A DNA stretch of 46,896 nt, taken from the NCBI GenBank assembly GCA_023247235.1, contig JAHFGW010000004.1, positions 1 through 46,896 on the forward strand, given 5' to 3'. Of the stretch, positions 1 through 46,896 are shown piece by piece (the stretch's first letter is position 1; the number at the start of each line of letters is the position of its first letter). Below the pieces are notes generated by a model. It was not told the DNA's origin. It made no database searches and saw nothing but the letters and a program-made list of their open reading frames with translations. A program made the translations under genes and the position numbers. This DNA comes from Candidatus Omnitrophota bacterium. GTDB taxonomy: Bacteria > Omnitrophota > Gorgyraeia > Aquiviventales > Aquiviventaceae.

Positions 1-79
1 CGGAGTGCGGATCGCGTCCGGCGCGGGCACAGGCTTGCCGGATCCGTTGACGAACTGCGTCGAGCTGGGCGGTCAACAC
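1..79 (-). CDS. yggS: YggS-family PLP homeostasis protein, N-terminal fragment (cut by window edge)
   Basis: Only the first 26 codons are inside the window. Reading from a GTG at 77-79 gives VLTAQLDAVRQRIRQACARA and then GRDPHS. The pattern L..VR.RI..AC.RAGRDP is the usual amino terminus of the YggS/PROSC family, single-domain fold-type III proteins that bind pyridoxal phosphate and buffer its level; the PLP lysine lies further on, outside the window. YggS genes often sit just after ftsA-ftsZ in dcw clusters, which fits the location. A promoter-like pair (87-116) would put transcription initiation almost on the GTG, so the message may be leaderless. Identification rests on a short stretch and on context. 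Confidence 0.72.
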   Translation of the reverse strand, partial: MLTAQLDAVRQRIRQACARAGRDPHS

Positions 80-86
80 GCCCGCT

Positions 87-116
87 ACTCTAACACAGCC
101 TCGGAGGAAGCGTCAA
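87..116 (-). promoter_or_regulatory. Predicted sigma-70 type promoter of yggS
   Basis: On the minus strand TTGACG (111-116) is followed by an 18-base spacer and TAGAGT (87-92). Initiation 7-8 bases downstream would fall at about position 79-80, at the GTG start codon of the yggS-like gene, implying a leaderless or nearly leaderless transcript. Prediction from sequence only. Confidence 0.5.
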
Positions 117-216
117 CGCGTGCCGGCGTTCGGTGATGTCCTCGGGTGCGGGTCCTGGCTCGCGGTGGGTTCGCGGCACCGCTTGGCCGGCCCCACCGAG
201 GCCGGCCTGCGCTCGG

Positions 217-279
217 CTGATTTTCTCGCTCGCCCCATGCCGGAAGGCGCGGGGGGCACCGTGGCCGCTCGAAAATCAG
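217..279. repeat. Inverted repeat (9 bp arms CTGATTTTC / GAAAATCAG)
   Basis: Arms at 217-225 and 271-279 are perfect reverse complements around a 45-base GC-rich loop. The right arm and flank, reverse-complemented, resemble the left arm and flank of the hairpin at 389-451, suggesting a shared mobile or repetitive origin. Confidence 0.6.
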
Positions 280-388
280 ACGTGCCGCTCACCCATCCGC
301 TCGCCGCCCGCACCTGAAGACACGAATGACCTACGAACCCATGGCGTATTCGCGCTGCGGGTGGCAGGGGGTGCGGTGAGCGGACGTT

Positions 389-451
389 CGGATTTTGGCG
401 CGGGCATGGAGTCCCCCTAGCCAGCGACCTAGGGACGAGCGCCAAAATCCG
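389..451. repeat. Strong inverted repeat (13 bp perfect arms) downstream of ftsA
   Basis: CGGATTTTGGCGC (389-401) and GCGCCAAAATCCG (439-451) are perfect reverse complements. Inside the loop a second stem is possible between GTCCC..TAG (411-420) and CTAGGGAC (429-436). It could act as a transcript-end or mRNA-stabilising structure for the dcw operon, but there is no clear U-tract, so a classical intrinsic terminator is not supported. Confidence 0.7.
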
Positions 452-535
452 CCGAGCGAAGCGCGCCACGCCGGGGCGCGCGAGCGATCCGCGAACGCGG
501 CCCTGCCACCCGCAACAGGAGAGACCGCAAGGTAT

Positions 536-1669
536 CTAGAAGTACTCGGCGAGCAGAAACTTGGTGCGCTCGATGACGCGGGCGGCCAGGCCGACAGGCG
601 GCCCCGCCGCGCGCGCGGTCGTCGCGCAGGCGACCTCGAGCAGGCCCATGGCGGTCGTCAGCCCGACTTGATCGGCCAGGTCCCCCATGCCCTGCAGGCG
701 CGGGGTGCGCCCCAGCGTGGTGTTCACGCCGGTTGTGCGCTCGACCCATTCGACGACCCCGTCGATCAGGCAGCCCCGACCCGCGCAGATCGCCCGATCC
801 GGCAGCGGTTGGCCGGCCAGCAGGGTTTCAAGCGCCTCCTGCAGCTGGGTCAGCCCGGCGTTCACATGCTCGCGGACCTCGTCCCGGTGGCTGCCTAAGC
901 CTTCCAAGCTCAGGCGTTCGGCCTGCTCCTGCGTCACGCGCATCGTGCGCGCCAACGCCGTGGCCAGCACCGTGCCGCCCCACGGGATGGTCTGCGAGGC
1001 TTCGAGCACTCCTTCGACGAACAGCCCGAGGTCGGTGTTGAGGCCCCCGATGTCGACCAGGAGCAGCCGGCCAGTCTCCGGGTTGGCCTCGCTGCCGGCC
1101 GCATCGGCAATGAGGCTATAGGTCAGCCGCGCCACGTCCAAGCCCGCGCATTCCACCGCTTGGATCGCCGCGCGCCGGACGGCGCTGGGCACCGTGACAA
1201 TGCGGAAGCGCCCGACGAGTCGCGTCGCCGGCAACCCGCGGGGGTCGCGCACATCATCGAACCCGTTGCCGGAGCAGCCCAGGCGCTCCATCACCAGGGC
1301 ATCGCGATCCACGCCCAGCGCCTGCGTCAGCGCGACGCGCGCCAGCCGGTCCAGGTCTTGACGGCGTACGCTGATCGGCTCATCCGCCAGGGCGATCGCC
1401 GCCTGGACCGTCTCGCTGTGCAGCGCCGGGTGGCTCAGGGCCACATGCGCGTCGATCAGCTCGCCGCCGAATCCGGTCGCCACCAAGGCCTGCTCAATCG
1501 TCCGCCCGACGGCCAAGGGATCCTGCGGCCAGGTCGGAAGCGTCCCGGCGTAGGGGGTGAGGCTATGGCCGACGACGTGGTAGCCCGGCGCGTCGTCGCT
1601 GGGCAAGGCGATCACGCATCCGATCTTGGTCGAGCCGAGGTCCAGCGCGATGAGGGGAGGGGTCGCCAT
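536..1669 (-). CDS. ftsA: Cell division protein FtsA
   Basis: 377 aa, close to the family's usual 400-420. FtsA is an actin-like protein that tethers FtsZ filaments to the inner membrane and recruits later divisome proteins. Visible: an N-terminal phosphate-1-like motif DLGSTKIG (residues 10-17), a second nucleotide-binding motif DIGGLNTD in place of the usual DIGGGTTD, the 1C insertion region between them, and a C-terminal amphipathic helix GLAARVIERTKFLLAEYF matching the membrane-targeting tail. Both nucleotide motifs are diverged, so ATP binding may be weakened. The start is ATG at 1669, 3 bases after the ftsQ stop. ftsZ does not follow it, which is unusual because FtsA's known partner is FtsZ. 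Family call is secure; activity is inferred. Confidence 0.9.
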   Translation of the reverse strand: MATPPLIALDLGSTKIGCVIALPSDDAPGYHVVGHSLTPYAGTLPTWPQDPLAVGRTIEQALVATGFGGELIDAHVALSHPALHSETVQAAIALADEPISVRRQDLDRLARVALTQALGVDRDALVMERLGCSGNGFDDVRDPRGLPATRLVGRFRIVTVPSAVRRAAIQAVECAGLDVARLTYSLIADAAGSEANPETGRLLLVDIGGLNTDLGLFVEGVLEASQTIPWGGTVLATALARTMRVTQEQAERLSLEGLGSHRDEVREHVNAGLTQLQEALETLLAGQPLPDRAICAGRGCLIDGVVEWVERTTGVNTTLGRTPRLQGMGDLADQVGLTTAMGLLEVACATTARAAGPPVGLAARVIERTKFLLAEYF

Positions 1670-1672
1670 GTT

Positions 1673-2458
1673 TCAAGTGCGGGGTGAAATCACCGGTTCC
1701 TGAAATCGGACGTCGATGTACCGGACATCCAGCTGCTGTCGGCGAATGCGCTCCAGCGTCGTGTCCAGCCGGCTGAGCTGATCGACCAGCTCCTGCTCAG
1801 AGCCGCAGCGCACCTCCGTCGTATCATTCATCATGAAGCTGATCTGGCGCGGATCGGAGACATCCACGACCGTGATGGGTCGCCCGGCGAGCGCGCGGCT
1901 GCGGCGAACCAACGCCACCACGCGCAGCGCCAACTGGAGCCGTTCGTTCGCATTGGCCTGCCCGGCGCGCAGCGGATCCTGCGGACTATCGGTTCCCGCC
2001 AGCCGCACCAGGCCCTCGGCGGGACGCGGCAGGCCCTGGGGGAGGATGAAGCCTTCGCGATCGACCGAGTGCCATTGCGTCAGGTGCACCTGGCCGACGG
2101 GGAGGCGCTCGATGGCCTCCACCCGCAACCCGTCGGGAAGATCGCGGATCACGCGCACCTCTTTTAACCACGGCTGTTGGCGATGCAGCTGCTCGGCCAG
2201 CGCGCGAATGTCCACCTGCCAGGTGTTCGTCCCGATCAAGGTGTCGGGCAGCGTGAGCAATGAGGCGACGGCCTGGACGCGCGCGATGCGAAAGGCCTCC
2301 AAGCGGTTGAGGGATCGCCGGACGGCCCAGCCGGCCGCGACCAGACAGGCCGGCACAATCAGCAGTTGCGGATGCCGCACCACCCAGCGCGCCCCAAGCC
2401 ACAGCCCCTTGATCAGGCGCGGCAGCAACCCGATGACTCGTCGGCGGCGTCTCCTCAT
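1673..2458 (-). CDS. ftsQ: Cell division protein FtsQ/DivIB
   Basis: 261 aa. Inner-membrane divisome protein that bridges early components to FtsL, FtsB, FtsI and FtsW. An arginine-rich cytoplasmic start (MRRRRRRVIG) precedes one membrane segment (LLIVPACLVAAGWAV, about residues 32-47) and then a POTRA-like periplasmic domain with the usual 'W...V.VIR.LPDGLRVEAIERLPVG' pattern. The ATG at 2458 is chosen because GGAAG lies about 5 bases upstream and because the frame further upstream (to 2533) is made of a heptanucleotide repeat. Placed between ddl and ftsA as in standard dcw clusters. Confidence 0.88.
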   Translation of the reverse strand: MRRRRRRVIGLLPRLIKGLWLGARWVVRHPQLLIVPACLVAAGWAVRRSLNRLEAFRIARVQAVASLLTLPDTLIGTNTWQVDIRALAEQLHRQQPWLKEVRVIRDLPDGLRVEAIERLPVGQVHLTQWHSVDREGFILPQGLPRPAEGLVRLAGTDSPQDPLRAGQANANERLQLALRVVALVRRSRALAGRPITVVDVSDPRQISFMMNDTTEVRCGSEQELVDQLSRLDTTLERIRRQQLDVRYIDVRFQEPVISPRT

Positions 2459-2476
2459 CGCTTCCAGCTCGTGTCC

Positions 2477-2547
2477 AGTGCGGAATTCGGAACGCGGAAT
2501 GCGGAATGAAAACCGATCTTCCGCACTCCGCACTCCGCACTCCGCAT
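2477..2547. repeat. Bipartite inverted heptanucleotide array between ddl and ftsQ
   Basis: Four 7-bp units (TGCGGAA, TTCGGAA, CGCGGAA, TGCGGAA; 2479-2506), a 12-base spacer, then four 7-bp units (TTCCGCA, then CTCCGCA three times; 2519-2546). The second block is nearly the reverse complement of the first, so the element can fold into a long hairpin. It shares its 4 + spacer + 4 layout and 7-bp period with the arrays at 8211, 42530 and 43895 but not their unit sequence. It nearly fills the ddl-ftsQ gap. Confidence 0.9.
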
Positions 2548-2561
2548 GGGTCGTCTCTCCA

Positions 2562-3530
2562 CTAGTGTTTCTCTAAGGGCGACAAGGAGCGGTTGCCGGC
2601 GAGCGCCATCAGCACGATCCGCTCGCACAGCTCGTCATAGCCGATGCCGATGCACGCGGCGGCCTTGGGGAGCAGGCTCGTCGGCGTGAACCCGGGAATG
2701 GTGTTCACTTCTAAGACGACCGGTGTGCCGGCCTGACTGAGGATCATATCCGCACGCGAGAAGTGCCGGCACCCCAAGGCCTGATGCGCGCGTAAGCCGG
2801 CGTCCTGCACGGCGCTGGCCTGCGCCGGAGGCAGCTCAGCCGGCACACGGTACTCGGTGAGCCCCTGGGTGTACTTCGCCTTGAAATCGAACCAGGAGCC
2901 TTTGGGCACGATCTCGACCACCGGCAACGCGCGTTCGGCGAGCACGCCGGCCGTCACTTCCCGGCCCTGCACGAATTCCTCGATGAGCAGCGTCGTGCTG
3001 TACTGCGCCGCGGCGGCCAGCGCCGGCTCGAGCTCCGAGGGCTGCGTGACTTTCGAGACGCCGATGCTGGAGCCTTGGTTGCTCGGCTTGACGATGAGGG
3101 GGTACCGCCAGCCTGTTAGCGCCGGTGGTCGGCGCAGCGCAGCCGTGACGCTCAGCCAACGCGGCACCGTGATCCCCGCCGCGATGAACCGCTCCCGCGA
3201 CGCGACCTTGTCCATGCCCAATCGGCTTGCGGCTGTCTGTGAGCCGGTATAGGGGACGTGCAGCCGCTCGCAGAGCGCTTGGATCGTCCCGTCTTCGCCG
3301 AAGGGTCCATGGAGCGCCACGAAGGCCACCTCGGGATTCGCGCGATGGAGGGCCTGCTCGGTCCAGCCGGCCGCCTCCTCGACGCCCAGCGTCTGCGGAA
3401 TCGCCAGCGCCGTCGCGCGCCACCCCCGGCGCGTCAAGGCGTCCGTAATGCCCTGGCCGCTTTTTAATGACACCGCATGCTCAGGCGATGGGCCGCCCAT
3501 CAGCACCAGGACGTTGGCGGCGGAGCTCAT
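2562..3530 (-). CDS. ddl: D-alanine--D-alanine ligase
   Basis: 322 aa, normal length. Cytoplasmic ATP-grasp enzyme that joins two D-alanines for the MurF step. Motifs visible: the N-terminal GGPSPEHAVSLKSG signature, HGPFGEDG, YTGS, the ATP-grasp lysine region PLIVKPSNQGSSIGVSK, EEFVQGREVT, and the metal-binding end LEVNTIPGFTPTSLLPKAA. The start is ATG at 3530, overlapping the murB stop as ATGA. Product feeds MurF (10635-12074) in the same cluster. Confidence 0.95.
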   Translation of the reverse strand: MSSAANVLVLMGGPSPEHAVSLKSGQGITDALTRRGWRATALAIPQTLGVEEAAGWTEQALHRANPEVAFVALHGPFGEDGTIQALCERLHVPYTGSQTAASRLGMDKVASRERFIAAGITVPRWLSVTAALRRPPALTGWRYPLIVKPSNQGSSIGVSKVTQPSELEPALAAAAQYSTTLLIEEFVQGREVTAGVLAERALPVVEIVPKGSWFDFKAKYTQGLTEYRVPAELPPAQASAVQDAGLRAHQALGCRHFSRADMILSQAGTPVVLEVNTIPGFTPTSLLPKAAACIGIGYDELCERIVLMALAGNRSLSPLEKH

Positions 3531-4462
3531 GGGCGCGCGCGCTCCGCCAGCCCCGCCCCGGTCTGGGGCGGGGCCAGCGGCCATCGCTCGCCGACCAGCC
3601 GCACTTCCGGTTCCAGGACGACTCCGTGCTGCTTCCACACCAATCGCTGCACATGCTCCATGAGCCCCAGGACGTCATCGCAACTGGCCTGGCCGAGGTT
3701 CACGATGAAATTCGCGTGCCGGGTCGAGATCTGCGCGTCTCCGACGCGCAACCCCTTGAGCCCGGATTGATCAATGAGCCGGCCTGCCGCCAGCCCCGGC
3801 GGATTTTTAAACGCGCAGCCGGCGGAAGGGACTCGAAGATCTTGAGTCGTATTGCGATAGGCGAGCGCGCGATGGATGCGCTCATACGCCTGGGCAGCCG
3901 GAATCCGCGGGAACTCCAGCTCCACTTCCACGATGATCCCAGGCTCCAAGGAACTGTCGCGGTACCCGAACCGCAACTGCTCGCGGGCCACTTGGCGCAC
4001 CGTCCCGTCCAGGGCGACCTGCGTGACCTGGCGCACGAAGCGGCCGATATGTTGCGCGTTCATGGTCACCGCGCCGCCGATCTGCCCGGGCAAGCCGGCC
4101 AGCAGCTCCAGCTCGCCCCAGCCGTGCTTGGCGGCCAGGTAGACGAGCCGCTGGGTCAACACGCCGGCGCCGCAGCGCACCCGTGCCATCAACTCCTCGG
4201 GCGAGCTGACGATGTCGACGCCGCGAAAGCCGCGGCTTAGATGAATGACGACGCCCCGCACGCCGCGATCCGCCGCGAGCGTATTCGTGCCGCCTCCGAC
4301 GACCGTCAGAGGCAATCCGAGCCGCGCGGTCTGGCGGAGCACCTCGCGCAGCTCCTCGATGGTCTTGGGCTGCGCGAACCACTCGGCCGGCCCGCCGATC
4401 CGAAAGCTCGTGTGGTTAGCAAGCGGCTGGTCGCGCCAGACGCAGCCCTCTGGCCATGGCAT
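3527..4462 (-). CDS. murB: UDP-N-acetylenolpyruvoylglucosamine reductase MurB
   Basis: 311 aa. FAD enzyme that reduces UDP-GlcNAc-enolpyruvate to UDP-MurNAc with NADPH. FAD-binding motifs include FRIGGPAEWFAQP near residue 21, VVGGGTNTLAADRGVRGVVI, and GLPGQIGGAVTMNAQ. The proton-donor site reads GCAFKNPPG, with cysteine where E. coli has serine; that substitution occurs in other short (type II-like) MurB proteins. The start at 4462 overlaps the murC end by 47 bases; no better start precedes the conserved block. The last residues (PLAPPQTGAGLAERARP) are encoded by a perfect GC-rich hairpin (3550-3574), so the tail may be repeat-derived. Confidence 0.93.
   Translation of the reverse strand: MPWPEGCVWRDQPLANHTSFRIGGPAEWFAQPKTIEELREVLRQTARLGLPLTVVGGGTNTLAADRGVRGVVIHLSRGFRGVDIVSSPEELMARVRCGAGVLTQRLVYLAAKHGWGELELLAGLPGQIGGAVTMNAQHIGRFVRQVTQVALDGTVRQVAREQLRFGYRDSSLEPGIIVEVELEFPRIPAAQAYERIHRALAYRNTTQDLRVPSAGCAFKNPPGLAAGRLIDQSGLKGLRVGDAQISTRHANFIVNLGQASCDDVLGLMEHVQRLVWKQHGVVLEPEVRLVGERWPLAPPQTGAGLAERARP
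3550..3574. repeat. GC-rich perfect hairpin at the murB 3' end
   Basis: GCCCCGCCCC (3550-3559), loop GGTCT, GGGGCGGGGC (3565-3574): a 10-bp perfect inverted repeat inside the last codons of murB, just before the ddl start. A similar hairpin lies at 8263-8296 in the murD tail. It could stall ribosomes or shape the murB-ddl junction, but no function can be read from the sequence. Confidence 0.8.
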
Positions 4463-5825
4463 GGCAAACCTCTCCGATGTCGCCGGCCCCGAGGAAAAAG
4501 ACCGTATCGCCCGGCTGCGCGACGCGTTTGAGATAGCCGGTCAACTCCTGCCGCGGCACATAGCGCACGCACGGATGCCCGCGGGCCTTGATCAGCTCGG
4601 CCAGCCGCGCCCCCGAGACGCCTGGGATCGGCGCCTCGAATGCCGGATAGATGTCCGTGACGATCAGCCCGTCGGCGCGATCGAAGCAGCCGGCGAACTC
4701 CTGCTCTAGCAGCTGGGTCCGAGAAAAGCGATGCGGCTGGAACACGACGAGCCGGTGGCGGCCGTAGATCGGGTCGGCGTTCAGAGTTGCGCGGATTTCG
4801 GCCGGATGATGGGCGTAGTCCTCGATCAGCCAGATATCGCCCGGCAGGCGCGACAGTTGAAAGCGGCGCTCGGTGCCGCGGAATGCCGCCAGCGTGTCGC
4901 GGACCGTCGTCAACGGCAGCTCGAGCGCCAGGCCCAGGGCGATCACGGACAGCGCGTTCTGCGCGTTGTGCCGGCCGGGCACCTGGAGGGAGAAGGCGCC
5001 GAGGCTGCGGCCCCGAAAACTCGCGCGGAAGCGCGAGGCGTGCCCCTCGAGCTCCAGATCCGACAGCGTGACGTCGGCGCTGGGATCGAGCCCATACTGG
5101 ATTTCCCGCCGGTGGGAGGGCAGGTCGCGGACCCAGGGATCGTCTGCGCAGCGGATCAGCAGCCCGCCATGCGGCACCTGGGACGTGAACTGGGCGAAGG
5201 CGTCGAGCAGCGCATCAAACTCCCGGTAATAGTTGAGATGCTCGCGGTCGATATTGGTGATGATCGCGACTTCCGGATGCAGGAGCAAAAACGAGCCGTC
5301 GGATTCATCGGTTTCAGCGACGAGGAACCGGCCCCGCCCCCAGCGGGCGTTGCTGCCCCAGGTCCGCACCATACCCCCGATGACCACCGCCGGGTCCCAT
5401 CCCGCCCGCACGAGCAGCTCCCCCGCCATCGCCGACGTCGTCGTTTTGCCGTGCGCCCCCGCGACGCCGATGAGCCGCGCGTGCTCCGACAATCGCGCCA
5501 GCAAGGCGCCTCGCGTAATGACTGGCAGGCCGCGCGCGCGTGCCGCGCAAAGCTCCGGCTGATCCGCCGGCACCGCCGAGCTGTAGACGACCAGGTCCAG
5601 CTCGCCGCTGACATGCTCGGCGCTGTGGCCGACCGAGATCCGCACCCCGCGTTCCCGCAGCCGGCGCGAGACCGTGTTGAGTTTCGAGTCGCAACCGCTC
5701 ACCGTGAGCCCTTCCGAGACGCACAGGTGCGCCAGGCCGCTCATGCCGATCCCGCTGATGCCCACGAAGTGGAGGCCCCGGCGGGGGCCTTGCAGATCCT
5801 CGGGAGGGGTGCGCCTGAGGGCCAT
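4416..5825 (-). CDS. murC: UDP-N-acetylmuramate--L-alanine ligase MurC
   Basis: 469 aa, standard length. First Mur ligase: attaches L-alanine to UDP-MurNAc using ATP. Visible: the N-terminal Rossmann signature HFVGISGIGMSGLA (about residue 19), the P-loop GVAGAHGKTTTSAM, the central ETDESDGSF and NIDREHLNYY blocks, and DYAHHPAEI in the C-terminal domain. The ATG at 5825 lies 5 bases after the murG stop; longer upstream frames are the complement of murG. Overlaps murB by 47 bases. Confidence 0.95.
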   Translation of the reverse strand: MALRRTPPEDLQGPRRGLHFVGISGIGMSGLAHLCVSEGLTVSGCDSKLNTVSRRLRERGVRISVGHSAEHVSGELDLVVYSSAVPADQPELCAARARGLPVITRGALLARLSEHARLIGVAGAHGKTTTSAMAGELLVRAGWDPAVVIGGMVRTWGSNARWGRGRFLVAETDESDGSFLLLHPEVAIITNIDREHLNYYREFDALLDAFAQFTSQVPHGGLLIRCADDPWVRDLPSHRREIQYGLDPSADVTLSDLELEGHASRFRASFRGRSLGAFSLQVPGRHNAQNALSVIALGLALELPLTTVRDTLAAFRGTERRFQLSRLPGDIWLIEDYAHHPAEIRATLNADPIYGRHRLVVFQPHRFSRTQLLEQEFAGCFDRADGLIVTDIYPAFEAPIPGVSGARLAELIKARGHPCVRYVPRQELTGYLKRVAQPGDTVFFLGAGDIGEVCHAMARGLRLARPAAC

Positions 5826-5830
5826 GCGCG

Positions 5831-7018
5831 TTACCCGGAGATCAGCGGATGGGCCTGCGCCACAGACAGCATCCCTGAGGAGGCCGGGCGAGCCGTTCGC
5901 GGCCGGCGCGAGATCCCCAGTGCCGTGATGGTTCCCGCAAGGCGCGCCGTGGCGTCCGGCCGGGCGAGCGCGCGCAACTGCTCGCCCATGCGCTGGCGCA
6001 GCCCCGGAGTTTGGAGAAATTGCCGCACGATCCACAGGAGCCGCTCCGGCGTCGCCTCCGTCTCCTCGAGCCGCAGTCCCCCGCCGACCGATTCGACAAG
6101 CCGCGCATTGGCCCGCTGATGCCCGTGCGCCAGCGGATACGGAATGAGGACGGCGGGGCGGCCGCACTGGGCCAATTCCGCAATCGTCGAAGCCCCTGAC
6201 CGCGCCACGACCACATCCGCCAACGCGTAGGCGGCCTGCATGTCCGGACAGAACTTCGCCACGTGGGCTCGAATCCGATAGCCGGCGTACGCGGCGCGCA
6301 CGGCCCGGTCATCTGAGGCGCCCGCCAGGTGCACGAACTGCCAGGTGCGCCGCTCCGACTCGCTCATCAGCGACGTCAGCTCGACAAAGAGCTCGTTAAT
6401 GGCGTGCGCGCCTTGGCTGCCGCCCAGGACCAGGACGGTCGGCCGGTCCCCCTCCAGCTCGAAGCGGCGCGCGGCGAGCGCACGGGGGATGCCATCCAGC
6501 CCTGGCCGAATCGGCAGTCCCGTGACCACCGCCCGCGATGGCTGCGGCCCCAGGCTTGGAGATTCGAAGGACATCGCGATGCGATCGACCCACCGGGCCA
6601 AGAGGCGATTGGTTCGGCCGAGCTCCACGTTCTGCTCATGCAGCAGGCACGCGATGCCCCACTGCCTGGCGGCCGCGATCACGGGAATGGACAGCCAGCC
6701 GCCGAAGGCGACGACGACATCCGGTCGTTGGCGCGCGATGTGGCGGTGGGCGCGCACCCAGAGTGTCGCGCAGGCCCGCACGCGGCGGCTGAGGCCGCGC
6801 GTCGGATTCGTCAAGATGGCTTCGACGCGCACGTGCTGCGCCTGCGCCGCGCGCAATAACCCTTCGGTCAGCGGCGCAATTTGCTGCCGCCGCGCATACC
6901 ACAGGGTGACGCGGCTGCCCTGCGCGGCCAGGTGCCTGGCGACTTCCAACGCGGGGATCACATGCCCCCCGCTTCCCTCGCTGATGAGCAACGCGTCGAG
7001 GACTCGTTCGGCCGCCAT
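5831..7018 (-). CDS. murG: Undecaprenyl-PP-MurNAc-pentapeptide GlcNAc transferase MurG
   Basis: 395 aa, slightly longer than the usual 350-370. Peripheral inner-membrane GT28 enzyme that turns lipid I into lipid II. Visible: the N-terminal glycine loop reads SEGSGGHVIPALEVA (usually GGTGGH), then GGWLSIPVIAAA, HEQNVELGRTNR, GGSQGAHAINE, and the UDP-GlcNAc site ARSGASTIAELAQCGRPAVL followed by HQRANA. The extra length is a C-terminal tail without clear motif. ATG at 7018 is preferred to the GTG at 7021. It lies between ftsW and murC. Confidence 0.93.
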   Translation of the reverse strand: MAAERVLDALLISEGSGGHVIPALEVARHLAAQGSRVTLWYARRQQIAPLTEGLLRAAQAQHVRVEAILTNPTRGLSRRVRACATLWVRAHRHIARQRPDVVVAFGGWLSIPVIAAARQWGIACLLHEQNVELGRTNRLLARWVDRIAMSFESPSLGPQPSRAVVTGLPIRPGLDGIPRALAARRFELEGDRPTVLVLGGSQGAHAINELFVELTSLMSESERRTWQFVHLAGASDDRAVRAAYAGYRIRAHVAKFCPDMQAAYALADVVVARSGASTIAELAQCGRPAVLIPYPLAHGHQRANARLVESVGGGLRLEETEATPERLLWIVRQFLQTPGLRQRMGEQLRALARPDATARLAGTITALGISRRPRTARPASSGMLSVAQAHPLISG

Positions 7019-7031
7019 CACCCACCGCCCC

Positions 7032-8192
7032 TCATCGGCGACCCAGCGAACGCGCGGAGCGTATCTCGAGCAATCTCTTGCGGTCGGCCTGAGCCAGCGC
7101 CATCCGCAGATCGGAGGACCGGCTGGCCTTCAGGATCAGCGCGCAGGCGACCAGGTTCATCACGGTCGCGGTGCCCCCGTAGGAAATGAAGGGGAGCGGC
7201 AGGCCCTTGGTCGGCAACAGGCCGGTGACGACCGCCATGTTGACCAACGCTTCCATGCCAATCAGCGCCACCAGCCCGCAGATGAGGTACTTGCTGAACG
7301 CATCTTCGGCCAGCATCGCCAGGCGGAAGCCGCACAGGACGAGCAACGCGAAGAGGGCCATGATGGCGGTCGTGCCGAGCAACCCCAGCTCCTCGCCGAT
7401 GATCGCGAAGATGAAGTCCGTGTGGACCCCCGGCAAGTAGAAGAGCTTTTGGAGCGAGCCGCCCAGGCCGTGGCCGATGAGGCCGCCCCGGGCGAGCGCG
7501 AAATAGGACTGCAGGATTTGATACCCGGCGCCGCCCGGATCTTGCCAGGGATTCAGAAACACCAAGAGCCGCTGCCGTCGATATTCGGCGCCCGCCACGA
7601 GCAAGACGAAGACCGCGGCAGCGACCGCGGCGACCAGGGCGACATGTTGCCAGCGCGCGCGGGCCACCAGGAGCATCACCAAGACAGTCCCGCCCATCAC
7701 GACGGCGGTGCCCAAATCCGGCTGCAGCAGCACCAGCCCGGCTCCCACCCCTGTCACCAGCAAGGGCGGCAGCACGCCCTGCCAGAAATCGCGGATCCAG
7801 GCCCGCTTGCGGGCCATGACATCGGCGAGATACAGCACCAGCGCCAACTGGGCGATCTCGGACGGCTGGAAACTCCAGCGGCCGAGCCGAAACCATCGGC
7901 GCGCCCCGCCCGCCTCATGACCGAGCAGGAAGACGATCACCAACAAGCACAGGCTCCCGAACACGATCCATTTCGCCCAAGCCCGGACCGTCGGATACGG
8001 CACCAGCAGGCACCCCATGCCCAGGCCCAGGCCCAGCAAGGTCGCCACGACATGCCGGGTGAGGAAATAGAAGTCCTGCCCATACGTCTGCCGCCCGGCC
8101 ATGGCGCTGGCGGAATACACCGCCACTAGACCAAGCCCCACGAGGGCTGCGATGACCACCAGAAGCACCTGCCGCAAGTGCTGCGCCCTCAT
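7032..8192 (-). CDS. ftsW: SEDS-family peptidoglycan glycosyltransferase FtsW
   Basis: 386 aa polytopic membrane protein with about ten hydrophobic segments. FtsW polymerises lipid II at the septum together with FtsI. Family marks: YGQDFYFLTRH near the N-terminus, the loop GLIGHGLGGSLQKLFYLPGV then HTDFIFAIIGEELG, and the signature NMAVVTGLLPTKGLPLPFISYGGT split across the last membrane segments. The ATG at 8192 overlaps the murD stop as ATGA, preserved even though the murD tail carries a repeat insertion. Septal role inferred from its place in the dcw cluster rather than a rod locus. Confidence 0.94.
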   Translation of the reverse strand: MRAQHLRQVLLVVIAALVGLGLVAVYSASAMAGRQTYGQDFYFLTRHVVATLLGLGLGMGCLLVPYPTVRAWAKWIVFGSLCLLVIVFLLGHEAGGARRWFRLGRWSFQPSEIAQLALVLYLADVMARKRAWIRDFWQGVLPPLLVTGVGAGLVLLQPDLGTAVVMGGTVLVMLLVARARWQHVALVAAVAAAVFVLLVAGAEYRRQRLLVFLNPWQDPGGAGYQILQSYFALARGGLIGHGLGGSLQKLFYLPGVHTDFIFAIIGEELGLLGTTAIMALFALLVLCGFRLAMLAEDAFSKYLICGLVALIGMEALVNMAVVTGLLPTKGLPLPFISYGGTATVMNLVACALILKASRSSDLRMALAQADRKRLLEIRSARSLGRR

Positions 8193-9655
8193 CTGTACGA
8201 CAGCGCTCCAGGCTCGTGGTTCGCGGCTCGTGGCTCGTCCTCTTGCCTCGAGCCTCCAGCCTCCCCGGCCCGCCCCTGACTAGGGCCGGGGCGGGCGAGC
8301 CTCCAGCCCACCGGCGATGGGTCCGTTCCGTTTAGCCGGTGGACGATGGCCTTGAACGCGCGGCCGCGCTCCTCAAAGTCCCGGAACATGTCGAAGCTGG
8401 CGCAGGCTGGCGAAAAGAGCACCGTATCCCCCGGGTGCGCCAGCGCCATCGCCTCGCGGATCGCCGCCTCCAGCGTCGAGGCTTCGCGCAGCTTCTCGCT
8501 CGGCCCCAGCACCAGGCGCAGCCGCGCTCGCGACTCGCCGATCAAGACGATGCCGCGAATCCGCTCTTCGCGAAGCACCATCGCCAGCGGCTCGAAGTCC
8601 AGCCCTTTGTCGCGTCCGCCCAGGATCACCACCAGGGGACCGCGCGCTTGCTGCAGCGCGAACACGAGGCTGTCGGGCGTTGTCGATTTGGAGTCGTTCA
8701 CATACGTCACGCCATGGATCCGCCCCACCGGTTCGCGCCGGTGTTCCAGCCCGCGGAACGTGCGGATGACCTGCCAGGTCAGCGGATCCGGCACGCCCAA
8801 GATCCGGCAGGTTTGCAGCACGGCCTGGGCATTGTCCCCAAGCGCCGTCTGCGTGTGCTCGCTCAGCCGCGCCCAGGGCGGATTGGTCCGGTTCTCCCCG
8901 AACCACACCACCTGCGCCCGCACGCCCTTGGCCAGCCCGGCGACCAGCGGGTCTCGCCCGTTGAAGACCGCCCAGTCGCGCGCGGTCTGCTGTTGGAACA
9001 AGCGGGCCTTCGCCTGGATATAGGCCTCGCGCTGACCGTGCCGATCGAGGTGGTTGGTTCCCAGGTTGAGCAGCACGCCGATCGCGGGCCGGAAGGTGTC
9101 GCACCGGATCAACTGAAACGAACTCACTTCTACCACCGCCAGGCTCTGGGGCGTCAGCTGGTCGATCACGGCGCTGAAGGGTAGGCCGAGATTGCCGCAG
9201 GCGATAGCCGGCCGCCCGGTGGCGCGCACGACCTGCGCGAGCATGGTGACGACGGAGCTCTTTCCGTTGGTCCCGGTCACCGCGACCACGGACGCAGGAC
9301 AGAACCGAAAGGCCAGCTCGATCTCACTGATGATGGGCAGCCCGCGGCGCGCGGCCCATTGAATCGGCGCGACGAGTTCGGCCAAGCCGGGGCTGACGAC
9401 CACCAGGTCGCTGCGCTCGATCAGGGCTTCCGTGTGGCCGCCCAGCTCGACGGTTTCAACCCCCTGCGCGCGCAGCGCGGCGCCGGCTTCTTCAAGCGCC
9501 GCATGCCGCCCGGCATCCGTGACGCTGACGCGGCATCCTGCGCGGCAGAGGAGCCGCGCGGCCGCCTGGCCGCTGCGGCCCAGGCCCACGACGGCGACCC
9601 GACGCCCTTTCCATGGAGCGCCGGCCGCGCCGTGGCGTAGGCTGCGCGAGGTCAT
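8189..9655 (-). CDS. murD: UDP-N-acetylmuramoylalanine--D-glutamate ligase MurD, repeat-extended C-terminus
   Basis: 488 aa against the usual ~450. Second Mur ligase, adding D-glutamate. Visible: VAVVGLGRSGQAAARLL at the N-terminus, P-loop VVAVTGTNGKSSV, the LGTNHLDRHG block, YVNDSKSTTPDS, and the C-terminal FSPACASFDMFRDFEERG followed by AFKAIVHRL, where homologues normally end. The remaining ~45 residues are encoded by a heptanucleotide array (8211-8265) and a GC hairpin (8263-8296) and look like an in-frame extension. ATG at 9655 overlaps the mraY stop as ATGA; the longer upstream frame is the complement of mraY coding. Confidence 0.93.
   Translation of the reverse strand: MTSRSLRHGAAGAPWKGRRVAVVGLGRSGQAAARLLCRAGCRVSVTDAGRHAALEEAGAALRAQGVETVELGGHTEALIERSDLVVVSPGLAELVAPIQWAARRGLPIISEIELAFRFCPASVVAVTGTNGKSSVVTMLAQVVRATGRPAIACGNLGLPFSAVIDQLTPQSLAVVEVSSFQLIRCDTFRPAIGVLLNLGTNHLDRHGQREAYIQAKARLFQQQTARDWAVFNGRDPLVAGLAKGVRAQVVWFGENRTNPPWARLSEHTQTALGDNAQAVLQTCRILGVPDPLTWQVIRTFRGLEHRREPVGRIHGVTYVNDSKSTTPDSLVFALQQARGPLVVILGGRDKGLDFEPLAMVLREERIRGIVLIGESRARLRLVLGPSEKLREASTLEAAIREAMALAHPGDTVLFSPACASFDMFRDFEERGRAFKAIVHRLNGTDPSPVGWRLARPGPSQGRAGEAGGSRQEDEPRAANHEPGALSYR
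8211..8265. repeat. Bipartite heptanucleotide array encoding the MurD tail
   Basis: On the plus strand: GGCTCGT, GGTTCGC, GGCTCGT, GGCTCGT (8211-8238), spacer CCTCTTG, then CCTCGAG, CCTCCAG and a partial CCTCC. Same family as the arrays at 42530-42591 (gspJ) and 43895-43974 (gspG). On the minus strand it is read through as MurD residues EAGGSRQEDEPRAANHEPGA. Confidence 0.9.
8263..8296. repeat. GC-rich hairpin adjoining the MurD-tail array
   Basis: CCCCGGCCC (8263-8271) pairs with GGGCCGGGG (8283-8291); alternatively GCCCGCCCC (8268-8276) pairs with GGGGCGGGC (8288-8296). The two 9-bp perfect foldings are mutually exclusive. Lies within the MurD C-terminal extension and resembles the hairpin at 3550-3574. 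Confidence 0.75.
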
Positions 9656-10635
9656 GGGAGTGCCGTGAAACCCAAGGCGGCCAGGAGCAGGCCGGCAATC
9701 CAGAAGCGCACGATCAGTTTCGGCTCGCTGACCCCGCCCAGGTGAAAATGATGGTGCAGCGGGGCCACGCGGAAGATGCGCCGCTTGTTGCGCCACTGGT
9801 ACGAGGCGACCTGCAGGATCACGGAGATCGCCTCGCACACAAACACGCCGCCGATGATGAGCAACCATAGGGACGCGCGCGAGAGCAGCGCGATGGATCC
9901 CACCGCCGCGCCCAAGCCCAAGGCGCCGACATCGCCGAGAAACACCGAGGCGGGAAAGCTGTTGAACCACAGGAATCCCACGCAGGCCCCGGCCAGCCCT
10001 GCGCACCATGGGACCAGGGCACGAGAGCGCGGATCCGCCAGCGCCCAGATCCCCAGGCCCATCAGCGCCAGCGCGACGCAGCCCGTGGCCAAGCCGTCCA
10101 TGCCATCCGTGAGGTTCACGGCATGCGCGCAACCCGCCACGACCAGCATGGCGAATGGAATCCAGCCCCAGCCCACGTCCAGCGTGCGGTGCACCCACGG
10201 CAGCTCGACCACGCGCCCGCGAGGATCGGCCAGCGCCCCGGCGCCGACCCACGCGCCCACACAGAGCGCGATGGCCAGTTTAGGGAGCGCGGGAAGGCCC
10301 GAGGCGTTCGGCCGACGGAATTTCAGCAGATCATCCAGGAAGCCGACGCCGCCGATGAGCAGGACCGCGGACAGCACCAGCCACCCATCGGGATGGCTTA
10401 CGCCGCCGGCGAGGATGGCCATGGCGCCGCCCACGCCCAACAGGAGGAGGCCGCCCATGGTCGGAGTGCCCTGCTTGGCTTGCTGGTAGGGTAACAGCGG
10501 CGGGCAATCTTCGTAGCGGGCCGGCTGCACGCACCTGGCACGGGCCAGCCATCGCGTGGCCTGGCGGCCGATACACAGACAGACCCCCGCACTGCCCAGG
10601 AAGACCAGGGCAGCCTCGCGTAACGCGTGCGTCGT
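9652..10635 (-). CDS. mraY: Phospho-MurNAc-pentapeptide transferase MraY (non-canonical start)
   Basis: About 327 aa. Polytopic inner-membrane enzyme that transfers phospho-MurNAc-pentapeptide to undecaprenyl phosphate, giving lipid I. Visible: KQGTPTMGG, the aspartate motif NLTDGMDGLATG, FLGDVGALGLGAAVGS, and the C-terminal HHHFHLGGVSEPKLIVRFW. The first ATG/GTG/TTG in frame after the murF stop is GTG at 10530, which would delete the first membrane segment (EAALVFLGSAGVCLCI). The frame is open back to the murF stop; GGAG ends at 10642 and the candidate starts at usable distance are ATA (10636-10638) or ACG (10633-10635). I place the start at 10635 tentatively. ATGA overlap with murD. Confidence 0.85.
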   Translation of the reverse strand, partial: TTHALREAALVFLGSAGVCLCIGRQATRWLARARCVQPARYEDCPPLLPYQQAKQGTPTMGGLLLLGVGGAMAILAGGVSHPDGWLVLSAVLLIGGVGFLDDLLKFRRPNASGLPALPKLAIALCVGAWVGAGALADPRGRVVELPWVHRTLDVGWGWIPFAMLVVAGCAHAVNLTDGMDGLATGCVALALMGLGIWALADPRSRALVPWCAGLAGACVGFLWFNSFPASVFLGDVGALGLGAAVGSIALLSRASLWLLIIGGVFVCEAISVILQVASYQWRNKRRIFRVAPLHHHFHLGGVSEPKLIVRFWIAGLLLAALGFTALP

Positions 10636-12074
10636 TATGATCTCCGCGACCGCTGGACGAGAAACTCCGCGACCTGTTCCAAATGCAGCCGCCGTGATCC
10701 CTTCACGAGGACTCCGTCTCCGCGTCGCAAGATGGACGGCAATCCGTGGAGCAACTCATCCACTGTCCGATAGGTGGTGATGCCGGCCGGCGTGGACCGG
10801 CGGGTATCCTGCACGCCGCGCGCCACGTGATCGGCATACTCTCCCACCGCGATAATCTCGTCGATGCCCAGCTGCGTCGCCAACCGCCCGATGGCCTCAT
10901 GGGCGGCGGGCGCGAACGAGCCCAGTTCCAGCATGTCGCCCATGATGGCGATCCGGCGCCTGGCCTGGATATCCCGCAGCATCTCCAGCGCCCGAGCGAA
11001 GGACAGCGGGTTGGCGTTGTAGCAGTCGTTCAGAATCGTCACGCCGTCGCAGCGCACCACCTCCGAGCGAAGCGGCAAAGGCAGGAAGGACGTCAGTCTG
11101 GCGCGCGCCGTCTCCAAGGGGATGCCCATGGCCCAGGCGCAGGCCAGCGCGGCGAGCGCGTTCTCGACGTTGTGGTAGCCCAGGAGGGGCACGAGGAACT
11201 GCTGGGCTCGATCCCGCAGGCGGATCGCCATGCCCGTGGGCGTCTTGACGGTCCGCCGGTCATTGGGCATGTCCACGCTGCGGACATCGACCGCCTGGAT
11301 GTCGCAGCGCTCGGTGCTGCCAAAATAGACGGTGCGCACGCGAGGCGGGAGGTAGTTCCGCGCCTCCAGGCAGACGTCGAGTTGATCGCCGGGCAGCACG
11401 GCCGAGCCATCGGCCGGCAGCTCCTCCAGGAGCGACAGCTTTTCCTGCAGCACATCCATGAGCGAGCCGAAGTACTCCAAATGCGCCGGGCCGACGTTCG
11501 TGATGACCGAGACGGTCGGCTGCGCGATCGACGCGAGGTACGCGATTTCGCCCGGATGGTTCGTGCCGAGCTCGACCACGGCCATCTCGTGCTGGTCGCT
11601 CAGCTCCAGGAGCGCCATGGGCAGCCCGATATGATTGTTCTGCGTGCCGGGATTCTTGAGGACGACTTGGGGGCCACCGAGCAGATGCGCGATCAGATCT
11701 TTCGTCGTCGTCTTGCCGCAGGAGCCGGTAATCGCCACGAGCGGGATGTCGAAGCGCTGGCGATGATACGACGCCACATCGCCCAGCCCCTGCGCGGTGT
11801 CCTCCACCACGATCGTCGGCACGCTGCGAGCCCCGTTGGTGCAGGCCGACAGGTCCGAGACGATGAGACAGCCGGCCCCGCGATGGACCGCTTCGCTGAC
11901 AAACCGATGCCCGTCAAATCGCTGGCCGCGCAGCGCGACGAAGGCCTGCCCCGGCTGCAGGCGGCGGGAGTCGATCGCGATGCCCGTGACGCTGCCCGTG
12001 CCGTCTGAGTGTTGCAGGCGGCCTTGGGTGGCTTGGACCAAGGCGTCAATCGTCCAACGCGGTGCTGGTGGCAT
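10635..12074 (-). CDS. murF: UDP-MurNAc-tripeptide--D-Ala-D-Ala ligase MurF
   Basis: 479 aa, usual length. Last cytoplasmic Mur ligase; attaches the D-Ala-D-Ala made by Ddl. Visible: IAIDSRRLQPGQAFVALRG in the N-terminal domain, P-loop ITGSCGKTTTKD near residue 106, GTNHPGEIAYL, NVGPAHLEYFGS, and ILNDCYNANPLSF plus GDMLELG in the C-terminal part. ATG at 12074 is preferred; a TTG at 12092 overlapping the murE stop would add six residues. It lies between murE and mraY in standard order. Confidence 0.94.
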   Translation of the reverse strand: MPPAPRWTIDALVQATQGRLQHSDGTGSVTGIAIDSRRLQPGQAFVALRGQRFDGHRFVSEAVHRGAGCLIVSDLSACTNGARSVPTIVVEDTAQGLGDVASYHRQRFDIPLVAITGSCGKTTTKDLIAHLLGGPQVVLKNPGTQNNHIGLPMALLELSDQHEMAVVELGTNHPGEIAYLASIAQPTVSVITNVGPAHLEYFGSLMDVLQEKLSLLEELPADGSAVLPGDQLDVCLEARNYLPPRVRTVYFGSTERCDIQAVDVRSVDMPNDRRTVKTPTGMAIRLRDRAQQFLVPLLGYHNVENALAALACAWAMGIPLETARARLTSFLPLPLRSEVVRCDGVTILNDCYNANPLSFARALEMLRDIQARRRIAIMGDMLELGSFAPAAHEAIGRLATQLGIDEIIAVGEYADHVARGVQDTRRSTPAGITTYRTVDELLHGLPSILRRGDGVLVKGSRRLHLEQVAEFLVQRSRRS

Positions 12075-12088
12075 GTGTGGGCCGAGCG

Positions 12089-13555
12089 TCAAATCGCGAC
12101 GCTCTGTCGGCTGTTGAACACTCGTTCCACCACGTCACGGTCTGAGAACGGCACCGTGACATGGTCAAACACCTGATACGTCTCATGGCCTTTGCCGGCG
12201 ATCAAGACGGTGTCATGCGGCTGCGCCAGCGCCAGGGCGGCGGCGATGGCCTGCTCTCGATCCGGCACGATTTGATACTGCTGGAAGCTCGGCGCGAACC
12301 CGGATTGGATCTGCCGGATGATCTGCTCCGGGGTTTCTCGGCGCGGGTTGTCCGACGTCAGGATGACATGGTCGGCCAGCAGGCTGGCCATGCGCCCCAT
12401 GATGGGCCGCTTGGTCCCGTCCCGATTCCCGCCGCAGCCGAACACCACCAGCACCCGTCCCCGCGTCAGCTCCCGCAGGGAGAGCAGGACCAGCCGCAAC
12501 GCATCCGAGGTGTGGGCGTAGTCGATCAGGACGCGAATCCCCGCATCGTTGGGCACGACGTCCATGCGTCCGGGCACCGGCGGCAGTTCTGCCAGGCCCA
12601 GCTGAATCGCCGAGGGCGCAATCCCGTGCGCCAACAACGTCGCAGCGGCCGCCGCGACGTTGTAGGCGTTATGCCGGCCTAGCAGCGGCGTCGAGAGCGG
12701 CAGGATGCCCCAGGGGGACTCGAGCGTCAGCATGATGCCGTCCCAGCTGCATTCCACATGGCGGACCCGCACGCGGGAGGCCTGCTCCAGGCCGTACGTG
12801 ACGACGGAGCGCATCGGCAGCGTCTCGGCTAAGGTGCGGCCGAAACTATCATCGACATTCAGGACCGCGTAGCCGTCCGGACGGAGCTGGTCAAAGAGCT
12901 TGCGCTTGGCGGCGGCATACGCCTCGATCGTCTTGTGATAGTCCAAATGGTCCGAGCCGAGGTTGGCGAAAATGCCCGCCGCGAAGTGCAGGCGGGCCAC
13001 GCGGCCTTGCGCGAGCGCGTGGGAGGACACTTCCATCGCGCACCACTCGATGCCCTCGGCAACCATTTGCGCGAAATACCGCTGCAGCTCAAGCGGGCCC
13101 GGCGTGGTATTGGTTGACGGCACGGTGCGCTGGCCAATCTGATACACGATGGTTCCCAGCAGCCCCGCGCGCTCGCCGGCCGCCTGCAGGATGGCTTTCA
13201 GCAGATACGTAATGGTCGTCTTGCCGTTGGTGCCGGTCACGCCAAGGAGCTTCAGCCGTTTCGTCGGGTGGCCGTAGAATTTTTCCGCGATCATCGCCAG
13301 CGCCTCCCGCGTATCCCGCACCACCACGCACGGGCAGGCGCGCGGCAGCTGCGCCGGTAGGCGCTCGGCGACGACGGCCGCCGCGCCGCGGCTCACGGCC
13401 TCTTCGATGAACTCGTACCCATCGCGCTCGGCCCCGGGCATGGCGACGAACAGATCGCCCGGCCGGACCTGCTTGGAGTGAGCCGCCACCCCAGCGATTG
13501 GGACGGCGGCGACCGGGGCCGCGGTCACGCCATGGAGCAAATCTCGCAGGGTCAT
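12089..13555 (-). CDS. murE: UDP-MurNAc-L-Ala-D-Glu--meso-2,6-diaminopimelate ligase MurE
   Basis: 488 aa. Third Mur ligase. P-loop GVTGTNGKTTITYLL near residue 110, LGSDHLDYHKT, and the specificity motif DNPR (in LTSDNPRRETPEQI). DNPR indicates meso-diaminopimelate; lysine-adding enzymes carry different residues there. This supports a Gram-negative-type peptide in the peptidoglycan. ATG at 13555 lies 1 base after the ftsI stop; the longer upstream frame is the complement of ftsI. Confidence 0.95.
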   Translation of the reverse strand: MTLRDLLHGVTAAPVAAVPIAGVAAHSKQVRPGDLFVAMPGAERDGYEFIEEAVSRGAAAVVAERLPAQLPRACPCVVVRDTREALAMIAEKFYGHPTKRLKLLGVTGTNGKTTITYLLKAILQAAGERAGLLGTIVYQIGQRTVPSTNTTPGPLELQRYFAQMVAEGIEWCAMEVSSHALAQGRVARLHFAAGIFANLGSDHLDYHKTIEAYAAAKRKLFDQLRPDGYAVLNVDDSFGRTLAETLPMRSVVTYGLEQASRVRVRHVECSWDGIMLTLESPWGILPLSTPLLGRHNAYNVAAAAATLLAHGIAPSAIQLGLAELPPVPGRMDVVPNDAGIRVLIDYAHTSDALRLVLLSLRELTRGRVLVVFGCGGNRDGTKRPIMGRMASLLADHVILTSDNPRRETPEQIIRQIQSGFAPSFQQYQIVPDREQAIAAALALAQPHDTVLIAGKGHETYQVFDHVTVPFSDRDVVERVFNSRQSVAI

Positions 13556-13556
13556 G

Positions 13557-15278
13557 TCACGTCGTCCCGACTGTGCCCGCTGGCTCTCTCCTGGGCAGGG
13601 TCCAGTAGCTAGCGAGCCCTTCCACAATGCGCTGGAACATGGGGGCGGACACCAGCCCGCCATAGTAGGCCGGCCTGGGCTCGTCCATCGCGACCACAAT
13701 GACGAATGACGAGTCAGGTACCGGCCCAAAGCCAGCGAAGGAGGCTACGAAACGGCTGTGGGAGTAGCGGCCGTTCGGCTCAACTTTCTGAGCCGTCCCG
13801 GTTTTACCGGCCACCGTGAGGCCCTGGACTTTCGCCAGCCGGCCGGTACCTGACTCAACGACGTTCACCAACAGTGACTGCACTTGTTTCGCGATTTCGG
13901 GGCGGATCACACGCGGGCCTTCCGGCGGCGCATCCGATCGCACAATCGCGCCCTCCGGCCGTTGGATCCGCTCGACCACATAGGGATGGACGCGCTGGCC
14001 GCCGTTGGCGATGATGGCCATCATGGTGGCCAACTGGATCGGGGTCACGGCCACCTCCTGGCCAATCGGGATGATGAAGCGCGAGAGCTTCGACCATGTG
14101 GCGGTGGGCGCCACCATGCCGGGCACCTCGCCGGGGATGTCGATCCCGCTGCGCTCCCCGAATCCGAACGCGCGCACATAGCGATAGAGCGTGTCCGGGC
14201 TCAGCCGCTGCGCGGCCTTCGACGTGCCAATATTGGACGAATAGGTGATCACATCGCGGAATGACAGGAGACCCAGGGGATGATGGTCATGCAGGACGTG
14301 GCGGCCCACCGTCGGCCAATTCCCTTCTTCGCAGTCCAGCATGTCCTCGGGGCTGACCACGCCTTCTTCAAGGACGGCCGCAGCCGTCACGACTTTGAAA
14401 ACGCTCCCAGGCTCCATCAGGTCCGTCACGGCGCGATTGCGCCGCCGGTCGGCCGACGCCTGGCCGGGATCATTCGGATCGAATGTGGGACGGTTCGCCA
14501 GGGCGAGGATCGCCCCGGTGTGCGGATCCATGACCACCACCGAGCCACCGGCCGCGTGGAAGCGCTCCATGCCCCAGTCCAGCGCTTCCTCCACGACCTG
14601 CTGCACCACCCCGTCGATGGTCAGGACGATATCCGCGCCGTCGAGGGCTTCGGTCTCCTGTGTCCACGAGCCGATGAGCAGATGGCCGCGCGCGTCTCGC
14701 AGCGTGGAGCGCCATCCGGCCTGTCCGCGCAGCATGCCATTGAGCGCCAGCTCAAGGCCCTCGAGCCCGTTCTGATCGATGTTGACGAATCCGAGGAGAT
14801 GGCTCGCGAGCCGTCCGTGGGGATAGAACCGTTTCGGCTCCTCGCGAATCCCGATCCCTTCGGACCGGAGCGGATCGAGGCTCGGGGTCACCCCGGGGTC
14901 AACCTGGCGGGCGACCCAGACGAATCCCTTGGGGCGTTGCAGGCGCTCCCGGACGGTCCTCACGTCGCGCTCGACCAAATGGGCGAGCCGCTGCGCCGTG
15001 GCGGCAGGATTGGACACGTGGCGTGGATTGGCGTAGACGGACGGGGTCAGCACGCTCAGCGCCAGCAGCCGGCCGTTGCGGTCGTAGATGCGCCCGCGCT
15101 GCGGAATGAGCGTCTGCCAGGCGGTGTACTGTTTGTTCGCGGTGGCGGTCAGGCCGCGGGCCCCGAGCACTTGCAGCCACACGCAGCGCCCCCACAGCGT
15201 GGCGAACAGCGCGAGCGCCACGACGAACACGCCGACAATGCGTTCGTTGGTGGTGGCGGTTTTCATCACTTGATTCAC
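13557..15278 (-). CDS. ftsI: Septal peptidoglycan transpeptidase FtsI (PBP3)
   Basis: 573 aa class B penicillin-binding protein. One N-terminal membrane anchor (IVGVFVVALALFATLWG, about 14-30), the dimerisation domain beginning RGRIYDRNGRLLA (61-73), then the transpeptidase: SxxK as EPGSVFK (Ser292, Lys295), SxN as YSSN (347-349) and KTGT at 492-495. It crosslinks peptides in new septal wall, paired with FtsW. All catalytic residues are present. The ATG at 15278 follows the ftsL stop closely; a second ATG four codons in is also possible. No PASTA repeats are present. Confidence 0.95.
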   Translation of the reverse strand: MNQVMKTATTNERIVGVFVVALALFATLWGRCVWLQVLGARGLTATANKQYTAWQTLIPQRGRIYDRNGRLLALSVLTPSVYANPRHVSNPAATAQRLAHLVERDVRTVRERLQRPKGFVWVARQVDPGVTPSLDPLRSEGIGIREEPKRFYPHGRLASHLLGFVNIDQNGLEGLELALNGMLRGQAGWRSTLRDARGHLLIGSWTQETEALDGADIVLTIDGVVQQVVEEALDWGMERFHAAGGSVVVMDPHTGAILALANRPTFDPNDPGQASADRRRNRAVTDLMEPGSVFKVVTAAAVLEEGVVSPEDMLDCEEGNWPTVGRHVLHDHHPLGLLSFRDVITYSSNIGTSKAAQRLSPDTLYRYVRAFGFGERSGIDIPGEVPGMVAPTATWSKLSRFIIPIGQEVAVTPIQLATMMAIIANGGQRVHPYVVERIQRPEGAIVRSDAPPEGPRVIRPEIAKQVQSLLVNVVESGTGRLAKVQGLTVAGKTGTAQKVEPNGRYSHSRFVASFAGFGPVPDSSFVIVVAMDEPRPAYYGGLVSAPMFQRIVEGLASYWTLPRREPAGTVGTT

Positions 15279-15287
15279 TGAATTATG

Positions 15288-15593
15288 TCAATCGCTGACG
15301 TCGCCCTGCGCGACCTGCACGGTGGCGCGCTGGCCTGAGGCGGTGTCCTCGAGCGCCGACCACGCGATCAGCTCAAGCTTGCGCTGCGCGGTCACCTGCG
15401 AGAGATAGACGGGGGATTCCAGCCCGACGACGTCAACCGTCAGCCGCGCGACGTCGGTCCGAGACTGCTCCAAGTGGCTCAACTGCTCTCCCAGCCCATA
15501 GCCTTGGGCGATAATGCGGTGGCGCAGCGACACCTGCAGGAGGCCGCATCCCACGCAGACCGCCACCAGGACCAGCCACCGCGTGAGCTGCAT
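15288..15593 (-). CDS. ftsL: Cell division protein FtsL
   Basis: 101 aa bitopic protein: a short start, one membrane helix (WLVLVAVCVGCGLLQVSL, about 6-23), then a periplasmic coiled-coil region with GLGEQLSHLEQSRTDVARL. Sequence is poorly conserved in this family; the call rests on size, topology and the invariant position between rsmH and ftsI. FtsL with FtsQ (and FtsB, not seen here) activates FtsWI. ATG at 15593 overlaps the rsmH stop as TGATG, suggesting translational coupling. Confidence 0.82.
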   Translation of the reverse strand: MQLTRWLVLVAVCVGCGLLQVSLRHRIIAQGYGLGEQLSHLEQSRTDVARLTVDVVGLESPVYLSQVTAQRKLELIAWSALEDTASGQRATVQVAQGDVSD

Positions 15594-16552
15594 CAGCGTT
15601 TCTCCACGGCGCGCAGCCGGACCGACCGCGCGCGCGGGTTGCGCGCCGTTTCCTCCGGTCCGGGCCGTACGACCTTCTTCGTCAGCCGGGTCCAGATGTG
15701 GTCCTGTTCCCCTGCGCGGAAGGCCTGCTTCACCCGGCGATCCTCCAGCGAATGAAACGACAAGATGACGGCTCGTCCCTGCCCAGGAGCCAACAGGCCA
15801 GGCAGTGCGGCCAGCGTGGCCTCCAGGGCTCCCAGCTCGTCATTGACGGCGATGCGAAGCGCTTGAAACGTCCGCGTGGCCGGGTGCAGCCGTCCCTGCC
15901 CGTCGCGACGCGGCACGGCACGCGCAATGACCCCGGCCAGTTGTGTCGTGGTCGTAAAGGGGTGCGTTCGCCTCGCGGCCACGATGGCTCGGGCGATGCG
16001 CCGGGCAAATCGATCTTCTCCCAAGGTCTCCACCAGATGCGCGAGCCCGGCCTCAGGCAAGTCGTTGACCAGCGAGGCGGCGGTCACCGGCTGCCCCGCA
16101 TCCATCCGCATGTCCAGCGGGCCTTCCCGCAAGAAGCTGAAGCCGCGCTCCGCGCGGTCGACCTGGAGGCTGGACATCCCTAGGTCGACCAGCAGCCCGT
16201 CGATGCGCGGCACATGCAGCTCGCGCAGCAGCGCCGGGAGTTCTCGGAAGTTTGCGCGGCGGAAGGTCACCATCCCCTGCCACTCGGTCAGTCGCTGCCG
16301 CGCGATGGCCAATGCGGAGCCATCGCGATCGATGGCAATGAGCCGTCCGCCCGGAACCAGTCGCGGGAGGATGGCCGCGCTGTGCCCGCCGGTGCCGCAG
16401 GTGGCATCGACGATCACTGAGCCGGGACGCGGCGCCAGGTACGTGAGCACCTCATTGACCAGGACCGGCTGATGGAAGGGTTCCGAGACTGATGCGGGTG
16501 CGTGTGCCATCACGCTCTTGCAAACCTCTTGGACCAACACCGACATGCCCAT
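15593..16552 (-). CDS. rsmH: 16S rRNA (cytosine-1402-N4)-methyltransferase RsmH (MraW)
   Basis: 319 aa. SAM-dependent enzyme that methylates C1402 in the ribosomal decoding site. Visible: HQPVLVNEVLTYL, the SAM motif IVDATCGTGGHSAAIL, LLVDLGMSSLQVDRAERGFS, MRMDAGQPVTAASLVN, ATRTFQALRIAVNDEL and VILSFHSLEDRRVKQAF. ATG at 16552 has GGAG six bases upstream; ATG at 16510, nearer to the conserved block, is the alternative. It is the second gene of the dcw operon. Confidence 0.94.
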   Translation of the reverse strand: MGMSVLVQEVCKSVMAHAPASVSEPFHQPVLVNEVLTYLAPRPGSVIVDATCGTGGHSAAILPRLVPGGRLIAIDRDGSALAIARQRLTEWQGMVTFRRANFRELPALLRELHVPRIDGLLVDLGMSSLQVDRAERGFSFLREGPLDMRMDAGQPVTAASLVNDLPEAGLAHLVETLGEDRFARRIARAIVAARRTHPFTTTTQLAGVIARAVPRRDGQGRLHPATRTFQALRIAVNDELGALEATLAALPGLLAPGQGRAVILSFHSLEDRRVKQAFRAGEQDHIWTRLTKKVVRPGPEETARNPRARSVRLRAVEKR

Positions 16553-16555
16553 TCC

Positions 16556-16993
16556 CTACTCCGGCAGCACGCGCTCTGCGATTTCCTCGAAGCTCGAGTG
16601 CGCGCTGTCATAGAAGGCTTTCCATTTCTCTTGCGCCCAGATCTCGACGCGGCTTGACACGCCGACGATCACGACGTCTTGCTTGATGTGGGCGAAGTCT
16701 TTCAGCATTTTCGGAATGAGCAGGCGTCCGAGCCGATCAATCGTCACGTCGACCGCCCCCGAGAAGAACATGCGGTTGAACTTGCGCCCTTCAGCCTTGG
16801 TGACTGAGACTTGCTTGAAGCGGGCCTCGAGCGGGCGCCACTCGGCCTCGGGGAAGAGGAACAAGCAGTCATCCAATCCGCGCGTGAGAAACAGAGTTTG
16901 GACATCATGCTGCTTAAGGGCTTGGCGGATCTTCGCGGGAATGATGAGGCGCCCTTTGCGGTCGATGGTATGCTCGAATTCGCCGTAGAACAT
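16556..16993 (-). CDS. mraZ: Transcriptional regulator MraZ
   Basis: 145 aa, standard length. Two tandem SpoVT/AbrB-like halves carry the paired DxxxR motifs DRKGR (near residue 11) and DRLGR (near residue 86). MraZ forms a ring and represses its own dcw operon by binding repeated GTGGG-type boxes. Exactly such boxes (three GTGG at 10-bp spacing) lie 52-75 bp upstream of the ATG at 16993, so autoregulation is well supported by the sequence. First gene of the cluster. Confidence 0.95.
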   Translation of the reverse strand: MFYGEFEHTIDRKGRLIIPAKIRQALKQHDVQTLFLTRGLDDCLFLFPEAEWRPLEARFKQVSVTKAEGRKFNRMFFSGAVDVTIDRLGRLLIPKMLKDFAHIKQDVVIVGVSSRVEIWAQEKWKAFYDSAHSSFEEIAERVLPE

Positions 16994-17044
16994 CGCCGAG
17001 TCTCAGGCGCCATCGGGTGGCGGCGTGTGTTGGAACTTCATTTA

Positions 17045-17068
17045 CCACTTTCTCCCACTTCCCTCCAC
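17045..17068 (-). promoter_or_regulatory. MraZ operator: three GTGG boxes at 10-bp spacing
   Basis: On the minus strand GTGG occurs at 17065-17068, 17055-17058 and 17045-17048, each followed by a purine-rich spacer (GTGGAGGGAA, GTGGGAGAAA, GTGGTAAATG). This is the known arrangement of MraZ-binding repeats. The boxes lie just downstream of the predicted start of transcription, so bound MraZ would block promoter escape. Confidence 0.8.
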
Positions 17069-17079
17069 AAGGTGACCCG

Positions 17080-17109
17080 ACTATACCCCGCTCCCACCAC
17101 CCCTGTCAA
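17080..17109 (-). promoter_or_regulatory. Main dcw operon promoter upstream of mraZ
   Basis: Minus strand: consensus TTGACA (17104-17109), 18-base spacer, TATAGT (17080-17085). The surroundings (17110-17150) are notably AT-rich for this genome. Initiation near 17073 gives an untranslated leader of about 80 bases containing the MraZ boxes. Confidence 0.8.
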
Positions 17110-17275
17110 GAGCGTGGACATAATTTTTTATAAGAGAGCGAAAGAAAACTGAAGCGTGCGTAGCGGTGCCGTCTCGCGCTCGCGTAAAGCGGGCAAGCCC
17201 CGTGCCAGATCCCGAGAGGGGACGGGATAGGCGGAGGGAGGGTTACGGTCAGGGGGCCAAGAGGTTACGGAAGGC

Positions 17276-18355
17276 TCAGCGACGCGCGGATCGGCGAGGC
17301 ACTAGGCGTTTGGTGCGCGTGATATCGCGGCGGATCTGCCGCGTCAGAGCCGCAGGGGTTGGAAAGCGGCGCTCCTGCCGCAGGCGCGCCAGGAGCGCGA
17401 CGCTGAGCTGGCGCCGACGCAGCGATCCGGAGAAGTCCAAGAGATGCACTTCGCAGGTCAGCGGGCCGCCCCCGAAGGTCGGCCGCACGCCGAGGTTCAT
17501 GACGCCGCGCCAGCACCCCCTGGGCGGTGTCGTCCCACGTGCAGGGAAGGATCGTCCTTCGATCCCTCGACTCGCCCCTTGGGCTCGCTCGGGATCGTGG
17601 TGAGCGACCGCAGGGAGTCGAGCCACGACTCGCTTCGCTCGCTCAGGACGACGGCCGGATGGTCCCTCGTCCTTGACCAGAACCGCATACACGCCGCGCG
17701 GCGGCAACACCGCGGATTGCAGCCGGAGATTGGCCGTCGGGACCCGCAGGCGACGCCCCCGACCCGCGCCGGGCACCACGCACCCGTACAGCGTCGCAGG
17801 ACGGCCGAGCAGTCGGCGCGCGTCGGCGAGCCGTCCGCGCGCGATCAGCTGACGGATGCGCGAGCTGGACACCGCCGCGCCGCCGCGTCGCACGGCCGGC
17901 ACCTCGACGACGCCCAGGCCGTGCGCCGCGCCGAGCCGGCGCAGCAGCGCCATATCGCCCCGGCGCTGCCGGCCGAACACGAAGGCCTCGCCGACGACGA
18001 CCGCGACGGCGCCAAGCCGCGCTTGCAGGACGCGCCGCACGAACAGGTCTGCCCTGGTGCGCGCAAAGCGCGCCGTGAACGGAATGACCCAGGCGCGATC
18101 AACCCCGAGGCGACTCAGCCAATCGAGCCGGGCCCCCAACGGCATCAGCGTCGGCTGCGCGTGGGACGGTCGCAGCACGCTCTCGGGATCGGGGTCAAAG
18201 GTGACCGCCAGGCTCTCAGCCCGCAGGCGGCGCGCCAGCCGCACCGTAACGCCGAGGACGCGCTGATGCGCGACATGGACTCCGTCGAAGACGCCAATCG
18301 TGACGACGCGACGGCGAGACGGCGGGGGATGCTCAGGGCCGAGATGAATGCGCAC
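17276..18355 (-). CDS. ribF: Bifunctional riboflavin kinase/FAD synthetase RibF with in-frame repeat insertion
   Basis: 359 aa against the usual ~310. Makes FMN from riboflavin and then FAD. The N-terminal adenylyltransferase domain shows VVTIGVFDGVHVAHQRVL (usually FDGVHxGHQ; alanine replaces the last glycine) and SSSRIRQLI. The C-terminal kinase domain shows the PTANL motif, RGVYAVLV, then GVMNLGVRPTFGG and EVHLLDFSGSL. Between RGVYAVLVKDEG and GVMNLGV, where homologues have a short loop, about 50 extra residues rich in Arg and Pro are encoded by a palindromic repeat (17551-17652). GTG at 18355 is the likely start, overlapping truB by 23 bases; an upstream start at 18385 is possible. Confidence 0.88.
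   Translation of the reverse strand: MRIHLGPEHPPPSRRRVVTIGVFDGVHVAHQRVLGVTVRLARRLRAESLAVTFDPDPESVLRPSHAQPTLMPLGARLDWLSRLGVDRAWVIPFTARFARTRADLFVRRVLQARLGAVAVVVGEAFVFGRQRRGDMALLRRLGAAHGLGVVEVPAVRRGGAAVSSSRIRQLIARGRLADARRLLGRPATLYGCVVPGAGRGRRLRVPTANLRLQSAVLPPRGVYAVLVKDEGPSGRRPERAKRVVARLPAVAHHDPERAQGASRGIEGRSFPARGTTPPRGCWRGVMNLGVRPTFGGGPLTCEVHLLDFSGSLRRRQLSVALLARLRQERRFPTPAALTRQIRRDITRTKRLVPRRSARR
17551..17652. repeat. Palindromic interspersed element inserted in frame in ribF
   Basis: About 102 bp (34 codons) bounded by ATCGTCCTTCG on the left and CGCTCAGGACGAC on the right, which are imperfect inverted repeats. Internal inverted matches include CTCGACTC (17566-17573) with GAGTCGAG (17615-17622). 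In another reading frame the element encodes VVLSERSESWLDSL, a string I recognise from dispersed intergenic repeats of environmental bacteria. Boundaries are approximate. Confidence 0.8.
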
Positions 18356-19055
18356 GGCGCACGGGCTCCGGCTCACCGAGCGCAACGAGGCGCGCGGCGA
18401 TGGCTTCGACCGTCGCCTCGCGGAGCCAGCGGACCGGCACGGCTCCGTCGAGCGACCAGTCGCCGATCTGCACGCGACGCAGCCCGGTGAGATGGCCGAC
18501 CGTGCCGAGGCGTTCTCCGATGGTTTCCGCGAGCCGTCGCACGTACGTGCCCGCCGAGCAGCGCACGCGGATCTGGAGGGACTCGGTGGTCAACCCGAGG
18601 AGCGCCAACTCGAAAATCTCGACGACGCGCGCCTCAAGCGCGACCGGCTGGTTATGGCGCGTCCACCAGTACGACGGGCGCCCGCGCACTTTCACGGCGC
18701 TGTAGGCCGGCGGAATCTGCGACCCCCGACCGACCAGCGATGCCAGCACCCGCTTGACCTCGTCCTGTGCCAGGGCGGGGATCGCGGCCTCCCGCACCGG
18801 GCGCCCCTGGGCATCCCCGGTGTCGGTTTGGATCCCGAGCCGCACGGTCGCCTCGTAGATCTTGGCATGCCGCTGAAACCGGTGTTGATGTTTCGTGGCC
18901 GCGCCGATGAGGAGGATCAGCAGCCCTTGGGCGGCGGGGTCCAGGGTGCCAGTGTGCCCGATGCGGCGCACGCCTAACTGCCGGCGCGCCAGCGCCACGA
19001 CGTCATGGGACGTCATGTCGGCGGGCTTGTCGACCAGGAGCATGCCCTGCAGCAT
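18333..19055 (-). CDS. truB: tRNA pseudouridine-55 synthase TruB
   Basis: 240 aa, a compact form of a 230-310 aa family. Converts U55 in the T-loop of tRNAs to pseudouridine. Visible: LLVDKPADMTSHDVV at the start, the catalytic motif GHTGTLDPAAQGLL with the active-site aspartate, IYEATVRLGIQTDTGDAQG, QIPPAYSAVKVRG and CSAGTYVRRLAETIGERLG. The usual C-terminal PUA domain is absent, so it is a type-II-like short TruB. Start ATG at 19055, between rbfA and ribF, the usual order. Confidence 0.93.
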   Translation of the reverse strand: MLQGMLLVDKPADMTSHDVVALARRQLGVRRIGHTGTLDPAAQGLLILLIGAATKHQHRFQRHAKIYEATVRLGIQTDTGDAQGRPVREAAIPALAQDEVKRVLASLVGRGSQIPPAYSAVKVRGRPSYWWTRHNQPVALEARVVEIFELALLGLTTESLQIRVRCSAGTYVRRLAETIGERLGTVGHLTGLRRVQIGDWSLDGAVPVRWLREATVEAIAARLVALGEPEPVRRAHSSRP

Positions 19056-19068
19056 GGATCGCGTCGGC

Positions 19069-19425
19069 CTAGGCGTCTTCGTCGCGCCGCTTCAGCTCGT
19101 CGAGGGTCTCGGCCATGCGGATGGAGCGCTCGATCATCTCGTCATACCGAAACGCCAGCGCAGGGATCACCTTCAACCGAAAGCGTTTCTTGATGAGCGT
19201 CCGGATGAACGCCGCCGAATGGTCCAGCACATCCTGGGCCTGCTGCACGGCGGCTTCTCCGCCCAGACAGCTGAAGAATACTTTGGCGTGGCTGCCGTCT
19301 TTCGACAGCTCGACCTGCGTCACGGTAATGAATCCCACCCGCGGGTCCTTCAGCTCGCGCTGGATGATCTGCGCGATCTCCTGCTGCAATTCATGCGCCA
19401 ACCGTCCCGAACGCTGCGGAAACAT
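19069..19425 (-). CDS. rbfA: Ribosome-binding factor A
   Basis: 118 aa single KH-like domain protein that matures the 5' end of 16S rRNA and binds 30S subunits. Visible: RLAHELQQEIAQIIQRELKDPRVGFITVT, split here as RELKDPRVGFITVTQVELS near residue 23, then AKVFFSCLG, and the C-terminal LKVIPALAFRYDEMIERS. Sits between a DUF503 gene and truB, as in many genomes. Confidence 0.93.
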   Translation of the reverse strand: MFPQRSGRLAHELQQEIAQIIQRELKDPRVGFITVTQVELSKDGSHAKVFFSCLGGEAAVQQAQDVLDHSAAFIRTLIKKRFRLKVIPALAFRYDEMIERSIRMAETLDELKRRDEDA

Positions 19426-19434
19426 GACCGAGGC

Positions 19435-19710
19435 TCACTCCTGTTCGATGCGGATCACGGCCACCGCGCGATCCGCGCGCATCCATCGCGAGACGTCTTC
19501 CAGCGTGCGCCGCACGTGCGCCGGCTCGCTGCCCACGCAGACGACGCCCAGGCACGCGCGCTGCCACGTGTCGTTCGGCTCCACCTCCGCGACCGCGACG
19601 TTGAATGTCCCGCGCAGCCGCTCTTTGAGGCTGTTGAGCGCCGCGCGGCGGTCCTTCAACGAGTGAGACTCCGGCAGGTGCAGCTCGACGCGGAGCGACC
19701 CGACGATCAT
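19435..19710 (-). CDS. DUF503 (YlxP-like) protein
   Basis: 91 aa, the family's usual size. Pattern MIVGSLRVELHLPESHSLKD then RRAALNSLKERLRGTFNVAVAE and the closing RADRAVAVIRIE match DUF503/YlxP, a small alpha/beta protein commonly encoded between infB and rbfA and thought to help ribosome assembly, though its role is not settled. ATG at 19710 overlaps the preceding stop as ATGA. infB, its usual upstream neighbour, is not present in this window. Confidence 0.82.
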   Translation of the reverse strand: MIVGSLRVELHLPESHSLKDRRAALNSLKERLRGTFNVAVAEVEPNDTWQRACLGVVCVGSEPAHVRRTLEDVSRWMRADRAVAVIRIEQE

Positions 19711-20477
19711 CGCGCGCGCTCCAAGAGCCGGCTCAAATGGCGGAGGCACGCGGCGGGATCAGGCTCTTGCAACAGGCGCGTCAGTTCGCGCTCCAGCCGC
19801 CCCGCATTCAGCCAGCCGAGCGCGCCGGCGGCAAGGGCCTCGCGAAGCCGTCGGGCCGTCTGCGCCTCAAACGCCCATCCGAAGCGTTGCGCGAAGCGGA
19901 TGCCGCGCAGGATCCGCGTGGGATCGTCCAGAAAACTCCGCGCATGGAGGACGCGAAGCCTGCCGCGTTGCAAGTCCTCCCGTCCGCGGAATGGATCGGC
20001 CAGCGCGCCGAATCGGGCGGCGTTCAGCGCGACCGCCATGGCATTGAGCGTAAAATCACGACGAAACAAATCTTCTTCCAGCGTTCCGCGAGCGACCACG
20101 GGATAGGCGGCCGGGCGCACGTAGGTTTCCTTGCGACACCCGGCCACGTCAATCCTGCGACGTGGATTCCGGCCAGGCAGTTGAAGGGTCGCGGTGCCGA
20201 AGGCGGGGTGAACCTGGAGCGTCCCGCCCATCGCCTTCGCTGCGGCCTGGGCGAAGGCGGGCCCTTCCCCTTCGACGGTCACGTCAAGATCGGTCAGTCG
20301 CGAGCGCCCCAGCAGCCAGTCTCGCACGCACCCGCCGACGCCGTAGACGGCCACGCCGCGGGCATCGCCCAGCTGGCCGAGCCGCGCCAAGAGCGGCGTC
20401 ACGGCAGGCGGCAGGCGCACAGGGGCGCCGGCTCGCGCGCCCTCCCGCGCGGGGGCTCGGGCCGGTCGGGGAGTCAT
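19707..20477 (-). CDS. Short class II tRNA nucleotidyltransferase/poly(A) polymerase-like protein (head and neck only)
   Basis: 256 aa; typical CCA-adding enzymes and poly(A) polymerases of this class are 400 or more. Nucleotidyltransferase head: VYGVGGCVRDWLLGRSRLTD then LDVTVEGEG, with both catalytic aspartates, followed by RRDFTLNAMAVAL, ADPFRGREDLQRGRLRVLH and the neck block DDPTRILRGIRFAQRFGW. The body/tail region is missing. The stop overlaps the DUF503 start as ATGA, so the end looks genuine rather than a frameshift. It may be a reduced CCA or A-adding enzyme. ATG at 20477 overlaps the Xer stop. Confidence 0.78.
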   Translation of the reverse strand: MTPRPARAPAREGARAGAPVRLPPAVTPLLARLGQLGDARGVAVYGVGGCVRDWLLGRSRLTDLDVTVEGEGPAFAQAAAKAMGGTLQVHPAFGTATLQLPGRNPRRRIDVAGCRKETYVRPAAYPVVARGTLEEDLFRRDFTLNAMAVALNAARFGALADPFRGREDLQRGRLRVLHARSFLDDPTRILRGIRFAQRFGWAFEAQTARRLREALAAGALGWLNAGRLERELTRLLQEPDPAACLRHLSRLLERAR

Positions 20478-21341
20478 GGACGGGGGTGATGCTTCTCGTG
20501 GACGGCCTTCAGGCGGGCGCGATCCACGTGGGTATAGCGCTGCGTTGTGCTGATGTTGGCGTGCCCCAAGAGCTCCTGCACCGTTCGCAAGTCGGCGCCG
20601 CCTTCCAGCAGATGCGTTGCGAAGGAATGGCGAAGCGTATGCGGGCCGACGCGCTTGGTGATCTGGCCCGCCCGCGCATAGCGCCCCAGGAGCTGCCAGA
20701 TGCGCTGGCGCGTCAGCCGTCCTCCGCGCCGATTGACGAACACCGCGGTGGATTCGGTGCGACGTTTCACCAGCAGGGGCCGGAGGTCCGCGAGATAGCG
20801 GCGCAGCGCCACGTGGGCCTGCCGACCCATCGGGACAATGCGCTCCTTGTTGCCCTTGCCGATGCACCGGAGGAAGCCCGCCTCGAAATTCAGGCTCAAC
20901 AATTCCAGCGCCGCCAGCTCGGACACGCGCAGCCCGGCGCCGTAGAGGAGCTCCAGGATCGCTAAATCCCGCAGGCCCAGTCCGTCCGTCTTGACGCTGC
21001 CGAGCAAGCGTTCCACTTCTTGCGCGTTCAGCGTCTGCGGGAGGCGACGCCAGAGCCTCGGGGTCTGGATGAACGTCGTCGGGTTCGCGGGCACGCGTTG
21101 CTCGGCCTGCAGAAACCTGAACAGCCCTTTGACGGCGGCCAGCTTGCGGGCCACGGTCGCGGGACTTCGGCGGGCGCGGAGCTGATGGAGGAAGCCTTGG
21201 ACGTGGTCGGGACGGACGGCCGCCAGGGACGCGATGTGTTCGCGCTCTAGATGCTGCGCGAAGAGCCCCAGGTCGATTTGGTAGCTGGAGATGGTGCTGG
21301 CGCTCAGGCCACGCTCCAAGCGCAGGTACGCCAGGAACGCG

Positions 21342-21370
<29 letters not shown>
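20474..21370 (-). CDS. XerC/XerD-type tyrosine recombinase
   Basis: 298 aa, exactly XerC/D size. Full catalytic set: Arg148 in GAGLRVSEL, Lys172 in IGKGNKERIVP, HxxR as HTLRH (His244, Arg247), His270 in LGHANISTT, and nucleophile Tyr279 in QRYTHV. Such proteins resolve chromosome dimers at dif sites. Embedded in a housekeeping operon with no phage or integron genes nearby, so a chromosomal Xer is more likely than an element integrase; C versus D cannot be decided. ATG at 21370 has AGGA just upstream; ATG at 21385 is an alternative. Overlaps the lipoprotein gene. Confidence 0.88.
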
Positions 21371-24668
<3,298 letters not shown>

Positions 24669-24700
24669 GGCCAAGAGACGCGCGCAGCATCGCGCGTGCG

Positions 24701-25021
24701 TTACAGGTAGCGGATCACAAAATCGTCAAACGTATCCGTGCCGGAAATCCAGGTCGCGTCGATGCGCTGAATGAAGTTCTTCATCGGCCCCGTGCGCAGC
24801 GCTTCCAGGAACCGCTTAAGGGTGGCCTCGTCGGCCTCGGCCACCAGTTCCACCCGCCCATCCCGCAGATTACGCACCCAGCCCACGACGCCGATCCGCT
24901 GGGCGTTCTCCTCCACCGTGAGGCGAAACCCGACGCCCTGCACTCGGCCGGAATAAAAGACGTGGACCTGTTTTTTCGTCACTGAACTCGGATGACGACG
25001 CGCCCCTCGATCGCCGGCCAC
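24701..25021 (-). CDS. acyP: Acylphosphatase
   Basis: 106 aa as annotated. Hydrolyses acyl phosphates. The signature YSGRVQGVGFRLTVEENAQR carries the catalytic Arg, and GWVRNLRDGRVELVAEADE carries the catalytic Asn. The start is unclear: GTG at 25021 has GGGAGA six bases upstream and adds a basic 13-residue extension, while GTG at 24982 gives the family's normal ~93 residues. Lies 12 bases after apt. Confidence 0.88.
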   Translation of the reverse strand: MAGDRGARRHPSSVTKKQVHVFYSGRVQGVGFRLTVEENAQRIGVVGWVRNLRDGRVELVAEADEATLKRFLEALRTGPMKNFIQRIDATWISGTDTFDDFVIRYL

Positions 25022-25033
25022 GAGACTCTCCCG

Positions 25034-25567
25034 TCAGTACTGCACAAGTGAGAAGATCTGGTGCGGAGTAAGTTTCTGCCGGCCCTGGAGTGCGGTGAGC
25101 TCCAGCAGAAAGGCGATCTCCACCACCTGCGCCTGAAGCCGCTGCGCCAGTCGAACGGCAGCCCCCATGGTGCCCCCCGTGGCCAGGACATCATCCATCA
25201 AGAGCACGCGCTCATCCGCGGCCAACGCGTCCTGGTGGATCTCCAACACGTCTTCGCCGTATTCGAGCGTGCAGCGCTCTTGATGCGTGCGATGCGGCAG
25301 CTTGCCCCGTTTGCGCACCGGCACCAGCCCGATCTTCAGGCGCGAGGCGACCGCGGCGCCCACCACGAAGCCGCGCGACTCAATGGCGACCACGGCATCG
25401 AGCTGCTGGCCACGGTAGCGCTGGGCAAAGCGCTCAATGGCCTCGTCGAATGCCTGCCGATCCCGCAACAGCGGGGTGATATCCCGGAACAAGATACCCG
25501 GCTTGGGAAAGTCGGGAACGTCCCGGATATAGCGCTTCAAATGTTCGGCTTGCCCGTCATGAGACAT
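25034..25567 (-). CDS. apt: Adenine phosphoribosyltransferase
   Basis: 177 aa, standard. Salvages adenine to AMP with PRPP in the cytoplasm. Visible: IRDVPDFPKPGILFRDITPL at the start, IESRGFVVGAAVA, and the PRPP-binding motif VLLMDDVLATGGTM. The ATG at 25567 lies 21 bases downstream of the tRNA-Pro 3' end, so apt is probably co-transcribed with the tRNA from the promoter at 25702-25730. Confidence 0.95.
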   Translation of the reverse strand: MSHDGQAEHLKRYIRDVPDFPKPGILFRDITPLLRDRQAFDEAIERFAQRYRGQQLDAVVAIESRGFVVGAAVASRLKIGLVPVRKRGKLPHRTHQERCTLEYGEDVLEIHQDALAADERVLLMDDVLATGGTMGAAVRLAQRLQAQVVEIAFLLELTALQGRQKLTPHQIFSLVQY

Positions 25568-25588
25568 GGTGACCTACCGTAGCAGATC

Positions 25589-25663
25589 TCGGGGCGCTGG
25601 GATTTGAACCCAGGACCTCTTGGTCCCGAACCAAGCGCTCTAGCCAAACTGAGCTACGCCCCG
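25589..25663 (-). tRNA. tRNA-Pro (anticodon CGG)
   Basis: 75 bases on the minus strand that fold as a full cloverleaf: acceptor CGGGGCG/CGCCCCG, D-stem GCTC/GAGC, anticodon stem CTTGG/CCAAG with loop TTCGGGA (anticodon CGG, reading CCG proline codons), T-arm CTGGG-TTCAAAT-CCCAG, discriminator A. The CCA end is not encoded. It sits between ribE and apt with its own promoter. Confidence 0.96.
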
Positions 25664-25701
25664 ACACGGCAAACAGGAACTGGTACGATGAGGAACAACA
25701 C

Positions 25702-25730
25702 ATTCTACAGGGACGCTGAAGGAGGGTCAA
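25702..25730 (-). promoter_or_regulatory. Predicted promoter of tRNA-Pro-apt, overlapping the ribE stop codon
   Basis: Minus strand TTGACC (25725-25730), 17-base spacer, TAGAAT (25702-25707). The -35 box overlaps the ribE TGA. Initiation near 25695 would leave a ~30-base leader before the tRNA. Confidence 0.75.
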
Positions 25731-26329
25731 CGCGCGGACCGCGAGCTGGCTAACTGCCCCACCAGCTTGGTGAAGTAGTCGAGCTCAAGATTCACCGGCG
25801 AGCCCACGGAGACGCCGCCGAGGGTGGTCTGCCGGATGGTTTCGGGTATCAGGTGGACCGTAAAGCTCGAACGGCCGAGCCGCGCTCCCATCGTGAGGCT
25901 CACGCCATCAACCGCGATGGGCCCTTTGGGCACCAGCCATCGCCGCAACGCAGGCGGTACCTGAATCTCCAGCACCACCTCCCCGCCCCGCGCCCTCCGG
26001 CTGAGGATGCGGCCCACCCCATCGACATGTCCGAGCAAGAGCTGCCCGCCCAGCCGGTCTGTTAGCGTCAGGCTCGGCTCGACGTGCACGCGCGCGCCGG
26101 GCCGAAGGCCAGCCAGCGCGGTCATCCGCAGCGTCTCCGGAATCACCTCGAAGGCGACCGCACCGCGCTCGATGCGCACCGCGCTGAGGCACACGCCGTT
26201 GACCGCAATGCTCTCTAGCGGCTCGATCTTGGCCGCCGTCCTGGGCGCCTGGATCGTCAGGCGGGCCAGCCCGTTGCGTCGTTCGTTGCGCGTCACCGTG
26301 CCCAGCTCGCGGATGATGCCCGTAAACAT
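25727..26329 (-). CDS. ribE: Riboflavin synthase alpha subunit
   Basis: 200 aa. Dismutates two 6,7-dimethyl-8-ribityllumazines to riboflavin. Classic MFTGIIRELGTV start; two lumazine-binding repeats, with the matching blocks IAVNGVCLSAV and IAVDGVSLTMG, VIPETLRMTALAGL and LIPETIRQTTLGGV, and the linker GGQLLLGHVDGVG. ATG at 26329 overlaps the ribD stop as TGATG; the longer upstream frame is the complement of ribD. Last gene of the riboflavin operon. Confidence 0.95.
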   Translation of the reverse strand: MFTGIIRELGTVTRNERRNGLARLTIQAPRTAAKIEPLESIAVNGVCLSAVRIERGAVAFEVIPETLRMTALAGLRPGARVHVEPSLTLTDRLGGQLLLGHVDGVGRILSRRARGGEVVLEIQVPPALRRWLVPKGPIAVDGVSLTMGARLGRSSFTVHLIPETIRQTTLGGVSVGSPVNLELDYFTKLVGQLASSRSAR

Positions 26330-27462
26330 CACGCCGCCTTGGCCTGGCGCGTCCCGGGATAGCGGACGCAGCCTTCGACACAGAGATCGATCCCAAAGCG
26401 ACGCACCCGCACGTCCTCCAGCCGAATCGCCTTGGTGAGGCGATCGATCCCGGCGCCGCCGAGCGACGAAGGCGCCTCGCGGCCTCCGAGCAGCAGGGGG
26501 CTGATGCACCACACCGCGCGATCGACCAAGCGCTGGCCAAACGCGCTCGCCAACACCTCCCCGCCCCCTTCGATCAAGACCGACTGGACGCCCCGGCGTG
26601 CCAGCGCCCGCAGGAGCGGGCGCAGCGGGACGCGCCCCTGGCGATCCGCGCGGAACCACAGCAGCGTGGCGCCGCGCCGCTCAAGTGCTCTGCCCTTGGC
26701 CCGCGGCGCCCGGGTCGTCGTGGCAATCAGCGTTGGCGCGGCAGGGCGGGCCGAAAGGCACCGTGCAAAGATCGGCGTGCGCAGCCGGCTGTCCAAGACG
26801 ACCTTGACCGGATGGCCGGCCCGAGGGCGCATGGCGCGCACGCTCAGGCGCGGATCATCCCGTAGGACCGTGTTGACGCCCACCAGCACGGCATCGACGT
26901 CCCGCCGCAGCGCGTGGGCATACTGTCGCGAGCGCTCGCTGGTGATCCAGCGCGACTGGCCGGTGGCCGTGGCGATCTTGCCGTCAAGGCTCTGGCCGAC
27001 CTTGGCCGTGACGAATGGCAGCCCATGCGTCATGACCTTTTCAAACGAGGCGTTCAGCTGCCTGGCTTCCGCCTTCAGGAGGCCAGAGCGCACCTGGAGG
27101 CCCGCCCGCCGCAACCGGGCGAAGCCCCGTCCGTTGGTCAGCGGGTTCGGGTCCCGGCTGGCCACGACGACCGTCTTCACCCCTGAGCGGATTACCGCCT
27201 CGCAGCAGGGGGGCGTGCGTCCGACATGATTGCAGGGTTCTAACGTCACGAACAGCGTGGCGCCGCGGGCCCGCGGACCGGCCTGGCGCAGGGCCGCGAC
27301 CTCCGCGTGTGGGCCGCCGGCCCGGCGGTGATAGCCTTGACCGACGAGGCGGCCCCTCTGCACCACGACCGCGCCGACCATGGGGTTGGGCGCAGTGCGG
27401 CCCTTGGCGCGCGCGGCCAGGCTCAGGGCGAGCCGCATGAAGCGTGTGGCGTCGCCTTCCAT
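26329..27462 (-). CDS. ribD: Bifunctional riboflavin deaminase/reductase RibD
   Basis: 377 aa. Deaminates and then reduces the pyrimidine intermediate of riboflavin synthesis. Deaminase half: TAPNPMVGAVVV, the zinc site HAEVAAL and PCNHVGRTPPC. Reductase half: AKVGQSLDGKIAT, WITSERSRQYAHALR, VNTVLRDDPRL, and SVLIEGGGEVLASAF. The ATG at 27462 overlaps the PHP gene by 40 bases; ATG at 27438 would shorten the overlap but trim the conserved first helix. Confidence 0.95.
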   Translation of the reverse strand: MEGDATRFMRLALSLAARAKGRTAPNPMVGAVVVQRGRLVGQGYHRRAGGPHAEVAALRQAGPRARGATLFVTLEPCNHVGRTPPCCEAVIRSGVKTVVVASRDPNPLTNGRGFARLRRAGLQVRSGLLKAEARQLNASFEKVMTHGLPFVTAKVGQSLDGKIATATGQSRWITSERSRQYAHALRRDVDAVLVGVNTVLRDDPRLSVRAMRPRAGHPVKVVLDSRLRTPIFARCLSARPAAPTLIATTTRAPRAKGRALERRGATLLWFRADRQGRVPLRPLLRALARRGVQSVLIEGGGEVLASAFGQRLVDRAVWCISPLLLGGREAPSSLGGAGIDRLTKAIRLEDVRVRRFGIDLCVEGCVRYPGTRQAKAA

Positions 27463-28277
27463 GCTCTGAGCGCCTCGACGAAGCGGTATGGGATCTTCAC
27501 GATGCCGATTGGCACGCCTTCCTTGGGCGTACCGTGGTAATCGCTGCCCCCGGTCCTGAGCAAGTGGAGCCGATCGGCGATCTGCTCGTAATGGCGGATT
27601 TGCTGGGGGCTATGCTTGGCATGATAGACTTCAAGGCCCGCCAGCCCCTGGGGCACCAGGGCGTCGATCAGCAGATCGTGCTCGAGATAAATCGGGTGCG
27701 CGAGGACCGGCACGCCGCCTGCCTCACGGATGACGCGAATGACTTCGCCGGGCGCCAGAGGCGAGCCGGGCACGAACCCGGGGTTGGTCGGTCCAAGATA
27801 TTTTGAAAACGCCTCCGCCATGGAGCTGATGTAGCCGCGCCTGAGGAGCACCTGGGCCACGTGCGGCCGTCCGACCGTGCCCTCTGGCGCCAGCGCGAGC
27901 ACTTCCTCGGCATCGATCTGCACGCCGACCCGTTGCAGCCGGCTCACCATCTCTTTCGCCCGCTCCACCCGCCGCGCCTTTTGGCGCGCCAGGTGCGCCT
28001 TGAAGCCTGCGTGTTCCAAATCCATGAGAAAACCGAGCATATGCACCTCGTGCTCTTGGTCGCTGGCCGACATTTCAATCCCGGGGATCAATTCGATCCC
28101 CAGGCGCTCCGCCACCGGCCGGGCGATCGCCAACGCATCGGTGTTGTCGTGGTCCGTGATCGCGATGGCCGAGAGCCCGGTCTGCTTGGCGAGCTCCACC
28201 ACGCGCTCCGGCGTGTCCGTGCCATCGGAGTACCGGGTGTGCAGGTGCAAATCCGCGGTCTTTGCTAAGGCGGCCAT
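27423..28277 (-). CDS. PHP-domain phosphoesterase (YciV/TrpH-like)
   Basis: 284 aa. Polymerase-and-histidinol-phosphatase fold with metal ligands visible: ADLHLHTRYSDGT, AITDHDNTDAL, PGIEMSA, HMLGF, VLAHPIYL and GGSDYHGTPK. Relatives of this size are 3',5'-nucleotide/oligonucleotide phosphatases or 5'-3' RNases. Why it sits between nusB and ribD is unknown; the ATG at 28277 is 4 bases after the nusB stop, so it is translated with its neighbours. Confidence 0.88.
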   Translation of the reverse strand: MAALAKTADLHLHTRYSDGTDTPERVVELAKQTGLSAIAITDHDNTDALAIARPVAERLGIELIPGIEMSASDQEHEVHMLGFLMDLEHAGFKAHLARQKARRVERAKEMVSRLQRVGVQIDAEEVLALAPEGTVGRPHVAQVLLRRGYISSMAEAFSKYLGPTNPGFVPGSPLAPGEVIRVIREAGGVPVLAHPIYLEHDLLIDALVPQGLAGLEVYHAKHSPQQIRHYEQIADRLHLLRTGGSDYHGTPKEGVPIGIVKIPYRFVEALRAWKATPHASCGSP

Positions 28278-28281
28278 CCGA

Positions 28282-28755
28282 TTATTCCGATGGGGGTGGC
28301 TCGCTCGAGGCCGCCGGCTCGCTTCCGTTGGCTCGCGCGCTTCCCGTCTGCTGCTCCAGCGACTTGTGGATCGCGTCCAGGATCCCGTTGATGAACTTGC
28401 CGGTGTCGGTGTCGCCGAAGCGCTTCGCTAATTCGACCGCTTCATTAATGGTGACTTTCGGCGGCACGTCCTTCAGGAACAACAGCTCAAACACGCCAAG
28501 GCGGAGGATGTTGCGATCCACCACGCCCATGCGCCCCAGGCTCCAATTGCTGGCGTGGTGGGTGATCAGGGGATCGATGTCGGCCAGATGCTCCCGCGTG
28601 CCTCGCACGAGCCGATCCGCGAACAGTTTGACATCGGCTGGCGGCGAGTGCTCCTGCCAAAACGCCGCAATGGCTTCGGCGGAGGCCTCGCGGCGGACGT
28701 CGAGCTGGTAGAGCGCCTGGAGGGCGTACTCACGGGCTTTGCTGCGTTTGCGCAT
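28282..28755 (-). CDS. nusB: Transcription antitermination protein NusB
   Basis: 157 aa all-helical RNA-binding protein that joins NusE in rRNA antitermination. Visible: RKRSKAREYALQALYQLDV at the start, then VDRNILRLGVFELLFLKDVP, TINEAVELAKRFGDTDTGKF and INGILDAI. ATG at 28755 is chosen because the longer frame upstream is made of an interspersed repeat (28788-28848). ribH-nusB adjacency is common in bacteria. The C-terminal ~30 residues are low-complexity (Ser/Pro/Glu). Confidence 0.93.
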   Translation of the reverse strand: MRKRSKAREYALQALYQLDVRREASAEAIAAFWQEHSPPADVKLFADRLVRGTREHLADIDPLITHHASNWSLGRMGVVDRNILRLGVFELLFLKDVPPKVTINEAVELAKRFGDTDTGKFINGILDAIHKSLEQQTGSARANGSEPAASSEPPPSE

Positions 28756-28787
28756 CGCTGGAAATGCTTTCACAAATCTCTGAAGCC

Positions 28788-28848
28788 ACAGATGGACACA
28801 GATGAAGAACCCGCCAATGAGCGCAGAGTGGCATCTGCGCCAATCTGT
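28788..28848. repeat. Interspersed palindromic repeat (ACAGATG family) between ribH and nusB
   Basis: ACAGATGGACACAGATG (28788-28804) and CATCTGCGCCAATCTGT (28832-28848) are inverted repeats matching at 14 of 17 positions. The wider element appears to run from about 28780 to 28881, ending in CTCATCGGTG, where the plus-strand TCA is the ribH stop codon. Repeats of this wording are dispersed in many environmental genomes; that is recollection, not a search. Confidence 0.8.
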
Positions 28849-28867
28849 GGGCGTCCCGCCTCTGTGC

Positions 28868-29404
28868 TCATCGGTGCCGTCTTGCCGTAGCCCGAAAACA
28901 TCGCACCATATCCAGCGCCGCGGCGGCGGCCTCGGCACCCCGGTTGCCCAGCCGCCCGCCGGCGCGCGCGCGGGCCTGCGCCGGTGAGTTCACGACAATG
29001 ACGCCGAAGGTGACCGGCACCCGCGACTGGGCGGAGACGGTACAGAGGCCTTGCGCCACCCCTGCGGCAATCGCCCGGTACTGGGGCGTGCGGCCGCGGA
29101 TAAGCGCCCCAAGCGCGATCACGGCATGCGGCCGAGGCCGCGAGGCGACCAGATGCGCGGCGGCTGCCGGCAGCTCGAAAGCGCCAGGCACCCAGAGCGT
29201 CCGGATCTGCGGGCTCAAGATCCCGGCTCGGCGTAAGACGTGCTGGGCCCCTTCAAACAAGGCCTGCGTGACGGAAGGATTAAACCGCGAGACGGCGATG
29301 CCAATGCGCACCGCGCCCAGCGCCCGCCCGTTGACCGGGCCATGAGCGGCCGAGGCCCTGGAGGCAAGACCTCCATCATGTGAACGCGCGCGCTGTGCCG
29401 TCAT
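28868..29404 (-). CDS. ribH: 6,7-dimethyl-8-ribityllumazine synthase
   Basis: 178 aa. Condenses the dihydroxybutanone phosphate and pyrimidine precursors of riboflavin. Visible: IGIAVSRFNPSVTQALFEGA, WVPGAFELPAAAAHL, ALGALIRGRTPQYRAI, VPVTFGVIVVNSPAQARARA and GNRGAEAAAAALDMV. The catalytic histidine of most homologues (IRGxTxHxxYV) is glutamine here (TPQYRAI), and GNKG is GNRG. A basic ~30-residue N-terminal extension precedes the core. The TGA stop and last residues fall within an interspersed repeat. Function likely from operon context, with a modified active site. Confidence 0.88.
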   Translation of the reverse strand: MTAQRARSHDGGLASRASAAHGPVNGRALGAVRIGIAVSRFNPSVTQALFEGAQHVLRRAGILSPQIRTLWVPGAFELPAAAAHLVASRPRPHAVIALGALIRGRTPQYRAIAAGVAQGLCTVSAQSRVPVTFGVIVVNSPAQARARAGGRLGNRGAEAAAAALDMVRCFRATARRHR

Positions 29405-29484
29405 GTGGCTGCCTTAATCTGTTGAACTTCCCCTGGCGGGTTCGCCGTCTGGGACCGGAGCGCTCCTGGCGGAGCGCGAGGAGC

Positions 29485-30702
29485 CTAGTCCTCGACGGCG
29501 CTCAGCAGATGGCCGAGCTTGTCACGCTTGCTCTGCAAGTAGCGAGTGTTCTCAGGGCGCGGGGCGATCTCGATGGGGACCCGCTCGACCACCCGCAAGC
29601 CATAGCCTTCAAGGCCGATAATCTTGCGGGGGTTGTTCGTCAGGAGCCGCAGGTCCTTCAGGCCGAGGTCCACGAGGATCTGTGCCCCGATGCCGTACTC
29701 CCGCAGGTCCGGCGGGAAGCCCAGCGCCCGGTTGGCCTCGACCGTATCGAGCCCCTGGTCCTGCAGCGCGTAGGCCTTCAGCTTGTTGGCCAGGCCGATG
29801 CCGCGCCCTTCCTGATTGATATAGAGGATCACGCCGCGCTCCGCCTCGGCGATCATATGCATCGCACGGTGCAGCTGCGGCCCGCAATCGCAGCGCAGGC
29901 TGCCGAACACATCGCTCGTCAAACACTGCGAGTGCACGCGCACCAGGACCGGCTCACCGCGGTCCACCTCGCCGCGCACCAGCGCCAAGTGCTGTCGATC
30001 GTCAATGGTCGTCTCATAGAGGATGAGACTGAACTCGCCGAATGCCGTCGGCAGCTTCGTGGTCGCGGCGCGGCGCACCAATTTCTCAAAGCGCCGGCGA
30101 TACTCGATGAGGCTGGCGATCGTGCAGATTTTCAGGCCGTGGCGCTCGGCGAAGGCCAGCAGGTCCTCGGTGCGCGCCATGGTCCCGTCATCCCTCATGA
30201 TCTCGCAGATCACGCCGGCCGCAGGCAGGCCCGCCAGGCGCGCCAAGTCCGTCGCCGCCTCGGTGTGCCCCGCACGCTGGAGGACGCCGCCGTCTTTCGC
30301 GCGCAGCGGAAACACATGGCCCGGACGGCAGAGATCCTGCGCGACCGTCTCCGGCGTGACGAGCGCCTGGATCGTCCGCGCGCGGTCCTGGGCGGAAATG
30401 CCGGTGGTCACGCCTCGGCGCGCATCGACCGACACCGTCCAGGCCGTCTTCATCGGATCCTCCGACGGACTCACCATCGGATGGAGTCCCAGGCGATCGA
30501 GCGCCCGCCCCTCCATGGGGACGCAGATGATGCCGCGTCCGTGCGTCGCCATGAAATTGACATGGTCCGGCGTGACAAACGCGGCGGCCATGACCAGGTC
30601 GCCTTCATTCTCGCGGTCTCCGTCATCTACGACGATGACCAGGCGACCCTGGCGGATCTCGTCGAGGATCTCGGGGATCGGGTGGATGCGTAGGTCGCTC
30701 AT
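29485..30702 (-). CDS. ribBA: Bifunctional DHBP synthase/GTP cyclohydrolase II RibBA
   Basis: 405 aa. First enzyme of both branches of riboflavin synthesis. N-terminal DHBP synthase: [50 protein letters not shown] and [16 protein letters not shown]-terminal GTP cyclohydrolase [22 protein letters not shown] with the zinc cysteines, [17 protein letters not shown], and [15 protein letters not shown] at 30702 is chosen; a TTG at 30708 lies right at the predicted transcription start. No FMN riboswitch is present: the promoter (30715-30743) leaves almost no leader. Confidence 0.96.
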
Positions 30703-30714
30703 GCTCAAGAAGTT

Positions 30715-30743
30715 AGTATAGCGTCCCGGGCGCCGACGGTCAA
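30715..30743 (-). promoter_or_regulatory. Predicted promoter of the riboflavin operon
   Basis: Minus strand TTGACC (30738-30743), 17-base spacer, TATACT (30715-30720). Initiation would fall at about 30707-30709, so the ribBA message would begin at the TTG (30708) or about six bases before the ATG (30702): a leaderless or near-leaderless mRNA with no room for a riboswitch. Confidence 0.75.
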
Positions 30744-30755
30744 CCAGGCTGGCCG

Positions 30756-33700
30756 CTAGGCTCGCGCCGGGCTCAGCCGGGCCGAGAGGATCTTGGAGAT
30801 GCCGGCTTCCTCCATGGTCACCCCATAGAGGGAATCGGCCTTGGTGATGGTCTTCTTATTATGCGTAATCAGGATGAATTGGGAGAGGCTTAGGAACTCT
30901 TCGAGGACCCGCGTGAACCGGTCCACATTGGCCTCATCGAGGGGCGCATCGATCTCATCGAGGATGCAGAAGGGCGAGGGCCGAACTTTAAACAACGCAA
31001 AGAGCAGCGCGATGGCGGTCAGCGCCCGCTCGCCGCCGGAGAGCAGGCTGATGCTCTGCAGGCGCTTGCCCGGCGGCTGCGCGACGATCTCGATACCGGT
31101 CTCCAGCACGTCCTCCTCGTCCAGCAGCACGACATCGGCCTTGCCGCCGTTGAACAGGCGGGTGAAGTAGTGCTTGAACTCTTCCTGGATTCTGACGAAG
31201 ATCTCGCGGAACTGGGTCCGCGCGGCCCGGTTAATCTGCGCGATGGACGCCTTGAGATCGTCGCGCGCCTTGATGAGGTCCTGCGTCTGCGTCTGGAGAA
31301 ACTCGTGCCGCCGCTTCAACTCATCGTACTCTTCGACGGACCCAAGACTGACCGGCCCCAAGCTCTCCAGCGTCGCGCGCAGCTTGCCGACCCGCTCGGC
31401 GAGCTCCGCGCGCTGCTCCGGCGTCAACGCGGGCGTGTCGCTGTGCCGCTCCGCCTCGATCGTAGCCTCGTCAATCTGGTAGAGCTCGCGCAGGCGCTCG
31501 ACCAGGTGCGTCCGCCGGAAGCCCCGCTCGGCCAGCTGGCGCTCCTGGTCTTGGATCTGCTGGGCCAGCGCCGCCAGCTGCTGCTCGACTGCCAGCACCT
31601 CCGGCATGACGTGATTGCGCTGGGCCTCGGCCTGGCGCAACGCGTCGCTCACTTCCTGCTCTTCGGCGACGCATCGGCCCCGCTCGTCTTCCAGGCGTGG
31701 CCTCTCGCGGCGGTGCGTCTCACGCTCTGCGCTCAGCTGCTGCGCGCGCGCAACCGCCTCCTGTTGCTGCGCGCGCTTCTGCTCCACCTGCTGCCCCAAG
31801 CGCGCGCGTTCGGCGTCGACTTCCTCCCGGCGTTGGCGCACGACGGCGGCGCGTTCGGTCAACGACTGGCGCGAGGCCTCCCGCTGGGCCTTGGCGACCA
31901 AGGCTTGTTGGCGCTCGTGCTCGGCCGTTTCGCGCGTCGCCTGCGCCTCCGCCAGCGCGCGTTCGATCGTCTCCTGGCTTCGCTCGGCTTCCTGCGCCGC
32001 CCGCTCCGCTCCGGTCAGGGTGGCCGTCACTTCTTTAGCTTGCGCGCCCAGCTCTTGCGTGTCCAGCTCCGCCGCGCGCTGCTCGTCTTCGATGCGCCGG
32101 CTCTCCTCGCGCAGCTGCGCGATCACCTGGTCGAGCTTCTGCAGAGCTGGGACGACCTGGGCGAGCTGCCCTTTGTCGGATTCTTGTTGGCCGAGCAGCG
32201 TCTGCCACTGGTCTTCGGCCGCTTTCGCGGACGTCACGGCATCCTCCACCGTGCGCGTCCACGTCTCCACCGCCGCCTCGGCTTGCTCCCACCGCTGCCG
32301 GCGGCCGAATCGACTGGGACCGCCGGCTCCGTTAAAGCGCCAGGAGCGACGATCCCATCGGTCTCCCCGAGGGCTCACCAGGCGCCGGCGCGGCACGTCA
32401 CGCTCCCCCAGCAGCCGCTCGATGTCATCGATGACCCACGAATCATCCAGGAGCCAATCGACCAACGGCTGGTAGCCGCCCTTGCCCCGGACAAACTGCT
32501 TCACAGCGCCCGTCAGGCCGGCTTGCGAAGCCGGCTGCTCCATCGGCAGCGGCTGGCGCGGACAATCTTCCAAGACGATGAAGCGGCAACTCTCCAGGGT
32601 CTTGGTGCTGAGCGCCTGCCGGCAGCGGACCAGCGCTCGGCGGTCGCGCACGACAATCGCCTCGACGAGCGGCCCGAGCGCGGCCTCGGCGAGCGGTTCA
32701 TAGCCCGGCGCGGTCTCCAAGAGATCGACGAGCGGCCCCAGCACGCCGTCAATGGGCTCGGCCATGAGCGACTTGACGGCCTCGGGAAATCCTTCAAACC
32801 GCCGCCACAACCCTTCGAACACCTCGCGCTGCGCCCGGGCTGCAGCCAGCTGCTCCTGCGCCTGGTGCACGCGCACGGTCAGTTCATCTCGTCGAGCGAG
32901 CGCCTGGGCCAGCGTCTGCGCGCTGGATGCGCTGCGGTGCTCCAGCGCCTCGGCCTGCTGGCGCGTCAGGTCCTGCTCGCGGCTGGCCGTCTCCAGCCGC
33001 CCGCGCACGTCCTGCGCGCGCGTGCCCAACTGGGCGCGCTGCCCTTCGAGCCGGCCAAGGCGGGCGTCGAGTGCTTTAAGCCGCGTGGTCGCCTCGATCA
33101 CGGTGTTGCGGCTTTGGGCCGCCTCAGAGGCCGCCCCAAAGAGCTGGGCTTTCGCCTCGGTCAGGCTGGCCAGGGCCTGTTGGATGATGCCGTCGATCTG
33201 GGCCAGGCGCTCACCGGCCTGCGCGGCGTCGGTTCCCGCGCCCTCAAGCGCTTGCAGGAGTTCCGCCTCCTGCACCGCGCCCTGGGCTGCCTGCTCCTCA
33301 CACTGCTGCAGCCGGCCGGCCAGTTGCGCCGTCTCCAACTCCAGCTGCTTCGCCTGCGACGTCAGCTGCTCGATCCATCCGGTCTTCAACTGCAGCTGGC
33401 TGGCATGCTGTTCAACCTGGCTGGCCACTTCGACGCGCCGCGTCTGGAGCGCCTGGAGCCGTTGCTGAATGGCGGACACGGCGGCATTGCAGGACTCAAG
33501 CGAGCTCAGGCGCGCTTGCTTTTGGGCGTCCAGCTCGGCGCGCTGGGCGCTCAGCGTCTTGACGCGCTCCTCGACTTCCGCGTCGCGGGCACCCCCCTGG
33601 CGCAGCTCATCCACGGCCACTCGAAGCTCCATCGACTTCAGCTGCTCCCATTGCTCCTTGTACCGGCGCGCCTTCGCCGCTTGACGCTCCAGGGCCGAAA

Positions 33701-34304
33701 CCTGGCGGCGGACTTCCGAGGCGATGTCCGCCAGACGCACCAAGTGCTCCTCGACTTCCTCCAGGCGCCGCGTCGTCTCCTGCTTCTTGGCGAGGTACTT
33801 GGCGACACCGCTCGCTTCTTCGAAGACGACGCGCCGCTCCTCCGGCTTGGACGAGAGGACCATGTCGATATGGCCCTGCTCGATGATCGCATAGGTGCCG
33901 CCGCCCAGGCCCGTGCCCAAAAAGAGCTGCTGGATGTCCTTCAGGCGGCAGGGAGCCTGGTTGATGGCGTATTCGCTTTCTCCGGAGCGGTACACCCGGC
34001 GGGTAATCTCGACCTCAGAAAACGCGATGGGCAGCAGGCCCCGTTGGTTGTCGATGCTGAGGGTAACCTCGGCAACCGACAGGGGGGCCGCGTTGTCGGT
34101 CCCGTTGAAGATGACGTCTTCCAGGCGCGGGGCGCGCACGTCGCGGGGATTATGCTCGCCCAGCACCCAGCGGATGGCATCTACAAGATTAGACTTGCCG
34201 CTCCCGTTCGGCCCCACGATGGCGGTCACGCCGGGCTCGAAGTGGATGGTCGTCTTGTGCGCGAAGGACTTAAAGCCGTAGAGCTCGAGTTTCTTGACTC
34301 GCAT
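30756..34304 (-). CDS. smc: Chromosome partition protein SMC
   Basis: 1182 aa, standard. ABC-type ATPase that compacts and segregates DNA with ScpA and ScpB. Layout: head with Walker [10 protein letters not shown] (31-39) and the following [20 protein letters not shown] block, long coiled coil rich in Gln/Arg/Glu (about 170-510), hinge near 520-670 ([17 protein letters not shown]), second coiled coil, then the C-terminal head with signature [14 protein letters not shown] and Walker [23 protein letters not shown] at 34304 begins [15 protein letters not shown], 8 bases after the upstream stop; longer frames add unrelated residues. Confidence 0.97.
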
Positions 34305-34312
34305 GCCTGCCT

Positions 34313-35110
34313 TTACCCAACAATATCTTCCCCGCCATCCGTGCCGATGACGTTGCCAGTCACCCACTCGGTCCCGGAATTTGACAGCGCGGCGATCGCC
34401 CGGGCGACGTCCTCGGGCGTCGTCAGCCGCCGGTAGGGATTGCGCCGACGCGAGAACTCCATCATTTCCTCATTCCCCGGGATCTTGCGCAGCGCCGGCG
34501 TGTCCGTCACGCCCGCGCGAATGCAGTTGGCCGTCACGCCGTAGGGGGCGAGCTCCATCGCCAGCTGCCGCACGTGCGATTCCAGCGCCGCCTTGGCCGC
34601 GGAAACCGCGCCGTAGGTGGGCCACACGCGGGTGCCGCCGGAGCTGGTCATCGCGAAAATCCGCGAGCCCTTGCCCAGCAGCTTCCGCGCGATCAGGTCT
34701 TGCACCCAGTAGACCACGCTGTTCGCCATGACGTCGAGCGTCATGTCCATTTGGTCTTTGGTCAGCTGGTCCTTGGGATGCTCGGTGACATACGGCTTCA
34801 AGGTGCCAAATGCCAGCGAGTGCATCAGGACGGTGATCGGCGCCCCGCCCAGCTTCGGCTGCGCCTGGTCGAGCACCTCCTGGCGCTTCATCGGATCGGC
34901 GGCATTGACATTGAAGAAGAGGGTCTGCGCCCCGCTGCGCTGCAACTCACTGATCAGCTGCTCCACGCCGGCCATGGCGCCTTTGCGATCCAGATGCACG
35001 CCGAGAATGTGCATGCCCTGTTTGGCGAGCTCCCGCGAGGCGGCGGCGCCGAACCCGCTCGAGGCGCCCAGGATGAGCGCCCACTTGCCTGTCAGATTGC
35101 CTGCGGCCAT
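34313..35110 (-). CDS. fabL: Enoyl-ACP reductase, FabL-like short-chain dehydrogenase
   Basis: 265 aa Rossmann-fold SDR. Nucleotide-binding ALILGASSGFGAAASRELAK near the start, HSLAFGTLKPY, and a catalytic YGAVSAAK, i.e. Tyr-X6-Lys as in enoyl-ACP reductases rather than the Tyr-X3-Lys of ordinary SDRs. The glycine motif and C-terminal NCIRAGVTDTPALRKIPG resemble Bacillus FabL more than FabI, so NADPH-dependent enoyl reduction in fatty-acid elongation is the best guess; another SDR function cannot be excluded. ATG at 35110 has GGAGG six bases upstream. A dyad and weak promoter precede it. smc follows 8 bases later. Confidence 0.8.
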   Translation of the reverse strand: MAAGNLTGKWALILGASSGFGAAASRELAKQGMHILGVHLDRKGAMAGVEQLISELQRSGAQTLFFNVNAADPMKRQEVLDQAQPKLGGAPITVLMHSLAFGTLKPYVTEHPKDQLTKDQMDMTLDVMANSVVYWVQDLIARKLLGKGSRIFAMTSSGGTRVWPTYGAVSAAKAALESHVRQLAMELAPYGVTANCIRAGVTDTPALRKIPGNEEMMEFSRRRNPYRRLTTPEDVARAIAALSNSGTEWVTGNVIGTDGGEDIVG

Positions 35111-35138
35111 TCACGTCCTCCGTCGTTGTGTCCGGACG

Positions 35139-35167
35139 AGCTTACCATCGGCGTCCGATGCCTGCAA
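35139..35167 (-). promoter_or_regulatory. Weak promoter with dyad in its spacer, upstream of fabL
   Basis: Minus strand TTGCAG (35162-35167), 17-base spacer, TAAGCT (35139-35144). A perfect dyad CATCGG-CGT-CCGATG (35146-35160) lies wholly inside the spacer, a layout suited to a regulator that contacts DNA between -35 and -10. Both boxes are poor, so this is a tentative call. Confidence 0.35.
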
Positions 35168-35209
35168 CCGCTTCTGAGGCGGCTCGCGTCCATGGGGCGC
35201 GTGCGGGTG

Positions 35210-37105
35210 TTACGGCGTGTTGGAAGGTTCTTGGGACTGCCGGTATTCCGCCCCCATCTTGAAGCGCACTTCGGTCGCCGGCGAGCCATCCGGGAATGAG
35301 GGGAACGGCTGCGCCTGCTGCAGGGCATCCTGCGCGGCTTTCACGAACGTCTGGCCCTGGGGGCTGGTGATCATCGGCTCGCCGACCAATTGCCCGTCAT
35401 GGCTGAGGACGAACGAAATGACGACCGAGCCGTCTCCCAGCGACGCGAAGCGAAACTGCTCCGCCAAGTGCCGCTCCAGACGCCGGCGCAACCGCTGCCG
35501 GTACGCGTCGGAGACCGGCTCGCGCAACGCGACCACCGCCTTCTCGTCGCCTGTCTGCGCAATCGGCCCGGGCTCCGCGATCGTGACGTCATGCGAGCCA
35601 TCCGGTAGGACGATCTGCGGCGTCAGGAAGACGACCAGCTCGGTCTTGTCTCGCTTATCAATCGTGCCGCGAAACGGCAAGCCCACGAAGGGCAGGTCGC
35701 CCAGCAGCGGCAGCCGCTTGTTGGTGAGCGCCGTCGTCCCCTCAATCAAGCCGCCGATGATGACCGTGGACCCGCTCTTCACCAGGACGGTCGTCTCCGC
35801 CTCGGTGGAGGTGACGATCGGGATGCGGTTGTCCTTGAACTCCTTGACCTCGGCGGAGCTGACTTCGGGCCTGACCTTGAGCTGCACAAATCCATCCCGC
35901 TTGATTTGCGGCGTCACATAGAGCTTGGTGCCGACATCCACGAATTCGATTTCCTGCGCGGTGACCGTCGAGCCGGTCGCCGGCACGGTCGTGGTGGTGG
36001 TGACGAACGCCTCGCGCTTGCCGACCAGGATCTTCGCCTCTTGGTTGTTGGAGACCATGATGCGCGGGCTGGACAGCGTGTCGGTCTTGGTCACGCTCTT
36101 GAGGGCCTCGATGACGAGCTTGGTGCTGGAGCCGGGCGTCAGGAGCTTGACGCCCAATCCGCTGGCCGTCCCCGCCACCACGTCACCGCTGACGGTGTCG
36201 AAGCTGCCTGCGGCTGCGGCGTCAGCGCCTGCGAACACTCGCGCCCAGTCCACGCCGAGATCCATCTCGTCCGTCAAGGTGACCTTGATGATTTTTGCCT
36301 CGATCAGGACTTCGCCGTCCGGCGTGTCGAACGCCCGCACGAGCCGGTCGATCTTCACCAAGACCTCATCAAGATCCGTAATGACGGCTGTGTTCGTCCG
36401 CTTGTCGACGGTGACCGTGCCGATGGGCGTCAGGAGCTCCTGCACCTTTTCCTTAAGCTGCTCGGCGTCCGCGTAATCGAGCCGGTAGATTCGGTTATGC
36501 GTCGGGCGGTCCAGCTCAATGAGCAACCCCTGCATTTCCTTCAAGCGCACCGGCACGTCGTTGAGGATCAGCGTGTTGGAGGCTTCGTCGACGACGACTT
36601 GGCCCACCGCGGACTTGAGCTGGTTCAAGGCGGTGGCCACCTGGACGGCCTTGCCGTACTTCAGCGAGGCGACCACGCGCTCCTTGCGCTCCTGGAACTT
36701 CTCCCCGAAGAGCAGCTCATAGTCGCGCGCGGCCATCACGGTCACGATGTCCCCGCGCCGCTCATAGGCGAGTTCGTTCGCATCGACGATGCGTTCAAAC
36801 GCTTCCCAGACGTCGACATCATTCACGAAGATGGTCACGCGGCCCGTCACATTGCGCCCGGCGACGAAGTTCAGCCCGCTGCGCTGCGAGAGCAGCTTGA
36901 GCACATCGAGGATATCCACGCCCTTCAAATCCAAGGAGAGGCGCTTGCCGGTCTCCATCGCCGCCGGCGGCGTGAGGGCGGGCGCCTCGGCCCGCGCCGC
37001 GATCGACACGCCCAGCAGCAGCCCCGCGATCCCCAGGACCATGCCCGTCCCCATGCGCCTGGCCATTCGCCCCCACCCCCTCCGCGTTGTTGGCGCCAGC
37101 CTCAT
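35210..37105 (-). CDS. gspD: Type II secretion secretin GspD with C-terminal TonB/TolA-C-like domain
   Basis: 631 aa. Forms the outer-membrane channel. A signal peptide (GMVLGIAGLLLGVSIAARA, ending near residue 39), an STN/N0 domain (LDLKGVDILDVLKLLSQRSG), N1-type domains with VASLKYGKAV and YRLDYADAEQLKEKVQELL, then the secretin core from VLIEAKIIKVTL through VLVKSGSTVIIGGLIEG, KRLPLLGDLPFVGLPFRG and ELVVFLTPQIV (ends near 499). After a linker, residues 532-622 match a TonB/TolA C-terminal fold: YRQRLRRRLERHL, VVISFVLSHDGQLVGEPMI, FVKAAQDALQQAQPFPSFPD and EVRFKM. This replaces the usual S-domain. ATG at 37105 overlaps the upstream stop as ATGA. Confidence 0.92.
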   Translation of the reverse strand: MRLAPTTRRGWGRMARRMGTGMVLGIAGLLLGVSIAARAEAPALTPPAAMETGKRLSLDLKGVDILDVLKLLSQRSGLNFVAGRNVTGRVTIFVNDVDVWEAFERIVDANELAYERRGDIVTVMAARDYELLFGEKFQERKERVVASLKYGKAVQVATALNQLKSAVGQVVVDEASNTLILNDVPVRLKEMQGLLIELDRPTHNRIYRLDYADAEQLKEKVQELLTPIGTVTVDKRTNTAVITDLDEVLVKIDRLVRAFDTPDGEVLIEAKIIKVTLTDEMDLGVDWARVFAGADAAAAGSFDTVSGDVVAGTASGLGVKLLTPGSSTKLVIEALKSVTKTDTLSSPRIMVSNNQEAKILVGKREAFVTTTTTVPATGSTVTAQEIEFVDVGTKLYVTPQIKRDGFVQLKVRPEVSSAEVKEFKDNRIPIVTSTEAETTVLVKSGSTVIIGGLIEGTTALTNKRLPLLGDLPFVGLPFRGTIDKRDKTELVVFLTPQIVLPDGSHDVTIAEPGPIAQTGDEKAVVALREPVSDAYRQRLRRRLERHLAEQFRFASLGDGSVVISFVLSHDGQLVGEPMITSPQGQTFVKAAQDALQQAQPFPSFPDGSPATEVRFKMGAEYRQSQEPSNTP

Positions 37106-37710
37106 AACGTCAGCTCAATCGGTTCTCCTGCCAAGTTCAGAATCACGCGCGTCTCGCGAATTTCCTGCACCACCGCCCCCTCGACGACGGTTTGTCCCGT
37201 CGTCAAGAAGTAGGTCTTTTGCGTCTGCGTGTCTTCGATGATGGCCTGGGGCGTGTCCCCGGCCACGATGCCCAACAGGTTCAGCCGGGTGGCGAGCTGG
37301 CGCGCCAATCCGCTGGGCGCTTGCGCGGCTTTGCCGCCGGCGCCGTCGGAGTCCACACCGGTCGGCTCGACAAACAGCGGCCGGGCGCTTGCCGCGGCCA
37401 GCGACGGCAGCGGCAACGGTTGCGGCGCGGGCTCACGCGGCGCCTGAGCCTCGGACTCCGGCGGCAGCGCCCGAAGCGACGCGGGCCGCACCAGGTGATA
37501 GGCCAATGCGGCAAGCTCCACGGCGATCAGCACCGCCAGCACGCCTGCGGCCCATTGTGGCCAGCGCCCAATCGCCTCGCGCGGCGTCTGCAGTCCACGT
37601 CGCCCCAGCCGCGGCGGAAGGGTCGCGGCCGCTTGGCCTGCGGTCGCCGGGACGGGCTCGCGCGGCTTGGCGCGAAGCAACCTCAACAAGCGTTCTTCAG
37701 GCGTGGGCAC
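37102..37710 (-). CDS. gspC: GspC-like (or GspB-like) inner-membrane T2SS protein
   Basis: 202 aa. Cytoplasmic start, one membrane helix (WAAGVLAVLIAVELAALAYHLV), a Pro/Ala-rich periplasmic linker, and a C-terminal domain LNLLGIVAGDTPQAIIEDTQ followed by TYFLTTGQTVVEGAVVQEI and RVILNLAGEPIELTL, resembling the HR domain of GspC that contacts the secretin N0 domain. Because it directly follows an exeA-like gene, GspB (ExeB), which has the same layout, is the alternative. GTG at 37710 overlaps exeA by 14 bases; the frame upstream is the complement of exeA. Confidence 0.7.
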   Translation of the reverse strand: MPTPEERLLRLLRAKPREPVPATAGQAAATLPPRLGRRGLQTPREAIGRWPQWAAGVLAVLIAVELAALAYHLVRPASLRALPPESEAQAPREPAPQPLPLPSLAAASARPLFVEPTGVDSDGAGGKAAQAPSGLARQLATRLNLLGIVAGDTPQAIIEDTQTQKTYFLTTGQTVVEGAVVQEIRETRVILNLAGEPIELTL

Positions 37711-38536
37711 TTTCGCCGATCCACTGGGATTCAGCGCGCAGCAACTCCTCAATGAGATCCGCATCGACCACGGACCGTTCGTGCATGACGAGCGCCTCCA
37801 GGGCGTTGTGGCAGACCATCGAAATCTTGCGCGGGTAACCCTGGGTGCACCGATAAATCGCCTGGATGGCGTCCGGGGCAAAGAGCGTCTGGCCGATCGG
37901 CCACCCGGCGGATTCCAGGCGAAACTGGATCAGCTCGCCGGTTTCCCGCTCATCGAGCGGGTTGATGATGTACTTCATCGCCACGCGGTCCATGAAGTTC
38001 CTGATCCGTTGGATGCGTCCGAGCAATTCCATTTGGCCGAAGATGACGACCTGCAGGAGCTTGAACTCATTGGTCTCGTAGTTGAGCAGCACGCGGAGAT
38101 TCTCCAGGAGGCTCATCGACAGCTTTTGCCCCTCGTCGATCAACAGCACGGTCGTCCGTCCCTCGGTCACGCCGGTCTGAAACAGGTGGTGCTCGATCGC
38201 TTCTCGGCAATCGAGGGTGGATTTAAACGCGGGCCGGACGCCGAACATCCGCGTCAAGTGGAGGAGGAACTGGTATTCGGACTCGAAGGTGGGATCCAAC
38301 AGGATGTGGAAGCTGAACCCTTCTTCCTGCGGGAAATTGGCCAGGAGTGTGCGCGCCAGCGTCGTCTTGCCCGTGCCCACGTCGCCGAGCATCAGGCACA
38401 ACCCGCGTTTGAGCCGAATGGCGATTTCGAGCCGGGTCAAGGCCTGCAGATGAGAGCTGGAGCGAAAGAAGAAGCTCGGATCGGGGCTCGTCGAGAACGG
38501 CTCTTGGCTCAACCCCAGCACCGCGTAGTAACTCAT
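37697..38536 (-). CDS. ExeA/GspA-like AAA ATPase
   Basis: 279 aa. AAA/ORC-type ATPase: MSYYAVLGLSQEPFSTSPDP start typical of ExeA, Walker A GDVGTGKTT (51-59), Walker B TVLLIDEGQKLS, and a lid region with YPRKISMVCHNALEAL. ExeA with ExeB helps the secretin pass and assemble through peptidoglycan in Aeromonas. Here the C-terminal membrane and peptidoglycan-binding parts are absent, leaving only the ATPase. ATG at 38536 overlaps the merR-like stop (ATGA). Confidence 0.82.
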   Translation of the reverse strand: MSYYAVLGLSQEPFSTSPDPSFFFRSSSHLQALTRLEIAIRLKRGLCLMLGDVGTGKTTLARTLLANFPQEEGFSFHILLDPTFESEYQFLLHLTRMFGVRPAFKSTLDCREAIEHHLFQTGVTEGRTTVLLIDEGQKLSMSLLENLRVLLNYETNEFKLLQVVIFGQMELLGRIQRIRNFMDRVAMKYIINPLDERETGELIQFRLESAGWPIGQTLFAPDAIQAIYRCTQGYPRKISMVCHNALEALVMHERSVVDADLIEELLRAESQWIGESAHA

Positions 38537-38787
38537 GCGGGCGTCTCGTGCAGCCGCTGCGAGATTTCCGAGAGGCTCTTCGCCTCTTTGCGCCAGAGAC
38601 GGATTTGCGAAAGCCGCTCCACGGTGTCTTGATTGAAAAACCGGAAGCGCGTGGCGGGACTGCGGCCGGCCTCTTCGATAAGGCCGAGTTTGAGGTAGTA
38701 CTTCAAGGTGTGGACGGAGTGCCCGCTGAGCCTCGATAAGTCCTTCAGAAGAAGGATGTTATTCGTATCTTGACTCGGTCGGGTCAT
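38533..38787 (-). CDS. Small MerR-type DNA-binding protein in the T2SS locus
   Basis: 84 aa. A MerR-like winged helix: LLLKDLSRLSGHSVHTLKYY, LGLIEEAGRSPATRFRFFNQ, DTVERLSQIRLWRKEAKSL. It lacks the long dimerisation helix and sensor region of classical MerR proteins. It is the first gene of the merR-exeA-gspC-gspD block, preceded by a promoter-like sequence and a perfect dyad (38796-38812), so local regulation of secretin assembly genes is a fair inference. ATG at 38787 chosen; GTG at 38793 is possible. Confidence 0.78.
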   Translation of the reverse strand: MTRPSQDTNNILLLKDLSRLSGHSVHTLKYYLKLGLIEEAGRSPATRFRFFNQDTVERLSQIRLWRKEAKSLSEISQRLHETPA

Positions 38788-38795
38788 CTCCACTC

Positions 38796-38812
38796 TCTAC
38801 TCGGAGAGTAGA
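38796..38812. promoter_or_regulatory. Perfect dyad upstream of the merR-like gene (possible operator)
   Basis: TCTACTC (38796-38802), GGA, GAGTAGA (38806-38812): 7-bp perfect inverted repeat, just downstream of the predicted -10 and a few bases before the start codon. Position suits autoregulation by the MerR-like protein; a hairpin over the ribosome-binding site is the alternative. Confidence 0.5.
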
Positions 38813-38839
38813 AATAACATAGCCACAGAGAACCGTCAA
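38811..38839 (-). promoter_or_regulatory. Predicted promoter of merR-exeA-gspC-gspD
   Basis: Minus strand TTGACG (38834-38839), 17-base spacer, TATTTC (38811-38816) with an extended -10 TG one base upstream. It lies in an AT-rich pocket (about 38810-38850) in the only sizeable gap between gspM and the merR-like gene. Confidence 0.45.
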
Positions 38840-38872
38840 GATAAATCGGGGAGTGGTGCGAGGGCAAACAGC

Positions 38873-39403
38873 TTACCGATGGAGCACGAGTTGCTCCATC
38901 ACCAAGTGGGCGCGCAAGAGGCCTTGCCGGCCGGGGGCGCTGGAGATGTGCAACCGCTTAATTTCGATCAGTCGCGGCATACTAAACAGCGCATCAAGGA
39001 AGGCGAGCAGCTGGTCCTGCGGCGCGCTGAGATCAATCTCGAGTCCCACGCGCGTCACTTCCCCGCGTCGCAGGGCGGGCTTGGGCCGGAGATCGACTTG
39101 CACATCCGCGCGGCGAGCCAAGGCCTCGAGTTCTCCGAGGAAGGTCGCAGGATCGATGTCGGGGGCGTCTTCCGAGACGTACGGCTGGATCAGCTGATAC
39201 TCGCGGTCGATCGCCTGCCGCTTGGCGAAAAGCTCGTTCAGCCTGTCCACTTTCGCGGACTGGGATTCTACCTGCTGGCTCAGCTCTTTCGCGCGGCCCC
39301 AGAGTGGCTCGAGCAATTGCGCGATCACGAACCACACGCCTACCGCCAGGACCGCAAAGAGGAACAGGCGGCGCTCCCGAGGATTAATCTTAACGAGCGG
39401 CAT
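38873..39403 (-). CDS. gspM: GspM/PilO-like inner-membrane T2SS protein
   Basis: 176 aa bitopic protein: basic start (INPRERRLF), one membrane helix (LFAVLAVGVWFVIAQLL, about 15-31), a helical region (RAKELSQQVESQSAKVDRLN) and a ferredoxin-like C-terminal domain (VTRVGLEIDLSAPQDQLLAF). Pairs with GspL in the assembly platform. Sequence is diverged; the call rests on topology and position right after gspL, which it overlaps by 14 bases. Confidence 0.75.
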   Translation of the reverse strand: MPLVKINPRERRLFLFAVLAVGVWFVIAQLLEPLWGRAKELSQQVESQSAKVDRLNELFAKRQAIDREYQLIQPYVSEDAPDIDPATFLGELEALARRADVQVDLRPKPALRRGEVTRVGLEIDLSAPQDQLLAFLDALFSMPRLIEIKRLHISSAPGRQGLLRAHLVMEQLVLHR

Positions 39404-40796
39404 GGCTTTGCTGGACCACCAGCTCGAAGTCGGCCCGCTCTCCGCTGGGCGTCGAGCGGCGCGTCGAGTGCTGCAACCGCACTTCCGAGACGCCGTCGAG
39501 CTGCTCCAAGACCTTCAGGTAGGCGAGCACCTGTTCCGTAGAGGGGGCGCGCCCGCGAAGCAACAGTTGCCGCTTGCTTTGCTCGAAGGTCAGCGCCTCC
39601 AGCGCGACAGGAGTCGGCGTGAGCCGAAGGATGCCGGCCAGCAGGCTCGCCAGCTGATGCCGCTGCCAGACCACGCCGCTGACAAGCTCGACCGCGCTCT
39701 GCTCCGCCCTGACTTGGCGCGTCACCGGCTCAAGCGTGTCGATCACCTCGTCGAAATGCGCGGCCAGCTGCCGCTGTTGCGCCACCTGCAGGGCCACGAG
39801 GCCAGCGCCCAAACTCAGGGCGCCAAGCGCCAGCGAGCCGATGAGCACGGCATCCCGCAGGCGCTGTCGCTGGCGCGCCTGCACGACCACCTCGGGCGGC
39901 GTCAGGTTCAATAGCTGCCCGGCGTCGGCGCAGGCCGTGCCGCAGACCACGACCGGGGACACCGGCACCGCGCCAATCAGCGGCCGCAAGAAGACGCCCT
40001 GGATCGCAGGCACGTGCGCGACGGGCAGCCCGAAGCGGCGCTCAATCGATTCCGCCCATGGGGCTAGCGGTTCCATGCCGGTCAGAAGGAACGAGCGAAC
40101 CTCGGTACCGGGCAGCTCCTTGCGCACCGTCGACAAGCTGCGGTCTAATTCCTGCGCCAATGGATCGAACCCCTCGGCCCCTTCGACGACCTCCTCCTTG
40201 GCTCCAGACCCCACGCTGCGGCTGAAGAGCACGCGCTCCCCGGACACCAGCACCAGGTCGACCCGTTCCTCATCGCGGTTGACAATCAGCACCGGCTCCA
40301 CGACCTGCGCCGGCCGCGTCTGAGCCATGTACCAGCCGAGCACCCCCCACGAACTGACCGTGAGCCGTTGGACCACCAGCCCGGCGCTCTTCAGCGGGCC
40401 GACCACGCGATCGATCGCGTCGCGACGGCAGGCGACGACGGCGACCGTGCTGAGGCCTTCCCGTCGCTCCAGCACCTGGTGGTCCACGACGGCCTGCTCC
40501 TTCGGATACGGGAGCTGGGCCTTGCCGTAGAGCTCCACCATCTTCGCCAAGTCCTCCGGCTGCGCCGCGGGAAACTTAATGAGGCGCGAGATCACTTGGT
40601 CGCGCGGGATCACGCCCATCGCCGGGGCGCCCTTGAGCCCCAGCTTCTTCACCAGACGCTCAAGCGTCCGGCCGATCGGCGTCTCCATGCCCAGCGGCTC
40701 GACCTGCAACGTGCGCACGCGCAGCCGCCCGGGCGTCCCTTCGGCCACCGCCAGGCGCAGGCTGCTATGTGTCCATTCGACAACGACCCGTCGCAT
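39390..40796 (-). CDS. gspL: GspL-like protein (PilM-type actin fold plus PilN-type region)
   Basis: 468 aa. Residues ~1-300 look like a PilM/GspL actin-like cytoplasmic domain (VIPRDQVISRLIKFPAAQPE, VEPVLIVNRDEERVDLVLV), followed by a membrane helix (LIGSLALGALSLGAGLVAL, about 318-336), a coiled segment and a ferredoxin-like periplasmic domain (VALEALTFEQSKRQLLLRG). In T2SS this links the GspE ATPase to the platform. ATG at 40796. An 81-bp gap with a hairpin repeat separates it from gspK. Confidence 0.8.
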   Translation of the reverse strand: MRRVVVEWTHSSLRLAVAEGTPGRLRVRTLQVEPLGMETPIGRTLERLVKKLGLKGAPAMGVIPRDQVISRLIKFPAAQPEDLAKMVELYGKAQLPYPKEQAVVDHQVLERREGLSTVAVVACRRDAIDRVVGPLKSAGLVVQRLTVSSWGVLGWYMAQTRPAQVVEPVLIVNRDEERVDLVLVSGERVLFSRSVGSGAKEEVVEGAEGFDPLAQELDRSLSTVRKELPGTEVRSFLLTGMEPLAPWAESIERRFGLPVAHVPAIQGVFLRPLIGAVPVSPVVVCGTACADAGQLLNLTPPEVVVQARQRQRLRDAVLIGSLALGALSLGAGLVALQVAQQRQLAAHFDEVIDTLEPVTRQVRAEQSAVELVSGVVWQRHQLASLLAGILRLTPTPVALEALTFEQSKRQLLLRGRAPSTEQVLAYLKVLEQLDGVSEVRLQHSTRRSTPSGERADFELVVQQSHAAR

Positions 40797-40807
40797 CTTA
40801 AACGCCT

Positions 40808-40863
40808 GGGGACACTTCGATTTTTCGCTTGAAGATCCGCCGGCGAAAAATCAACGCGTCCCC
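40808..40863. repeat. REP-like hairpin between gspK and gspL
   Basis: Outer arms GGGGAC (40808-40813) and GTCCCC (40858-40863), inner perfect arms GATTTTTCGC (40819-40828) and GCGAAAAATC (40843-40852). Shares the ACGCGTCCCC right edge with the element at 41856-41917. The GGGGAC...GTCCCC framing recalls REP elements moved by TnpA-REP transposases; no such transposase is seen here. Confidence 0.75.
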
Positions 40864-40877
40864 TATCCTGCGTCGCA

Positions 40878-41930
40878 TCAGCTTTCCCGCCACGCGAGAA
40901 TTTTCGGAGGTTCGGTCTCGTTCGCGGAGCGCTGCACCAGCGCTTCCACGCGCGCTTCGATCGGCGGGTTGAGCAGCCGTCCCGTCGCGTTCACCGTGAA
41001 GAGGTGCGAGGTGACGCCAAACTGATTTTGAAGCAGGGTTTGCTCGTCATCGTCCAACACGATGCCGCAGCTCTCCTGGGCCGTCGGCACAATCTCCGCC
41101 TCTGTCTTGAAGATCGTGCCGCTTGCCCGGCAGGCCCGCAGGCTCTCCGCGGTCCCTTCACGCATCCCCATCGCCGCGAGGACCTCCGGGCTGACCGTGT
41201 TGATGTTCAGCTTGTCGGGGACGCTCAGCGGCGCCACGCTGGCCAGCCGATAGAGGAGCGCAAACGGCTCCGCCTCAAGACCTGGGATCGCCAACAGCTC
41301 TTCGGGAGCGACGAGCGGGCCGTTCTTGGCCGCATACGGCGGCTGGGCTCCTTCATCCACCTCCAAGCCTTCTGCGCCGAAGGGGTCGGTGTTGGCATCC
41401 AGATAATCGGCGATCCGCGGGGCCGCCTCCGGCGCAGTCACCAAGCGGCCCAGGGTCTTGTACCACAAGTTCCCCGCATCCGACTGGACTCTGTTCAGCG
41501 GCAGTTTGCGCTCTTCATCCACCATGCGAATCTCAATCCGCGCCCCCGGGCCTGAGGGACCCGGCTGCTCGGGCAGATCGACGGCCCAGACCGCGGGGTC
41601 CTCGCTGTCGGGAAACTGCGCCCAGTCATCGCCCAGCCAATCATACTGGCCTCCACCCTCTTCAGACGTCTTGGCGTCATCGGCCAATCGCTGGAGCGCC
41701 AGGTACACCCCGCTGCGCGCCAGGACCCTCGCCTGCTCGCGTCCGACCCGGTACTTCGTCAGGCGCACTTCCGTGGAGAGGAACCGGCCGATCGCCACCG
41801 CCAGCACACTGAGGATCGTCACAAGCCATAGCGTCACGATCAGCAAGGACCCGGTATCGGGGACCCGTCCATTTTTTCTGTCCGAGAGCCAATGGAAAAA
41901 AGAGACGCGTCCCCGATCAAGGCGATTCAT
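40878..41930 (-). CDS. gspK: Minor pseudopilin GspK, leader encoded by a repeat
   Basis: 350 aa. Tip subunit of the pseudopilus. Prepilin cleavage site G/SLLIVTLWLVTILSVLAV with no Glu5, as expected for GspK, then a large domain with DEERKLPLNRV, ANTDPFGAEG and NINTVSPEVLAAMG matching GspK's helical insert. ATG at 41930 overlaps the gspJ stop (ATGA). The leader is 27 residues, and residues 5-25 are encoded by the hairpin repeat at 41856-41917; no start codon lies between repeat and cleavage site. Confidence 0.88.
   Translation of the reverse strand: MNRLDRGRVSFFHWLSDRKNGRVPDTGSLLIVTLWLVTILSVLAVAIGRFLSTEVRLTKYRVGREQARVLARSGVYLALQRLADDAKTSEEGGGQYDWLGDDWAQFPDSEDPAVWAVDLPEQPGPSGPGARIEIRMVDEERKLPLNRVQSDAGNLWYKTLGRLVTAPEAAPRIADYLDANTDPFGAEGLEVDEGAQPPYAAKNGPLVAPEELLAIPGLEAEPFALLYRLASVAPLSVPDKLNINTVSPEVLAAMGMREGTAESLRACRASGTIFKTEAEIVPTAQESCGIVLDDDEQTLLQNQFGVTSHLFTVNATGRLLNPPIEARVEALVQRSANETEPPKILAWRES
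41856..41917. repeat. REP-like hairpin within the GspK leader coding region
   Basis: ATCGGGGAC (41856-41864) and GTCCCCGAT (41909-41917) are perfect 9-bp arms; an inner TTTTTTC/GAAAAAA stem is also possible. Same family as 40808-40863 by its edges. Confidence 0.8.
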
Positions 41931-42622
41931 TCGGCGGCCTTGGGCAGCGTGCCCGTCGGAATCCACACGAGTTCCCGAAATGGCCGGCCCGGCTCAAACC
42001 GGCCTCCCAGTGCGACCAAGCGAGGAATCTCCTTCGTGCTGGTCCAGGTGTCGCGCCATTGCAGCGCCCCGGCCGTCCCGGAGGCGGCATACGCATACTC
42101 GACGGCGAGCTCGGCACAGCCGGCCGCCAAGAGCACCGGCGTACCCGCCTGTCGCGCCATGACGTCCCCGATCGCCTGGCCCGTCCGCCACAGGCCCTGC
42201 ACGCCGTCCTGCTCGGCGCAGCGATAGGTGACGTACTCCACCGCTCCGGGCCTGGCCGCCGTCGTGGGACGCACCGTCACCCACCGCAGCTCCGTGTGGC
42301 CAAAATACGGCGCCACGACCGCTTCCTCGCGCGGGTCATACGCGATCGCGTTGACAAGCTCCCGGCGGAACTGATCCAAGGCGAAGTGCCGCTCGCGCAG
42401 CGTCTCCGTCTCCCCGGTGACCCGCCGCCAGACGCGCACCCCCCCCTGCAGATGCGTCCCCAGGCCGACAAACAGGACGGACATGATGGTCGCGGCGATG
42501 ATCAGCTCGATGAATGTAAAACCCTGAGAGCTCGTGGCTCGTGGCTCGTGGTTCGTGGCCTTTCCTCGAACCTCCAGCCTCGAGCCTCGAGCCTGGCTGG
42601 CACTCTGCCCCGAACCTACCAT
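41927..42622 (-). CDS. gspJ: Minor pseudopilin GspJ, leader encoded by a heptanucleotide array
   Basis: 231 aa. Prepilin site G/FTFIELIIAATIMSVLFVGL with Glu5. The C-terminal domain (ETLRERHFALDQFRRELVNA, ELRWVTVRPTT, LAVEYAYAASG) is typical of GspJ, which joins GspI and GspK at the pseudopilus tip. ATG at 42622 overlaps the gspI stop by 7 bases. The leader is 34 residues, unusually long; residues about 11-31 (ARGSRLEVRGKATNHEPRAT) come from the array at 42530-42591. Confidence 0.87.
   Translation of the reverse strand: MVGSGQSASQARGSRLEVRGKATNHEPRATSSQGFTFIELIIAATIMSVLFVGLGTHLQGGVRVWRRVTGETETLRERHFALDQFRRELVNAIAYDPREEAVVAPYFGHTELRWVTVRPTTAARPGAVEYVTYRCAEQDGVQGLWRTGQAIGDVMARQAGTPVLLAAGCAELAVEYAYAASGTAGALQWRDTWTSTKEIPRLVALGGRFEPGRPFRELVWIPTGTLPKAAE
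42530..42591. repeat. Bipartite heptanucleotide array in the GspJ leader
   Basis: Plus strand: GCTCGTG three times and GTTCGTG (42530-42557), six-base spacer, CCTCGAA, CCTCCAG, CCTCGAG, CCTCGAG (42564-42591). Four units on each side, 7-bp period. Opposite orientation to the copy in gspG. Confidence 0.92.
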
Positions 42623-43071
42623 GAATCCGGCACCCACTCTGAGGGCCAGAGCGCCCACAGCCGGACTTGCGGGCCGGCGCCCTCCACCGGATGGACGGCG
42701 AAATTGACTTGGCTCACCGGCACCCCCCCAGCAGCTCCCTGCGGCGCGGCCGTGATCTGCCAGCCGTACGCTTCATGTGGGGCCTCGAACGTCCCCTCGC
42801 CAGACCGTGCCGTCGGCTGGGAGGCCGCGCGCGCCGCCTCCACTTCCGCCAGCAGCGACCGGCTGAGCGAGAGCAGCACATCCGTGGCTTCCATCGTCTT
42901 CAACGCCCGCAGGTGCCCCGAAAAGCTGCGGCTGATAAACACCAGGCCCAGGCCGATCACCGCCGCGGAGAGGACCGCTTCAACGAGCAGCAGGCCTCGG
43001 CCTACCCGCCGGGCCGCGGCGGGCCTACGATCCTGACCCGTCGGTAAGGGTGACTCGGCTTGTGGTCGCAT
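42616..43071 (-). CDS. gspI: Minor pseudopilin GspI
   Basis: 151 aa. Prepilin site RRVGRG/LLLVEAVLSAAVIGLGLVF with Glu5, then a helix (LRALKTMEATDVLLSLSRSL) and a small C-terminal domain ending ALWPSEW. Initiates the pseudopilus tip with GspJ/K. ATG at 43071 overlaps gspH by 47 bases and gives a 26-residue leader; no closer start is seen. Confidence 0.82.
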   Translation of the reverse strand: MRPQAESPLPTGQDRRPAAARRVGRGLLLVEAVLSAAVIGLGLVFISRSFSGHLRALKTMEATDVLLSLSRSLLAEVEAARAASQPTARSGEGTFEAPHEAYGWQITAAPQGAAGGVPVSQVNFAVHPVEGAGPQVRLWALWPSEWVPDSW

Positions 43072-43567
43072 GCACGGTCACAGTATAGGCACGCCCGCGA
43101 TGGCTCACCACCAGCGTGGCCGCTTCGCTCGTGCCATCAGGAAAAAAGGTGACGCGCTCCACCGGCACCTCGTCCCGGGTCAGCGCGACGTCGATGGCCT
43201 CAGACGCCACGCGCCTGTGGGTGCCCCGCTCCTCAAGCGGCAGCGGTTCTCCCTCGATCGGGTCGATCTCCAACCGCGCCTGCCTGGCATCTGGGTCCCA
43301 GACCCAGGCGATCGGCTCGCCTTGGGTCACCGCGCGCTCGTGCGCATACCGGAAGAGTTGCGCCAAGGCGAAGGCGGTCTGCTCAGTCTGAAGCCGCGCG
43401 GCGGTCCCGGTGAAGTTGGGCACCGCCGCCACAAGCAACATGGCCAGCACGACGGTGACCAGCACCACCTCGACGAGGGTAAACCCAGGGTGGGCGGGCT
43501 TAGTCTTGCCAATTGCCGATGTCGTCGTTGCCCACTCTGCCGTCGGGGCCCAGCGAATAGAGCTCAT
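43025..43567 (-). CDS. gspH: Minor pseudopilin GspH (start uncertain)
   Basis: About 180 aa. Prepilin site PAHPG/FTLVEVVLVTVVLAMLLV with Glu5, then FALAQLFRYAHERAVTQGEP and LARLEIDP-type strands of the GspH/FimT domain. No ATG, GTG or TTG lies between the gspG stop and the cleavage site. The nearest in-frame start is ATG at 43567, overlapping gspG by 68 bases and giving a 28-residue leader; ATT near 43510 would give a 10-residue leader, the usual length. Confidence 0.8.
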   Translation of the reverse strand: MSSIRWAPTAEWATTTSAIGKTKPAHPGFTLVEVVLVTVVLAMLLVAAVPNFTGTAARLQTEQTAFALAQLFRYAHERAVTQGEPIAWVWDPDARQARLEIDPIEGEPLPLEERGTHRRVASEAIDVALTRDEVPVERVTFFPDGTSEAATLVVSHRGRAYTVTVHATTSRVTLTDGSGS

Positions 43568-43991
43568 AGTCCTGCTGGTGCTCCGACTGCATGCTATAGA
43601 TGTAGGAGCGGTGCCAGGGATCTTCCGGCAAGCCCTTTTTGAGATAGGGGCCATTCCATTTCCCTTCCTCCACGTCCGCAGGCGGCTCGCGCCGTACCAG
43701 CTCCTCCAACCCATCGGGATAGCGGCCCATGTCGAGCTCATACAGATCCAGGGCCAACCCGATCGCGGCGATGTCCGCCCGCGCCCGCGCGGTCTTCGCT
43801 TGCTCGGTGCGTCCCGTCAGCCGCGGCACGACCATCGCGGCCAGCACCCCGATAATGATGATGACCAACATGAGCTCAATCAGCGTGAAAGCACGCTCGA
43901 GGTTCGAGGCTCGAGGCTCGAGGGAAAGACCCGAACCCTGGTCGCCACGAGCCATGAACCACGAACCACGAGCCCGTTTTGCGCGACTCAT
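43500..43991 (-). CDS. gspG: Major pseudopilin GspG, leader encoded by a heptanucleotide array
   Basis: 163 aa. Main pseudopilus subunit. Cleavage site LERA/FTLIELMLVIIIIGVLAAMV; alanine replaces the usual glycine at -1. Mature part shows the GspG marks RADIAAIGLALDLYELDMGR, YPDGLEELV, GPYLKKGLPEDPWHRSYIY and SLGPDGRVGNDDIGNW with the calcium-site residues. ATG at 43991 overlaps the gspF stop (ATGA), so the 34-residue leader is likely real; residues 6-33 derive from the array at 43895-43974. Confidence 0.93.
   Translation of the reverse strand: MSRAKRARGSWFMARGDQGSGLSLEPRASNLERAFTLIELMLVIIIIGVLAAMVVPRLTGRTEQAKTARARADIAAIGLALDLYELDMGRYPDGLEELVRREPPADVEEGKWNGPYLKKGLPEDPWHRSYIYSMQSEHQQDYELYSLGPDGRVGNDDIGNWQD
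43895..43974. repeat. Bipartite heptanucleotide array in the GspG leader
   Basis: Plus strand: GCTCGAG, GTTCGAG, GCTCGAG, GCTCGAG (43895-43922), a 24-base spacer, ACGAGCC, ATGAACC, ACGAACC, ACGAGCC (43947-43974). The GCTCG and CGAGC cores of the two blocks can pair. Reverse orientation relative to the gspJ copy. Confidence 0.92.
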
Positions 43992-45196
43992 TGGACGACC
44001 AGCCCAATCTGGAACACGGGCAGTAACATGGCCAGGACGATGAACATGACGACGCCTCCCACGCCTACGAGCAGAATCGGTTCCACGATGGCGGTGAGCC
44101 CCTTGATCGCCCGGTCGACTTCGCGCTCATAGGTCCCGGCGACTTTCAGCAGCGCCGCGTCGACCGTCCCGGACTCCTCGCCGACGGTCACCATGTTGCT
44201 GACGAAGGGCGGAAATTCCCCGCTATTGGCCAAGGCGACCGCGATGCTCGCCCCGTCGCGAACCGACTCTTGGACCTGGACGACCGCGCGCCGCAAGACC
44301 GAATTCGAGACGCTCTGCGCGACCACATCTAACGCCTGCAAGACCGGCACGCCCTGGCCGACCATGACGCCGAGGTTCCGCATGAAGCGCGACGTCTCCA
44401 GCTTGCGCGCCAGCGTGCCCACGCCGGGCAGCACCAGCACGAGCCGATCCACCACGGCGCGACCCGCAGCACTGTTGCGCCACCGGCCGAACCCCAGCGC
44501 GAACAGCAGCAGGCCGCCGAGCAGCGCCCACCACCACCGGGTCAACACCCGGCTGACCGCCAGCAGCATGCGCGTCGGCAGCGGCAGCAGCTGGCCGGAC
44601 TCAATGAAGACTTGCGACAGCGTGGGGATCACGTAGGCCAGCAGAAAGACGGTCATCGCCACCGCGACCGCGAGCACAAAGAGCGGATACGCCGAGGCGG
44701 TCAGCAGCCGGCTCCTCAGCTCGGCGTCGTTCTCGCCCAGCTCCGCCAGGCGGGCCAGCGCCTGCTCCAGGCCTCCGCCCACCTCCCCGGCCCTCACCAT
44801 ATTCATGTAGAGCGGCGAGAACACGGTGGGATGATCGGCGAGGGTGTCGCTGAGCGCGCGGCCGTCGCGCACGCCGGCCGTCAGGCCGTCGATGACTCGG
44901 CGCAGCGCTGGATGGTCCGTTTGCTTAGCGAGGAGGGTGAGTGCATTCAGCAGCGGCAGGCCGCCGCCCAGCAAGTCCGCGAGCTGCCGCGTCGTTTGCG
45001 CGAGTTGGCGCCCGGAGATGCGGCGACGGGCGAAGGTCCTCCGGCCGCCGCGCGCGCCGGTGACCTCCATGATGCTCAGCGGAAAGACGCCTTGACTGCC
45101 CAGGCGGTTGATGGCGGCGGCCTCGTTCTCCGCCTCGATGGTGCCCTCGAGGATCTTGAGCGCGCTGTCGCGCGCTCGGTAGGCGTACTGGGCCAT
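43988..45196 (-). CDS. gspF: T2SS inner-membrane platform protein GspF
   Basis: 402 aa, standard. Visible: MAQYAYRARDSALKILEGTI start, two repeated helical domains (ISGRQLAQTTRQLADLLGGG then LPLLNAL; MRNLGVMVGQGVPVLQALDV), three membrane segments, and VTVGEESGTVDAALLKVAGT plus the closing IVEPILLVGVGGVVMFIVLA. It anchors the GspE ATPase. ATG at 45196 chosen because the conserved MxxYxYRARD begins there. Confidence 0.95.
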   Translation of the reverse strand: MAQYAYRARDSALKILEGTIEAENEAAAINRLGSQGVFPLSIMEVTGARGGRRTFARRRISGRQLAQTTRQLADLLGGGLPLLNALTLLAKQTDHPALRRVIDGLTAGVRDGRALSDTLADHPTVFSPLYMNMVRAGEVGGGLEQALARLAELGENDAELRSRLLTASAYPLFVLAVAVAMTVFLLAYVIPTLSQVFIESGQLLPLPTRMLLAVSRVLTRWWWALLGGLLLFALGFGRWRNSAAGRAVVDRLVLVLPGVGTLARKLETSRFMRNLGVMVGQGVPVLQALDVVAQSVSNSVLRRAVVQVQESVRDGASIAVALANSGEFPPFVSNMVTVGEESGTVDAALLKVAGTYEREVDRAIKGLTAIVEPILLVGVGGVVMFIVLAMLLPVFQIGLVVQ

Positions 45197-45204
45197 CGGT
45201 GCTG

Positions 45205-45213
45205 AGTATAACA
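45205..45213 (-). promoter_or_regulatory. Possible extended -10 promoter before gspF
   Basis: Minus strand TGTTATACT (TGnTATAAT type) lies in the short gspE-gspF gap, 8 bases before the gspF ATG. No good -35 is present, so an internal promoter is only a possibility; it would yield a near-leaderless gspF message. Confidence 0.3.
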
Positions 45214-45219
45214 CACCGA

Positions 45220-46896
45220 CTACGTGACGCGCAGCACCTCTTCCGGCGTGGTGAGCCCCTCCGCGATCTTGCGAAATCCGTCCTGGCGCAGGGTTTGCAT
45301 CGGCGTGTCGCGCTGCGCCGCCTGGAGGATGTCGCTGGAGGAGGCGCGCCGCAAGATCTGTTGCTTGACGCCTTCCGTGATGAGCATGAACTCGTGAATC
45401 GCAGTGCGTCCCTTAAACCCGGTGCCTTTGCAGGCCAGGCAGCCCCGGCCATACCGCAGCGCGCTCGGCGCGGGGCCGACAAGATTGAACGGGGCCAGCA
45501 CCCGCGCGTGCACCGGCCGCTCCTCTTGGCAGTCGGAACAGATGAGGCGGACGAGCCGCTGCGCCACGAAGCACAGGACGGAGGAGGACAACAGGTAGGG
45601 CTCGATCCCCATGTCCAGCAGGCGCGTCACCCCCCCGGCGGCGTCGTTGGTGTGCAGCGTCGAGAAGACCAGATGGCCCGTCAAGGCGCTGCGGATCGTG
45701 ATCTCGGCCGTTTCCGGATCGCGCACCTCGCCGACCATCATGATGTCCGGGTCATGGCGCAGCATGGAGCGCAGGCCCTGGGCGAAAGAGAAGCCGATGC
45801 GCGGATGCACCTGCAGCTGCACGATGCCGTCCAGCTGATACTCAATGGGGTCCTCGATGGTCAGGATTTTGCGATTCGGGGCGTTGAGCTTCGAGAGGCA
45901 CGCGTACAGGGTCGTCGTCTTGCCGGAGCCGGTGGGCCCGGTGACAAAAATGATGCCATGCGGCCGCTCGATGAGCTCCGAGAGAATCTTCAACTGCGCG
46001 TCCCCCAGCCCGAGCTCCTTGAGGCTGAAGAGCATGCCGGAGGACAGCAAGCGCACGTTCACGCCCTCGCCGTAGCTGGTCGGCAGCACCGAGATGCGCA
46101 GGTCGAGCTCCTTGCGCTCCAGCCGCACCTTGATCCGCCCGTCCTGCGGCAGCCGCCGCTCGGCGATGTCGAGCTTCGCCATGACCTTGATGCGCGAGAC
46201 GATCGCCGGGTGCAGCTTGACCAGATCCGGCGGCACCGGCACGTCATAGAGGATGCCGTCAATGCGCTGCCGCACGCGCAGGATCTGTTCAAACGGCTCC
46301 AGATGAATGTCGGTCGCCCGCTCGCGCACCGCCGAGAGGATGAGCTGATTGACGAAGGAGATGACGGAGGCATCCTGGGCCTTGGCCATCAGGTCCTCGG
46401 CCCCGGCCACGGGAGCCGAGGTGCGCACGCCCGCATCAAGCAACTGCTCGACCGCCGAGGCGCCGATGCCGTAGTGGCGCTCGATCGCGCGCTTAATCTC
46501 CTGCTCCGTCGAGAGCACGGGATCGACTTCGCAATCCAGCAGCAGGCGCAGCTCATCCAGCGTCTGCACGTCAAACGGATCCGCGATGGCGACTTTCAAG
46601 ACGTCCTGCTCGAAGGCCAGGGGGATGAGCCGGTAGTGGCCGGCGAACTTCGGGGGGACTTTAGCGAGCGCCTCCGGGCTGATCTGCACCTCGGCGAGGC
46701 GCACATAGGGCATGCCGGCCTGCTCGGCGAGCACTTCCAGGAGCTGCTCGTTGGTAATGAGGCCCTGGCGCGTGAGCACACTGCCGAGCAGCTCGCCGGT
46801 GCGCTTTTGCTCATCCCGCGCCTGGTCCAAATCGTCAGCCGAGATGAGCCCGCGCTCCAGCAGCAGCTCACCGAGGATCTGACGGCGAGTTCTGGG
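45220..46896 (-). CDS. gspE: T2SS assembly ATPase GspE (N-terminus beyond window)
   Basis: Incomplete: the frame is open to the window edge and reads RRQILGELLLERGLISADDL, part of the GspE/PilB N-terminal domain, so the start lies upstream. Within: N1E-type domain (EQAGMPYVRLAEVQISPEAL), Walker A VTGPTGSGKTTTLYACL, Walker B region DPDIMMVGEVRDPETAEI, the HLVFSTLHTNDAAGGVTRL block and a four-cysteine zinc site (CSDC...CLAC). The hexameric cytoplasmic ATPase drives pseudopilus assembly. GspE rather than PilB because GspF-M follow directly. Confidence 0.94.
   Translation of the reverse strand, partial: PRTRRQILGELLLERGLISADDLDQARDEQKRTGELLGSVLTRQGLITNEQLLEVLAEQAGMPYVRLAEVQISPEALAKVPPKFAGHYRLIPLAFEQDVLKVAIADPFDVQTLDELRLLLDCEVDPVLSTEQEIKRAIERHYGIGASAVEQLLDAGVRTSAPVAGAEDLMAKAQDASVISFVNQLILSAVRERATDIHLEPFEQILRVRQRIDGILYDVPVPPDLVKLHPAIVSRIKVMAKLDIAERRLPQDGRIKVRLERKELDLRISVLPTSYGEGVNVRLLSSGMLFSLKELGLGDAQLKILSELIERPHGIIFVTGPTGSGKTTTLYACLSKLNAPNRKILTIEDPIEYQLDGIVQLQVHPRIGFSFAQGLRSMLRHDPDIMMVGEVRDPETAEITIRSALTGHLVFSTLHTNDAAGGVTRLLDMGIEPYLLSSSVLCFVAQRLVRLICSDCQEERPVHARVLAPFNLVGPAPSALRYGRGCLACKGTGFKGRTAIHEFMLITEGVKQQILRRASSSDILQAAQRDTPMQTLRQDGFRKIAEGLTTPEEVLRVT

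Follow-up and report, generated by a model that had tools for sequence, protein, structure and literature searches.

The type II secretion (T2SS) secretin GspD encoded in the window, a 46,896-nucleotide stretch of Candidatus Omnitrophota DNA, ends in a predicted folded domain of the TonB/TolA C-terminal type. Such a tail is conserved in most related GspD proteins, and a second family of Omnitrophota secretins, that of Tad-type systems, carries a similar domain at the same end.

Domain organization of GspD

The gspD gene is a single open frame without an internal stop. The gene and the parts of its product are as follows.

35210-37105, reverse strand: gspD, type II secretion secretin, 631 aa; open reading frame with Pfam matches to Secretin, Secretin_N (twice), STN and TonB_2, and fold matches to PulD, InvG and GspD
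36320-36943, reverse strand: periplasmic N0-N1-N2 domains, about residues 55-262; STN, two Secretin_N matches and model, boundaries approximate
35609-36106, reverse strand: secretin core, residues 334-499; PF00263
35510-35608, reverse strand: linker, residues 500-532, disordered at 507-528 (pLDDT below 50)
35240-35512, reverse strand: C-terminal TonB/TolA-type domain, residues 532-622 (about 533-622); Pfam TonB_2 above cut-off at 533-616, AlphaFold, Foldseek

The N-terminus is signal-like and is followed by the N0-N2 domains, for which Pfam gave a weak STN/N0 match and two stretches of Secretin_N. In fold searches the full-length model matched PulD, InvG, GspD and ExeD. A secretin core with N domains, encoded within a T2SS operon, identifies the protein as the T2SS secretin GspD; this assignment rests on the operon, because the match to the NCBIfam equivalog TIGR02517 (245 bits) does not reach the cut-off of 351. 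The match to the PilQ model (246 bits) is likewise below its cut-off of 284. The 1.34-Mb host genome encodes four further secretins, none of which has the tail domain.

An earlier, sequence-only reading had placed the end of the secretin core near residue 499, which is where the Pfam Secretin match stops, and had proposed a separate TonB_2/TolA-C-pattern domain fused behind it. The interval it gave for that domain, 35240-35512, corresponds exactly to residues 532-622, and all of the motifs it quoted are found in the translation. The fusion itself is borne out by profile searches and by the predicted TonB/TolA-type fold. When the whole of GspD was scanned, TonB_2 matched residues 533-616 at 26.3 bits (cut-off 22); when residues 499-631 were scanned alone, both TonB_2 (29.4 bits against 22) and TonB_C (25.7 against 24.6) passed. 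The NCBIfam TonB-family model TIGR01352 was matched slightly below its cut-off (24.1 bits against 27.1). The same reading had also named TolA_C as a family to be compared. At 17.4 bits the tail lies far under the TolA equivalog cut-off of 59.45, and membership in TolA was rejected. Scanned singly, the C-termini of homologous proteins matched TonB_C in 27 of 28 cases and TonB_2 in 23 of 28 (E up to 0.01). A profile built from the tails retrieved TonB chains from the PDB, with the C-terminal domain (CTD) of Helicobacter pylori TonB first (E = 1.5e-6).

Structure prediction for the 133-residue tail gave a helix (35-55), two strands (61-70 and 75-82), a second helix (87-100) and a final strand (114-123), with pLDDT of 93-98 across most of the domain. 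The best Foldseek matches were HasB, H. pylori TonB, TolA and further TonB C-terminal domains; only the first of these, HasB, fell under E = 0.001, and we therefore read the fold and sequence evidence jointly. Taken together, the profile matches and the predicted alpha-beta-beta-alpha-beta fold indicate that, at the level of the domain, the tail is a member of the TonB/TolA C-terminal domain superfamily. In the full-length prediction it forms a separate folded alpha/beta domain, as had been anticipated, and the low pLDDT at residues 507-528, between secretin and tail, makes it look like a tethered, independent unit. Little was found by way of a GspD-specific conserved surface on the tail beyond the mostly conserved Pro577.

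Secretins of this kind often end in an S-domain, and S-domains occupy the same end of the protein. Published S-domains are short, however, and disordered until the pilotin binds (PMC9239104), whereas the GspD tail forms a folded alpha/beta domain homologous to that of TonB. It follows a disordered linker, lies in one frame with the secretin and recurs in dozens of genomes. It is thus extremely improbable that the tail is an ordinary S-domain, that its similarity to TonB is due to chance or that the fusion is an assembly artefact. The S-domain was ruled out by profile, predicted fold and conservation, S-domains being compared here by their published description. A chance motif was rejected because curated cut-offs are passed and 27 of the 28 homologues match, and a frame or contig artefact because a single open frame recurs across those genomes.

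The T2SS operon

The gspD gene is the last of an operon that runs E, F, G, H, probable I and J, K, L, M, a MerR-type gene, a GspA-like ATPase, C and D. The genes upstream of gspD are listed below.

45220-46830, reverse strand: gspE; T2SSE, MshEN
43988-45214, reverse strand: gspF; T2SSF
43500-43991, reverse strand: gspG; T2SSG
43025-43741, reverse strand: gspH; GspH, N_methyl at residue 86, true start probably later
42616-43071, reverse strand: probable gspI; named by position only, without a Pfam match
41927-42658, reverse strand: pseudopilin, probably gspJ; N_methyl, named by position
40878-41966, reverse strand: gspK; T2SSK_1st
39390-40796, reverse strand: gspL-like, with PilM and PilN parts in a single protein; PilM_2, PilN
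38873-39403, reverse strand: gspM-like; T2SSM_b, PilO
38533-38793, reverse strand: small MerR-type DNA-binding protein; MerR_1
37697-38536, reverse strand: GspA-like AAA ATPase, 279 aa; AAA_22, resembles TIGR03015 but below its cut-off
37102-37881, reverse strand: gspC; T2SSC, 32.9 bits

Since the listed gspC frame overlaps gspA, its true start is probably nearer 37700. A small MerR-type protein is also encoded near gspD in 39 of the 68 loci with the fusion.

Other secretins are anchored to the cell wall by SPOR (Legionella LspD), AMIN (PilQ), TsaP or GspA/GspB (PMC9239104). In the operon described here the GspA-like ATPase has an AAA match only, with no peptidoglycan-binding part recognisable by Pfam, and no gspB gene was recognised. 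These observations would be compatible with a ring of tail domains that anchors the pore in peptidoglycan. We nevertheless consider such an anchor quite unlikely: in published work on the Ton system peptidoglycan was contacted by ExbD and not by the TonB C-terminal domain (PMC10771500), and the tail matched no peptidoglycan-binding family.

Conservation of the tail among Omnitrophota

The survey of secretins that the sequence-only reading had called for revealed a conserved class rather than a single occurrence, the tail domain being present in 68 of 80 related GspD proteins. Nearly all of the relatives with names are Candidatus Omnitrophota. Two with the title Planctomycetales (L043 and L069) branch among the Omnitrophota proteins of the GspD tree, and their label is probably wrong.

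Conservation was analysed on a tree built from the secretin cores alone, with the tail left out. The members without a tail are scattered among the fused ones; 8 state changes are needed, at least 7 of them forced by well-supported branches, a pattern that fits an old fusion followed by several losses. One non-fused member (L090) extends to the edge of its contig and is possibly truncated. At the loci whose GspD lacks the tail, no other ORF carrying the domain was found within the flanks examined. The tail is not always needed, since several related T2SS operons have a GspD without it.

Counts were made in a sample of 68 genomes from the phylum, of which 67 have a completeness of 90% or more and a contamination of 5% or less. 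One or more secretin-length frames with the domain were found in 31; nearly all of these frames were checked by sequence, and 27 of the 31 genomes are among the 39 belonging to the class of the host. A survey of 384 genomes, which considered best matches only, was left out of the counts. A PilQ-like secretin (L161) and two GspD-like secretins from other classes (L158 and L159) match the tail profile but fall under the Pfam cut-offs.

A similar tail on Tad-type secretins

The second secretin family consists of frames of about 520-580 aa with T2SS-T3SS_pil_N, Secretin and TonB_C matches. We assign them to the Tad type (RcpA/CpaC-type) because two of their loci hold RcpC/CpaB together with a fusion of ParA/MinD-like and T2SSE-type ATPase parts; pilin-like small proteins are encoded in one of the two. 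Omnitrophota secretins of this type that end in TonB_C are L149-L155, L160, L163, L186-L199 and L202. In two Tad-type secretins TonB_C scored 60.8 and 62.4 bits, at the same end of the protein as the GspD tail. At both Tad loci, L206:3385-9167 and L207:4906-10564, a gene for a lipoprotein-like SurA/PpiC-type PPIase precedes RcpC/CpaB, and the ParA/MinD-like part and the T2SSE-type ATPase are joined in one protein encoded after the secretin.

A tree of the domain alone (88 columns, weakly resolved) unites 24 Tad-type tails with an SH-aLRT of 95 and, in a different branch, most GspD tails with an SH-aLRT of 94, apart from most stand-alone TonBs. The domain tree favours the view that the fusion probably happened at least twice, separately in GspD and in the Tad secretins. 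The GspD tail of L145:459-2429 groups with stand-alone TonBs, possibly through a later domain swap.

The gain of the same tail by two unrelated pores suggests a requirement that secretins share, and not one set by a cargo. A generic peptide-binding fold, in a T2SS that must recognise what it exports, could in principle serve to bind secreted proteins or parts of the pseudopilus. We regard such a recruiting role as very unlikely: in known secretins the C-terminus is located outside the channel, and Tad-pilus secretins, which pass a pilus and not soluble cargo, bear a similar tail.

Stand-alone TonB proteins and a possible origin of the tail

Among stand-alone Omnitrophota proteins, the GspD tail is most similar to TonBs, many of which have no ExbB/ExbD gene next to them. 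At 14 of 34 such loci the upstream gene is a member of one and the same family, and the one member that was scanned is a TonB-dependent receptor. The host genome encodes an ExbB-ExbD-TonB set and a single TonB-dependent receptor. In one genome gspL-M-C-D, cobO and tonB follow one another in this order (L209:3436-6712), which indicates that a TonB gene can adjoin gspD and might have been the source of the tail.

Most of these observations would also suit a tail that acts as TonB does, binding TonB-box-like receptor peptides or Ton/Tol partners and so connecting the secretion pore with the Ton motor or an uptake receptor. However, the tonB linkage was seen in that one genome and was absent from the flanks of the 80 gspD loci, and the YP motif of TonB is mostly missing from the GspD tails, though it is kept in the Tad tails. 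We consider this explanation unlikely. Coupling of GspD to a Ton/Tol motor, which the sequence-only reading had raised beside replacement of the pilotin, is less supported. At its own N-terminus the domain in GspD lacks a transmembrane helix that could bind the motor, and GspD therefore cannot pass on force as TonB does; as a whole protein it does not have the N-terminal transmembrane helix, spacer and CTD of a TonB energy transducer.

Outside the phylum, no secretin fusion was found in 120 Elusimicrobiota genomes; none of the frames with the domain was longer than 386 aa there, and all 10 loci examined lie in ExbB-ExbD-TonB operons. With tblastn, relatives of GspD were found in 890 records of a plasmid collection and relatives of the Tad secretin in 867, but in no record did the match extend over 80% of the query; the test is a weak one, since at such identity it would fail to detect a tail by itself. 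Related domains also occur on other Omnitrophota proteins. At L162:710-2980 two adjacent genes code for the same C-terminal domain; the product of one is lipoprotein-like, and that of the other resembles an outer-membrane barrel and matches no Pfam family. Two frames of 1055 and 2681 aa in one genome (L156:850-4014 and L157:407-8449) end in a related domain.

A possible role at the pilotin site

Pilotins bind T2SS secretins at the C-terminus, in the S-domain (PMC9239104), and pilotin binding to the Tad secretin RcpA is also at its C-terminus (PMC10499894). The earlier suggestion that pilotin genes might be missing agrees with what we found: neither of the known T2SS pilotin families, PulS/OutS or AspS (covered by the models PF16549 and PF09691), was detected in any of 25 genomes with an E. 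coli control positive, the models being proteobacterial, so that unrelated lipoproteins would escape them.

By comparison with known secretins, the C-terminus of GspD would lie at the outer face of the ring, in the periplasm beneath the outer membrane, and an assembled pore would present one tail domain per subunit at its periplasmic rim. TonB and TolA C-terminal domains bind their targets through beta-strand addition (PMC12204202). Each tail domain might in the same manner dock a partner peptide by its edge strand, and this docking might help the secretin to get to, or remain at, the outer membrane, as a pilotin lipoprotein does elsewhere from the same end. We therefore put forward, at a little short of an even chance, that the GspD tail is a built-in docking or assembly module at the pilotin site, carried on a flexible tether. 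Replacement of the pilotin fits because the tail occupies the pilotin-binding end, because a similar and probably independent fusion occurred in Tad secretins, and because the known T2SS pilotin families were not found. The fuller proposal of self-piloting, in which a TonB-type CTD joined at least twice independently to GspD and RcpA-type secretins, replaces the lipoprotein pilotin and binds by beta-strand addition, is possible but doubtful.

Comparison with known systems

The Omnitrophota GspD resembles GspD/PulD/OutD with their S-domain and pilotin (PulS/OutS, AspS/ExeS) in its core, its N0 and N1/N2-type domains, its T2SS operon and the presence of an extra C-terminal segment. It differs in the folded TonB/TolA-type end, in that only two Secretin_N stretches were detected and in that no known pilotin family was found. 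The tail is like the CTDs of TonB, HasB and TolA in its Pfam matches (TonB_2 and TonB_C) and its helix-strand-strand-helix-strand fold, but it sits on an outer-membrane pore, without an inner-membrane anchor or a proline-rich periplasmic spacer. A TonB-like part that serves a T2SS secretin is also known from the assembly factor GspB/ExeB/OutB, ExeB having been reported as 39% similar to TonB (PMC4098917). GspB, however, is a separate inner-membrane protein that binds at the N0 end, whereas the Omnitrophota domain lies within GspD, at the opposite end. Legionella LspD is likewise a T2SS secretin with an added periplasmic binding domain (PMC9239104), but its SPOR domain is N-terminal and is known for peptidoglycan binding. 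In the Tad system, the C-terminus of RcpA that is bound by the pilotin TadD corresponds to the end that carries TonB_C in the Omnitrophota Tad secretins (PMC10499894); TonB is unmentioned in the main text of that paper.

Neither secretin nor TonB occurs in the main text of a survey of Omnitrophota (PMC10066038), and no description of a secretin-TonB_C fusion was found in the open-licence part of PubMed Central, although an uncommented listing in a protein-architecture database may exist. The component families are known; their combination, on two secretin families, was absent from the open-access literature searched.

How secretins without a recognised pilotin are inserted in the outer membrane is a question for many bacterial phyla, and the tail offers a testable candidate. 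The Omnitrophota are a phylum of mostly uncultured bacteria, and the Tad system of its mostly ultra-small members has been linked to suspected predation or parasitism (PMC10066038). If the docking module proposed here is real, these bacteria would use a TonB-type domain as a tethered module on an outer-membrane machine, whereas such domains usually belong to motor-driven transducers.

Follow-up and report, generated by a model that had tools for sequence, protein, structure and literature searches.

Short repeats encode prepilin leaders in the type II secretion operon of a Candidatus Omnitrophota bacterium and its relatives

The gsp operon and its repeat-coded leaders

The window, a stretch of 46,896 nucleotides (GCA_023247235.1 JAHFGW010000004.1:1-46896), belongs to a 1.34 Mb MAG (46 contigs, 91% complete) whose closest named relatives, mostly groundwater MAGs, belong to Candidatus Omnitrophota. 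All genomes compared here are MAGs, genes were called with a simple script, start codons and cleavage sites are predictions throughout, and thresholds were set in the course of the analysis. The minus strand of the window encodes a type II secretion system (T2SS) operon in the order E-F-G-H-I-J-K-L-M. The relevant features of the window are as follows.

43988-45214, minus strand: gspF, whose stop codon overlaps the start of gspG (ATGA)
43890-43991, minus strand: GspG leader of 34 codons, MSRAKRARGSWFMARGDQGSGLSLEPRASNLERA then FTLIEL; T2SSG and N_methyl matches
43945-43973, minus strand: GTG arm of the gspG element (CTCGTGG heptads, one degenerate), 26/29 to the consensus arm
43924-43944, minus strand: spacer of the gspG element, resembling that of a copy on another contig (L093:2996-3076)
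43895-43923, minus strand: GAG arm of the gspG element (CCTCGAG heptads), 28/29 to the consensus
43025-43540, minus strand: gspH, leader without a repeat
42616-43071, minus strand: gspI by position, leader without a repeat; no Pfam match
42521-42622, minus strand: GspJ leader of 34 codons, MVGSGQSASQARGSRLEVRGKATNHEPRATSSQG then FTFIEL; N_methyl match
42530-42592, plus strand: paired-heptad element of gspJ, corresponding to leader residues 11-31
41850-41930, minus strand: GspK leader of 27 codons, MNRLDRGRVSFFHWLSDRKNGRVPDTG then SLLIVT; T2SSK_1st match
41856-41917, minus strand: REP-like hairpin of the gspK leader, residues 5-25 (-33.2 kcal/mol, z -5.5)
40808-40864, unstranded: further copy of this REP-like hairpin, in the gap that separates gspK from gspL
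8204-8261, plus strand: further paired-heptad copy, in frame with a MurD-like gene (8189-10252, minus strand) at its C-terminal end

Hydrophilic prepilin leaders are removed by prepilin peptidase after a G or A (PMC10191384). GspG, GspJ and GspK follow this class III signal peptide pattern, with a hydrophilic leader ending in G or A and a hydrophobic stretch next. N_methyl matches support the assignment for GspG and GspJ; GspK was judged by sequence: its +1 residue is S, and the E at +5 that is frequent in class III signal peptides is missing.

The original prediction held that these three leaders are mostly encoded by repeats, and this was confirmed base for base. The core of the gspG element (43973-43895) encodes leader residues 7-33, and the first mature codon lies 5 nt beyond the end of the GAG arm. 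The element is predicted to fold strongly as RNA (-50.8 kcal/mol, z -4.0). The gspJ element comprises a GTG arm (42530-42558), a spacer (42559-42563) and a GAG arm (42564-42592) and, as had been claimed, lies in the opposite orientation relative to its gene. Overlaps with the upstream gene were also seen as described: the gspG ATG (43991-43989) overlaps the gspF stop and the gspJ ATG at 42622 overlaps the gspI stop. The gspK ATG is at 41930, and its leader carries one of two full REP-like hairpins within the window. The equal length of two leaders had seemed noteworthy, but repeat-coded leaders span 12-61 residues, so the shared 34 is a coincidence and an exact length by design was rejected.

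Element families and in-frame insertions across the genome

The paired-heptad element has the structure G(CTCGTGG)4 - spacer of 3-35 nt - (CCTCGAG)4C, as fitted to consensus arms. It is about 60-95 bp long; each of its two inverted arms holds about four 7-bp units and mostly matches the consensus at 25-29 of 29 positions. The arms typically differ once per heptad (GTG vs GAG), and the hairpin consists of 6-bp blocks between the mismatches. The sequence GGYTCGWGGYTCGWGG has 79 exact matches in the 1.34 Mb genome versus 0 for a reversed control; these group into about 35 elements with the fixed two-arm anatomy. A REP-like half-site pattern gave 12 matches versus 0 for the control, and a stricter pattern gave two. 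Furthermore, 166 kb of gsp regions from the family contain 53 period-7 segments versus 1.2 expected, whereas the remaining periods matched or barely exceeded the null, 14 being a harmonic. Given these three contrasts, the repeats are not due to chance. Shared or similar spacers in separate copies (identical in two copies on one contig) suggest that the paired-heptad element is copied as a unit. No transposase was identified for the heptad elements in this genome.

The gspK hairpin and its intergenic copy share size, stem and dispersal with REP/REPIN elements and belong to a dispersed family. Unlike those elements, the gspK hairpin codes for part of a protein, and a search of the 91%-complete genome found no RAYT-type transposase (Y1_Tnp, PF01797). 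A RAYT was thus rejected as the mover, and we call the hairpin REP-like only.

Reading of the stretches around elements and of the gsp loci placed paired-heptad elements in frame in GlyS (N-terminal), LysS, PheT, UvrA, RluD, IspF, RpiB, MurD (C-terminal), radical-SAM proteins and a KdsB-PyrG-KdsA fusion. ValS carries four in-frame copies. These insertions are located in loops and at the ends of proteins that are uncleaved and mostly essential. In relatives, these four ValS loops are occupied by different inserts in some genera and are short in others. A fixed element length modulo 3 inside genes was considered and rejected (7/6/4 over the three classes), indicating that flanks or spacers are adjusted or that insertion is imprecise.

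Elements within genes are strongly biased in orientation (18:2), whereas those in gaps are not (6:8; p=0.006). The favoured orientation (18/20) codes GSRLEAR/HEPRATS rather than GSWLVAR/SLEPRAS, and the two exceptions, gspG and GlyS, are both N-terminal. This bias implies that the inserts are translated and selected on the peptide they encode, and is the best sign of both. A second candidate difference was rejected: 13/19 leader arrays are free of stops in all frames vs 12/21 gap arrays, which is not a significant excess.

The original prediction called for a genome-wide survey of prepilin genes. Four elements adjoin 4/13 prepilin genes over the Pfam cut-off in the window's genome (p about 1e-4, assuming 1250 genes), two of them on other contigs (C33:14278 and C11:37336). 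The element search used one heptad pattern and undercounts other families, such as the different heptad array carried by a fifth prepilin at C33:13824.

Leaders in related genomes

Leaders were read at 21 gsp loci, 20 from the same family and one from the same order. The gspG leader is repeat-coded at 13 of them, by heptad arrays at 11, an octad array at one and a REP-like hairpin at one. Eleven different heptads or heptad pairs make up these heptad arrays: by genus, GGYTCGW, GAAACNN, GCGACAA, AAATCCA, GCCCCTT, GCCCCAC, GCCCCYT, GCGGART, CATAGTC with ATTCCGC, GAGACNN and GACTCAA. Six heptads occur within the operon of a single genome (G023). Gene by gene within the family, gspI has no heptad arrays and gspK about one, and gspG and gspJ have far more. 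At the remaining eight loci the gspG leader lacks repeats; repeat-free leaders are 4-12 residues long.

Across prepilins, the median leader is 33.5 residues when repeat-coded (n=20) and 7.5 otherwise (n=14; p=1e-6). Repeat leaders are hydrophilic, almost all net positive (median net charge +2.5 vs +2 for short leaders) and keep G or A at -1. The distance from the end of the array to the first mature codon is 0-11 nt in most cases, and no array was seen inside a mature pilin across the gsp loci read. Comparison with relatives, proposed with the original prediction, revealed no protein-level conservation of the leader residues. A conserved functional leader peptide was rejected, as the peptides are unrelated between genera.

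Two genomes of one genus provide an empty and a filled site. The gspG of G002 reads ATGACGCAGAAG^CGGGGG (MTQK-RG), and that of G024 encodes MTQK-[27 residues]-RTG, with 81 nt extra at the marked position. Over its last 913 nt, gspF is 91% identical between the two. A GspF+GspG tree, which is weakly supported, requires six or more changes of the repeat state. Similar leaders built from other heptads also occur in distant Omnitrophota (L136, L137) and in a Verrucomicrobia MAG (L191), where the leader reads MKIPIANRQSPIANSRRA then FTLVE.

Prepilin genes are preferred sites within the family. Leader-slot elements were found in 13/41 recognised prepilins versus 16/166 other genes near the 5' end (p=8e-4), a conservative contrast because the second group includes prepilins that the motif missed. 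A hand count by junction, with approximate denominators, gave 19/41 for gspG and gspJ versus about 11/90 for non-prepilin starts (p=4e-5). Outside the family there was no excess at prepilin slots (4/168 vs 11/539).

These comparisons bear on the suggestion that leaders are safe landing sites because they are cut off. Various heptad families fill the same leader in different genera, relatives lacking them have short leaders, one genus offers an empty and a filled site, and no array was found in a mature pilin, all in favour of safe landing. Cleavage itself is not a requirement, because in-frame copies of the element also occur in proteins that are not cleaved, within their loops and at their ends.

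Origin of the repeat-coded leaders

The leaders are probably sites where short selfish repeats inserted and were kept since the frame survived. The best reading of the repeats themselves is that they are in-frame, frame-insensitive selfish elements, akin to Rickettsia palindromic elements (RPEs), retained where proteins tolerate insertions. As 7 is not divisible by 3, an array of heptads yields a single cyclic peptide of seven residues whichever frame is read, and the heptad of the window's genome is free of stop codons in all phases of both strands. Almost any frame-preserving insertion of the paired-heptad element would therefore read through. Copies would survive where 20-30 additional hydrophilic residues are harmless to a protein, with selection retaining those at tolerant positions: junctions between genes, the ends and surface loops of proteins and, above all, the prepilin leader. 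This leader is cytoplasmic and variable in length, and the main constraints on it fall on the start codon and the final 1-3 residues. In gspG and gspJ it is the free slot, because the start often overlaps the upstream stop, leaving no gap. We infer that the element is mobile as a unit, that a long leader is neutral and that cleavage occurs at the normal site. Several results weigh against this reading: in-gene elements have no fixed length modulo 3, no transposase was identified, leader arrays are not significantly richer in stop-free copies than gap arrays, prepilin slots show no enrichment outside the family, and gspI and gspK have almost no heptad arrays.

The arrays could instead be immobile products of local 7-nt slippage and fold-back copying that accumulate at permissive sites. 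Such an origin would suit the variation of heptads between genera and between sites in one genome (as in the G023 operon), and heptads are over-represented in bacterial tandem repeats, for which polymerase slippage has been proposed (PMC4679880, PMC4692102). It is nonetheless unlikely, given about 35 copies in one genome with one heptad, the same T/A arm difference and sometimes the same spacer, and given the clean insertion that separates G002 from G024.

We consider it improbable that the long leaders are functional, be it in SRP/Sec targeting, tuned processing or translation control by an mRNA hairpin. Eight of 21 gspG leaders manage with 5-12 residues and no repeat, the peptides share no relation between genera, and the same element sits inside unrelated housekeeping proteins, whereas a function could draw on the strong gspG hairpin, the targeting of gspG and gspJ much more than gspI and gspK, and the hydrophilic, mostly positive leaders with G or A at -1. 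The earlier idea that long basic leaders alter membrane targeting found no support, because repeat leaders are hydrophilic and positive like short ones. Most arrays elsewhere do sit in gene junctions, but that the leader repeats are non-coding intergenic elements with translation starting downstream, a start already raised with the original prediction, is very improbable, because gspG, gspJ and gspK of the window's genome and most relatives lack any ATG, GTG or TTG downstream of the array and ahead of the cleavage site, the in-frame start overlaps the upstream stop, and the in-gene orientation bias implies translation.

The reading as in-frame selfish elements has a precedent in the RPEs, which were reportedly described by Ogata in 2000 and 2002. 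RPEs are small palindromic repeats that lie in frame in unrelated Rickettsia genes, encode a recurring peptide and do not disable the protein (PMC10969869, PMC6649704). The element described here is likewise dispersed and palindromic (about 35 two-arm inverted copies, hairpin z -4.0), and lies in frame in unrelated genes, including essential ones, and such inserts are missing from orthologues in relatives (gspG of G002 vs G024; the ValS loops, short in some relatives). The likeness is in the kind of element, and we do not claim membership by descent, as size and heptad structure differ. RPEs are about 150 bp long with conserved family sequences, whereas the arms here are 7-bp arrays that change between genera and recurrently target cleaved prepilin leaders.

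In construction, the elements resemble heptameric tandem repeats of the STRR/Xanthomonas type, with over-represented 7-bp arrays and paired convergent arrays. Arrays of this kind have been described from cyanobacteria, Beggiatoaceae and Xanthomonas (PMC4679880, PMC4692102). The Xanthomonas (GGGAATC) and Nostoc repeats form dispersed arrays of about four 7-bp units, and about 70 sites in Xanthomonas consist of two nearby arrays in convergent orientation. The two cases differ in that 7-11% of the Xanthomonas repeats are intragenic and quadruplex formation is the focus; the available text describes no in-frame insertion at matching protein sites for the Xanthomonas or Nostoc repeats (PMC4692102). 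The TAACTGA repeat of Beggiatoaceae (PMC4679880) and the STRRs of heterocystous cyanobacteria are also short direct 7-bp arrays near gene starts, but they are direct only, mainly intergenic just upstream of start codons, and read as regulator sites. The present case thus works like RPEs and is built like heptameric arrays. The open-access literature, which leaves most subscription papers outside its scope, yielded no report of prepilin leaders as repeat targets or of Omnitrophota heptads.

We tentatively raise a broader possibility, somewhat doubtful at present, that paired 7-bp arrays form a mobile-element class set by architecture and not by sequence. Frame-blind coding would permit them to reside in essential proteins, and the same few permissive positions (prepilin leaders, ValS loops, protein ends) would be refilled by unrelated members across genera and even phyla.

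The repeat-coded leaders amount to a set of insertion mutants that nature has supplied within a bacterial family, so that genomes reveal how freely the sequence of a class III signal peptide can vary. The features retained are the context of the start codon, a short run of residues ahead of the G or A at -1, hydrophilicity and a mostly positive charge. Signal peptide and start-site predictions will misjudge genes with such leaders. The repeats also mark protein loops that tolerate insertions. They show that selfish DNA can lie in frame within essential genes of bacteria other than Rickettsia, where it settles in those parts of proteins that tolerate extra residues.

Leader arrays and neighbouring genes in the gsp loci of the window and its relatives

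The gspG leader of a related genome (G021) is built from an 8-base unit, GAACTGAA, rather than a 7-base unit (L066, about 2390-2470), and this array also keeps the two-arm layout of the heptad elements. The predicted start codon of the leader in a distant Omnitrophota gspG comes from the heptad array itself (ATGTCAA; L136, about 2005-2047). Downstream of gspM, a small MerR-like gene carries differing heptad arrays at its C-terminal end in several genera, positioned where the gene meets the next one:

L068:8023-8051, heptad array
L073:5645-5677, heptad array
L079:7832-7856, heptad array
L084:7894-7916, heptad array

Because no canonical start is obvious near the predicted cleavage site of gspH (window 43025-43540) and its in-frame ATG lies well within gspG, this gene may use a rare start codon.

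In-frame elements in housekeeping genes

ValS of the window's own genome, G000, contains four separate heptad elements, all in frame (contig C27, L099:2416-5268). Among other genera, some have different inserts in these loops, while in others the loops are short (L206-L217). The G000 paired-heptad element also occurs in frame in four further genes:

L085:2980-5259, GlyS
L093:7880-9370, LysS
L096:10970-12238, PheT
L097:2273-5491, UvrA

The lysS region carries an identical element pair spaced 256 bp apart (L093:7775-7855 and 8031-8111), with one copy within lysS and the other in the adjoining gap. A single 954-residue reading frame (L103:2564-5428) combines three domains, one KdsB-like, one of CTP synthase and one KdsA-like, and its KdsB part contains an element.

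Further heptad families

In a pattern search of genomes, the reversed heptad pattern used as a control, GGWGCTYGGWGCTYGG, matched 6-18 times in each of G003, G016, G023 and G054 and is thus no null for these four genomes. The matches show that further heptad families exist.
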